Positions 1-41,628 of a stretch of DNA of 41,628 nucleotides are shown piece by piece. Source of the stretch: Candidatus Mediterraneibacter excrementavium. GTDB taxonomy: Bacteria; Bacillota; Clostridia; Lachnospirales; Lachnospiraceae. The translations under genes were made by a program, and so were the position numbers. The DNA lies in contig DWVL01000032.1 of assembly GCA_019120275.1 (NCBI GenBank), positions 1 through 41,628 of the forward strand, written 5' to 3'. The stretch's first letter is position 1. Every line of letters begins with the position of its first letter. A model generated the notes under the pieces. That model searched no databases. It was not told the origin of the DNA and saw nothing but the letters and a program-made list of their open reading frames with translations.

Positions 1-114
1 TTTTTCCCGCGATACCGGATGACGGACCGGGATGCAACAGAAGTGGAAACCGTATACCGGCTTAAGGATACGGCAAAGAAATATCTGAAGAATGTATATA
101 CGGGGAACTGCTGA
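1..114 (+). CDS. amrS: AmmeMemoRadiSam-type radical SAM enzyme, C-terminal fragment
   Basis: Only the last 37 codons are inside the window; the frame is open from base 1 and stops at a TGA at 112-114. The visible residues include FFPRYRMTDRDATEVETVYR followed by a K/Y-rich helix and a terminal YTGNC. This resembles the C-terminus of the AmrS radical SAM proteins (often annotated as pyruvate formate-lyase activating enzyme-like), which read SRFFPRY-M-DR-PT-ETL and end in YVY-GN. The radical SAM CxxxCxxC motif lies outside the window, so the call rests on the tail alone. The stop codon sits in the loop of a perfect hairpin (101-129). Confidence 0.6.
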   Translation, partial: FFPRYRMTDRDATEVETVYRLKDTAKKYLKNVYTGNC

Positions 115-129
115 GACGGCAGTTCCCCG
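101..129. terminator. Perfect hairpin between convergent amrS-like gene and glnB
   Basis: An 11-bp perfect stem (101-111 with 119-129) encloses a 7-base loop that contains the TGA of the upstream gene. It lies between two converging genes, so a bidirectional terminator is the natural reading. There is no real U-run on the plus side; the minus side continues with a moderately T-rich stretch. Function is inferred from position and stem strength. Confidence 0.5.
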
Positions 130-160
130 TAGTGCTGTAATGCGATATTCTGAAACTATA

Positions 161-517
161 TTAAGCCTGCGACTGCAGCGCGTCATACCCGGTCTCGCCG
201 GTGCGGATCTTTGTGGCGCTGCGGATCTCATAGCTGAAGATCTTGCCGTCGCCCATTTCACCGGTGAAAGCGGCTTTGCGGATCGCATCGATCACCTTTT
301 TCTCCCATTCTTCGGATGAGACGACAATCTCAAATTTTACCTTCGGAAGAAGGACAAGATCGACTTCGGAGCCGCGTATGATCTCGCTGTATCCCTTCTG
401 GGCGCCGCATCCCATGACCTGGGAGACGGTGATGCCGTTTACTTCGATCTGGTTCAGGGCGGCTTTCACATCCTCGAACATTTCTTCCCTGACGATTGCC
501 TCTACTTTGATCAGCAT
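161..517 (-). CDS. glnB: P-II family nitrogen regulatory protein (GlnK/NrgB-like)
   Basis: A 118-residue P-II signalling protein, a trimer that binds ATP/ADP and 2-oxoglutarate and plugs the AmtB channel. The family signature is clear: N-terminal MLIKVEAIVR, the T-loop with GAQKGYSE then RGSEVDLVLLPKVKFEIVV, and the B-loop TGEMGDGKIF near residue 87. At the position of the E. coli uridylylated Tyr51 (ELYRG) this protein has Ile (EIIRG), so GlnD-type uridylylation at that site is not expected. It lies 36 bp downstream of amtB on the same strand, with a GGAGG site 6 bases before the ATG, and is almost certainly cotranscribed with amtB. Confidence 0.95.
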   Translation of the reverse strand: MLIKVEAIVREEMFEDVKAALNQIEVNGITVSQVMGCGAQKGYSEIIRGSEVDLVLLPKVKFEIVVSSEEWEKKVIDAIRKAAFTGEMGDGKIFSYEIRSATKIRTGETGYDALQSQA

Positions 518-553
518 AATGTTTCCTCCTGTTCTAATCTGTTTTTGACGTAT

Positions 554-1792
554 TTAGTCGAAACCATTGAAGGACGGATAAGCATGCTCGCCATGCTGTG
601 TGATATCAAGGCCGAGCGCTTCGTCTTTTTCATCAACACGGAGCTTCGTGAAGATCCGGATGATGCCGATGCAGATCAGTGATCCCACGACCGCGACTGC
701 AATCGTAACCAGGATACTCAGGATCTGTGCAGTGAAAAGACGTGTTTCGCCGAATACAAGGCCGTCCCACTGAGCAACCGGGTTGATGGCATTCTGTCCG
801 AACAGACCGGTGGCGATGCCGCCCCAGATCCCGCCGATGCCGTGGCATCCGAAAGCGTCCAGGGCGTCGTCCACTTTGAGTCTGTGTTTAATCACATTCA
901 TCATACAATAGCAGATCGGGCTGACAAGCGCGCCGATGATAAAGGATGCCCAGACCGGGACGAATCCTGCGCCCGGTGTGATAGCGACCAGACCGACCAC
1001 CAGGCCGGTGGACGCGCCGACCAGCGTCGGCTTTCCGTCTTTGACTGTATCGATCAGCATCCAGGAGAGGAGGGCGGTCGCCGCAGAGATGGACGTCGTC
1101 ATAAATGCATGTGCGGCAAGTCCGTCCGCCGCGAGGGCGCTCCCGGCGTTGAACCCGTACCATCCAAACCACAGAAGCGCGGCTCCGAGCACAACGAAAG
1201 GAATATTGTGAATGCGGTAAGAAGTCTTCTCGTAACCGCGTCTTCTGCCAAGATAAACAGCGAGCACCAGGGCGCTCACGCCGGAGCTGATATGTACCAC
1301 ATTTCCTCCGGCAAAATCAACCGAGCCGATCTCCGCCAGAAATCCGCCCTGGCCCCATACCATGTGGGCCATCGGGTAGTAGACGATGACGGACCAGAGG
1401 GCGATGAAGGCAAACAGTGCTTTGAACTTCATCCTGCCGACCACCGCGCCGGTAATAAGCGCCGGGGTGATCATGGCGAACATCATCTGAAACGCACAGT
1501 ATACCAGATGCGGGATGCTGTCTGAATAGGGGCCTGCATCCCATCCGACCCCGTTAAGCCCCAGCCATTTCAGGCTTCCGATCACACCGCCGTGATCGCT
1601 CCCGAATGCGAGCGAATATCCGAACAGCGTCCACATAAATACGGAAAGGCCCATAATGGCAACGCAGGCCATCATTGTGTTTACAACATTTTTTCTCCTG
1701 ACAAGTCCCCCGTAGAAGAAAGCCAGGCCCGGCGTCATGATAAAGACAAGCGCCGCGCAGATCATTATAAATCCAGTGTTTCCAGTATCCAT
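554..1792 (-). CDS. amtB: Ammonium transporter
   Basis: A 412-residue Amt/MEP/Rh-family channel that brings NH4+/NH3 across the membrane. About eleven hydrophobic helices are visible. Family motifs include the early FFYGGLVRRKNV segment, the first pore His in PMAHMVWGQGGFLA, and the second in FGCHGIGGIWGGIATGLFG. I place the start at the ATG at 1792 (MDTGNTGF) because GGGAGG lies 8 bases upstream. An in-frame ATG seven codons earlier would put that ribosome site inside the gene. It is followed by the P-II gene glnB, its cognate regulator in most bacteria. Expression is probably controlled by the structured leader at 1850-1914. Confidence 0.97.
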   Translation of the reverse strand: MDTGNTGFIMICAALVFIMTPGLAFFYGGLVRRKNVVNTMMACVAIMGLSVFMWTLFGYSLAFGSDHGGVIGSLKWLGLNGVGWDAGPYSDSIPHLVYCAFQMMFAMITPALITGAVVGRMKFKALFAFIALWSVIVYYPMAHMVWGQGGFLAEIGSVDFAGGNVVHISSGVSALVLAVYLGRRRGYEKTSYRIHNIPFVVLGAALLWFGWYGFNAGSALAADGLAAHAFMTTSISAATALLSWMLIDTVKDGKPTLVGASTGLVVGLVAITPGAGFVPVWASFIIGALVSPICYCMMNVIKHRLKVDDALDAFGCHGIGGIWGGIATGLFGQNAINPVAQWDGLVFGETRLFTAQILSILVTIAVAVVGSLICIGIIRIFTKLRVDEKDEALGLDITQHGEHAYPSFNGFD

Positions 1793-1849
1793 AGAAATAC
1801 CTCCCATTTCCATCAGAGTGAACGGATTCTCATGAAAATCGCTTTATGC

Positions 1850-1914
1850 AAAAAAGAAAAGACGCCTGAGCGGTGAGGGCGTTTCATTCGCCTCAACGTC
1901 AGACGTCTTTGTCT
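1850..1914 (-). promoter_or_regulatory. ANTAR-type antitermination leader of amtB-glnB
   Basis: Read on the minus strand, the transcript begins near 1918 and immediately forms two mutually exclusive structures. P1 (1901-1914) is AGAC-loop-GUCU with hexaloop AAAGAC, having A at position 1 and G at position 4. A long terminator stem (1899-1910 with 1858-1869, 12 pairs with one G-U) uses the 3' half of P1 and is followed by a U-rich run (1850-1860). Inside it sits P2 (stem 1889-1895 with 1874-1881, loop 1882-1888), loop AAUGAAA, again with A1 and G4. Paired hairpins with A1/G4 loops, the second nested in a terminator, are the known target of ANTAR-domain antiterminators, which control nitrogen genes in clostridia. 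The P2 loop is 7 rather than 6 bases unless a G-A pair closes it. Confidence 0.65.
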
Positions 1915-1924
1915 TATGCGGGTA

Positions 1925-1953
1925 AGTTTAGCAGACTGAAAAACAAAAATCAA
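1925..1953 (-). promoter_or_regulatory. sigma-A promoter of amtB-glnB
   Basis: On the minus strand, TTGATT (1948-1953) and TAAACT (1925-1930) are separated by exactly 17 bases. The predicted transcription start (about 1918) lies just upstream of the leader hairpin P1. The rest of 1793-2129, about 340 bases without a large gene, is AT-rich and holds only this promoter, the leader RNA and weak plus-strand -10-like sequences near 2030-2045. Confidence 0.7.
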
Positions 1954-2129
1954 GAAAAAACTGCCAGAAAAATTTTATTTGTGAAAAATTCAGAAAAATC
2001 AGAGCGCTTCGGACGAATAATCGTCGGATTATACTATACTTATACAATCTAAACATCCGCGCAGGTAATATTATCACTCTCTTAACAGGAAATAGATTAT
2101 GCTACAGATAAGAAAAGAGGGTGATGGAT

Positions 2130-2243
2130 ATGTTAAGAGATTTGTTATTATTTTTGATCATAATTGCAGGCGGTTCATACGGATTATGGCTGATGCGCGG
2201 ACTGGACGGACTGGTGCGGCGCAAACGTGAAGAAAGCCGGTGA
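2130..2243 (+). CDS. Small single-span membrane protein (37 aa), unknown function
   Basis: A short reading frame with a strong ribosome site (AGAGGG, 8 bases before the ATG at 2130). It encodes about 37 residues: MLRDLLLFLIIIAGGSYGLW as a hydrophobic helix, then a basic tail with RRKREESR. A start two codons earlier (2124) is possible but too close to the ribosome site. I do not recognise the family. It lies upstream of, and in the same direction as, a KdpD/KdpE-like sensor pair, separated by a terminator (2264-2303). Small one-helix peptides next to transport regulators can act as subunits (as KdpF does in the Kdp ATPase) or as modulators, but nothing here proves that. Confidence 0.5.
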   Translation: MLRDLLLFLIIIAGGSYGLWLMRGLDGLVRRKREESR

Positions 2244-2263
2244 AATAGAAAATGAAATGAAGG

Positions 2264-2303
2264 CACTGTCAGAGCAGAAATGTTCCGGCAGTGTTTTCTT
2301 TTT
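2264..2303 (+). terminator. Rho-independent terminator after the small membrane protein
   Basis: A two-part stem: 7 pairs (2264-2270 with 2287-2293) and an inner GAGCA/TGTTC stem around a GAAA loop. It is followed by TTTTCTTTTT. It separates the small frame from the sensor kinase, which has its own promoter. Confidence 0.8.
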
Positions 2304-2319
2304 GCTGATGATCAACTGC

Positions 2320-2348
2320 TTGTAACTGTAAAAATGATTCGCTATAAT
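2320..2348 (+). promoter_or_regulatory. sigma-A promoter of the KdpDE-like operon
   Basis: TTGTAA (2320-2325) and a perfect TATAAT (2343-2348) with a 17-base spacer lie 35 bases upstream of the kinase ATG. Confidence 0.75.
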
Positions 2349-2382
2349 GAGAAAAGATAATCAATGACAGGAGACGGGACTC

Positions 2383-3828
2383 ATGGAGAAAGAAAAATCC
2401 GGAGATAAACGGGAAATGTACCGGCAGCGGCTGATCTGCCTGGGGCGGACGGCGCTGATCGTGCTGGCGGCGAGCCTGATCAGTCTTTATCTGAACTGGT
2501 CCGGCGTGATGAAAGAGAATATCCTCATGGTCCTCCTGATCGGCGTCCTGCTGACCGGGGCATTCACGTCGGGCTATGAATACGGGGTGATCGGAGCGGT
2601 GGCAAGCGTTCTGATCTTTAACTTTTTCTTTACTGTGCCGGTGCATACATTTGCCATTATGAATCCGGATGACGTTGTGCTGATGGCTTTTTTTCTTGCG
2701 GCGGCGTTTATCTCCTCCGGGATGACGGCGCGTTTCCGCAGGCAGGCGGCCATTGCCGGGGAGAATGAACGGACGGCGCGGAAGATGTCGGAGATGTCGG
2801 AGCGCTTTATCAATGTGACCGGGGAAGAGCAGATCATCGCCCTTGGCGTATATTACATCCGGGAAAATACCGGATATGAGGCTTCAGTCAGACTGACCGA
2901 TGATGAAACGGCAAACCATACAAATGACCGGAGAGAGATCGTGATCTTTCCCATCGGCGGCATCATGCACCAGACGGGGGAACTTCGGATCTGGACAAAG
3001 GACCGCGGCATCAGCGCGGAGCACGAGATATTTATCCGCGCGGTGGCAGGACAGATGGGCATCGCGCTGGACCGGGAGAAGATTTATTCCGAACAGGAGA
3101 AGACCCGGCTGCAGGTGGAGCGGGAGCATCTGAAAAGCAGTATGCTGCGCAGCATTTCCCATGATTTCCGCACGCCGCTCACAGGGATCATCGGCGACTG
3201 CGACCTGATCCTGCAGAAACGTGTGACAGATGAACGGGAGAAGGACGGCCTGGTGAAAGATATCCGCGAGCAGAGCATGTGGCTGACGCGAACGATGGAG
3301 AATATTCTCAGCATGACGAAGATCGAGAGCGGTGCGGAGTTTATCAGCCGCAAAGAAGAGGTCCTGGAAGACCTGGTCTATGAGGCGGAGCGTCATGTGA
3401 GCGGCCTGAAGGATTCGAGAAAATTCGAACAGACCATGCCGGAGGAAGTGCTTACCGCGAATGTGGATGCACGTCTGATGGTGCAGGTGCTTGTCAACCT
3501 TCTGGACAATGCCGTAAAGAATACGACGGAAGGCGGATCCATCTGGCTCCGGGTCTATTACCGGAACGGCCGGGCGTATTTTGTCGTTGAGGACAACGGG
3601 CGGGGGATCGAGCCGGGGCAGGAACAGGCGATCTTCGGAGAATTCGTCTCCCTGTCCGGACAGGGGCCTGACCAGAAGCACGGCATGGGACTGGGACTTG
3701 CCATCTGCAGGCAGGTGATCGAGGCCCACGGCGGAGAGATCTGGGCGGAGAACCGTGCGGAAGGCGGCGCCCGGTTTACATTCTGGCTGAATGCAGCGGA
3801 TGCGGCAGGAGCCGGGGATCAGAAATAA
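2383..3828 (+). CDS. KdpD-like sensor histidine kinase lacking the KdpD N-terminal domain
   Basis: A 481-residue membrane histidine kinase. Residues about 20-115 form four hydrophobic helices of the DUF4118 type found in KdpD. A GAF-like region follows (about 140-230), then the kinase core: H-box SISHDFRTPLTGI with phosphoacceptor His260, N-box LVNLLDNAVKN (about 370-380), G1 EDNGRGIEP (about 403) and G2 HGMGLGLAICRQV (about 433-445). Full-length KdpD carries an additional roughly 400-residue N-terminal KdpD/Usp region that is absent. The response regulator follows 20 bases downstream. No kdpFABC genes are nearby, so potassium or turgor sensing is a family-based guess. Confidence 0.9.
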   Translation: MEKEKSGDKREMYRQRLICLGRTALIVLAASLISLYLNWSGVMKENILMVLLIGVLLTGAFTSGYEYGVIGAVASVLIFNFFFTVPVHTFAIMNPDDVVLMAFFLAAAFISSGMTARFRRQAAIAGENERTARKMSEMSERFINVTGEEQIIALGVYYIRENTGYEASVRLTDDETANHTNDRREIVIFPIGGIMHQTGELRIWTKDRGISAEHEIFIRAVAGQMGIALDREKIYSEQEKTRLQVEREHLKSSMLRSISHDFRTPLTGIIGDCDLILQKRVTDEREKDGLVKDIREQSMWLTRTMENILSMTKIESGAEFISRKEEVLEDLVYEAERHVSGLKDSRKFEQTMPEEVLTANVDARLMVQVLVNLLDNAVKNTTEGGSIWLRVYYRNGRAYFVVEDNGRGIEPGQEQAIFGEFVSLSGQGPDQKHGMGLGLAICRQVIEAHGGEIWAENRAEGGARFTFWLNAADAAGAGDQK

Positions 3829-3848
3829 CAGCGAAAGAGGAAATGATC

Positions 3849-4535
3849 ATGGAGAACAAGCGGACCATACTGATCGTTGAGGATGATAAATACATCATAC
3901 ATTTTCTGTCGGTCAGCCTGAAGGAGGAGGCGTATACATTCTGGACGGCCGGGACGGTCAAAGAAGCCTTAAGCCTTTTTTATGCCAACCGGCCGGATCT
4001 GGTGATCCTGGATCTGGGACTGCCGGACGGGGACGGACTGGATGTGGTAAAGCGGATCCGGGAGATTGCATCCACGCCGGTGATCGTTGTATCGGCGAGG
4101 CAGGAAGAGGGAGAGAAGATCCGGCTTCTGGACGCCGGGGCGGATGATTATGTGACTAAGCCGTTTTACATGGGCGAGCTGCTGGCGCGGATCCGTGCGG
4201 CGCTCAGAAAGGCGGAGAAGAGCAGCAACGGTCCGGGCTCCACATTTGAGGACGGGGATCTGCTGGTGGATTATGAGAAGCGCCGGGTCGAGGTGGCCGG
4301 GCAGGAAGTCCATCTGACGCCCATCGAATATAAGATCCTCTGTCTGCTGATCGCAAACCGGGGCAAGGTGCTGACCCATCACTACATGCTGAAGGAGATA
4401 TGGGGATACGCCGAGGGCGTGGAAGCGGGAACGCTCAGGGTATTTATGGCGACCCTGAGGCGGAAGATCGAGAAAAACCCGTCCGAGCCGGAACACATCG
4501 TGACGGAAGTCGGCGTGGGATACAGATTTAAGTGA
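3849..4535 (+). CDS. KdpE-like OmpR-family response regulator
   Basis: A 228-residue response regulator. The receiver domain has acidic pocket EDD near residue 12, phosphoacceptor Asp55 in LVILDLGLPDGDG, and Lys in DYVTKPF. The winged-helix DNA-binding domain spans about 130-228, with LTPIEYKILCLL and a terminal TEVGVGYRFK, very like KdpE. The ATG at 3849 (MENKRTILIVEDD) is favoured because AAAGAGG lies 8 bases upstream; the ATG at 3843 would leave only about two bases. It forms an operon with the kinase. Regulon unknown. Confidence 0.92.
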   Translation: MENKRTILIVEDDKYIIHFLSVSLKEEAYTFWTAGTVKEALSLFYANRPDLVILDLGLPDGDGLDVVKRIREIASTPVIVVSARQEEGEKIRLLDAGADDYVTKPFYMGELLARIRAALRKAEKSSNGPGSTFEDGDLLVDYEKRRVEVAGQEVHLTPIEYKILCLLIANRGKVLTHHYMLKEIWGYAEGVEAGTLRVFMATLRRKIEKNPSEPEHIVTEVGVGYRFK

Positions 4536-4540
4536 GAAAT

Positions 4541-4597
4541 TAAAATAACAGGCGCAGGAGACGGGGCGTTTATAAATCTTCATCTTCTGCGCCTGTT
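4541..4597 (-). terminator. Terminator of the sensory hydrogenase operon, overlapping the PHP stop codon
   Basis: A 14-base stem (4584-4597 with 4547-4560, one imperfect pair) encloses the TGA of the PHP gene. On the minus strand it is followed by TTATTTTAATTT. It probably also stops plus-strand transcription from the response regulator gene, though the plus side lacks a U-run. Confidence 0.7.
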
Positions 4598-5302
4598 CAG
4601 CGCTTCCAGTATATCCGGTATTTCACGGGAGTGTGCATACAGCCGGTATTCCGGTTCGCGGATGTCCCACAGATAATGGGCGTCGGAACAGCAGATCACA
4701 TTGCAGTCCTGAAAATACGGATGCTCCCGGCGGATCCGGTGGAGATTGGCAAAATCATGGAATTCCGCGCAGGAAAATGTGCTTCCCGGAGGGACGAACC
4801 CCAGATTGGATATCAGGCTGGTGGACGTTTTGTCGACATGGGCGGGATAGGCGATCCCGTGGTATTCCGACACGAGAGGAAACACATCGTCAAAAGAAAC
4901 GGACACCGCGTTGATGAGCAGATTTTCCACGGTCCCGGTTACCTCGTCTTTTTCATTCATGATCTGCTGCTTCCCGAAGATGTCCTCCCGGTTCGGGAAG
5001 GGCATGAGTTTTGCCTCGATCAGTGTGTCAAATGAAAGGGCGTCCTGCAGGGAAGGAAAGAGGCAGATCACGTGGATCTCTTCCTCTGTCGTCAGTTCCA
5101 TGCCCGGGATCACGGTGACGCCGTATTCTGCGCCGTGATGCATGGCAGCGGGACAGTTCTTACAGGTGTTGTGATCCGTGAGGGCGATCACATCCAGTCC
5201 TTTTACAGCGGCCATTCCGACCAGGTTAGCTGGCGTCATGTCATCATCCCCGCAGGGAGAGAGGCAGGAATGGATGTGCAGATCGTAATAGAGCGGGATC
5301 AT
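4580..5302 (-). CDS. PHP-domain phosphoesterase
   Basis: A 240-residue PHP (polymerase and histidinol phosphatase) protein, a family of metal-dependent phosphoesterases. Metal ligands are visible: HIH (His9, His11), TDHN (Asp43-His44), Glu69 in GMELTTEEE, His77, His154 in YPAHVDK, and the terminal CSDAHYL (Asp207, His209). The substrate cannot be read from sequence. The ATG overlaps the stop of the preceding DRTGG gene by four bases (ATGA) without its own strong ribosome site, indicating translational coupling. It is the last gene of an operon with a hydrogenase-like sensor, so it may reset a phosphorylated or nucleotide signal; this is inference. Confidence 0.9.
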   Translation of the reverse strand: MIPLYYDLHIHSCLSPCGDDDMTPANLVGMAAVKGLDVIALTDHNTCKNCPAAMHHGAEYGVTVIPGMELTTEEEIHVICLFPSLQDALSFDTLIEAKLMPFPNREDIFGKQQIMNEKDEVTGTVENLLINAVSVSFDDVFPLVSEYHGIAYPAHVDKTSTSLISNLGFVPPGSTFSCAEFHDFANLHRIRREHPYFQDCNVICCSDAHYLWDIREPEYRLYAHSREIPDILEALNRRRR

Positions 5303-5631
5303 AGGCCGCCCGCCTCATGGATCTCCAGTGCGATATCGAATACCGGCAGGTCAGTGGCAAGTATGGAGATCTTTTCTTCTTCAGCTTTGGCGAGCGTCCC
5401 TTCATCCAGGGAGACGCCCTCGGCCAGTACGATGCAGGCGACTTCCGCCAGTGATGCCACCGCAAGCGTGTTGCGGTTTCCCATGACGGTTACCCAGACG
5501 CTGCCTGCGGGCGCTTTGCTCATGGCAATGCTCAGAAGGTCGCAGCAGAAGATGGTTGTTATTTCACGTTCCGGATCGCCTTTTACCAGCGTACGGCATT
5601 CCGGAAGATCCAGTATGGTCTGAAGTTTCAT
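5299..5631 (-). CDS. DRTGG-domain protein (second copy in operon)
   Basis: A 110-residue protein resembling stand-alone DRTGG-domain proteins, a small alpha/beta domain also found in some phosphotransacetylases and CBS-domain proteins. The region VWVTVMGNRNTLAVASLAEV then CIVLAEGVSLDE and the end ISILATDLPVFDIALEIHEAG match the pattern of the other copy at 7544 (SVLITG.., CCIIFVRG.., IAVLATDHYMF). The role is unknown; ligand or protein-interaction sensing is usually proposed. It sits between the hydrogenase-like gene (15 bp) and the PHP gene (4-bp overlap). Confidence 0.75.
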   Translation of the reverse strand: MKLQTILDLPECRTLVKGDPEREITTIFCCDLLSIAMSKAPAGSVWVTVMGNRNTLAVASLAEVACIVLAEGVSLDEGTLAKAEEEKISILATDLPVFDIALEIHEAGGL

Positions 5632-5646
5632 GATCAGCAGTCCTTT

Positions 5647-7044
5647 CTATTTTCTGTTTTCCGGAACGCCAAAAGAAGCAAGGTCGGCGGTCAGTTCCCG
5701 GATATAGCGGTGCAGCAGCTCATCGTCTTCGGCAGACAGGGTCTGTCCGGCGGTTACACCCTCCGTCAGGTCATTGATCTTGCGGGAGAGTTCCGCGATA
5801 TTGGAGCGAAGAACGTAAATGCAGTCATTTGGGGTTGCATCACCTCTTACGATGTCTTCGGCAAGTGTCTGACACGTCGGCGCACCGCAGGATCCGCAGT
5901 CCAGGCCGGGGAACATGGCGGTCAGCTTTTCCACATCGCTCATCATCTGCAGGCTTTCCCTGAACGTATTCCCGAGCCGGAAGACAGGTTCATACTCCAC
6001 GTTGTCCGCCCAGTAGATGTTTTTCAGTTCCGGATTTTCGCTCAGGTGATTCCGGGATACCGGCTGGTATTTGGTGAGCCGCTTTGTCTTCGTGGCGGCG
6101 ATGTAGGCGTTTTCTACGGTGAGGGTGCCGCCGGCGCATCCGCCGTCGCAGGCGTTCAGCTCTACGAAAGTCAGGCCGTGCAGCTTCTCGTCTTCCAGCT
6201 GTTCCAGCACTCTTAAGATATTGACGATCCCGTCTGCCGCCAGATAGTTTTCGACCAGCAGTCCGGCTACCTCTCCGCCGGCATTGCTCCAGCCGATGCC
6301 GATCCGCCCGGAATGGGACAGGGGTTTAAGCTGGCTCTCATCATGCTTCATGTGGGGCAGCAGGAGCGGATAGATGTCCTTGATCGCCACGACATTGTCG
6401 ATGCTGCTTTTTTCAATCCCGAGAGGGGATTTTGCGTAGGAAACTTTGGACGGGCACGGTGAGATGAAAATGATGCCGATCTCCTCCGGTTTCAGTCCTG
6501 TCTTTTTCATGGCCCGCGCCCGGGCGATCTCCGCCGCTACTTCCACCGGTGCTTTGATGGGCAGCAGGCGGGAGACAAGGGACGGGAATTTGACCCGGAT
6601 CAGCCGGATCACGGACGGACAGGCCGAACTGATGAAAGGGGCATCATCCATATGTTCTTTGATGTATTCACGGGATGCCTCGGAAACCAGTTCTGCGGCG
6701 GCACTCACTTCATAGACGTCGTCGAATCCCAGCTTCAGCAGGGCGTTCAGAACAATGTCCACATTGGTCAGGTTATTGTACTGTGCATAGAGTGACGGAG
6801 CCGGCAGCGCTATGGCATATTTGAAATTGTTGATCACGCTCAATGGATCGTAGACGGCAATCTTCGCATGATGCGGACAGTAGCGGATGCACCGGCCGCA
6901 GTCGATGCAGAATTTGTCTATAATATGCGCTTTGCCGTTATGTACACGGATCGCCTGGGTCGGGCAGTTCTTGATGCAGTTGATGCAGCCTCTGCAGGCG
7001 GATTCCCGGAGGCGTACGGAACGTATGAATTTATTACTGTTCAA
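5647..7044 (-). CDS. [FeFe]-hydrogenase-like protein, probable sensory type
   Basis: A 465-residue protein. Two [4Fe-4S] ferredoxin motifs (Cys17/20/23/27 and 46/49/52/56) precede a hydrogenase large-subunit domain, and the C-terminus has an FeS domain with Cys383/386/391/408. The H-cluster motifs are diverged. L1 reads SSACPS, keeping the ligand (Cys142) but with Ala141 where catalytic enzymes have the proton-relay Cys. L2 is SPCPSK (Cys197, Lys200 kept, usual Met is Ser). L3 is ELNACDGGC (Cys299, Cys303 and Glu295 kept, usual Met is Asn). This suggests an H-cluster is bound but turnover is poor, as proposed for sensory groups of this family. The start is TTG at 7044 with AAGGAG 8 bases upstream. 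Confidence 0.88.
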   Translation of the reverse strand: MNSNKFIRSVRLRESACRGCINCIKNCPTQAIRVHNGKAHIIDKFCIDCGRCIRYCPHHAKIAVYDPLSVINNFKYAIALPAPSLYAQYNNLTNVDIVLNALLKLGFDDVYEVSAAAELVSEASREYIKEHMDDAPFISSACPSVIRLIRVKFPSLVSRLLPIKAPVEVAAEIARARAMKKTGLKPEEIGIIFISPCPSKVSYAKSPLGIEKSSIDNVVAIKDIYPLLLPHMKHDESQLKPLSHSGRIGIGWSNAGGEVAGLLVENYLAADGIVNILRVLEQLEDEKLHGLTFVELNACDGGCAGGTLTVENAYIAATKTKRLTKYQPVSRNHLSENPELKNIYWADNVEYEPVFRLGNTFRESLQMMSDVEKLTAMFPGLDCGSCGAPTCQTLAEDIVRGDATPNDCIYVLRSNIAELSRKINDLTEGVTAGQTLSAEDDELLHRYIRELTADLASFGVPENRK

Positions 7045-7100
7045 ACTCCGTTCTCCTTTCTTGTGATCTCTGCATGTGGCCGGCCGGGAAATATCCGTAT

Positions 7101-7541
7101 TTATGTCCGGTCGGGATCCTGCAGTTTCACTTTCATAGTGATCGTGGTTCCCTCGCCGAGAACGGCATCGATCTTCATTTCATCAGTAAAGCGTTTCATG
7201 TTCGGCAGGCCCATGCCTGCGCCGAAACCGAGGGAGCGCACTTCCGCGCGGGCGGTAGAATACCCTTCCTGCATGGCTTTTTCGATATCAGGGATGCCGG
7301 GGCCGTGATCAGCCAGCACCATTGTGATAGCGTCATCGGATATGATCACAGTGATCTTTCCGCCGTCGGCGTGGATCACCATGTTGATCTCACCCTCGTA
7401 CATGGCGATCGCTGTCTTGCGGATCGCGTTACTGTCTACGCCAAGCATTTTCAGACGGTTTTTAACGGCGCTGCTGGCTTCCCCTGCGCGGGTAAAGTCG
7501 CTGCCGTCAATATCGTAAGTAAAAACAAGGGGTTCTCCCAT
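7101..7541 (-). CDS. RsbW-like ATP-binding protein (anti-sigma factor/serine kinase family)
   Basis: A 146-residue GHKL ATPase of the RsbW/SpoIIAB type: N-box YEGEINMVIHADGG (about 48-61), G1 ADHGPGIPD (77-85) and G2 GFGAGMGLPNM (105-115). RsbW proteins phosphorylate a small antagonist on serine and may bind a sigma factor. No STAS antagonist or sigma factor is encoded nearby, so the partner is unknown; the adjacent DRTGG proteins are candidates. It begins 2 bases after the stop of the first DRTGG gene with GGGGAGG 9 bases before its ATG, and is followed by the hydrogenase-like gene. Confidence 0.88.
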   Translation of the reverse strand: MGEPLVFTYDIDGSDFTRAGEASSAVKNRLKMLGVDSNAIRKTAIAMYEGEINMVIHADGGKITVIISDDAITMVLADHGPGIPDIEKAMQEGYSTARAEVRSLGFGAGMGLPNMKRFTDEMKIDAVLGEGTTITMKVKLQDPDRT

Positions 7542-7543
7542 AA

Positions 7544-7888
7544 TCAGGCACCTCCCCGCAGTCCGTTTTCGTACAGGATGCCGCAGGTTGTGAACATATA
7601 GTGGTCTGTGGCCAGCACAGCGATGGATTTGCCGCGTGCCAGCGCCAGCATGTTTTCATCCGGCATCTTGCCCCGGACAAAGATGATGCAGCATATGTCC
7701 AGCATTTCTGCAGTGCGTACGACCTGGGGGTTGCACAGGCCGGTGATAAGTACGGAACATTTCCCGCAGAATGCGAGCACATCGCTCATCATGTCCGCGG
7801 AAAAAACATATTGCGCATCCAGATCCCCCAGTTCCTCACCATACAGAAAACGGGCGTCAAGAACTTTCTGCATTTCTCTGATCGTCAT
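7544..7888 (-). CDS. DRTGG-domain protein (first gene of sensory operon)
   Basis: A 114-residue DRTGG-type protein, the first gene of a five-gene operon running to 4580. The pattern is a short N-terminal helix (MTIREMQKVLDARFL), a cysteine-containing core (CGKCSVLITGLCNPQVVRTA), then CCIIFVRGKMPDENML and the conserved IAVLATDHYMFTTCGILYE. Five cysteines lie in the first two-thirds, but no classical metal motif is evident. It has a good ribosome site (GGAGGAACT before ATG) and a clear promoter upstream. Function unknown; the partner ATPase follows directly. Confidence 0.78.
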   Translation of the reverse strand: MTIREMQKVLDARFLYGEELGDLDAQYVFSADMMSDVLAFCGKCSVLITGLCNPQVVRTAEMLDICCIIFVRGKMPDENMLALARGKSIAVLATDHYMFTTCGILYENGLRGGA

Positions 7889-7932
7889 AGTTCCTCCTCA
7901 TATAAATCCATGGAATATTTACTGTTTCAGTC

Positions 7933-7961
7933 AGTATATCATCTGGATTTTTAAAAAGCAA
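7933..7961 (-). promoter_or_regulatory. sigma-A promoter of the sensory hydrogenase operon
   Basis: On the minus strand, TTGCTT (7956-7961) and TATACT (7933-7938) with a 17-base spacer. Just upstream of the -35, at 7965-7981, is an imperfect palindrome TTGT-N9-AACAA. It is reminiscent of, but not identical to, the clostridial Rex operator (TTGTTAA-N4-TTAACAA, 18 bases); here it is 17 bases with mismatched arms. Confidence 0.65.
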
Positions 7962-8040
7962 TAATTGTATAAACATAACAAAAATATAAGGCTAAATAAT
8001 TAGAAAACAAATGGTATATATGTGAATGTATACAGAAAAT

Positions 8041-8083
8041 TTACAATTATTAAGTGACAGATTGTAAAAAAATATGGTATTAT
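8041..8083 (+). promoter_or_regulatory. Promoter and possible operator of the hyd operon
   Basis: GTGACA (8054-8059) and TATTAT (8078-8083) with an 18-base spacer form a plausible promoter. A perfect 7-base inverted repeat, TTACAAT (8041-8047) and ATTGTAA (8061-8067), brackets the -35 and could be a repressor site. The whole divergent gap (7889-8167, about 280 bases) is AT-rich, unlike the surrounding GC-balanced genes. The leader runs about 75 bases before a GGAGG site 7 bases upstream of hydC. Confidence 0.5.
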
Positions 8084-8167
8084 ATCTGAAATGAGTATAA
8101 AAAACAACCTGTAAACCGTTTCTTTGTCTGACAACGGAGTACGGGGAGGAGAAATGGAGGTTGAAGA

Positions 8168-8662
8168 ATGGCAGCTAAGAAAGGGACAGTTCCATTTTCC
8201 GGGACGAAAGAGCAGGAAGAAGCCCTGATGCAGGCGATCCGGGAGCTCAGGGAGGAAAAGGGCGCGCTGATGCCGATCCTGCAGAAAGCCCAGGATATTT
8301 ACGGCTATCTGCCCTATGAGGTCCAGAAGATGATCTCGGACGAGACAGGGATCCCCATGGAGAAGATTTACGGCGTCGCGACATTTTATTCACAGTTCAC
8401 CATGACGCCGAAGGGGAAGTACAGGATCTCCGTCTGTCTGGGAACCGCCTGTTATGTAAAAGGATCGGGCGATATTTACAATGCACTGATGGAGAAGCTG
8501 GGCATCGTGGGCGGCGAATGTACGCCGGACGGGAAATTCTCACTGGATGCCTGCCGCTGTGTGGGCGCGTGCGGCCTCGCGCCGGTCATGATGATCAACG
8601 ATGAAGTTTACGGCCGCCTGACCGTGGACGATATCGACGACATCCTGGCCAAATACGAATAG
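8168..8662 (+). CDS. hydC: Electron-bifurcating hydrogenase subunit HydC (NuoE-like)
   Basis: A 164-residue NuoE/24-kDa-type subunit carrying one [2Fe-2S] cluster in a thioredoxin-like fold. Ligands are Cys90 and Cys95 (SVCLGTACYVKG) and Cys131 and Cys135 (CRCVGACGLAPV). The N-terminal half has the usual helical segment with LMPILQKAQDIYGYLP and GVATFYSQF. It is the first gene of the five-gene operon ending in hydA. In HydABC enzymes it works with HydB at the NADH side of the complex. Confidence 0.95.
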   Translation: MAAKKGTVPFSGTKEQEEALMQAIRELREEKGALMPILQKAQDIYGYLPYEVQKMISDETGIPMEKIYGVATFYSQFTMTPKGKYRISVCLGTACYVKGSGDIYNALMEKLGIVGGECTPDGKFSLDACRCVGACGLAPVMMINDEVYGRLTVDDIDDILAKYE

Positions 8663-8665
8663 CCT

Positions 8666-9226
8666 ATGATGCCGGAGATCTCTCTGAACATCCTGGATGT
8701 AGCTGAGAATTCCGTGCGTGCCGGAGCGGATCTGATCCGGATCACTGTATCCGCGAAGCCCGAGGATGACACGCTCACCGTGGTCATAGCGGATGACGGA
8801 TGCGGGATGAGTAAGGAGCAGGAACGTCAGGTGACGGATCCCTTCTATACCACAAGAACGACCCGGAAAGTCGGACTTGGCGTGCCGTTTTTCAAACAGG
8901 CGGCGGAAGGGACGGGCGGCAGTTTCAGGATCGAATCGGAAAAGGGGAAAGGAACCACGGTGACAGCGGTCTTCGGACTGTCCCATATTGACCGGATGCC
9001 GCTGGGGGATATCAGTTCCACCATCCATACGCTGATCGTATTTAATGAAAAGATCGATTTTGTGTATACATATGAGTACGGCGGCAGAAGCTTCACACTG
9101 GATACCCGCGAGATGCGGGAGATCCTGGGGACGGACGTATCTTTTGCCGGACCGGAAGTGTCGTCGTTTATCCGGGAATATCTGGAGACGAACAAAGCGG
9201 AGACGGACGGCGGAGCGGATATATGA
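8666..9226 (+). CDS. Histidine-kinase-like ATPase without phosphoacceptor domain
   Basis: A 186-residue protein that is only a GHKL ATPase domain plus a C-terminal extension: N-box LDVAENSVRAGA (10-21), G1 ADDGCGMS (42-49), a DPFYTTR segment and G2 KVGLGVPFFKQ. There is no H-box or membrane segment before the ATPase. Residues about 105-186 are of no family I recognise. It starts 3 bases after hydC and lacks a clear ribosome site, so it is probably translationally coupled. Such ATPases recur inside clostridial hydABC operons; the role, regulatory or assembly, is not established. It is distinct from the RsbW-like ATPase of the divergent operon. Confidence 0.82.
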   Translation: MMPEISLNILDVAENSVRAGADLIRITVSAKPEDDTLTVVIADDGCGMSKEQERQVTDPFYTTRTTRKVGLGVPFFKQAAEGTGGSFRIESEKGKGTTVTAVFGLSHIDRMPLGDISSTIHTLIVFNEKIDFVYTYEYGGRSFTLDTREMREILGTDVSFAGPEVSSFIREYLETNKAETDGGADI

Positions 9227-9262
9227 GAATAATATCATTTATGACAGGAACGGAGGAATCAT

Positions 9263-9643
9263 ATGAAATCTCTTGAAGAATTACGTGCAATACGGGAGAA
9301 GATGCAGGGCAAAGTCGGACTGCGCGAGGAAAATGAGAATCAGATCCGCGTGGTAGTCGGTATGGCGACCTGCGGGATCGCGAGCGGTGCAAGACCGGTT
9401 CTGACCGCGCTTTCCGATGCGGTGCAGGAGCAGAACTTAAGCGAGAAGATCTGCGTGACCCAGACCGGCTGCATCGGCCTGTGCCAGTACGAACCCATCG
9501 TGGAAGTGCTGGAGCCTGGCAAAGAAAAAGTAACCTATGTAAAGATGACGCCGGAGAAAGCGCTGGAAGTCCTGCGGCTTCATCTGATCGGCGGGCAGGT
9601 TGTGACCAAGTATACCCTGAGCGCCGCACAGAACAGCTTGTAA
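9263..9643 (+). CDS. Thioredoxin-like [2Fe-2S] ferredoxin-type protein of hyd operon
   Basis: A 126-residue small ferredoxin-domain protein, similar to the N-terminal domain of HydB and to HydC. The second half has the standard QTGCIGLC pair (Cys70, Cys74). In the first half the usual C-x4-C is reduced to a single Cys37 (MATCGIASGARP); Cys64 (KICVTQ) is the only other cysteine. The cluster may be ligated by Cys37/64/70/74 or be incomplete. It follows the kinase-like ATPase and precedes hydB, with GGAGG 6 bases before its ATG. It probably shuttles electrons in the complex, but some trimeric enzymes lack it. Confidence 0.85.
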   Translation: MKSLEELRAIREKMQGKVGLREENENQIRVVVGMATCGIASGARPVLTALSDAVQEQNLSEKICVTQTGCIGLCQYEPIVEVLEPGKEKVTYVKMTPEKALEVLRLHLIGGQVVTKYTLSAAQNSL

Positions 9644-9663
9644 AGGAAGGGGGCTTAAGATAA

Positions 9664-11451
9664 ATGTATCGTTCACATGTACTTGTCTGCGGTGGGACCG
9701 GATGTACCTCTTCCGGAAGCCAGCGGATCAGAGACCGGCTGGAGAAGGAGATCGCGGCCCACGGGCTGTCCGAGGAAGTCGGCGTGGTTAAGACCGGTTG
9801 TTTCGGACTGTGCGCGCTGGGACCGATCATGATCGTTTATCCGGAAGGCACTTTTTATTCCATGGTGCAGGAGGAGGACATCCCGGAGATCGTATCCGAG
9901 CATCTCCTGAAAGGAAGGGTGGTTAAGCGGCTGCTCTATGAAGAGACGACCAAGACGGAAAAGATCATTCCCCTCAATGAGACGAACTTTTATAAGAAAC
10001 AGCACCGGGTGGCGCTGCGCAACTGCGGCGTGATCAACCCGGAGAATATCGAGGAATACATCGGCACCGGCGGCTATGAGGCGCTGGGTATCGTGCTCAC
10101 GGAGAAGACGCCGGAAGACGTGATCCAGATTCTGCTGGACAGCGGCCTTCGCGGACGCGGCGGCGCCGGATTCCCAACGGGCCTGAAGTGGAAGTTCGCG
10201 GCGGCTAATGAAGCGGATCAGAAATATGTCTGCTGCAACGCGGACGAGGGCGACCCGGGGGCGTTCATGGACCGTTCCATCCTGGAGGGCGATCCCCACG
10301 CCGTGCTGGAGGCTATGGCCATTGCCGGCTATGCCATCGGCGCATCCCAGGGATATATTTACGTGCGTGCGGAGTACCCCATCGCGGTGAAGCGTCTGCA
10401 GATTGCCATTAACCAGGCCAGAGAATACGGTCTGCTGGGTGAAAATATATTCGACACCGGATTTAATTTCGACATCGAATTGCGGCTCGGTGCAGGCGCG
10501 TTCGTCTGCGGCGAGGAGACGGCGCTGATGACCTCCATCGAGGGCAACCGGGGCGAACCCCGTCCCCGTCCGCCGTTCCCGGCGCTTAAGGGCCTGTTCC
10601 AGAAGCCCACGATCCTCAATAACGTGGAGACCTACGCGAACATCCCGCAGATCATCGTCAACGGTCCGGAATGGTTCGCATCCATGGGTACGGAGAAATC
10701 CAAAGGAACGAAAGTATTCGCCCTGGGCGGCAAGATCCACAATACCGGACTGGTGGAAGTGCCCATGGGAACAACGCTCCGGGAGATCGTCGAGGAGATC
10801 GGCGGCGGCATCCCCGGCGGTAAGAAGTTCAAAGCGGCCCAGACCGGCGGACCGTCCGGCGGATGCATCCCGGAGGAGCATCTGGACGTGCCCATCGATT
10901 ACGACAACCTGAAAGCCATCGGATCCATGATGGGTTCCGGCGGCCTGATCATTATGGATGAGGACACCTGTATGGTGGATATCGCCAAGTTCTTCCTGGA
11001 ATTTACCGTGGATGAGTCCTGTGGCAAATGTACGCCCTGCCGGATTGGCACGCGGCGCATGCTGGAGATCCTGGAGAAGATCACCAAAGGCCAGGCGACG
11101 ATGGACGACCTGGATAAACTGGAGGAACTGTGTCACCACCTGCAGACCAGTTCCCTGTGCGCCCTCGGACAGACGGCGCCCAATCCGGTGATCTCCACCC
11201 TGCGGTACTTCAGGGATGAATATATCGCCCACATCGTGGATAAGAAATGTCCGGCGGGCGTCTGCAAAGATCTGCTCCAGTATAAGATCGATCCGGACAA
11301 GTGCAGGGGCTGTACGCTCTGTGCAAGGACCTGTCCGGCGGACGCGATCATCGGCAAAGTAAAAGAAGTACATATGATCAACCCGGAAAAATGTCTGAAA
11401 TGCGGCGCCTGCATGGAAAAATGCCGGTTCGGTGCGATCTATAAAGAATAA
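9664..11451 (+). CDS. hydB: Electron-bifurcating hydrogenase subunit HydB (NuoF-like)
   Basis: A 595-residue flavoprotein subunit that binds FMN and NAD(H), the site of electron bifurcation or confurcation. Domains in order: N-terminal [2Fe-2S] thioredoxin-like (Cys9, 14, 46, 50); NuoF core with GRGGAGFPTGLKW (about 164-176); SLBB region; the N3-type [4Fe-4S] ligands Cys453/456/459 and Cys499; then two C-terminal [4Fe-4S] ferredoxin motifs (Cys547/550/553/557 and 577/580/583/587). This architecture is diagnostic of HydB in NADH/ferredoxin hydrogenases rather than of complex I NuoF. It is 15 bases upstream of hydA. Confidence 0.96.
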   Translation: MYRSHVLVCGGTGCTSSGSQRIRDRLEKEIAAHGLSEEVGVVKTGCFGLCALGPIMIVYPEGTFYSMVQEEDIPEIVSEHLLKGRVVKRLLYEETTKTEKIIPLNETNFYKKQHRVALRNCGVINPENIEEYIGTGGYEALGIVLTEKTPEDVIQILLDSGLRGRGGAGFPTGLKWKFAAANEADQKYVCCNADEGDPGAFMDRSILEGDPHAVLEAMAIAGYAIGASQGYIYVRAEYPIAVKRLQIAINQAREYGLLGENIFDTGFNFDIELRLGAGAFVCGEETALMTSIEGNRGEPRPRPPFPALKGLFQKPTILNNVETYANIPQIIVNGPEWFASMGTEKSKGTKVFALGGKIHNTGLVEVPMGTTLREIVEEIGGGIPGGKKFKAAQTGGPSGGCIPEEHLDVPIDYDNLKAIGSMMGSGGLIIMDEDTCMVDIAKFFLEFTVDESCGKCTPCRIGTRRMLEILEKITKGQATMDDLDKLEELCHHLQTSSLCALGQTAPNPVISTLRYFRDEYIAHIVDKKCPAGVCKDLLQYKIDPDKCRGCTLCARTCPADAIIGKVKEVHMINPEKCLKCGACMEKCRFGAIYKE

Positions 11452-11466
11452 GGGAGGGCAGTGAGA

Positions 11467-13212
11467 ATGGAAAAAGTGAATTTAAAGATCAACGGCCTCG
11501 ATGTAACTGCGCCCGCGGGTTCAACGATCCTGGAAGCCGCACAGTCGGCGGGGATCCGCATCCCGACCCTGTGTTATCTGAAAGATATCAACGAGATCGG
11601 CGCCTGCCGGATGTGCGTGGTGGAAGTAAAAGGCGCCCGCGGCCTGGTGGCGTCCTGTGTCTATCCCGTATCGGAAGGCATGGAAGTGCTGACCAACACG
11701 AAACAGCTGCTTGATTCCCGCAGGCGGACGCTGGAACTCCTCCTGTCAAATCACGACAGGAAATGTCTCTCCTGTGTGCGGAGCGGACACTGCGAACTGC
11801 AGGAACTGTGCCAGGAACTGGGTGTGACCGATGAAGATCATTTCGCAGGTGAGATGCCTCATTATGAACTGGATGAGAGCGCGGTCCATATGGTGCGCGA
11901 CAACAATAAATGCATCCTCTGCCGCCGGTGCTCGGCTGTGTGCGAGAAGGTGCAGAGTGTGGGCGTGATCGGCCCCAATAACCGGGGATTTGCCACCTTT
12001 ATCGGCTCTGCTTTCGAGATGGGGCTGGGAGATACCAGCTGCGTATCCTGCGGTCAGTGCATCGCGGCCTGTCCCACTGGAGCGCTCTATGAAAAGAGCA
12101 ACATCGATGATGTGCTGGCGGCCATTGCCGATGAAACCAAACACGTGGTTGTACAGCCGGCTCCGTCCGTCCGTGCGGCTCTCGGCGAAGAGTTCGGCTA
12201 TCCCATGGGAACGGATGTGGAAGGAAAGATGGCGGCAGCGCTCCGCAGGATCGGATTCGACAAAGTATTTGACACGGATTTCAGCGCGGACCTTACGATC
12301 ATGGAAGAGGCCCATGAGTTCCTGGACCGGGTGCAGAACGGCGGCGTGCTGCCTATGATGACCTCCTGCTCGCCGGGCTGGATCAAGTACTGTGAACATT
12401 ATTATCCGGATCAGTTGGAGCATCTGTCAACATGCAAATCACCGCAGCAGATGTTCGGCGCCGTGACAAAGACCTATTATGCAGAGAAGATGGGCATCGC
12501 TCCCGAAGATATCGTGTGTGTCAGCGTGATGCCCTGTACGGCAAAGAAGTTTGAGATCCGCCGTGACGATCAGGATGCGGCCGGCATGCCGGATGTGGAC
12601 ATTTCCATTACCACACGGGAACTGGCGCGGCTGATCCGCAAGGTCGGCATCGACTTCCGGCGCCTGCCGGATGAAGGCTTCGATGATCCTCTGGGTGAAT
12701 CTACGGGAGCCGGCGTTATCTTCGGCGCCACCGGCGGCGTTATGGAAGCGGCTCTCCGCACGGCAGTGGAGAAGCTGACCGGCGAACCGCTTGAAAAAGT
12801 AGAGTTTATGGAAGTGCGCGGCACAGACGGTATCAAAGAAGCCACCTACAATGTGGCGGGAATGGACGTTAAAGTGGCCGTCGCTTCCGGCCTGTCCAAC
12901 GCGAAGATCATCATGGATAAAGTCCGCTCCGGCGAGGCAGACTATCATTTTATTGAGATCATGTGCTGCCCGGGCGGATGCGTAAACGGCGGCGGCCAGC
13001 CCCAGGTGCACGCAGACGTGCGCAACTTCACCGATGTGAAAGCCCTGCGCGCGAAAGCGCTCTACGACAATGATGCTGCGAAGCCGCTCCGGAAGTCCCA
13101 TGAGAACCCGTCCATCCAGAAACTGTACAGCGAATATCTGGGCAAACCGGGAAGTGAGAGGGCGCATCATATCCTGCATACAACGTATGTGAAGCGGACG
13201 GTGAATTTCTGA
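11467..13212 (+). CDS. hydA: Electron-bifurcating [FeFe]-hydrogenase catalytic subunit HydA
   Basis: A 581-residue catalytic subunit, group A. In order: NuoG-like [2Fe-2S] (Cys36/47/50/64), His-Cys3 [4Fe-4S] (His96, Cys100/103/109), two ferredoxin clusters (149-159 and 192-202), and the H-cluster domain with L1 TSCSPGW (299-305), L2 MPCTAKKFE (355-363) and L3 EIMCCPGGCVNGGGQP (ligands Cys501, Cys505). L1 has Ser at the second position of the classical TSCCP pair, discussed in the findings. The ATG at 11467 is preferred over the GTG at 11461 because GGAGGG lies 8 bases upstream of the ATG and only 2 from the GTG. It makes H2 from NADH plus reduced ferredoxin. Confidence 0.96.
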   Translation: MEKVNLKINGLDVTAPAGSTILEAAQSAGIRIPTLCYLKDINEIGACRMCVVEVKGARGLVASCVYPVSEGMEVLTNTKQLLDSRRRTLELLLSNHDRKCLSCVRSGHCELQELCQELGVTDEDHFAGEMPHYELDESAVHMVRDNNKCILCRRCSAVCEKVQSVGVIGPNNRGFATFIGSAFEMGLGDTSCVSCGQCIAACPTGALYEKSNIDDVLAAIADETKHVVVQPAPSVRAALGEEFGYPMGTDVEGKMAAALRRIGFDKVFDTDFSADLTIMEEAHEFLDRVQNGGVLPMMTSCSPGWIKYCEHYYPDQLEHLSTCKSPQQMFGAVTKTYYAEKMGIAPEDIVCVSVMPCTAKKFEIRRDDQDAAGMPDVDISITTRELARLIRKVGIDFRRLPDEGFDDPLGESTGAGVIFGATGGVMEAALRTAVEKLTGEPLEKVEFMEVRGTDGIKEATYNVAGMDVKVAVASGLSNAKIIMDKVRSGEADYHFIEIMCCPGGCVNGGGQPQVHADVRNFTDVKALRAKALYDNDAAKPLRKSHENPSIQKLYSEYLGKPGSERAHHILHTTYVKRTVNF

Positions 13213-13217
13213 AAAGA

Positions 13218-13251
13218 AGAATAAGCATAAAAACAGAATAAGCATAAAGAC
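13218..13251. repeat. Two tandem 17-base repeats downstream of hydA
   Basis: Units 13218-13234 and 13235-13251 (AGAATAAGCATAAA, then AAC or GAC) differ at one base. The second unit runs into the terminator stem. They are non-coding, between the hydA stop and the terminator; possibly replication slippage. Confidence 0.7.
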
Positions 13252-13283
13252 AGGGAGAAGTGCAGTGGTGCGCTTCTCCCTGT
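13250..13283. terminator. Bidirectional terminator between hydA and proB
   Basis: An 11-bp perfect stem (13250-13260 with 13273-13283) and a 12-base loop, lying between convergent genes. U-runs are weak on both sides; the minus side (CTTTATGCTTATTCTG) is the better one. Confidence 0.65.
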
Positions 13284-13300
13284 TGCTTCAGGACGGGTTT

Positions 13301-14104
13301 TCAGATGTTTCCGGTAAAAAGGGTGCCGGCTTTTCCGCCTTTGACGATGTCATAAAGCGCTTCCGGCCGTTTCCCGTTGGTGACGATCGTATCAATGCCG
13401 TTGGAGGTGGCGAGCTGTGCGGCCTGCAGTTTGGTGCGCATGCCGCCGGTGCCGCGCCTGGAACCTGCACCGCCCGCAAGAGCATAGACCTTTTCGTCGA
13501 TGGTATCGATCTGTTCGATCAGTTTTGCATTCGGGTGCAGACGCGGGTCACTGTCATAAAATCCGTCGATATCAGACAGGATGACCAGACGTTTTGCACG
13601 GCAGAGCACGGCTACAACGGAGGAAAGCATATCGTTGTCGCCAAACAGCCGGTCTTCAGACTCGATCTCGGTATAGCTTACGGAGTCATTTTCATTGACG
13701 ATCGGGATCACGCCCATCTCCAGCAGTGCGTCAAATGTATTGGTGAGGTTTTCTTTTTTTTCTTCCTGTTCGATGTCCTCTGCATTTAAAAGGATCTGAG
13801 CGACAGTTTTATCATAATCCCCGAAAAATTTGTCATAGAGATACATGAGGCTGCACTGACCGACAGCGGCTGCGGCCTGTTTCATACGCATACTGTTGTA
13901 GTCCGGGCGGCCTTTCATACTCAGTTTGTTTCTGCCAACAGCAATGGCTCCGGAAGAGACGAGGATCACTTCGTATCCCATGTTCTGGATATCCGCCAGT
14001 GTGCAGACCAGACGGTCCGTGGCGCGCAGATCGCTCTTGCCAGAGTCGTTGGTGAGCGTGGAGGTTCCGACTTTTACTACGATTCTGTTATTATAAAGTG
14101 CCAT
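13301..14104 (-). CDS. proB: Glutamate 5-kinase (no PUA domain)
   Basis: A 267-residue amino-acid kinase catalysing the first step of proline synthesis, ATP plus glutamate to glutamyl 5-phosphate. Signature segments are RIVVKVGTSTLTN near the start, VILVSSGAIAVG, IPIVNENDSVSYTEI, LFGDNDMLSSVVA and GTGGMRTKLQAA. It ends right after the kinase domain, so the C-terminal PUA domain of the E. coli enzyme (367 residues) is missing, as in many Firmicutes. The start MALYNN at 14104 is chosen because upstream in-frame ATGs lie at or before the predicted transcription start. proA is not next door. Confidence 0.95.
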   Translation of the reverse strand: MALYNNRIVVKVGTSTLTNDSGKSDLRATDRLVCTLADIQNMGYEVILVSSGAIAVGRNKLSMKGRPDYNSMRMKQAAAAVGQCSLMYLYDKFFGDYDKTVAQILLNAEDIEQEEKKENLTNTFDALLEMGVIPIVNENDSVSYTEIESEDRLFGDNDMLSSVVAVLCRAKRLVILSDIDGFYDSDPRLHPNAKLIEQIDTIDEKVYALAGGAGSRRGTGGMRTKLQAAQLATSNGIDTIVTNGKRPEALYDIVKGGKAGTLFTGNI

Positions 14105-14141
14105 AGTGCGATTTATCCTTTCCGTATTCATTCCATCTGAT

Positions 14142-14168
14142 ATCATATCACAGAGTCAGAGATTGCAA
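14142..14168 (-). promoter_or_regulatory. Promoter of proB
   Basis: TATGAT (-10, 14142-14147) with TTGCAA (14163-14168, 15-base spacer) or TTTGCA one base further (16-base spacer), read on the minus strand. It predicts a start near 14135, upstream of the chosen ATG at 14104. Confidence 0.5.
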
Positions 14169-14177
14169 AAGTATATT

Positions 14178-15476
14178 TTATCTTAGTTTTGCATTGGGGT
14201 AGATCTGCTGCATTTTTTCATCGTCAAAGTTTTCATCGATAAGCTGTTCCCAGCCGTTTTCTGCCGCTGCGCCGCCCGCGCGCTGATCGTAGCGGACCAG
14301 TGCTGCGGACGAGACGATGATATCTGCGGTCATGAATACAACCAGGATCCATGTGGCGACATATCCGGCGATCTTCGGGATGCGTTCGATCCATCCGGAA
14401 AAATAAGGATAGAGCAGTTTGATCCAGACGACTGCCGCAATCCCCCAGAAGAAACAGTAGAGCAGATTGACCCTGCCTCCCAGGTTGAACGGCATTTTGC
14501 TGTAATCCCAGAAGACCTGGCCGAACACGAGCTCGGTAAACACACTGCACACATATTCATAGGCGCCGCCGAGAAAAGCTCCGACAAGGAAAATGTGCCG
14601 GTCCGGCTTGTCCCGGTCTTTGTAGAGGAGTGTTGTGGCCAGGGTAATGGCCAGGCCCCATACGATGCTGAACGGCCCCCATACAAGGCTGCTGCGGCTC
14701 ATCCACACACCGCCTGTGATCCGGCAGAAGATGGTCTCAGTCAGGTCTCCGAGAAGGGCGCCGATGAGGAACAGCCAGAACAGTTTATAGAATCCGCAGC
14801 CTTCTGCGAATCTTCCCTCTTTTATGATCTCTTCAGATGCCTCTTCGATGGCGGGATAGGCCTTTGCCATACGCCGGTCCACATATTCCACGATCCGGCG
14901 GGCGGTCCGGTATACTGCGGTGATCAGCTTCCCGTGACTTTTTTGCTTTCCGGTTTTTGCGCGGTGCAGATGCAGGAGCGCGGCCAGGGAGACAGCAGAG
15001 TCGATTATAAGAAAAGCGGTAAGGGTCCATACGATGACGGCAGGCACCGGTTTCGGGATAAACTCATAGAGAAACAGGAAAAACGTATTGCCGTACCTGA
15101 CGGCAGCGGCGCCGAGTATTGCCCACAGCAGGGTGTACTGAATGCAGATATATCCGTCGAAATTCCATTTCTTATGAGAATAATCCCACCATTTATGCCG
15201 GTTCAGGCGTTCCAGGATCTTACCTGTGTACCATTCGGTGACGGTTGCCTCGATGCCGCAGCCGATCAGCAGAAAGACCGGGTTGCTGACCAGGTCGGAA
15301 AGAGTGATCTGCATAATGGCTGCGGCGATGCCATAGACCGGACAGAACGGTCCGGTGGAAAATCCCCGGTTGGTGAAACGCCGGTTTTTGATCGAACCGA
15401 CCATAGCTTCGATCACCCAGCCGAAGAAGGAATAAATGAGAAAGAGCCAGAGAAGTTCCGTGATTGTAAGTCTCAT
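14178..15476 (-). CDS. CmpB-family putative ABC transporter permease with duplicated domain
   Basis: A 432-residue integral membrane protein of the family annotated as putative ABC-transporter type IV permease (CmpB). The N-terminal half (LLWLFLIYSFFGWVIE..., GPFCPVYGIAA, IGCGIEATVTEWYTGK, WWDYS) is repeated in the C-terminal half (LFWLFLIGALLGDLTE..., WGPFSIVWGLA, GGAYEYVCSVFTELVF, FWDYS), so it looks like an internal duplication. A basic cytoplasmic linker spans about 200-250. No ATPase partner is adjacent. The start at 15476 is chosen because AGGA lies 6 bases upstream and the signature begins at once; a longer reading to 15599 lacks a ribosome site. Transport function is unproven. Confidence 0.8.
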   Translation of the reverse strand: MRLTITELLWLFLIYSFFGWVIEAMVGSIKNRRFTNRGFSTGPFCPVYGIAAAIMQITLSDLVSNPVFLLIGCGIEATVTEWYTGKILERLNRHKWWDYSHKKWNFDGYICIQYTLLWAILGAAAVRYGNTFFLFLYEFIPKPVPAVIVWTLTAFLIIDSAVSLAALLHLHRAKTGKQKSHGKLITAVYRTARRIVEYVDRRMAKAYPAIEEASEEIIKEGRFAEGCGFYKLFWLFLIGALLGDLTETIFCRITGGVWMSRSSLVWGPFSIVWGLAITLATTLLYKDRDKPDRHIFLVGAFLGGAYEYVCSVFTELVFGQVFWDYSKMPFNLGGRVNLLYCFFWGIAAVVWIKLLYPYFSGWIERIPKIAGYVATWILVVFMTADIIVSSAALVRYDQRAGGAAAENGWEQLIDENFDDEKMQQIYPNAKLR

Positions 15477-15691
15477 AGTTATCCTGTGTATGCCTCCTGT
15501 AATAGAATATTTTCTGTAAAATGTAAAAACATAGTACCACAGGGAGGCCGGCATGACAACACGGGTGCCGGAAGAAGCCAGGAAAGGTTTTACGTACATT
15601 TAACATTTTTAACATCCTATCTGCCGATTCTGTGTTATACAATAGACAACATAATACCCGGGGATATCCCGGTACAGCGAAAGGAAACCGT

Positions 15692-17065
15692 ATGGTAAAG
15701 ATTTATGTAGTAGATACGAATGTCCTTCTGCAGGCGCCTTATGCGCTGGAGAGCTTTGAGGATAATCAGGTTGTGCTGCCGATGATCGTTCTGGAGGAGC
15801 TTGATCATTTTAAGAAGGCGGAGGGAGAGATCGGCGCCAATGCCCGCCGGGTGATCCGCTGTCTGGAACAGCTTCGTTTAAAAGGCGATCTGATCGTCGG
15901 TGTATCCCTGGAAAGCGGCGGAACTGTCCGTGTGGAAAAGAATTATGTCAATATTACCCTGCCGGAGGATCTGTCGGATGAGTCGGCGGATAACCGGATC
16001 CTCCGGGTCTGTCTGGGACTGGCCGGAGCGCATGAGGAGCAGGTGATCCTGGTCACAAAGGATTTGTTGCTGCGCATTAAGGCTCAGATCCTGGGAATCT
16101 GTGCTGAAGATTTTACGACAGATCAGGTGCTGGACCATGAAAAGCAGTACAGCGGCAGATGTGAATTGTATGTGCCGGAAGAACTGTTTAAAGATTTCAA
16201 GAAAAAGGGCGTCCCTGCTGATCGGGCATATGTGACGGATGCGGAAGGGAAAAGCTATGCGCCGGAGCTGGAGGAGAACCAGTTTGTGATGCTGAAGGCG
16301 GATCAGTCTGAAAAGAAGACGCAGCTTGGAAGAGTGTCCGGGGGCGTGATCCGCAAGCTGGAGTATCGAAAAAGTTCTCCATACGGCATTACGCCGAGAA
16401 ATGCCGGCCAGTATTTTCTTCAGGAGGCGCTCATGCAGCCTGCGGACAGGGCTCCGCTGGTCATTGTCAAAGGAATGGCGGGGACTAGCAAGACATTCTA
16501 TTCACTGGCGGTAGGACTTGAGAAACTTCTGAATCATCCCACCGGGGAATACCGGAGGATCCTGGTGTGCCGGCCTAATGCCCAGTTTGATGACGATATT
16601 GGCTTTCTGCCGGGTGACGAGCAGGAGAAGATATCGCCGTTGATGCGCCCGATCATCGATAATCTGGAACAGCTTATTGATTCCAGCGAGGAGGAACGCT
16701 ACCAGGATGAGGAAGAGCTGAACGGGAAGATCGAGGAGATCTTCGCCAGAGGGATCATCCAGACAGAGGCTCTCAATTATATAAGAGGGCGGTCTATCGC
16801 CAAGACCTATCTGATCATTGACGAAGCCCAGAATACCACGCCGGATCAGATCAAGGGGATTATCACCAGAGCAGGGAAAGATACGAAGATCGTGCTGCTG
16901 GGTGACCCGAATCAGATCGACCGCCCGTTCCTTGATGAGCGGACGAATGGATTGAGCTATGCGTCCGAGCATATGAAAGGAAGTCCCCTGTGCTGGCAGA
17001 TCACGATGACGGCCGGTGAGTGCGAGCGCTCTGCGCTGGCAATGGAGGCGGTGAAGAGACTCTGA
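15692..17065 (+). CDS. PIN domain-PhoH ATPase fusion (YlaK-like)
   Basis: A 457-residue two-domain protein. The N-terminal PIN nuclease domain begins MVKIYVVDTNVLLQAP, with acidic residues including Asp8 and a conserved MIVLEELDHFKK, and extends to about residue 140. The C-terminal PhoH ATPase has Walker A KGMAGTSKTFYS, Walker B YLIIDEAQN and a sensor segment LLGDPNQID. The usual Walker A of this family is GxAGTGKT; here the G before K is S. PIN-PhoH proteins are thought to unwind and cut RNA. The start at 15692 has AAGGA 7 bases upstream. It is the first gene of an operon with an HD hydrolase, ppk and corA, overlapping the next gene by one base. Confidence 0.93.
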   Translation: MVKIYVVDTNVLLQAPYALESFEDNQVVLPMIVLEELDHFKKAEGEIGANARRVIRCLEQLRLKGDLIVGVSLESGGTVRVEKNYVNITLPEDLSDESADNRILRVCLGLAGAHEEQVILVTKDLLLRIKAQILGICAEDFTTDQVLDHEKQYSGRCELYVPEELFKDFKKKGVPADRAYVTDAEGKSYAPELEENQFVMLKADQSEKKTQLGRVSGGVIRKLEYRKSSPYGITPRNAGQYFLQEALMQPADRAPLVIVKGMAGTSKTFYSLAVGLEKLLNHPTGEYRRILVCRPNAQFDDDIGFLPGDEQEKISPLMRPIIDNLEQLIDSSEEERYQDEEELNGKIEEIFARGIIQTEALNYIRGRSIAKTYLIIDEAQNTTPDQIKGIITRAGKDTKIVLLGDPNQIDRPFLDERTNGLSYASEHMKGSPLCWQITMTAGECERSALAMEAVKRL

Positions 17066-17727
17066 TGAAGACGGATTACAAGCAGATCCGGTCAAACGAG
17101 GAGATCAACCTGCTGATCGAGAAGGGCAATGCCACGCTCAACGAACTGGGGTATACCGAGCATTCGAAGAAGCATGCGGCGAAGACGGCGGAGGCGGCAG
17201 GGCGGATCCTTAAGGAACTTGGATGTGGAAAACATAAAATAGAACTTGCAAAGATCGCCGGATACATGCATGATATAGGTAACAGCATTAATCGGCATGA
17301 CCATGCGCACAGCGGCGCGATCCTGGCTTATCAGATATTAAAGGATACGGATCTGCCGCTGAAAGATATCCTGGTGATCACTACAGCCATCGGGCATCAT
17401 GATGAGGATACCGGAACGGCAGTGGACGATGTGTCGGCCGCCCTGATCCTTGCGGATAAGACAGACGTGCGGCGCAACCGCGTGCAGAACCGGAACAAAG
17501 CGACATTTGATATTCATGACCGGGTAAACTATGCGGCATTATCTTCCAAGTTGATTATCGACAAAGAAAAGCGTATGATACAGATGGAACTTGAACTGGA
17601 TGATTCCATCTGTACGGTGATGGATTATTTTGAAATCTTTCTGAAGCGCATGATGATGTGCAGGAGAGCTGCAGAGCGGCTGAACTGCAAATTCAAACTG
17701 GTTGCGAATGGAAATAAATTATGTTAA
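17065..17727 (+). CDS. HD-domain phosphohydrolase
   Basis: A 220-residue HD-superfamily protein, with metal-binding His37, His69-Asp70 (MHDIGNSIN), His111/His112 (GHHDED) and Asp131 (LILADKTDV). The HD core covers about 30-140; the remaining 80 residues have no motif I recognise. The substrate is unknown: nucleotide, oligophosphate or signal molecules are typical for the superfamily. The ATG shares its A with the TGA of the phoH gene, and its end overlaps the region just upstream of ppk, which indicates a tight operon. Confidence 0.85.
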   Translation: MKTDYKQIRSNEEINLLIEKGNATLNELGYTEHSKKHAAKTAEAAGRILKELGCGKHKIELAKIAGYMHDIGNSINRHDHAHSGAILAYQILKDTDLPLKDILVITTAIGHHDEDTGTAVDDVSAALILADKTDVRRNRVQNRNKATFDIHDRVNYAALSSKLIIDKEKRMIQMELELDDSICTVMDYFEIFLKRMMMCRRAAERLNCKFKLVANGNKLC

Positions 17728-17744
17728 CTGCAAAGGAGAAAAGT

Positions 17745-19793
17745 ATGGAAAACATTTATATGAACAGAGAACTGTCCTGGCTGAAATTCAATGAGCGTGT
17801 TCTCGAGGAGGCGGAGAATCAGGAAGTGCCGCTGTGTGAACGAATGAATTTCGTCTCGATCTATCAGAGCAATCTGGATGAATTCTTCCGGGTGCGGGTG
17901 GGATCTCTCCAGGACCAGATGCTGGTTAATAAAAAGATCCGCGACAATAAGACGAATATGACTTCGGAGGAGCAGATTAAAGCGATCCTGAAAGAAGTGA
18001 ACCGTCTTAATAAGAGAAAGGACGCGGCCTATGAAGACCTGATGAGGAAGGTTGCAGAGTACGGCATCACGCTGGTTGATTTTAAGACCGCAAAGCCGGA
18101 AGAAAAGAAATTTCTGGAGCAGTATTTCAACCATGAGATTGTGCCTTTAAGCTCCCCGACTATCGTGGGCAAGCGGCAGCCATTCCCGTTCCTGCGCAAT
18201 CAGGAGATCTACGCGGTGGTTGTTCTGGAGACGAGAAGCGGAAAGGAAAGGATCGGAATTATTCCCTGCACCAATAATATGGTGGAACGTCTGGTTGAGA
18301 TCCCGGGCGGGGAAGGAAGATATGTCCTGTCCGAGAACATTGTGCTCCATTATATCGGTAAAGTATTCAAGGGATACAAGGTCATCGGCAAATCTCTGAT
18401 CCGCGTGGTGAGAAATGCGGATATCGATGCAGATGCGCTGTATGATGAGGATCTGGATTACCGCGAGTTCATGGCGGACCTGATGAAAGAACGCAGGAAG
18501 CTGACGCCGGTGCGCCTGGATATGTCGAGGGAGATCGATGAATCTGTGGTTGAGTCGCTCTGCAGATATCTGAAAGTGGAGCCGGAGCGGGTGTTCCGTT
18601 CTGAGGCGCCGCTGGACCTTTCCTTTATATATAAACTGCAGGATCTGCTGCGCATGCATCCGGAACTGTTCTATGAGAAGCGTGTGCCGCAGAAATCCGC
18701 GTCGTTCCGTGATGGCGAGAGTATTATAAAACAGATCGAAGAGGGCGATAAGCTGTTGTCTTATCCGTACGAATCGATCCGCCCGTTCCTGAATCTGCTC
18801 TATGAGGCGGCGGAGGATGACAATGTCCTCTCTATTAAGATGACGCTCTACCGGCTGGCAAAGCAGAGCAAGATCGTGGAGGCGCTGTGCGAGGCGGCGG
18901 AGAACGGCAAGGAAGTGGTGGTCCTTGTGGAACTGCGCGCACGGTTTGACGAGGAAAATAATATCCGGTGGTCGCGTATGCTTGAGAAAGCAGGATGTCA
19001 GATCATCTATGGACTGGAAGGATTTAAAGTGCATTCCAAGCTGTGCCTGATCACGAAGAAAGGGACAAACGGGATCGAATATATTACACAGATCGGCACC
19101 GGAAATTACAATGAAAAGACGGCCAGACTTTATACAGACCTTTCTCTGATGACGACGAATGTGGAGATTGGACTGGATGCGGCCGGAGTATTCCAGGCGC
19201 TGACAAAGGGCGAGACGGTCGAGGAGTCCGGCCATCTTCTTGTGGCGCCGAAGTGCCTGCAGAACCGTATACTGGATATGATCCAGATGGAGATCGATCA
19301 TAAGAAGAATGGTGAAGATGCTTATATCGGATTGAAACTGAATTCCCTGACAGACAAGAAGATCATCGACAAGCTTGTCGAAGCATCGGGTGCAGGGGTC
19401 CATGTGGATATGATCATCCGTGGCATAAGCTGCCTGATACCGGGTGTGGAAGGCAGGACGGATAATATCCGCATCATCAGTATTGTGGGACGTTTCCTTG
19501 AACATTCCAGGATCTATATCTTCGGATGCGGGAACAGAAGAAGATATTATATCTCTTCAGCAGATTTTATGACGAGAAATACTGTGAAACGTGTAGAAGT
19601 CGCTGCACCGGTTTATGATCCGGATATTAAAACGAGGATCCAGAAAATGTTTGATCTGATGCTCAGCGACAATAAAAAGGCAAGAACAGAAAATGCCGAT
19701 GGGGTATATGCTCTTGTGCCGTGTGAGGGTGAGCCGGTCAACTCACAGGAAATCCTTTATCAGGAGACCTATGACCGGGCGGCTTTGAGGTGA
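17745..19793 (+). CDS. ppk1: Polyphosphate kinase 1
   Basis: A 682-residue PPK1 that reversibly polymerises ATP gamma-phosphate into polyphosphate at the membrane. N-domain MNRELSWLKFNERVLEEA, the head domain with YQSNLDEFFRVRVG, and two PLD-like catalytic domains are evident. The phosphorylated His lies in KVHSKLCLIT, and the second His in EHSRIYIFG. The length matches the family (about 690). The ATG at 17745 has AAGGAG 6 bases upstream; an earlier in-frame ATG (17721) would overlap the HD gene. It is in an operon with corA, which may supply the Mg2+ that polyphosphate carries. Confidence 0.97.
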   Translation: MENIYMNRELSWLKFNERVLEEAENQEVPLCERMNFVSIYQSNLDEFFRVRVGSLQDQMLVNKKIRDNKTNMTSEEQIKAILKEVNRLNKRKDAAYEDLMRKVAEYGITLVDFKTAKPEEKKFLEQYFNHEIVPLSSPTIVGKRQPFPFLRNQEIYAVVVLETRSGKERIGIIPCTNNMVERLVEIPGGEGRYVLSENIVLHYIGKVFKGYKVIGKSLIRVVRNADIDADALYDEDLDYREFMADLMKERRKLTPVRLDMSREIDESVVESLCRYLKVEPERVFRSEAPLDLSFIYKLQDLLRMHPELFYEKRVPQKSASFRDGESIIKQIEEGDKLLSYPYESIRPFLNLLYEAAEDDNVLSIKMTLYRLAKQSKIVEALCEAAENGKEVVVLVELRARFDEENNIRWSRMLEKAGCQIIYGLEGFKVHSKLCLITKKGTNGIEYITQIGTGNYNEKTARLYTDLSLMTTNVEIGLDAAGVFQALTKGETVEESGHLLVAPKCLQNRILDMIQMEIDHKKNGEDAYIGLKLNSLTDKKIIDKLVEASGAGVHVDMIIRGISCLIPGVEGRTDNIRIISIVGRFLEHSRIYIFGCGNRRRYYISSADFMTRNTVKRVEVAAPVYDPDIKTRIQKMFDLMLSDNKKARTENADGVYALVPCEGEPVNSQEILYQETYDRAALR

Positions 19794-19797
19794 TCAG

Positions 19798-20709
19798 ATG
19801 ATTTACAGATTCGGGGACCGGCTTGTCCCTGTAACAGTTGAAGAGTGGGATGCGGATCAGTCTCCGGCGGTTTTTGTCACTGACTCCAGACATGCGGATG
19901 CGATCCTTGCGAAAGCGGGGATCATCTACGAGAATGAGATACAGGTATCAAAGATCGGATTTTGCAGGCTTGAGAATCAGCAGGACTGTATTGTCGGGAC
20001 CTTGTGCATCCCAAAACTTTTGGATGTGCTCGGAAGCAGATACCGGATGTATTTTTTCGTTAACCGCAGCAATGTGGTGATCGTGGATGACGAGGATTTC
20101 TCTGAAAGGCTGATCCGCCGGATACAGCAGAAGAAGATGCATCAGGGGGAGAATAAAGAGCGTTTTCTTTATAATTACATTTCAGAATTTATCAGCAGAG
20201 ATCTGGAGATGCTCGTGGCGTATGAGCGGAGACTGCTGCGGATGGAAGAGGATGTCAGTCAGGAACATATCAGCGGATTCCAGACGAAACTGATGCCGAT
20301 CCGGAGAGAACTTCTCAATCTGCGCAGTTACTATGATGAGATCATGGATCTGACGAAAGAACTTGAGGAAAATGAGAATGGTTTTTTCCTGAAAAAGCAT
20401 CTGAAATATTTTGGTACGCTGACGGACCGTGCGGACCGGCTGATGAGCCGGACCAGCCATCTGTTGGAATATGCTCAGCAGGTGAAAGAGGCTTATCAGG
20501 CGCAGATCGATGCGCGGCAGAACAGCAATATGCAGTTCCTGACTGTGATATCTACGATCTTCTTTCCCCTGACCCTGATCACAGGATGGTATGGAATGAA
20601 TTTCCGGGACATGCCGGGACTGGATGACGGATATCCGTTTGTAGTGATACTGAGCGTTATTGTTATTATCGGCTGCATTATTGTGTTTAAAAAGAAGCAT
20701 ATCCTGTAA
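19798..20709 (+). CDS. corA: CorA-family magnesium transporter
   Basis: A 303-residue divalent-cation channel. The N-terminal soluble alpha/beta domain is followed by long helices (about 110-250) rich in charged residues. Two C-terminal transmembrane helices follow: the first ends in the signature GMN (WYGMNF, about residue 264), the second is FVVILSVIVIIGCIIVF, with a basic KKKHIL tail. It starts 4 bases after the ppk1 stop. Closely related CorA-like proteins can prefer Co2+ or Ni2+. Confidence 0.92.
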   Translation: MIYRFGDRLVPVTVEEWDADQSPAVFVTDSRHADAILAKAGIIYENEIQVSKIGFCRLENQQDCIVGTLCIPKLLDVLGSRYRMYFFVNRSNVVIVDDEDFSERLIRRIQQKKMHQGENKERFLYNYISEFISRDLEMLVAYERRLLRMEEDVSQEHISGFQTKLMPIRRELLNLRSYYDEIMDLTKELEENENGFFLKKHLKYFGTLTDRADRLMSRTSHLLEYAQQVKEAYQAQIDARQNSNMQFLTVISTIFFPLTLITGWYGMNFRDMPGLDDGYPFVVILSVIVIIGCIIVFKKKHIL

Positions 20710-20714
20710 ATAAG

Positions 20715-20747
20715 AACGTGTCTGCAGATATTTTCAGCAGACACGTT
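20715..20747. terminator. Bidirectional terminator between corA and the XRE regulator
   Basis: An 11-bp perfect stem (20715-20725 with 20737-20747) around an 11-base loop, followed by TTTA on the plus side. It ends one base before the convergent XRE gene. Confidence 0.75.
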
Positions 20748-21122
20748 TTACATACCGAGTATTTTTCTGATGATATGCCGTTCGTCCTTTTCGGCATTTC
20801 GGAATCTTGTCAGCAGTTCAGCTTCTTCAGCGGTGAGGTAGATGCTGTCGCCGGTGCCATACATCTTTCCGGTGAGGTACGGTCCGTGTTTCTCATTGAT
20901 CACGCCGTTTCCCGTGCAAGTCTGAGTGATGAGCTGTTCCAGCGTCACATGATAAATATCCGCAATGCGGATCAGCATATCAAGATCGGGACTCCGATTT
21001 CCGGTTTCGTAATTGGAGTAAGCCTGCCGGGAAATATTGAGCATTTTCGCGATCTTTGTCTGGGTGTAATCGTGGTCGGTCCGCAGCCGTTTCAGATTGG
21101 CGGAAAGCTGTATATTTGCCAC
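20748..21122 (-). CDS. XRE-family transcriptional regulator
   Basis: A 124-residue Cro/CI-type regulator. The helix-turn-helix covers about 7-62 (LKRLRTDHDYTQTKIAKMLN then SRQAYSNYETGNRSPDLDML). The C-terminal half holds a short region with EEAELLTRFRNAEKDERHII, common in small clostridial XRE proteins. It starts with GTG at 21122; GGAGG lies 9 bases upstream. The promoter region carries inverted repeats that may be its own operator. Target genes unknown. Confidence 0.88.
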   Translation of the reverse strand: MANIQLSANLKRLRTDHDYTQTKIAKMLNISRQAYSNYETGNRSPDLDMLIRIADIYHVTLEQLITQTCTGNGVINEKHGPYLTGKMYGTGDSIYLTAEEAELLTRFRNAEKDERHIIRKILGM

Positions 21123-21137
21123 TGCTAAACACCTCCA

Positions 21138-21188
21138 TTTACAGGGAATGAATATGATCTAAATCATTATATCAATTTTTCCTGTAAA
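21138..21188 (-). promoter_or_regulatory. Promoter with possible operator upstream of the XRE gene
   Basis: A perfect TATAAT is read on the minus strand at 21166-21171; the -35 is poor. Two nested inverted repeats surround it: TTTACAGG (21138-21145) with CCTGTAAA (21181-21188), and ATGAT (21154-21158) with ATCAT (21163-21167). This fits autoregulation by the downstream XRE protein. Inference only. Confidence 0.4.
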
Positions 21189-21241
21189 CAAAGAGTTATG
21201 CAACAGAACGGAGAAATACAGAATAAAGCAACGAAATGTTG

Positions 21242-21721
21242 CTACCGAACAGCGTTCTTCCCTTCGGGAGAGTCCATGCGGCTAAGGACGCTGTTGTGGT
21301 ACAGGGGAGAAAGCGTGACGTCTTCTCCCAGCCATGACGGGGGCTGGTAGCTGAGTGCGGCGTCTTCATCCGGAAACTCGATCTCTGCGATTACAAGTCC
21401 TTTCAGATCACCTTCAAAAATATCCAGTTCCAGGGTCAGGCCATCTTCCAGGGGGATCACATACCGGCTTTTCCTGATCACCCGGCCGTCGGCTTTGGAG
21501 ATAAGGTGGCGGTAACCTTCTTCGGTCAGGGGAAGGTTATATTCCTCGCGGATCATCATTCCTTCTGATTTATAAGTGAGGATATAGTCGTCATTATCCC
21601 TGCGGACCCGCACAACAGGTGAAGTGCACAGATATCCCTGCTCAATCCTGCGTACAGGATAATCTTCCGGCCTGAACGGAAGAAGGTCCGGATCCGGCAA
21701 AAATTTGCGTTCGATTTCCAT
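21242..21721 (-). CDS. CYTH-domain (triphosphate tunnel) protein
   Basis: A 159-residue CYTH/TTM-family protein. The diagnostic N-terminal ExExK motif is EIERK (Glu2, Glu4, Lys6). Alternating basic and acidic strands follow: VRVRRDNDDYILTYK, IREEYN, LELDIFEGDL and VIAEIEFP, with acidic metal ligands. Family members act on inorganic triphosphate, thiamine triphosphate or ATP; bacterial stand-alone forms are most often tripolyphosphatases. GGAGG lies 6 bases before the ATG. It is near, but not in, the ppk1 operon. Confidence 0.88.
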   Translation of the reverse strand: MEIERKFLPDPDLLPFRPEDYPVRRIEQGYLCTSPVVRVRRDNDDYILTYKSEGMMIREEYNLPLTEEGYRHLISKADGRVIRKSRYVIPLEDGLTLELDIFEGDLKGLVIAEIEFPDEDAALSYQPPSWLGEDVTLSPLYHNSVLSRMDSPEGKNAVR

Positions 21722-21802
21722 AATGCGCCTCCTGATTTTACACAGACATTTTTATTGATACAGGTCTGACCCCTGCATCTTTTATATTATAAGAAAAAAA
21801 TG

Positions 21803-21831
21803 TGCACGTTTCCAGCGGAAAATGTTATAAT
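21803..21831 (+). promoter_or_regulatory. Extended -10 promoter of the DJ-1-like gene
   Basis: TATAAT (21826-21831) is preceded by TGT (the TGn extension). The -35 position (TGCACG at 21803-21808) is weak, consistent with an extended -10 promoter. Confidence 0.55.
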
Positions 21832-21876
21832 CCATATGTCGGGATTTTGAGAAAAAACGGTAGGAGGCTGACAGAT

Positions 21877-22428
21877 ATGAGTAAAGTATATGTATTTCTT
21901 GCAGACGGATTCGAAGAGATCGAGGGTCTGACAGTTGTTGACGTGCTGCGCCGAGCAGGTGTGGAGACGGTTACGGTATCGGTGACAGGCAGGACACAGA
22001 TCCGCGGCTCGCACGGGATCATGGTCGGGGCGGACTGTCTGTTTGAAGAAACAGATACAGAGGATGCGGATATGCTCGTTCTTCCGGGCGGCATGCCGGG
22101 CACATTGAATTTGCAGGCGCATGAGGGCCTGGAGAAGCTGCTCCTTAAGTTTGACAGTGGGAAAAAATATCTGGCTGCGATCTGTGCGGCACCCATCATC
22201 CTGAGTGGGCTGGGGATGCTGAAGGGCAGGAAGGCATGCGCTTATCCGTCGTTTGAGGATCAGCTTGACTGTGCGGAAGTACTTAAGGTGCCGGTGGTCT
22301 CTGACGGCCATATCACGACGGGGAGAGGCATGGGAGCGGCGATCCCCTTTGCCCTCCGTCTGGCAGAGATCCTGTGCGGAAAAGAGAAGTCGGAAGAAGT
22401 CGGTGCATCTATCGTTTATAATGTATAA
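21877..22428 (+). CDS. DJ-1/PfpI family protein
   Basis: A 183-residue DJ-1-superfamily protein. The nucleophile-elbow Cys is in AAICAAPIIL (about residue 103), with the partner Glu in FEEIEGLTVVD (about 15). LPGGMPG and the ending TTGRGMGAAIPFALRL are typical of the YajL/ThiJ branch. Reported activities in the family include oxidative-stress protection, chaperone and disputed deglycase functions. The start at 21877 has GGAGG 9 bases upstream; an earlier in-frame ATG lacks one. Confidence 0.92.
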   Translation: MSKVYVFLADGFEEIEGLTVVDVLRRAGVETVTVSVTGRTQIRGSHGIMVGADCLFEETDTEDADMLVLPGGMPGTLNLQAHEGLEKLLLKFDSGKKYLAAICAAPIILSGLGMLKGRKACAYPSFEDQLDCAEVLKVPVVSDGHITTGRGMGAAIPFALRLAEILCGKEKSEEVGASIVYNV

Positions 22429-22435
22429 AAAATAC

Positions 22436-22464
22436 TGGAAATATGCGGATTTATATGCTATACT
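22436..22464 (+). promoter_or_regulatory. Promoter of tig
   Basis: TGGAAA (22436-22441) and TATACT (22459-22464) with a 17-base spacer and a TGC extension before the -10. The roughly 75-base leader has short GCATGC-type hairpin potential but no terminator. Confidence 0.6.
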
Positions 22465-22546
22465 GTTTCAATGACTGCAAAGGCGTGTCCATGCAGGCGT
22501 GCAGAGGACAAGATTGACGGCCTTTGTTCATTCAAGGAGGAAGAAA

Positions 22547-23836
22547 ATGAGTTTACAGGTAGAAAAATTAGAACATAACATGGCGAAGCTGACCATCGAA
22601 GTGTCAGCTGAGGAAGTGGAGAAGGCTCTTCAGGCGGCTTATCTGAAAGAACGTTCAAAGATCAGCCTTCCGGGATTCCGCAAAGGCAAAGTGCCGCGCC
22701 AGATGATCGAGAAGATGTACGGACCGGAAGTGTTCTATGATGAAGCTGCAAATCATATGATATCAGAGGCGTACGGAAAAGCATACGATGAGTGTGAGCT
22801 CGAGATCGTATCTCAGCCGAAGGTTGAGGTTGTCCAGCTGGAGAAGGGCAAGCCGTTCATCTTCACAGCAGAAGTTGCAGTGAAGCCGGAAGTGACTCTG
22901 GGCGAATATAAAGGCCTGAAGGTGGAAAAGGTTTCCACGAGAGTAACACAGAAGGAAGTAGACGAGGAGATCGATAAAGAGCGTGAGCGCAATGCACGTA
23001 CGGTTGAGGTTACGGACAGAGCTGTTCAGGATAAAGATCAGGTTACTCTTGATTTCGAGGGATTCGTTGACGGCGAAGCGTTTGAAGGCGGCAAAGGCGA
23101 GAAATATCCGCTGACGATCGGCTCCGGCTCCTTTATTCCGGGATTCGAGGAGCAGCTTATCGGCGCTGAGATCGGCAAAGAAGTTGAAGTGAAAGTGACT
23201 TTCCCGGAAGATTATCATTCAAAAGATCTCGCGGGCAAAGAAGCTGTGTTCAAATGCACGGTGCATGAGATCAAGGCGAAAGAACTTCCGGAGCTGGACG
23301 ATGAGTTCGTGTCTGATGTATCTGACAAGAGCGAGACGGTTGACGAGTACAAGGCTGAGGTAAAGGCTAAGATCAAAGAGCGCAAGGAGAACGAAGGAAA
23401 GCAGAAGAGAGAGGATCAGTCTGTAGAGCAGGCGGTTGCCAACGCACAGATGGATATCCCGGAGCCGATGATCGATCTTCAGGCAAGACAGATGGCGGAT
23501 GATTTCGCACGCCGCATCATGCAGCAGGGCATGAGCATGGAGCAGTACTTCCAGTTCACAGGCCTTGATGAAGAGAAGATGATGGAAGAGTTCAAGCCGC
23601 AGGCTGAGAAGCGCATCCGCACAAGACTGGTGCTGGAGGCGGTTGTAGCAGCAGAGAATATCGAGGTTTCCGACGAGCGTCTTGATGAGGAACTTCAGAA
23701 GATGGCTGACGCTTACCAGATGGAAGTTGACAAGCTCAAAGAATTCATGGGCGACAACGAGAAGAAACAGATGAAAGAAGATATTGCAGTTCAGGAGGCA
23801 GTGACCCTCATTGCTGACGCGGCAGTAGAAGGTTAA
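22547..23836 (+). CDS. tig: Trigger factor, ribosome-associated chaperone and prolyl isomerase
   Basis: A 429-residue trigger factor that docks at the ribosome exit tunnel. The N-terminal ribosome-binding domain has the signature PGFRKGKVPRQMIEKMYG (about 41-58). The FKBP-type isomerase domain follows (VTLDFEGFVDGEAFEGGKGE, GSFIPGFEEQLIG, about 160-240), then the helical C-terminal chaperone arms. The start at 22547 (MSLQVEKLEHNMAKL) has AAGGAGG 6 bases upstream. It precedes clpP-clpX-lon, the common Firmicute order. Confidence 0.97.
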   Translation: MSLQVEKLEHNMAKLTIEVSAEEVEKALQAAYLKERSKISLPGFRKGKVPRQMIEKMYGPEVFYDEAANHMISEAYGKAYDECELEIVSQPKVEVVQLEKGKPFIFTAEVAVKPEVTLGEYKGLKVEKVSTRVTQKEVDEEIDKERERNARTVEVTDRAVQDKDQVTLDFEGFVDGEAFEGGKGEKYPLTIGSGSFIPGFEEQLIGAEIGKEVEVKVTFPEDYHSKDLAGKEAVFKCTVHEIKAKELPELDDEFVSDVSDKSETVDEYKAEVKAKIKERKENEGKQKREDQSVEQAVANAQMDIPEPMIDLQARQMADDFARRIMQQGMSMEQYFQFTGLDEEKMMEEFKPQAEKRIRTRLVLEAVVAAENIEVSDERLDEELQKMADAYQMEVDKLKEFMGDNEKKQMKEDIAVQEAVTLIADAAVEG

Positions 23837-23849
23837 GCAGGACAGAGAT

Positions 23850-23876
23850 AAGGTGTGCCGCAGGGCGCACCTTTTA
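23850..23876 (+). terminator. Terminator between tig and clpP
   Basis: A 10-pair stem (23850-23859 with 23864-23873, one G-U) with a tiny loop, followed by a short TTTT-A tract. The U-run is short, so partial read-through into clpP is likely. Confidence 0.7.
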
Positions 23877-23908
23877 TCACCTTATAGCAGAGAAAGGAAA
23901 GCATGTAT

Positions 23909-24490
23909 ATGAGTTTAGTACCTTATGTTATTGAGCAGACAAGCCGTGGGGAGAGATCCTACGATATTTATTCAAGACTGTTAAAGGAGAGAATCATTTT
24001 TCTCGGAGAGGAAGTGAATGATGTATCCGCAAGTGTTGTTGTGGCGCAGCTCCTTTTCCTTGAGGCGGATGATCCGGAGAAAGACATCCAGCTGTATATC
24101 AACAGTCCGGGCGGATCCGTGACAGCTGGCATGGCGATCTACGATACCATGAAATATATCAAATGCGATGTGTCTACCGTATGTATCGGTATGGCGGCGA
24201 GCATGGGCGCTTTCCTGCTCGCAGGCGGTACAAAAGGCAAGAGATTCGCTCTGCCGAATGCGGAGATCATGATCCACCAGCCGTCAGGCGGCGCGCAGGG
24301 ACAGGCAACGGAGATCCAGATCGCAGCAGAGCATATCCTGCGCACAAAGCAGAAATTAAATGAGATCCTGGCTGCCAATACGGGACAGGATCTGGAGACG
24401 ATCAAGGCCGATACGGAGCGTGACAATTTTATGTCTGCACAGGAAGCGAAGGAGTACGGTCTGATCGATGAAGTGATCGTGAATCACTAA
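23909..24490 (+). CDS. clpP: ATP-dependent Clp protease proteolytic subunit
   Basis: A 193-residue serine protease forming tetradecameric rings with ClpX. Catalytic Ser98 ([11 protein letters not shown]) and His123 (MIHQPSGG) are present, and the aspartate lies near residue 172 (TERDNF). I use the [11 protein letters not shown] start because that N-terminus is conserved in the family. An ATG two codons earlier (23903) is closer to the AAAGGA ribosome site and cannot be excluded. clpX follows 23 bp downstream. Confidence 0.97.
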
Positions 24491-24513
24491 GCTGGTTTAT
24501 GAGGTGAAAATGT

Positions 24514-25785
24514 ATGGCAGGCAAAATGATAGATGATGTCGTAAGATGTTCTTTCTGCGGCAAGACGCAGGCGCAGGTGCGCAAGCTGATCGCGGGACCG
24601 AACAATACGTATATCTGCGACGACTGTGTCGCGATCTGTTCGGAGATCATAGAAGAAGAACTGGACTATAATGAAAGCGGGGCATTCAGCGATATTAATC
24701 TGCTGACACCGGAGGAACTGAAAGAATTCCTCGATGATTATGTGATCGGACAGGAGGAGGCGAAAAAGGTTCTTTCTGTTGCAGTATATAATCACTATAA
24801 AAGGATCATGGCAGAGCAGGATCTCGGTGTGGAACTGCAGAAGAGCAACATCCTTCTGCTGGGACCGACCGGCTGCGGCAAGACTCTTCTGGCGCAGACG
24901 CTGGCGAAAGTCCTGAATGTGCCGTTCGCGATCGCAGACGCCACAGCGCTGACAGAAGCCGGATATGTGGGGGAAGATGTGGAGAATATCCTCCTCAAGG
25001 TTATCCAGGCGGCAGATGGAGATATTGAACGCGCGGAACACGGGATCATTTATATTGATGAGATCGACAAGATCACCAGAAAGTCTGAAAATCCGTCCAT
25101 TACCCGTGATGTATCGGGTGAGGGCGTACAGCAGGCGCTCCTGAAGATCATAGAGGGAACCGTGGCGTCCGTTCCGCCCCAGGGAGGCAGGAAGCATCCG
25201 CATCAGGAACTGATCCAGATCGATACAACGAATATCCTCTTTATCTGCGGCGGCGCTTTTGAAGGAATCGACAAGATCATTGAGACAAGGCTCGACCGCA
25301 AATCCATCGGCTTCAATGCAGAGATCGCGGAGAAGCACGAGTATGATATGGATGTGCTGCTTCATGAGGTTCTGCCGCAGGATCTGGTAAAATACGGCCT
25401 GATCCCGGAACTGGTGGGAAGACTTCCGGTTACGGTGTCTCTGGAGCTTCTGGATAAGGAAGCGCTGATCCGCATCCTGACAGAGCCGAAGAGTGCGATC
25501 GTCAAACAGTATCAGAAGCTGCTGGAACTGGATGGGGTTAAACTTGATTTCGACAAGGATGCCCTGACTGCCATTGCAGAGACTACGCTGGCGAGAAAGA
25601 CCGGGGCGAGAGGACTCCGAGCGATCATGGAAAAGATCATGATGGATACGATGTTTAAAGTTCCGTCTGATGAGACGATCAAGGAATGCCGTATCACGAA
25701 AGACGCAGTACTCGGTAAAAGCGAGCCGCTTTATCTGAGGGACGGTGAGGAGCGGAAATCGTTCCTGACATCGGAAAGCGCATAA
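24514..25785 (+). CDS. clpX: ATP-dependent Clp protease ATP-binding subunit ClpX
   Basis: A 423-residue AAA+ unfoldase. The N-terminal zinc-binding domain has Cys12/Cys15 and Cys35/Cys38. Walker A is [14 protein letters not shown] (about 112), Walker [11 protein letters not shown], then sensor residues and the ClpP-docking IGF-type loop (here SIGFNAEI, about 264). It recognises tagged substrates and feeds them to ClpP. It lies directly behind clpP; lon follows after a structured 98-base gap. Confidence 0.97.
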
Positions 25786-25800
25786 GACATAGAGCATAAT

Positions 25801-25868
25801 ATACGGCAGAAGTGCCGTCATGCGGGTGCAAGGGGGGTTAATCCCGGACTGTGCCCGCATTGCTGTAT
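25801..25868 (+). ncRNA. Structured RNA element in the clpX-lon gap
   Basis: A 68-base fold: outer stem of 8 pairs (25801-25808 with 25861-25868, one G-U) stacked directly on a 7-pair stem (25820-25826 with 25854-25860). There is an 11-base bulge on the 5' side and an apical GGG/CCC hairpin. It ends two bases before the lon ribosome site (25871-25876). There is no U-run, so it is not a classical terminator. It may be an mRNA-stability or translation control element; the call is from pairing only. Confidence 0.4.
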
Positions 25869-25883
25869 TCAGGAGGAAAATGA

Positions 25884-28211
25884 ATGGACAATGAGATAAA
25901 GAGTATGCCCATGGTGCCGCTGCGGGGGATGACGATCCTGCCGGAGATGGTCGTACATTTTGATGTGAGCAGGCAGCGTTCCATCGCGGCTGTGCAGGAG
26001 GCGATGTCCGGGGATCAGAAAATATTTCTGACCGCCCAGAGATCCATAGACACGGAAAATCCGGATGCGGATGACGTGTACGAGATCGGTACCGTTGGAA
26101 CGGTTAAACAGATCATCCGGCTTCCGAAACAGATCATGCGTGTGCTGGTGACCGGCGAATGCCGGGGCAGGCTGCAGGGTATTGAATATAAAGATCCGTA
26201 TATCCGTGCGGAAGTGGAACTTATCGATGAGTCCTCTTCTGATGTGCCGGATGATGTGAACAGTGAGGCCATGGAACGGAGCCTCAGGGATATGCTGGTA
26301 GAGTTTGCCGCCAAAAACGGCAAGATGTCCAAGGAATCTGTGGCTCAGCTTATGGAAACCAGGGGATTGCGCAGACTGGTGGATCAGATCGCTGCCAATA
26401 TCCCTCTCCAGTATACGGATCAGCAGGAACTGCTCGAAGAGACGGAATTGTACAGCCGTTACGAGAAACTGGCGTTTAAGCTGGTCAATGAAGTTCAGAT
26501 CATGGATATCAAAGAAGAAATCCGCAAAAAGGTAAAGGAGCGGGTGGATCAGCATCAGAGAGAGTACATCCTGCGGGAGCAGCTCAAGCTGATCCGCGAG
26601 GAACTGGGAGAGGACTCTGCGGTATCCGATGCGGAAGAATTTGAAAATGCCCTGAAGAAACTGAAGGCTCCGAAAGAGGTAAAGGAAAAGATACGAAAAG
26701 AGATCAGCCGCTTCAAGAGTTCCATGAATTCTCCCGCAGAGAGCGGCGTGATACGGACTTATATTGAAACGATGCTGGAGATGCCGTGGAACAAAGCGGC
26801 AAAAGATAATCATGACATTGCATTTGCGAAACAGGTGCTGGAAGAGGATCATTACGGGCTTGAACAGGTGAAGGAACGCATCCTGGAATTCCTCGCTGTG
26901 CGCACCCTGACAAAGAAAGGAAACAGTCCGATCCTCTGTCTGGTCGGCCCGCCGGGAACCGGCAAGACCTCGATCGCCCGGTCGCTGGCCAGGGCAATGA
27001 AAAAACCTTATGTGCGCATTTCCCTGGGCGGCGTGCGGGACGAGGCGGAGATCCGCGGCCATCGGAAGACCTATGTCGGAGCTATGCCTGGCCGCATTGC
27101 TGCAGGCATTCGAACTGCCGGTGTCAGAAATCCGGTCATGCTGCTGGATGAGATCGATAAAGTAAGCACAGACTATAAGGGAGATACATTTTCCGCACTT
27201 CTGGAAGTGCTGGACAGTGAGCAGAACAGCAGATTCCGGGATCATTATCTGGAAGTGCCGCTGGATCTGTCAGAGGTGATGTTTATAACCACGGCAAATA
27301 CGCTTCAGACAATCCCCCGGCCTTTGCTGGACCGTATGGAAGTGATCGAGATCAGCAGTTATACGGAAAATGAGAAGCTGCATATAGCCATGGAGCATCT
27401 TGTGCCCAAACAGCTGGAAAGACACGGACTGACAGAGGCCCAGCTGTCTTTTGGCAAAAAAGCGATCTGGAAGCTTGCGCGCAATTATACAAAAGAGGCG
27501 GGCGTGCGGCAGCTGGAACGGGAGATCGGCAATATATGCCGCAAGTCGGCGAAAGAGATCCTGACAGAAGGACGGAAAAAGATCACGGTGACGGACCGGA
27601 ATATCCACAAGTTTCTCGGACGGGAAAAATATACTTATCAGATGGCAAATCAGACTCCGGAAGTCGGGATCGTCCGCGGATTGGCATGGACAAGCGTCGG
27701 TGGCGATACTCTGCAGATCGAGGTCAATGTAATGCCGGGCAGCGGCGAACTGCTGCTCACCGGACAGCTGGGAGACGTGATGAAAGAATCCGCCCAGGCG
27801 GGTATCAGTTATATCCGTTCGGTCAGTGAAAATTACGGCATCGCGGCTGATTTCTTTGAGAAACACGATATACACGTACATATCCCTGAAGGTGCGGTCC
27901 CGAAAGACGGACCGTCGGCGGGGATCACCATGGCGACAGCAATCCTTTCTGCAGTTACCGGACAGAAAGTCCGGGCGGACCTGGCTATGACAGGCGAGAT
28001 TACTCTGCGGGGAAGAGTACTGCCCATCGGAGGACTGAAGGAAAAGCTTCTGGCTGCAGGAAGTGCAGGGATCCAGACTGTGCTTGTTCCAAAGGAAAAC
28101 AGACCGGATGTGGAAGAACTTTCTTCCGAGATCACCAGGGGCCTGGAGATCATTCCGGTGGAGACGATGACCGAGGTGCTGGCGGAAGCGCTTGTGACTG
28201 GAGGAATCTGA
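25884..28211 (+). CDS. lon: ATP-dependent protease Lon
   Basis: A 775-residue LonA. The N-terminal substrate domain ([19 protein letters not shown]) runs to about 200, then coiled-coil helices. AAA+ Walker A is GPPGTGKT (355-362), Walker [10 protein letters not shown], and the C-terminal protease has catalytic Ser678 ([10 protein letters not shown]) and Lys721 ([10 protein letters not shown]). Length and residues match the family closely. GGAGG lies 7 bases before the ATG. engB follows after one base, so the two are cotranscribed. Confidence 0.97.
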
Positions 28212-28212
28212 T

Positions 28213-28815
28213 ATGGTAATAAAGACTATTAATCTGGAAACCGTATGCGGGGTTACGAGCACCCTGCCGGAAAATGATAAACCGGAAGTGGCATTTGCCG
28301 GCAAGTCAAATGTCGGGAAGTCGTCTCTGATCAATGCGCTCATGAACCGGAAATCCTACGCGCGTATCTCGGCGACGCCGGGTAAAACGCAGACGATCAA
28401 TTTTTATAATATCAATGACGAACTCTATCTGGTGGATCTTCCTGGATACGGATATGCCCGGGTTTCGGAAAAGGAGAAAGAGCGATGGGGGAAAATGATC
28501 GAGCGGTATCTGCACGGATCCGCGCAGCTTAAGGCAGTGTTCCTGCTCATTGACATCCGGCATGATCCTTCCGCCAATGATAAGATGATGTATAGGTGGG
28601 TGGTAGAGCAGGGGTATAACCCGATCATTATTGCCACAAAACTTGATAAAATAAAACGCTCCCAGGTGCAAAAACATGTTAAAATGATTAAAGAAGGTCT
28701 TAATCTTGTGCCCGGAACGAAGATTATTCCGTTTTCCTCGCAGACGAAACAGGGCAGGGATGAGATCTGGGAACTGATCGGACAGGAATGCATAAATACA
28801 GACCCGGAGGAATAG
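28213..28815 (+). CDS. ysxC: Ribosome biogenesis GTPase YsxC/EngB
   Basis: A 200-residue EngB-family GTPase needed for 50S subunit assembly. G1 GKSNVGKSSLINAL, G2 region ISATPGKTQTINFYN, G3 VDLPGYGYA and G4 ATKLDKI are all visible. The length is typical. Position right after lon is a conserved Firmicute linkage. Confidence 0.97.
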   Translation: MVIKTINLETVCGVTSTLPENDKPEVAFAGKSNVGKSSLINALMNRKSYARISATPGKTQTINFYNINDELYLVDLPGYGYARVSEKEKERWGKMIERYLHGSAQLKAVFLLIDIRHDPSANDKMMYRWVVEQGYNPIIIATKLDKIKRSQVQKHVKMIKEGLNLVPGTKIIPFSSQTKQGRDEIWELIGQECINTDPEE

Positions 28816-28816
28816 A

Positions 28817-29965
28817 ATGAAGACAAACCGTCCTTACTGGCAGGTGGCGCTGCGGCTGATGTTCAGCATCCTTGCCACTGTTGCATTTATCATCATAGGC
28901 TGGAAGCTGCTTGGTTTTTTTATCCCGTTCGTGGTGGGATGGATCATTGCGGCGATTGCAGCTCCCCTTGTAAACTGGCTCGAGAAGCGCCTGAAGATCG
29001 TGAAGAAACTGGGGTCTGCGCTGATCGTTATCGTAGTTCTGGCGGCGATCGTGCTGGCGCTCTACTTCGGGATCAGCCGTCTGGCGGCGGAGATCAGCTC
29101 GCTGATCCGGAACTTCCCTGAAATGTACGCACAGCTGGAAACCGGACTGCGCCAGATCGGAGAAACATTGTCAGGCATTTTTGAACGGCTTCCGAAAGGC
29201 ATACAGAACGGGTGGACTGCTATGGTGGAGAATCTGGATCAGTATATGGGGGATCTGGTATCTGAGATCAGCGAGCCGACGGTCACGGCGGCTGGAAATA
29301 TTGCCAGGAGAGTGCCGTACTATCTGATCTCCTTCCTGGTGTCAGTCCTTTCTGCATATTTTTTTATCGTACAGCGTGAGGAAGTTCTGGGGTGGATGAA
29401 AAAGGTGGCGCCTCAGGCCGTACAGAAGAGAATGACGCTTGTGATCGATAATCTCCGTTATGCGGTGGGTGGATATTTTAAAGCTCAGTTTAAGATCATG
29501 GTGATCGTGTTCCTGATCCTGCTGGTCGGACTTGGAATGCTCGGGACGGGGTATTTCGTTCTTGTGGCGATTCTGATCGCGTTCCTTGACTTCCTTCCGT
29601 TCTTCGGAACGGGAACGGCAATGATCCCGTGGGCGGTTTACAAATTTTTCATGGGGGATTATAAGATGACGGTGGCGCTGGTCATTATCTATGTGATCAC
29701 GCAGGCGGTCCATCAGCTGCTTCAGCCCAAGCTTGTAGGCGACAGTGTAGGATTGAATCCCCTGGTGACATTGATCCTGCTTTATATCGGATACCGGATG
29801 GGCGGGATTCTCTGGATGATCCTTGCAGTGCCTATCGGGATGGTGCTTATCAACATGTGTCAGGCGGGAGCGTTCGACTATATCATTAATGATGTTAAAA
29901 TCCTGATCGGCGGGGTCCTGCGACTGCATGAGGAACCGGGCGGTGGACAGGAAAACTCCGATTGA
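28817..29965 (+). CDS. AI-2E family transporter (YdbI/PerM type)
   Basis: A 382-residue multi-spanning protein of the AI-2E exporter family. About eight hydrophobic segments, the central soluble region (about 90-160) and the signature FLDFLPFFGTGTAMIPWA then NPLVTLILLYIGYRMGGILWM are characteristic. Substrate cannot be inferred; family members range from AI-2 export to Na+/H+ antiport. It starts one base after ysxC. Confidence 0.88.
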   Translation: MKTNRPYWQVALRLMFSILATVAFIIIGWKLLGFFIPFVVGWIIAAIAAPLVNWLEKRLKIVKKLGSALIVIVVLAAIVLALYFGISRLAAEISSLIRNFPEMYAQLETGLRQIGETLSGIFERLPKGIQNGWTAMVENLDQYMGDLVSEISEPTVTAAGNIARRVPYYLISFLVSVLSAYFFIVQREEVLGWMKKVAPQAVQKRMTLVIDNLRYAVGGYFKAQFKIMVIVFLILLVGLGMLGTGYFVLVAILIAFLDFLPFFGTGTAMIPWAVYKFFMGDYKMTVALVIIYVITQAVHQLLQPKLVGDSVGLNPLVTLILLYIGYRMGGILWMILAVPIGMVLINMCQAGAFDYIINDVKILIGGVLRLHEEPGGGQENSD

Positions 29966-29990
29966 AAATGCGTTTGTATTATGATATGAT
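29962..29990 (+). promoter_or_regulatory. Promoter of the rubredoxin gene
   Basis: TTGAAA (29962-29967, overlapping the upstream stop codon) and TATGAT (29985-29990) with a 17-base spacer. Confidence 0.65.
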
Positions 29991-30063
29991 GATGAAGGGA
30001 TAAAATCCCGGAATACAAGAAATACGATGCGACAATTTATGAATTTACAGGAGGTAAGATTTG

Positions 30064-30225
30064 ATGAAAAAATATGTATGTGATGTATGCGGATACATTT
30101 ATGATGAGGCGGCAGGAGATCCGGATAACGGGATCGAAGCAGGTACAAAATGGGAAGATGTGCCGGAAGATTTTGTCTGCCCGCTGTGCGGTGTGGGAAA
30201 AGATCAGTTTTCAGAGACTGAGTAA
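30064..30225 (+). CDS. Rubredoxin
   Basis: A 53-residue rubredoxin with a single Fe(Cys)4 site: CDVCGY (Cys6, Cys9) and [11 protein letters not shown] (Cys39, Cys42). The aromatic core [20 protein letters not shown] and the DVPEDFVCP stretch match the family. GGAGG lies 9 bases before the ATG, it has its own promoter, and a strong terminator follows. In anaerobes rubredoxin commonly donates electrons to peroxide- or oxygen-reducing enzymes. Confidence 0.97.
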
Positions 30226-30253
30226 TTCCGCATTATAAGAAATGACAGTATTT

Positions 30254-30290
30254 CCGCTCCACATCTTTCGGGAAAGGTGGAGCGGTTTTT
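30254..30290 (+). terminator. Rho-independent terminator after rubredoxin
   Basis: A 9-bp perfect stem (30254-30262 with 30277-30285) with an inner CTTTC/GAAAG hairpin and TTTTT. Confidence 0.85.
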
Positions 30291-30324
30291 AAATTGGCCA
30301 AAACAGTGAAAGGGAATGAGGATT

Positions 30325-30993
30325 ATGGCAAATCAGGGGAAATTTGCATCTGATACGTCCGGCAGAAATGCGGCGGCCTGGGCGAAGGCGCTGGTCATTC
30401 TTTTGATTGGACTGACGATCGCCCATCTTGGGGTGACACTGTTTCTGCTCTCAGAACTGGGTACAGATACATTTACGGTGTTTATACAGGGATTGTCCCG
30501 TGTGTTCGGACTCACTGTCGGTACGGTTCATGTGATCGTGCTTTGTATTCTGATGGTTGTTATGCTGCTGACTACGAAAGGATATGTGAAGCCGGGAACA
30601 GTTGTGTGCGCGTTCTGCGGGGGACCGATCATTGATCTTTTTACTTGGATCCTTGGCGGTTATATCAATGTGGATGCGGGAATGGCCGTCCGCATTATCA
30701 GCATGCTGCTGGGCTGCGTGATCCTGTCGGCGGGGATGTCGATCGTGATCAACAGTAATGCGGGAACAGGACCCAATGATCTTGTGGCGGTGATCCTGTC
30801 TGATAAGATCGAGAAAGTGGAATTCCGATGGGTGAGAGTGGGATGCGACCTGTTTTTCGTTGTGCTCGGTTTTATACTGGGCGGAACGGTCGGCGCGGGG
30901 ACGATCGTTGCAGTTTTTCTGACAGGCCCGCTTGTGCAGTTCTGGCTGCCAAAGACGAAGAAATGCGTGCAGGCGATCCTGCATGAGGAATAA
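30325..30993 (+). CDS. YczE/YyaS/YitT-type membrane protein
   Basis: A 222-residue integral membrane protein with five to six hydrophobic helices. Conserved stretches LGTDTFTVFIQGLS near 50, CGGPIIDLFTWILGG near 100 and SNAGTGPNDLVAVILSD near 145 are typical of the YczE-like family of unknown function. The start at 30325 is preferred on ribosome-site spacing (AAAGGGA, about 9 bases); 30316 is the alternative. No promoter is evident between the rubredoxin terminator and this gene. Confidence 0.8.
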   Translation: MANQGKFASDTSGRNAAAWAKALVILLIGLTIAHLGVTLFLLSELGTDTFTVFIQGLSRVFGLTVGTVHVIVLCILMVVMLLTTKGYVKPGTVVCAFCGGPIIDLFTWILGGYINVDAGMAVRIISMLLGCVILSAGMSIVINSNAGTGPNDLVAVILSDKIEKVEFRWVRVGCDLFFVVLGFILGGTVGAGTIVAVFLTGPLVQFWLPKTKKCVQAILHEE

Positions 30994-31057
30994 AGCAGGC
31001 AGGCTTTATGCCAGACTGTACATAGACGGAATAGTCTGAAAAGGAAGGTGGCTCATA

Positions 31058-31864
31058 ATGAAACTTACAATGCTCGGGACGGGAAATGCCAAAGTGACAG
31101 AATGTTATAACACATGTTTCCTTTTAAATGATGAAAATGGATATTTTCTTGTAGACGGGGGCGGCGGGAATGGCATCTTGAAACAGCTTAAGTCTGCAGG
31201 CGTGAGCTGGGAAGATATTCATGATATTTTTGTCACACACCGCCATATGGATCACATCCTTGGTGTGATGTGGCTGATCCGGATGTTCGCCCAGAAAATG
31301 AAGCGGGAAGGATATACAGAGGAAGTCAGGATATACGGACATAAGAAAGTGCTGTGCATCCTGGACGATTTGTCGCATATGCTCCTTGCCAGAAAAGAAG
31401 CGGATTTTGTCGGGAGCCGGATTGTATTTGTACCGGTGGCGGATGGCGATGTGTTTGATATTATCGGTCATAAGACGACCTTTTTTAATACTCATTCCAC
31501 GAAGACAAAGCAGCATGGCTTTACCATGTATCTGAATAAAACAGATAAGCTGACCTGCTGCGGAGACGAGCCGTACAATGATACGGAGCGCATGTACGTA
31601 CAGGGAAGCAGATGGCTTCTGCATGAGGCGTTCTGCCTTGAAAAAGATGCGGAGCGATATCATCCGCACGAGAAGCATCATTCAACGGTAAAAGAAGCCT
31701 GTGAGACGGCAGAGCGGCTGCATGTGCAGAATCTGGTGCTTTATCACACGGAAGATTCGGACATGGCGGCGAGAAAAGAACGATATGCGGATGAGGGCAG
31801 GCAATATTTTGGCGGAAATCTGTATATACCGGATGATCTGGAAACGATAGAACTGACAGAATAA
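31058..31864 (+). CDS. MBL-fold metallo-hydrolase (ribonuclease Z-like)
   Basis: A 268-residue metallo-beta-lactamase-fold protein. The metal motif is THRHMDHILG (His61, His63, Asp65, His66), preceded by VDGGGGNGIL. It resembles ElaC/RNase Z-like and phosphodiesterase members in its compact single-domain form, but the typical long exosite is not obvious. Substrate unknown. It ends in front of a remarkable palindromic terminator. AAGGAAGG lies upstream of the ATG. Confidence 0.85.
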   Translation: MKLTMLGTGNAKVTECYNTCFLLNDENGYFLVDGGGGNGILKQLKSAGVSWEDIHDIFVTHRHMDHILGVMWLIRMFAQKMKREGYTEEVRIYGHKKVLCILDDLSHMLLARKEADFVGSRIVFVPVADGDVFDIIGHKTTFFNTHSTKTKQHGFTMYLNKTDKLTCCGDEPYNDTERMYVQGSRWLLHEAFCLEKDAERYHPHEKHHSTVKEACETAERLHVQNLVLYHTEDSDMAARKERYADEGRQYFGGNLYIPDDLETIELTE

Positions 31865-31865
31865 A

Positions 31866-31920
31866 TGTGATCCGGGACGTAGTAAAATTCAATTTTACTA
31901 CGTCCCGGATCACACTTTTT
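31866..31920. terminator. Very long near-perfect palindromic terminator
   Basis: Two perfect 24-base arms (31866-31889 and 31891-31914) around a single central C, followed by CTTTTTT on the plus side. It starts one base after the MBL stop and ends six bases before the convergent amidotransferase stop, so it serves both. Most terminators in this window have 7-13 bp stems, so 24 bp is unusual. Confidence 0.85.
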
Positions 31921-32628
31921 TCACAAATTGACGCGGGACCGGAATATGAATTCCCGGAAGAGGGTCCGTGTTTCCGGGGATGTCCGGTACATGCATTCCG
32001 GATGCCACTGTACACCGACGGCGAAAGGGTATTTTTCAAGTTCGATGGCCTCCACCGTACCGTCTTTCGCCCGGGCGCTTACATGTATGCCGGACCCTGG
32101 AGTGTTGACAGCCTGATGGTGGAAGCTGTTTACGGTGAACTGCGGGCCGAAATATTCCCGGATCAGACTTCCGCGTTCCGTACGGATGCGGTGGCTTGCC
32201 TCGCTGCGCGATACGGTTTTCTGCATGTGATCCAGCGTATGGCCGGGAGCCAGTGAGAGATCCTGCCAGATCGTGCCGCCGCAGGCTACATTTAGGATCT
32301 GCATGCCGCGGCAGATGGCCAGGACGGGTTTGCCTGAGCAGAGGATCTGTTTTAAAAGACGGATCTGGTACAGGTCAACGGTGATGTCTGTTTTTCCGTT
32401 TCCGCGGCAGGGTTCCTCCCCGAACAGGAGCGGCGTGATGTCTTCGCCGCCGCAAAAGAGAAAACCATCGCAGAGCCCGGTATATTCTCTGATGAGCCGG
32501 TCGCTCCGCACAACCGGCAGCACCAGGGGGAGTCCTTTTGAGTAGCGGACCGACTGGATATATGGATTTGTGACGAACTGCCGGTCTCCGGCAAAGCCGC
32601 AGACAACGATCCCGATTTTTGGTTCCAT
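31921..32628 (-). CDS. Class I glutamine amidotransferase-like peptidase (gamma-glutamyl-GABA hydrolase family)
   Basis: A 235-residue peptidase C26/PuuD-like protein. The nucleophile is in PVLAICRGMQILNV (about Cys109) and the catalytic His in GVQWHPECMY (about 217); GGEDITPLLFGEEP is typical of the family. It removes gamma-linked glutamyl groups, as in GABA or folate substrates. The start at 32628 has GGAGG 5 bases upstream; a much longer reading frame upstream is hydrophobic and lacks conservation. It is divergent from the M19 dipeptidase. Confidence 0.9.
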   Translation of the reverse strand: MEPKIGIVVCGFAGDRQFVTNPYIQSVRYSKGLPLVLPVVRSDRLIREYTGLCDGFLFCGGEDITPLLFGEEPCRGNGKTDITVDLYQIRLLKQILCSGKPVLAICRGMQILNVACGGTIWQDLSLAPGHTLDHMQKTVSRSEASHRIRTERGSLIREYFGPQFTVNSFHHQAVNTPGSGIHVSARAKDGTVEAIELEKYPFAVGVQWHPECMYRTSPETRTLFREFIFRSRVNL

Positions 32629-32716
32629 GGATGCCTCCGTATCAATGTATGATAGCGTATGCAAAAAACAGACAAAATATACATAGTATAGAATGGATCG
32701 ATGAAAGGATGCAAAT

Positions 32717-33712
32717 ATGAAATGGATTGATATGCACTGTGACACGCTCAGTGCGCTTGTGAAGCAAAATGATGCAAATGCGAAAAACAAAAACAGACCG
32801 GCCGGAGATCTTTACAGAAATCCGTTCTGCGTAGATATGGACCGGCTTGTTCATGCGGAATGTGCGGTACAATTCTTTGCATGTTATGTGGATATGCTGG
32901 AATACAGACAAGGCCTGTCGGACAGAGCGTTTGACGCAGTGAAGAGGATGCTCGGATATGCACACAGCATGTCCGGGATAAAACCGGGATTCCGGATCGC
33001 AGAGGAAATAGCGGATGTGCAAGAAGCGCTGCGCTCCGGCAGGACGGCAGGCATACTGACTGTGGAAGAGGGCGGCGTCCTGGATGGGAGCCTTCTGCGG
33101 CTTGAAGAGCTGTATCAGAAAGGCGTACGGCTTCTGACGCTTACATGGAATTATGAGAACTGTATCGGGTGGCCGAACAGCCGTGATCCGGAGGTTATGG
33201 AGAAAGGCCTGAAAAAATTTGGTTTTCAGGTTGTAGATAAGATGAACAGCATTGGAATGGTTATAGATGTTTCTCACTTATCGGACGGCGGCTTCTGGGA
33301 CTGCATTAGAGCAAGCAGAACACCGGTCGCGGCATCGCATTCCAATGCAAGAAGCCTCTGTCTGCATCCCCGGAATTTGAGTGATGGGATGCTTCGCGCC
33401 CTTGGTGAGAAAGGCGGTGTCGCAGGATTGAATTTCTATGGATGTTTTCTGCGGAAAGGCGGCCGGGCGTCCGTCCGGGATATCGCGGAACATGCGGCTT
33501 ACATGATCGGAAAGGCTGGCGAAGAAGCCGTGGCGCTTGGAACGGATTTTGACGGTTTTGATCCGGAAGATCTCCCGCAGGGGATCAGAGGCGTCGAAGA
33601 TATGGAAAAGGTATGGGAGGCAATGAAGAAGAGAAGGATCACAGAACGTCAGCTTGACAAGCTTGTCTGCGGAAATGTTGCGCGTCTGTTATACGACGTC
33701 TGGAAGAGATGA
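32717..33712 (+). CDS. Membrane dipeptidase (peptidase M19 family)
   Basis: A 331-residue renal-dipeptidase-like zinc peptidase. The first metal site is in WIDMHCDTLSAL (HxD-type), TVEEGG (bridging Glu), VIDVSHLSDGGFWD and SHSNARSLC carry further ligands, and the family signature LGTDFDGFDPEDLP is near residue 275. The divergent amidotransferase is 88 bp away. Both act on small peptides or amides. AAAGGATG lies before the ATG. Confidence 0.93.
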   Translation: MKWIDMHCDTLSALVKQNDANAKNKNRPAGDLYRNPFCVDMDRLVHAECAVQFFACYVDMLEYRQGLSDRAFDAVKRMLGYAHSMSGIKPGFRIAEEIADVQEALRSGRTAGILTVEEGGVLDGSLLRLEELYQKGVRLLTLTWNYENCIGWPNSRDPEVMEKGLKKFGFQVVDKMNSIGMVIDVSHLSDGGFWDCIRASRTPVAASHSNARSLCLHPRNLSDGMLRALGEKGGVAGLNFYGCFLRKGGRASVRDIAEHAAYMIGKAGEEAVALGTDFDGFDPEDLPQGIRGVEDMEKVWEAMKKRRITERQLDKLVCGNVARLLYDVWKR

Positions 33713-33786
33713 GTGACAAACAAATTCTTAAAAATTCAGTACGGAAATATTAAGAAAATCTTCCTGGAATCTGCCGGAATCAGTTC

Positions 33787-33837
33787 TATAATCTCCTTTA
33801 TAAAACAGGATCGGACTCCGTCTGTGAGTCCGCCTGT
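33787..33837 (+). promoter_or_regulatory. Candidate promoter and 5'-UTR hairpin of the C39-like protease gene
   Basis: TATAAT at 33787-33792 with a weak -35. The leader then folds as a 7-bp stem (33812-33818 with 33826-33832) extended by ACAGG/CCTGT (33805-33809 with 33833-33837). The ribosome site AAGGAGG follows. No U-run, so not a terminator. Confidence 0.4.
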
Positions 33838-33859
33838 GCTTTAAGGAGGAAAGATTTCC

Positions 33860-34738
33860 ATGTGGGAAGAATATGAACCCGGGCGGGTGTATGAGCAGGA
33901 AAGAAGATACGGTCGTGCAGAAAGAAGAAAAGAAGGGCACAGGAACGGCAGAAAAAAACAGCGGAGCAGGAAAAAACGGCATATTGTAAAGACCCTGGTC
34001 TGTCTGCTTCTGATCGTCCTGATGATTCAGGTGCTTATGTTGGTGAAAGACAGGATTGCCGGGGGCAGCGGATTTACACTGACCGCCTTTACAAACGGAA
34101 AAGTCCGTGAAATCCTGATGAACCGGGAGAAGTATCCGGATGAGCTCATTGATCTGGTACAGGGAAATGAGGAGGCGGCGGACTTTGTACTGGATTATCC
34201 GGAGAAAAAAGATCTGCCGCCGGCAGAGACCATCGGTGATGTAACGGCAGGCGATATCCCGCTTCTTCTGCAGTGGGATGAACGCTGGGGATATTGCCTG
34301 TACGGAGATAAAATGATCGCTGTGAACGGATGTGGGCCGACAGCGGTTGCGATGGTGGCAGCGGGACTGACCGGAGACAATACGATCACACCTTATGAAG
34401 TGGCACGGTATTCAGAGGACAACGGATATTACGCAGGCGATTCGGGAACAAGCTGGACACTGATGACGGAAGGAGCGGCACATTTCGGTGTCTGTGGCGT
34501 GGAACTGGGACTTGATGAAAGCGCCGTGTTTTCAGCGCTGGAGGCAGGACATCCGATCATCTGCAGCATGCGGCCGGGAGATTTTACGACAACGGGACAC
34601 TTTATTGTGCTGACTGGAGCAGAGGACGGCAGGATCCGGATTAATGATCCCAACAGCCGCATGAGAAGTGAAAAGCTGTGGGATTATGACCGGCTGGAAT
34701 ATCAGATCAATAATCTGTGGGTGTTTACTGTTCAATAG
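33860..34738 (+). CDS. Membrane-anchored C39-like cysteine protease
   Basis: A 292-residue protein. A highly basic cytoplasmic segment (about 1-41) precedes one transmembrane helix (about 42-62), then an extracellular region. The C39-like papain-fold domain occupies about 130-292 with Cys158 in VNGCGPTAVAMV, His247 in TGHFIVLTG and Asn262/Asp263 in RINDPNSR. All triad positions are intact. Such proteins are predicted surface or spore-associated peptidases in Firmicutes. It is not a bacteriocin exporter, since no ABC domain is fused. Its target is unknown. Confidence 0.85.
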   Translation: MWEEYEPGRVYEQERRYGRAERRKEGHRNGRKKQRSRKKRHIVKTLVCLLLIVLMIQVLMLVKDRIAGGSGFTLTAFTNGKVREILMNREKYPDELIDLVQGNEEAADFVLDYPEKKDLPPAETIGDVTAGDIPLLLQWDERWGYCLYGDKMIAVNGCGPTAVAMVAAGLTGDNTITPYEVARYSEDNGYYAGDSGTSWTLMTEGAAHFGVCGVELGLDESAVFSALEAGHPIICSMRPGDFTTTGHFIVLTGAEDGRIRINDPNSRMRSEKLWDYDRLEYQINNLWVFTVQ

Positions 34739-34763
34739 AAAATGGTGGCAAATGAAGTATAAA

Positions 34764-34794
34764 GGGAGCCAGGCGGTTAGACCGTCTGGCTCCC
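34764..34794. terminator. Terminator between the protease gene and argG
   Basis: A 13-pair stem (34764-34776 with 34782-34794, one G-U) and a 5-base loop. T-rich sequence (CTTTATACTT) follows on the minus strand, making it mainly the argG terminator; it also sits after the plus-strand gene. Confidence 0.75.
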
Positions 34795-34824
34795 GGGGAT
34801 ATGCGGAATAAATCCGCCATTCCT

Positions 34825-36057
34825 TTATTTCTGATTCTCTTTTGTGTGCTCCAGCATCTTCATGGCGCGGACTTTCAGCGGCAGTCCGAACAGGGTGATG
34901 AACCCGTCGGCGTCATGATGGTCGTACATATCGCCGGTGGTGAAGCTTGCCAGTGACTCGCTGTAGAGTGAGTACGGGGAAGTCTCTCCGGCTTTAGTGA
35001 TATTGCCTTTGTACAGTTTGAATTTCACTTCACCGGTTACATACTGCTGTGTCACTTCCACAAATGCACGGAGTGCCTCGCACAGCGGGGTAAACCATTT
35101 CCCTTCATATACGACCTGGGCAAGTTTGTTTCCGATGTCTTTCTTCACTTCGTAGGTCGCGCGGTCAAGGATCAGTTCCTCGAGCTGCTGGTGAGCGGCC
35201 ATGAGGATCGTTCCGCCCGGTGTCTCGTACACACCGCGGGACTTCATGCCGACGACGCGGTTCTCTACGATGTCAACAATGCCGATGCCGTGTTTTCCGC
35301 CCAGCCGGTTCAGCTCTTTGATGATATCAGCGACTTTCATCGCTTTGCCGTTAATTGTCTTCGGTACGCCGGCTTCAAATGTCATGGTTACGTATTCCGG
35401 TTCATCCGGTGCGTTTTCCGGGGATACGCTTAATACGAGCAGGTCGTCGTAGTTGGGTTCCACGGACGGATCCTCCAGTTCCAGACCTTCGTGGCTGATG
35501 TGCCAGAGATTGCGGTCACGGCTGTAGCTGTGCTTTGTGTCGAAAGGAAGATCGATGCCGTGTGCTTTGCAGTATGCAATCTCATCTTCACGGGACTGCA
35601 TGGTCCAGAGGTCGGTCATGCGCCAGGGAGCGATGATCTTGATGTCCGGAGCCAGGGCTTTGATGCCCAGTTCAAAACGGATCTGGTCGTTTCCTTTTCC
35701 TGTCGCACCGTGGCAGATCGCAACCGCGCCTTCCTTGCGCGCGATCTCGACCAGTTTTTTTGCGATGGCGGGACGCGCCATGGAGGTCCCGAGCAGATAG
35801 GCGTTTTCATACACAGCGCCTGCTTTCACGCACGGCATGATAAAATCTTCTGCAAATTCATCGACAATATTTTCAATATATAACTTGGATGCGCCTGAGA
35901 GTTTTGCACGCTCATCCAGTCCGTCCAGTTCTTCTCCCTGCCCGCAGTCAACGCAGCAGCAGATGACGTCATAACCAAAGGTCTCTTTCAGCCACGGGAT
36001 TGTAGCCGTTGTGTCCAGTCCGCCTGAATATGCCAGAACAACTTTTTCTTTACTCAT
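34825..36057 (-). CDS. argG: Argininosuccinate synthase
   Basis: A 410-residue enzyme joining citrulline and aspartate with ATP. P-loop-like AYSGGLDTTATIPWLKE at residues 9-25, CHGATGKGNDQIRFELG near 119, and YYTP-type C-terminal features in the expected order. The length is typical. AGGAGG lies 8 bases before the ATG. It has a strong promoter at 36153-36181 and ARG-box-like sites. argH is not adjacent in this window. Confidence 0.97.
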   Translation of the reverse strand: MSKEKVVLAYSGGLDTTATIPWLKETFGYDVICCCVDCGQGEELDGLDERAKLSGASKLYIENIVDEFAEDFIMPCVKAGAVYENAYLLGTSMARPAIAKKLVEIARKEGAVAICHGATGKGNDQIRFELGIKALAPDIKIIAPWRMTDLWTMQSREDEIAYCKAHGIDLPFDTKHSYSRDRNLWHISHEGLELEDPSVEPNYDDLLVLSVSPENAPDEPEYVTMTFEAGVPKTINGKAMKVADIIKELNRLGGKHGIGIVDIVENRVVGMKSRGVYETPGGTILMAAHQQLEELILDRATYEVKKDIGNKLAQVVYEGKWFTPLCEALRAFVEVTQQYVTGEVKFKLYKGNITKAGETSPYSLYSESLASFTTGDMYDHHDADGFITLFGLPLKVRAMKMLEHTKENQK

Positions 36058-36074
36058 ATGAAATGCCTCCTGAA

Positions 36075-36088
36075 TGTATTTTTATTAA
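36075..36088 (-). promoter_or_regulatory. ARG-box-like operator in the argG leader
   Basis: On the minus strand TTAATAAAAATACA, matching 12 of 14 positions of the generic ArgR/AhrC box TGAATAAAAATTCA. It lies between a leader hairpin (36094-36114, 8-bp stem) and the argG ribosome site. Confidence 0.5.
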
Positions 36089-36152
36089 TTTTACTGTCTG
36101 TCCGGAACAGACAGCCGTGGATATTTTTTTCTGCTTTTCTAAGCCTCAGACT

Positions 36153-36181
36153 ACTATACAACAAAATTTATAATTATGCAA
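36153..36181 (-). promoter_or_regulatory. sigma-A promoter of argG
   Basis: TTGCAT (36176-36181) and TATAGT (36153-36158) with a 17-base spacer on the minus strand. The -35 overlaps a weaker ARG-box-like sequence. Together with the leader operator and the one at 36218 it forms a classic arginine-repressed arrangement. The whole 36058-36412 gap (about 355 bases) holds this control region plus the maeB leader. Confidence 0.7.
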
Positions 36182-36217
36182 GCATAAAATGATAAAAATA
36201 AGAATATACAAGAAAAA

Positions 36218-36231
36218 TGCATAAAAATACA
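36218..36231. promoter_or_regulatory. Upstream ARG-box-like operator
   Basis: Plus strand TGCATAAAAATACA, 12 of 14 matches to TGAATAAAAATTCA. It is about 143 bases from the leader operator, permitting ArgR-mediated looping across the promoter. It also precedes the divergent malic enzyme region. Confidence 0.5.
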
Positions 36232-36261
36232 CTCTTATAAATCAGGGGGAGGAATATGCAG

Positions 36262-36339
36262 ATGAAAAGATTTTGTATTTTTTGTAAAAATGTAGTGCTG
36301 AATGAACAGAAAAGAAGTATAATAAAGCCGGAGTGCTGA
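36262..36339 (+). CDS. Possible 25-aa leader peptide upstream of malic enzyme
   Basis: A short frame with a very strong ribosome site (GGGGGAGG, 9 bases before the ATG at 36262) encodes MKRFCIFCKNVVLNEQKRS and ends KPEC. It has a CxxC pair and no recognisable family. Its end overlaps the likely -10 of the malic enzyme promoter. No good promoter is seen for it, so it may be fortuitous. Confidence 0.3.
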   Translation: MKRFCIFCKNVVLNEQKRSIIKPEC

Positions 36340-36400
36340 AATCACAGTCTGGCTGCGTATCCGCAGCAGCGGCTGTGTGCTTCAAATATATCAAACTACA
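36318..36400 (+). promoter_or_regulatory. Malic enzyme promoter and structured leader
   Basis: TATAAT at 36318-36323 with a poor -35. The leader can form CACAG/CTGTG and GCTGCG/CGCAGC stems (about 36343-36379) before the AGGAGG site. No U-run. Confidence 0.4.
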
Positions 36401-36412
36401 GGAGGCAGAGTT

Positions 36413-37585
36413 ATGGATTACGCAAAAGAATCATTAAAAATGCACTATGAGCTGAAGGGCAAGATCGAAATGAAGAGCCGCGCGGCGGTTGACTCGACAG
36501 AGGCGCTGAGTCTTGCATATACGCCGGGAGTTGCCCAGCCGTGTCTGGAGATCCAGAAAGATCCGGCAAAAAGTTTCGATCTGACGAGACGCTGGAATAC
36601 CGTTGCTGTCGTCACGGATGGAACTGCAGTGCTGGGACTGGGGGATATCGGACCGGAGGCCGGTATGCCGGTCATGGAAGGAAAGTGTGTACTGTTTAAA
36701 GAATTCGGTGATGTAGATGCGATCCCGCTCTGCGTCAGATCAAAAGACGTGGATGACATCGTGAAGACAGTGAGCCTTCTTGCAGGAAGCTTCGGAGGCG
36801 TTAATCTGGAAGATATTTCCGCACCGAGATGCTTTGAGATCGAGAAGAGGCTGAAAGAGTGCTGCGATATTCCGATCTTTCATGACGATCAGCACGGAAC
36901 GGCAGTGATCACACTTGCAGGTATGATCAATGCACTGAAGCTTGTGGGTAAGAAGATCGAAGACATCAAGATCGTTACCTCCGGTGCAGGTGCGGCAGGC
37001 ATTGCCATTATCCGCCTGCTCATGTCCATGGGACTGAAGAATGTGATCATGACGGACCGGCACGGCGCGATCTATGAGGGACGTGACTATCTGAACCCGA
37101 TCAAAGAGGAGATGGCGAAGATCACCAACTTTAATCATGAGAAAGGCACGCTGGCAGAAGTGATCAGAGGCGCGGATGTATTTATCGGCGTATCTGCTCC
37201 GGGTACACTGACGCAGGATATGGTGCGCAGCATGGCAAAAGATCCGATCATCTTCGCATGTGCGAATCCGACGCCGGAGATCTTCCCGGACGAGGCGAAG
37301 GCTGCAGGGGCGGCGGTTGTCTCCACAGGACGTTCGGATTTCCCGAACCAGGTCAATAACGTGCTCTGCTTCCCGGGCATATTCCGGGGCGCTCTGGATG
37401 TGCGTGCATCTGAGATCAACGACGAGATGAAGGTTGCGGCGGCTTATGCGATCGCAGGACTGGTCAGTGATGAAGAACTGAATCCGGAGTACATTCTCCC
37501 GGCGGCATTCGATCCCCGCGTAAAGGACGCTGTGGCAAAAGCAACGGCGGAAGCGGCAAGAAAGAGCGGCGTAGCAAGGATCTGA
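36413..37585 (+). CDS. NAD(P)-dependent malic enzyme
   Basis: A 390-residue short-form malic enzyme converting malate to pyruvate and CO2. The catalytic Tyr is in LAYTPGVAQPC (about residue 36), followed by metal-binding GGVNLEDISAP and FEIEKRL, PIFHDDQHGTAV, and the Rossmann motif SGAGAAGIAIIRLL (about 183-196). Coenzyme preference cannot be assigned firmly. The ATG at 36413 has AGGAGG 7 bases upstream. A strong terminator follows. Confidence 0.95.
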   Translation: MDYAKESLKMHYELKGKIEMKSRAAVDSTEALSLAYTPGVAQPCLEIQKDPAKSFDLTRRWNTVAVVTDGTAVLGLGDIGPEAGMPVMEGKCVLFKEFGDVDAIPLCVRSKDVDDIVKTVSLLAGSFGGVNLEDISAPRCFEIEKRLKECCDIPIFHDDQHGTAVITLAGMINALKLVGKKIEDIKIVTSGAGAAGIAIIRLLMSMGLKNVIMTDRHGAIYEGRDYLNPIKEEMAKITNFNHEKGTLAEVIRGADVFIGVSAPGTLTQDMVRSMAKDPIIFACANPTPEIFPDEAKAAGAAVVSTGRSDFPNQVNNVLCFPGIFRGALDVRASEINDEMKVAAAYAIAGLVSDEELNPEYILPAAFDPRVKDAVAKATAEAARKSGVARI

Positions 37586-37611
37586 CAGATCCTGTGCTGA
37601 AGATTGAGGCA

Positions 37612-37645
37612 GGAAGGTTTTCTGATATGGAAGCCTTCCTTTTTT
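37612..37645 (+). terminator. Terminator after malic enzyme
   Basis: A GGAAGG/CCTTCC stem (37612-37617 with 37634-37639) with an inner TTTC/GGAA helix and a TTTTTT run. Confidence 0.85.
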
Positions 37646-37709
37646 ATGCAGAACTTTTCTGTTATCCGGTCATAGACTGATAAATAAAGAAGATAAAAGG
37701 ATTGATTTC

Positions 37710-38792
37710 GTGGTCTCGCTCAGTCTGTGTATGATTGTAAAAAATGAAGAGGATGTGCTTGAAAGATGTCTGGAAAGTGTAAGAGATCTGGTGGATGAGA
37801 TCATTATCGTGGATACGGGATCCAATGACCGCACGAAAGAAATCGCGGCATATTATGCGGACCGGGTCTATGATTTTACGTGGATCGATGATTTTTCCGC
37901 GGCCCGCAATTTTGCTTTTTCAAAAGGGACGAAGGATTTCCTCATGTGGCTGGACGCGGACGATGTGATCCTCCGGGAAGAGGCGGAGCGGTTTAGGAGT
38001 TTTAAAGAAACGCTCAAACCGGATACGGATGTGGTGATGATGCCTTATGCAGTTTCTTTTGACGGGGCAGGGCGGAGTACATTTACTTATTACAGAGAAC
38101 GCATTGTCAGGAACCATGCAGGCTATTATTTTCAGGGCAGAGTGCATGAGGCGGTCACGCCGTCGGGGAACATCGTTTATTCAGACATCCAGGTGGAGCA
38201 CCATAAGGTAAAGGCATCGGACAGCGGGCGGAATCTGAGGATCTATGAAGAAATGGAGCGGGCGGGAGAAACGTTTGACAGCCGGGCGCTTTATTACTAT
38301 GGCCGGGAGCTTCTGTATCACCGGAAATATAAAAAAGCCGCGGATGTACTGGAAAAGTTCCTTAACCGTGTGGACGGCTGGATCGAGAACCGGATCGATG
38401 CGGCCCGGAAGCTTGCTGTCTGTTATTACGGGATGGGAGATGAGGGTGAGGCCATTGGGTGGCTGTTCCGCACATTTGAATACGACGTCCCGAGGGGAGA
38501 AGCCTGCTGCGACCTGGGCCGGCATTTCATGGACAGGGGGAAATATGACCAGGCTGCATTCTGGTACAAAGAAGCGCTGCATGCGAAAAAGGCGGCGGCG
38601 TCCGGCGCATTTATAGAAGAAGACTGCTACGGGTTCCTTCCGGCGATCAGCCTGTGCGTGTGCTATGACAGGATGGGGCAGAGGGAGGAGGCTGAAAAAT
38701 ATAATGAGCTGGCCGGAACATATAAACCGGAATCGCCGTATTATCTGGAAAATAAAAAATATTTTGCGCGTGAGCCGGGCCGGAGAGGTTGA
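37710..38792 (+). CDS. Family 2 glycosyltransferase with TPR-like C-terminus
   Basis: A 360-residue GT-A fold transferase. N-terminal SLCMIVKNEEDVLERCLESV and IIIVDTGSNDRTKEIA, then the nucleotide-sugar/metal site WLDADDV (about residue 81). After about 190 the sequence has helical repeats (LLYHRKYKKAADVLEKFL, GKYDQAAFWYKEALHAKK), as in clostridial GT2-TPR proteins that glycosylate surface proteins or peptides. GTG start at 37710, AAAGG 9 bases upstream. No neighbouring sugar genes, so the acceptor is unknown. Confidence 0.9.
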   Translation: MVSLSLCMIVKNEEDVLERCLESVRDLVDEIIIVDTGSNDRTKEIAAYYADRVYDFTWIDDFSAARNFAFSKGTKDFLMWLDADDVILREEAERFRSFKETLKPDTDVVMMPYAVSFDGAGRSTFTYYRERIVRNHAGYYFQGRVHEAVTPSGNIVYSDIQVEHHKVKASDSGRNLRIYEEMERAGETFDSRALYYYGRELLYHRKYKKAADVLEKFLNRVDGWIENRIDAARKLAVCYYGMGDEGEAIGWLFRTFEYDVPRGEACCDLGRHFMDRGKYDQAAFWYKEALHAKKAAASGAFIEEDCYGFLPAISLCVCYDRMGQREEAEKYNELAGTYKPESPYYLENKKYFAREPGRRG

Positions 38793-38816
38793 CAATAGAT
38801 TTTAAAACGGTATAAT
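38789..38816 (+). promoter_or_regulatory. Strong promoter of the marR-MATE operon
   Basis: Consensus TTGACA (38789-38794) and TATAAT (38811-38816) with a 16-base spacer, and AAAACGG repeated nearby (about 38804-38810 and 38829-38835), possibly a MarR site. It starts within the end of the upstream gene. Confidence 0.8.
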
Positions 38817-38877
38817 GTTTTTCTGAAAACGGTTTACAAAGAAACTAATTGCGGCGAAAACTGTCAGGAGGAAGATT

Positions 38878-39320
38878 ATGGAAAGAACAACGGAAATATG
38901 GACGGGGCTTCGAAGCCTGCTCAGGCTCTATGACCATATGTTGAAAGATGTGTGCAAAGAGCACGGCCTCACACTGGTGGAAGCGGAGGTGGTCAGCTTC
39001 CTGCGGAACAATCCAAAGAAAGATACGGCCGCAGATATCGTGGAACTGCGTATGATTTCCAAAGGCGCGGTCTCAAAAGCTGTGGAGGGACTGATCCGGA
39101 AGTCGCTCCTGGAACGGCTCCCGGATACGGAAGACCGCAGGAGGATCCACCTGAAGCTCAGGCCTGAGGCTGTTCCGGTGACGGAAAGCATCGACCGGGC
39201 AGGAAAAGAGTTCAGAAAATATATCCTTGATGGATTCGCTGAAGAAGAGCTGATCATGCAGGACAGGCTGTTCCAGCGTCTCACGGGGAATGCAAAAGCA
39301 GCAATGGAAAGGATGGGATC

Positions 39321-39324
<4 letters not shown>
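38878..39324 (+). CDS. MarR-family transcriptional regulator
   Basis: A 148-residue winged-helix regulator. Helices ADIVELRMISKGAVSKAVEGL (about 60-80) form the DNA-reading part, followed by the wing LERLPDTEDRRRIHLKL with the DxRR signature. GGAGG lies 7 bases before the ATG. It overlaps the downstream MATE gene by four bases (ATGA), a typical repressor-efflux pair. The ligand is unknown. Confidence 0.92.
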
Positions 39325-41316
<1,992 letters not shown>

Positions 41317-41337
41317 ACAGCCCCTATGATTACACCT

Positions 41338-41381
41338 AAAACGCCGTAGCAAGGTTGGACAAGCCTTGATATGGCGTTTTT
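41338..41381 (+). terminator. Terminator 1 at the putative element boundary
   Basis: AAAACGCC/GGCGTTTT (41338-41345 with 41373-41380) with an inner AAGG/CCTT stem and a following T. The arms and loop suggest it can act in both directions. Confidence 0.75.
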
Positions 41382-41398
41382 AAGTGGGTAGGATATGC

Positions 41399-41432
41399 CG
41401 CCGCAGCTTCAAAGAAGTTGTGGCGTTTTTTT
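41399..41432 (+). terminator. Terminator 2 at the putative element boundary
   Basis: A 12-pair stem (41399-41410 with 41414-41425, two G-U) with an AAA loop and seven Ts. Strong on the plus strand. Confidence 0.85.
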
Positions 41433-41461
41433 ATGCCCGCAGGAAAGGAGGCGCAGCCGGA

Positions 41462-41628
41462 ATGTATTTCACAAAGGGCAAGCAGCGGGCGTTTGAACTG
41501 CTCATGCAGCAGAAGCCGGGATTTGACCGCTATCAATCCGGTTGTGCCGGAGATGATGAAGATTGCGGCACTTGCCGTTTCTACCGCCCCGGGTGGAAAT
41601 ATGAGTTTTGCGTTTTCAAAGAGTGTCC
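41462..41628 (+). CDS. Cys-rich small protein, 5' part only, conjugative-element type
   Basis: The frame opens at ATG 41462 with GGAGG 10 bases upstream and runs off the window. The 55 visible residues begin MYFTKGKQRAFELLMQQKPG and then have cysteines in CAGDDEDCGTCRFYRPGW and YEFCVFKEC, suggesting a metal-binding fold. I recall similar N-termini among uncharacterised genes of Tn1549-like elements in Clostridia, but cannot confirm this here. Confidence 0.6.
   Translation, partial: MYFTKGKQRAFELLMQQKPGFDRYQSGCAGDDEDCGTCRFYRPGWKYEFCVFKEC

Follow-up and report, generated by a model that had tools for sequence, protein, structure and literature searches.

A co-inherited seven-gene set around a putative sensory [FeFe]-hydrogenase, usually linked to a bifurcating hydrogenase operon

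The window analyzed here is a whole 41,628-nucleotide stretch of Candidatus Mediterraneibacter excrementavium DNA. Five genes fill positions 4580-7888, all on the minus strand. Read in the direction of transcription they encode a 114-aa protein with a single DRTGG domain (DRTGG1, 7544..7888; Pfam DRTGG 5.5e-8), a 146-aa SpoIIAB/RsbW-like GHKL ATPase (HATP1, 7101..7541; HATPase_c_2 3.7e-11), a putative sensory [FeFe]-hydrogenase with a TTG start (HydS, 5647..7044; Fe_hyd_lg_C 3.8e-30), a second DRTGG domain protein of 110 aa (DRTGG2, 5299..5631; DRTGG 3.7e-6) and a 240-aa PHP-family metal-dependent phosphoesterase (PHP, 4580..5302; PHP 1.1e-9), each Pfam match being above its cut-off. PHP overlaps DRTGG2 by 4 bases, and gaps of 15, 56 and 2 bases follow up to DRTGG1. 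The tight five-gene packing claimed in an earlier note on this DNA is thus borne out by coordinates and Pfam matches, and the same order recurs across the phylum, which makes the arrangement more than chance.

The hyd operon lies on the plus strand. It encodes HydC, the NuoE-like subunit of a bifurcating hydrogenase (8168..8662; 2Fe-2S_thioredx 1.1e-52), a second GHKL ATPase (HATP2, 8666..9226; HATPase_c 4.6e-17), a small thioredoxin-like [2Fe-2S] protein (HydC2, 9263..9643; 2Fe-2S_thioredx just below cut-off), and the subunits HydB (9664..11451; Complex1_51K 3.2e-46) and HydA (11461..13212; closest solved structure HydA1 7Q4V, phmmer 9e-224). HydC, HydB and HydA are the probable clients of the putative signalling module.

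Promoter-like sites stand head-to-head in the 279-base gap between module and hyd operon. The likely module promoter (minus strand, 7961-7933; -35 TTGCTT, 17-base spacer, -10 TATACT) was first picked by eye; of the 13 nearest named relatives tested, 9 have it in the equivalent position (L072-L076, L078, L079, L081, L082). A consensus promoter scan of the window returned five sites against 3.7 +/- 2.3 expected from shuffles, which is no excess, and the module promoter was not among its matches; conservation in relatives nevertheless makes the single promoter of the earlier note likely. The likely hyd promoter (plus strand, 8054..8083; 10/12 consensus, TG before the -10) comes from that same scan, no better than shuffles, and the alignment of near relatives is comparatively well conserved over its 3′ part. 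An inverted repeat there, TTTACAAT-N13-ATTGTAAA (8040-8068), was rejected as an operator since by eye it is not conserved in near relatives. A strong two-way terminator-like hairpin (4548..4599, both strands; fold z -4.27) separates PHP from a convergent response regulator gene; it agrees with the single terminator claimed before, though it is missing from the output of a simple terminator scan, itself not above shuffles.

HydS has two N-terminal [4Fe-4S] motifs, an H-cluster domain with the motifs SSACPSV (L1), SPCPSK (L2) and ELNACDGGC (L3), and a C-terminal FeS domain (Pfam 1.4e-12) of the form Cx2Cx4Cx16C, whose cysteines C383, C386, C391 and C408 are invariant across HydS sequences. A profile alignment places A141, S195 and N297 at the CpI positions C299, M353 and M497. 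In a census of 160 HydS sequences, the window's included, all retain the four H-cluster cysteines and 156 retain the L2 Lys, while Cys at C299, Met at M353 and Met at M497 each occur in none; the M353 position holds Ser (119), Thr (38) or Ala (3). This confirms what had been noticed in the single sequence: cluster cysteines and L2 Lys kept, Ala for the proton-relay Cys, and both active-site Met lost. Pfam found no PAS domain in the window HydS, whereas the group C paralogue does have one. The cysteine set, the C299 and M353 changes, the C-terminal cluster and the placement by hydABC support, at the level of sequence, assignment of HydS to the group D (M2e) sensory-type [FeFe]-hydrogenases. It is probably an H2 sensor, a putative role that follows the sensory function proposed in print for group D. 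With HydG and HydF genes in the same genome, H-cluster assembly is probably possible.

By profile HATP1 matches SpoIIAB (6.1e-12), and the fold ranking gives SpoIIAB, then RsbW. Its E49/N53 and D78/G80/G82 are invariant among 29 sequences, so that the GHKL fold comes with its N and G1 box residues, and HATP1 is probably a Ser/Thr kinase-type switch protein. In the neighbor gene lists inspected by eye, neither a STAS protein nor a sigma factor turned up, so the classic RsbW partners seem absent. A DRTGG protein appears to be the partner instead: DRTGG1 and HATP1 are fused in L193 and L196 (L193 by Pfam too), which points to a partnership between them. CBS domains are fused to HATP1 in L194 and L226 (Pfam) and L189 (phmmer); Pfam found none in the window HATP1. 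Two long HATP1 entries (length 357 in L068, 253 in L204) were rejected as fusions, their extra N-terminal parts looking like open-frame read-through.

DRTGG1 is assigned its fold by both Pfam and Foldseek, and DRTGG2 by Pfam only. The AlphaFold2 model of DRTGG1 (pLDDT 91.9) has 2IOJ as its best PDB fold, followed by the DRTGG part of CBS-pyrophosphatase (3L2B/3L31). Each protein has an invariant Ser (S35 in DRTGG1, S34 in DRTGG2) that would suit a phosphosite; a distant, low-confidence alignment to 2IOJ puts Gln at this position with a Ser close by. In PHP the residues D6, H8, H10, D42, H43, E68, H76, H154, D206 and H208 are invariant (n=26), and we take them to be metal ligands. Its nearest solved structures by profile are EndoQ, TM0559, PHP phosphoesterases and a 5'-3' exoribonuclease, and with its metal-ligand-type residue set complete it is a predicted phosphoesterase. 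By profile, HATP2 matches MutL and the ATPase domains of sensor kinases; Pfam finds only HATPase in the window HATP2 and no HisKA/DHp phospho-acceptor, so it does not qualify as a two-component histidine kinase.

HydS, DRTGG2, PHP, HATP2 and HydC2 (scored as present at 1e-40 or better, a strength reached only in HydS genomes) occur in an identical 35 of 150 family genomes. HATP1 and DRTGG1 are in 34 of these 35, the single miss being at a contig end, and none of the 115 genomes without HydS has any of the seven genes at the orthologue level. Seven family genomes carry a close HydABC (HydB identity 73-86%) with no module protein, and HATP2 and HydC2 are absent from all seven of these HydS-less loci. 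Since HATP2 and HydC2 track HydS, the unit exceeds five genes: the earlier five-gene module is one co-inherited unit but was drawn too small, as two genes inside the hyd operon belong to it. In G120 the DRTGG2-PHP pair is retained ~330 kb away from HydS, so linkage alone cannot account for co-inheritance. One apparent case of HATP2 without hydABC (G109) was rejected, its HydC2-like match lying in a contig-edge 153-aa frame that looks like a cut-off HydB N-terminus.

HATP1 adjoins HydS in 93/94 and 44/44 scorable loci. Where flanks are long enough, HydB lies within ~10 kb of HydS in 61/67 loci of the family set and 31/37 of the phylum set; on the question whether the module always sits beside hydABC, linkage is non-random but not universal. 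Of the 38 phylum loci scored for orientation, 34 have module and hydABC colinear and four have them divergent. The phylum sample being mostly one colinear run, the divergent hyd operon of the earlier note, though present in the window, is probably a derived layout. On the HydS tree there are ~5 changes of relative orientation through which pairing with hydABC persists, a count that leaves out 36 of 160 loci (18 with short flanks, 15 where no hydABC was seen and 3 in another order). Seven duplicate loci had been removed ahead of the 108-row set. Among 44 phylum loci, partners missing beside HydS are the upstream DRTGG (7), the downstream DRTGG (3) and PHP (8). In L189 the upstream DRTGG is present, displaced by an inserted gene. 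HATP1 is the sole remaining neighbor in L195 and L230, and HATP1 and DRTGG1 remain in L197; no HydB is nearby in these three loci. Rex lies directly upstream of the module in 4/52 phylum loci (L187, L189, L193, L196). L223 and L227 have Rex-like genes on the downstream side, and in L195 and L230 the gene immediately upstream of HATP1 encodes a response regulator (Pfam on L195). Rnf genes adjoin the module, with HydBA absent, in L222, L226 and L228. As a module neighbor, Rnf is found downstream in a few families. Together with the fusions, the Rex genes upstream and Rnf genes downstream in certain families suggest a ferredoxin/NADH/H2 hub. Among the loci surveyed, no DNA-binding protein stood out as a fixed part of the module.

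We put a probability of roughly 0.55 on the seven-gene set being the signalling apparatus of the group D sensory [FeFe]-hydrogenase and acting on the HydABC protein itself by a form of partner switching. This reading draws on the co-inheritance, HATP1 adjacency, fusions, the ATP site and fold of HATP1, colinearity, HydG/HydF and the properties of TamHydS. With its H-cluster and N-terminal clusters HydS would sense H2 and/or the redox state of ferredoxin, and the resulting change of shape would gate HATP1, as ATPase or kinase, whose direct partner would be DRTGG1. DRTGG2 and PHP might form a resetting arm that hydrolyses a phospho-product or nucleotide ligand, and HATP2, encoded in the hyd operon, may be the arm that meets HydABC. 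A fuller version, which would make this a signalling mechanism of its own kind, is speculative: a partner-switching system driven by an H2/ferredoxin-sensing hydrogenase, in which DRTGG proteins replace STAS, two GHKL ATPases serve sensor and client, and PHP resets, might combine H2 and ferredoxin, plus adenine nucleotides in lineages bearing CBS, into one control of the activity of ferredoxin:NAD enzymes (HydABC, Rnf).

Protein-level control is favored over transcriptional control wholly on gene order, since in most sampled families sensor and client share one gene run, and no constant DNA-binding protein was seen. The model of the earlier note, in which H2/ferredoxin sensing acts through kinase and phosphoesterase on hyd operon transcription, is possible but doubtful. 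The head-to-head promoter-like sites, the Rex, Rex-like and response regulator neighbors, and the higher adhE expression linked to deleting hfsB, which encodes a homologue of HydS in group C (PMC5707799), would fit it; the rarity of the divergent layout and the unconserved inverted repeat at the hyd promoter speak against it, as does the want of a constant DNA-binding member. That the proteins instead help to assemble or stabilize HydABC, or serve it as accessory factors, is improbable: genes for such proteins might well run with hydABC, even between NuoE and HATP2 as the module genes do in L071, and include the redox-type HydC2, but seven genomes have a close HydABC without any of them, three loci have the module by Rnf without HydBA, and the active-site changes in HydS are of sensor type. 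HydS could also be a CO-tolerant hydrogenase in electron transfer with incidental neighbors, since TamHydS retains H2 turnover (PMC8163306) and the cluster cysteines are invariant in 160/160; that both ATPases, both DRTGG proteins and PHP are strictly co-inherited with HydS makes this very unlikely. Block transfer or loss of one long operon could by itself give perfect co-inheritance of what is usually one linked block, but hydABC pairing outlasts the orientation changes and the unlinked G120 pair was kept, leaving it barely plausible.

Earlier publications already cover group D HydS and its proposed role as a sensor, as well as its placement by a bifurcating hydABC and a kinase neighbor (PMC8163306, PMC3561251, PMC3608648), and the earlier description of the pathway as undescribed therefore partly overstated its novelty. 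What the present analysis adds is the extent of the HydS system, a co-inherited seven-gene set. The signal relay of group D sensory hydrogenases is called open in print, and a 2026 paper calls identifying the interaction partners critical (PMC13104023); the set is a short, testable partner list for the putative HydS pathway. Genomes with a close hydrogenase and without the kit are natural controls. In certain families the kit lies next to Rnf or Rex, which bears on the ferredoxin/NADH/H2 balance of anaerobes.

TamHydS of Thermoanaerobacter mathranii (group D/M2e) shares with the window HydS the loss of Cys299 and M497, Ser for M353, the C-terminal Cx2Cx4Cx16C, the lack of PAS, and a position near a bifurcating hydABC and a histidine-kinase-like ATPase (PMC8163306). 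It still converts H+ and H2 into each other and tolerates CO (PMC8163306), and its secondary structure changes with H2 (PMC13104023). DRTGG, PHP, HATP2 and HydC2 are unnamed in the available portion of that account, where the word DRTGG occurs 0 times and the other neighbor is given as an AraC-type regulator (PMC8163306). In L188, where HydS carries Ala, Ser and Leu at C299, M353 and M497, that place holds DRTGG2 and Pfam finds no AraC domain, so the published label may be a mis-annotation. Group C (M2f) HydS/HfsB is likewise a proposed H2 or redox sensor beside another hydrogenase; it carries a PAS domain, and its neighbor is a serine phosphatase or Ser/Thr kinase (PMC5707799, PMC11837493, PMC10055695); it differs in having PAS and a SpoIIE-type phosphatase instead of HATP1/DRTGG/PHP, and this pair lies beside hydABC in 2 of the 7 loci without a group D HydS. 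The SpoIIAB/RsbW anti-sigma kinases have the fold and ATP-site motifs of HATP1 in common with it; their STAS antagonist and sigma factor partners were not seen by eye among the neighbors of HATP1, whose partner appears to be a DRTGG protein. CBS-pyrophosphatase joins in one protein what the module, which has no pyrophosphatase, keeps in separate proteins; the DRTGG fold is common to both, and CBS pairs, which in that enzyme bind AMP, ADP, ATP and diadenosine polyphosphates (PMC10742508), are fused to HATP1 in some families.

The genes around HydS, a putative sensory [FeFe]-hydrogenase of group D (M2e), form one co-inherited kit, mostly sited by HydABC, the electron-bifurcating hydrogenase and probable client. 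The gene coordinates bear out the five-gene module of the earlier note: PHP, DRTGG (DRTGG2), [FeFe]-hydrogenase large subunit (HydS), HATPase (HATP1) and DRTGG (DRTGG1) genes, identified by Pfam, occupy 4580-7888 on the minus strand. HydS also carries [4Fe-4S] dicluster and C-terminal FeS domains (Pfam), and in sequence comparison and tree its nearest named relatives are species of Mediterraneibacter and allied bacteria, for the most part Lachnospiraceae. Divergent from the module, at 8168-13212, Pfam finds a NuoE-like HydC, a second HATPase (HATP2), HydC2 (a small thioredoxin-like [2Fe-2S] protein encoded between HATP2 and HydB), HydB and HydA. The closest solved structure to this HydA (11461-13212) is HydA1 of 7Q4V, which we take to be the Acetobacterium bifurcating enzyme; the L1 motif of window HydA is TSCSPGW, with Ser where CpI has the H-cluster ligand Cys300, and HydA1 of 7Q4V has the same Ser. 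Convergent to the module at 2383-4535 are a DUF4118 histidine kinase and a response regulator, presumably KdpDE-like, and a hairpin at 4548-4599 is common to this pair and the module. An inverted repeat, TTTACAAT-N13-ATTGTAAA (8040-8068), over the likely hyd promoter was rejected as a candidate operator, not being conserved in near relatives.

Co-inheritance was scored in 150 Lachnospiraceae genomes, one per genus, with an orthologue cut that we chose for each gene within its E-value gap. Orthologues were found in 35 genomes for HydS (worst 1.9e-125, next match 4.9e-40), HATP2 (3.4e-62 vs 1.1e-19), HydC2 (1e-40 vs 5.5e-24), DRTGG2 (1.8e-34 vs 3.4e-20, the next matches being the module's own DRTGG1) and PHP (worst 9.1e-83, no further match at 1e-25), and in 34 for HATP1 (5.1e-61 vs 3.6e-18) and DRTGG1 (5.9e-37 vs 5.9e-15). 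The genome sets of all seven genes coincide, the sole HATP1 and DRTGG1 miss being a genome (G097) with HydS at a contig end; since the 150 genomes are related by descent, Fisher values on this co-occurrence are not strict probabilities. DRTGG2-PHP is retained even in G120, where it lies ~330 kb from HydS. HydB of at least 71% identity occurs in 34 of the 35 HydS genomes, and is apparently cut at a contig edge in the 35th (G109); it also occurs in 7 of the 115 HydS-less genomes. There the operon is NuoE-HydB-HydA: HATP2 and HydC2 are absent from it in all seven, and two weak HATP2 matches (25-27 bits) lie inside unrelated long proteins. Within the family, HATP2 and HydC2 therefore track the sensor and not the hydrogenase, and the unit exceeds the five genes of the earlier note. 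Two of the seven HydS-less hyd loci have a group C (PAS-type) HydS and a SpoIIE-type phosphatase alongside. The HydB frames of the seven (L245-L251) are 626-636 aa, vs 595 in the window, and six have a weak HydC2-like match at the HydB N-terminus, with none for the seventh (G145) among the matches listed.

Gene order was compared in a first locus set (the window and 114 loci, or 108 after removal of 7 duplicates) and in a phylum sample, 52 loci picked from the matches listed at roughly one for each family. Partner adjacency was scored where each flank was 2.5 kb or longer, and HydB proximity where each was 8 kb or longer. The order DRTGG1-HATP1-HydS-DRTGG2-PHP is nearly invariant among the window and 114 loci. 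HATP1 adjoins HydS in 93 of 94 first-set loci, the exception (L150) having other genes between, and in 44/44 of the phylum sample; all four partners lie beside HydS in 87/94 and 33/44, respectively. Inserted genes part module genes at L150 (8080-9521) and L189 (6603-7757, transposase-like by eye), the module being otherwise intact. HydB lies within ~10 kb in 61/67 first-set and 31/37 phylum loci, which upholds the association with hydABC. The divergent layout of the window prevails in the first set (80 of 108 loci), but the phylum sample is mostly colinear, running into NuoE-HATP2-HydC2-HydB-HydA (34 colinear, 4 divergent, 14 not scored). Five switches between the layouts are needed on a FastTree of 160 HydS (124 scored loci, root unknown), and we infer that the divergent layout is derived.

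Outside the family the kit appears less fixed: L195 and L230 retain HATP1 alone of the HydS neighbours, and several phylum loci are without PHP or one DRTGG gene. L195 and L230 have a response regulator immediately upstream of HATP1 (Pfam for L195). At L195 HydS is followed (7037-8947) by an Fe-S protein of 637 aa that matches HydS weakly; DRTGG2, PHP and hydABC are missing there. HATP1 carries a CBS pair in L194 and L226 (Pfam) and L189 (phmmer). In L187, L189, L193 and L196 (Pfam for L193 and L196) the module has immediately upstream a gene that we take to be Rex from its motif, and a Rex-like gene lies downstream in L223 and L227. Rnf genes lie downstream in 7 of the 52 loci, past hydABC in L192, L196, L199 and L216, and without intervening HydBA in L222, L226 and L228 (RnfC by Pfam in L222).

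Alignment to solved hydrogenases confirms the altered active site of window HydS, with Ala at Cys299, Ser at M353 and Asn at M497 (CpI numbering). All four H-cluster cysteines, which the earlier note saw in the window protein, are retained in 160/160 HydS, as are the N-terminal (eight) and C-terminal (four) cluster cysteines; the first sets supplied 108 distinct sequences, counting that of the window, and the phylum sample the other 52. Position 299 is Ala in 140, Ser in 16, Thr in 2, and Val and Gly in one each; position 353 is Ser in 119, Thr in 38 and Ala in 3; position 497 is Asn in 99, Gln in 26, Leu in 11, Asp in 10 and one of eight rarer residues in the rest, with Met in 0/160. This organism can probably make the H-cluster, since its genome (2.16 Mb, 96 contigs) has HydG and HydF genes at other places. 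The same small genome encodes two sensor-type hydrogenases, the other being a PAS-bearing group C HydS of 569 aa (locus L002, 1492-3201, G000:C4), in which by eye the proton-relay Cys is retained (TTCCPSV) and Gly takes the M353 place.

ATP-site and metal-site residues are conserved in the kit. The predicted HATP1 model (pLDDT 93.5) matches SpoIIAB and then RsbW best in the PDB; that of DRTGG1 (pLDDT 91.9) matches AF1212 (2IOJ), followed by the CBS-DRTGG part of a clostridial pyrophosphatase and then HPr kinase. By profile, PHP resembles EndoQ, TM0559 and other PHP phosphoesterases, and HATP2 resembles histidine-kinase ATPase domains and MutL, with no HisKA match in Pfam. Gene fusion couples HATP1 to DRTGG1, the two being a single protein in L193 and L196 (L193 also by Pfam). 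In the mechanism that we propose, HydS would gate HATP1, DRTGG1 would be the HATP1 partner, DRTGG2 and PHP would serve as a reset arm, and HATP2 would make the contact with HydABC. The DRTGG proteins, each with an invariant Ser that may or may not be special to the kit, are possible phospho-acceptors; a role as scaffold or nucleotide reader, by analogy with CBS-DRTGG proteins, is no less probable. The earlier note had proposed a phospho-signal controlling the hyd operon. We lean towards HydABC activity rather than transcription as the output, because sensor and client usually form one gene run and the loci examined showed no DNA-binding protein that is a constant part of the kit.

In the available text of PMC3561251, PMC3608648 and PMC8163306, group D enzymes are proposed sensors sited by bifurcating hydrogenases, often with a histidine/serine kinase between the two; in that of PMC13104023, H2 is stated not to reduce the C-terminal cluster, and the partners are described as unknown. 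DRTGG or PHP partners were not seen in the available parts of PMC8163306, PMC5886521 and PMC3561251, nor sensory-hydrogenase partners in the titles or abstract openings of the DRTGG literature. Our literature search, which did not cover the earlier cluster survey likeliest to show such clusters, found no sensory hydrogenase linked to DRTGG, and joined hydrogenase and DRTGG only for another protein. The pathway was earlier called undescribed; this stands for the DRTGG and PHP partners in the literature searched, as far as its available text goes, but not for the sensor proposal and the kinase neighbour, which are in print. The sensor class is thus already known, and the signalling kit is defined here. 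The HydS residue pattern agrees with the group D (M2e) description in the available text of PMC8163306. TamHydS is the group D HydS of Thermoanaerobacter mathranii, an anaerobe with a genetic system in which deletion of hfsB is reported (PMC5707799). It has a reported AraC neighbour, whereas at L188, where HydS has a TamHydS-like residue triple, the next gene after HydS (8507-8857) is a DRTGG2 that lacks any AraC domain by Pfam; the gene labelled AraC beside TamHydS may be a mis-annotated DRTGG2.
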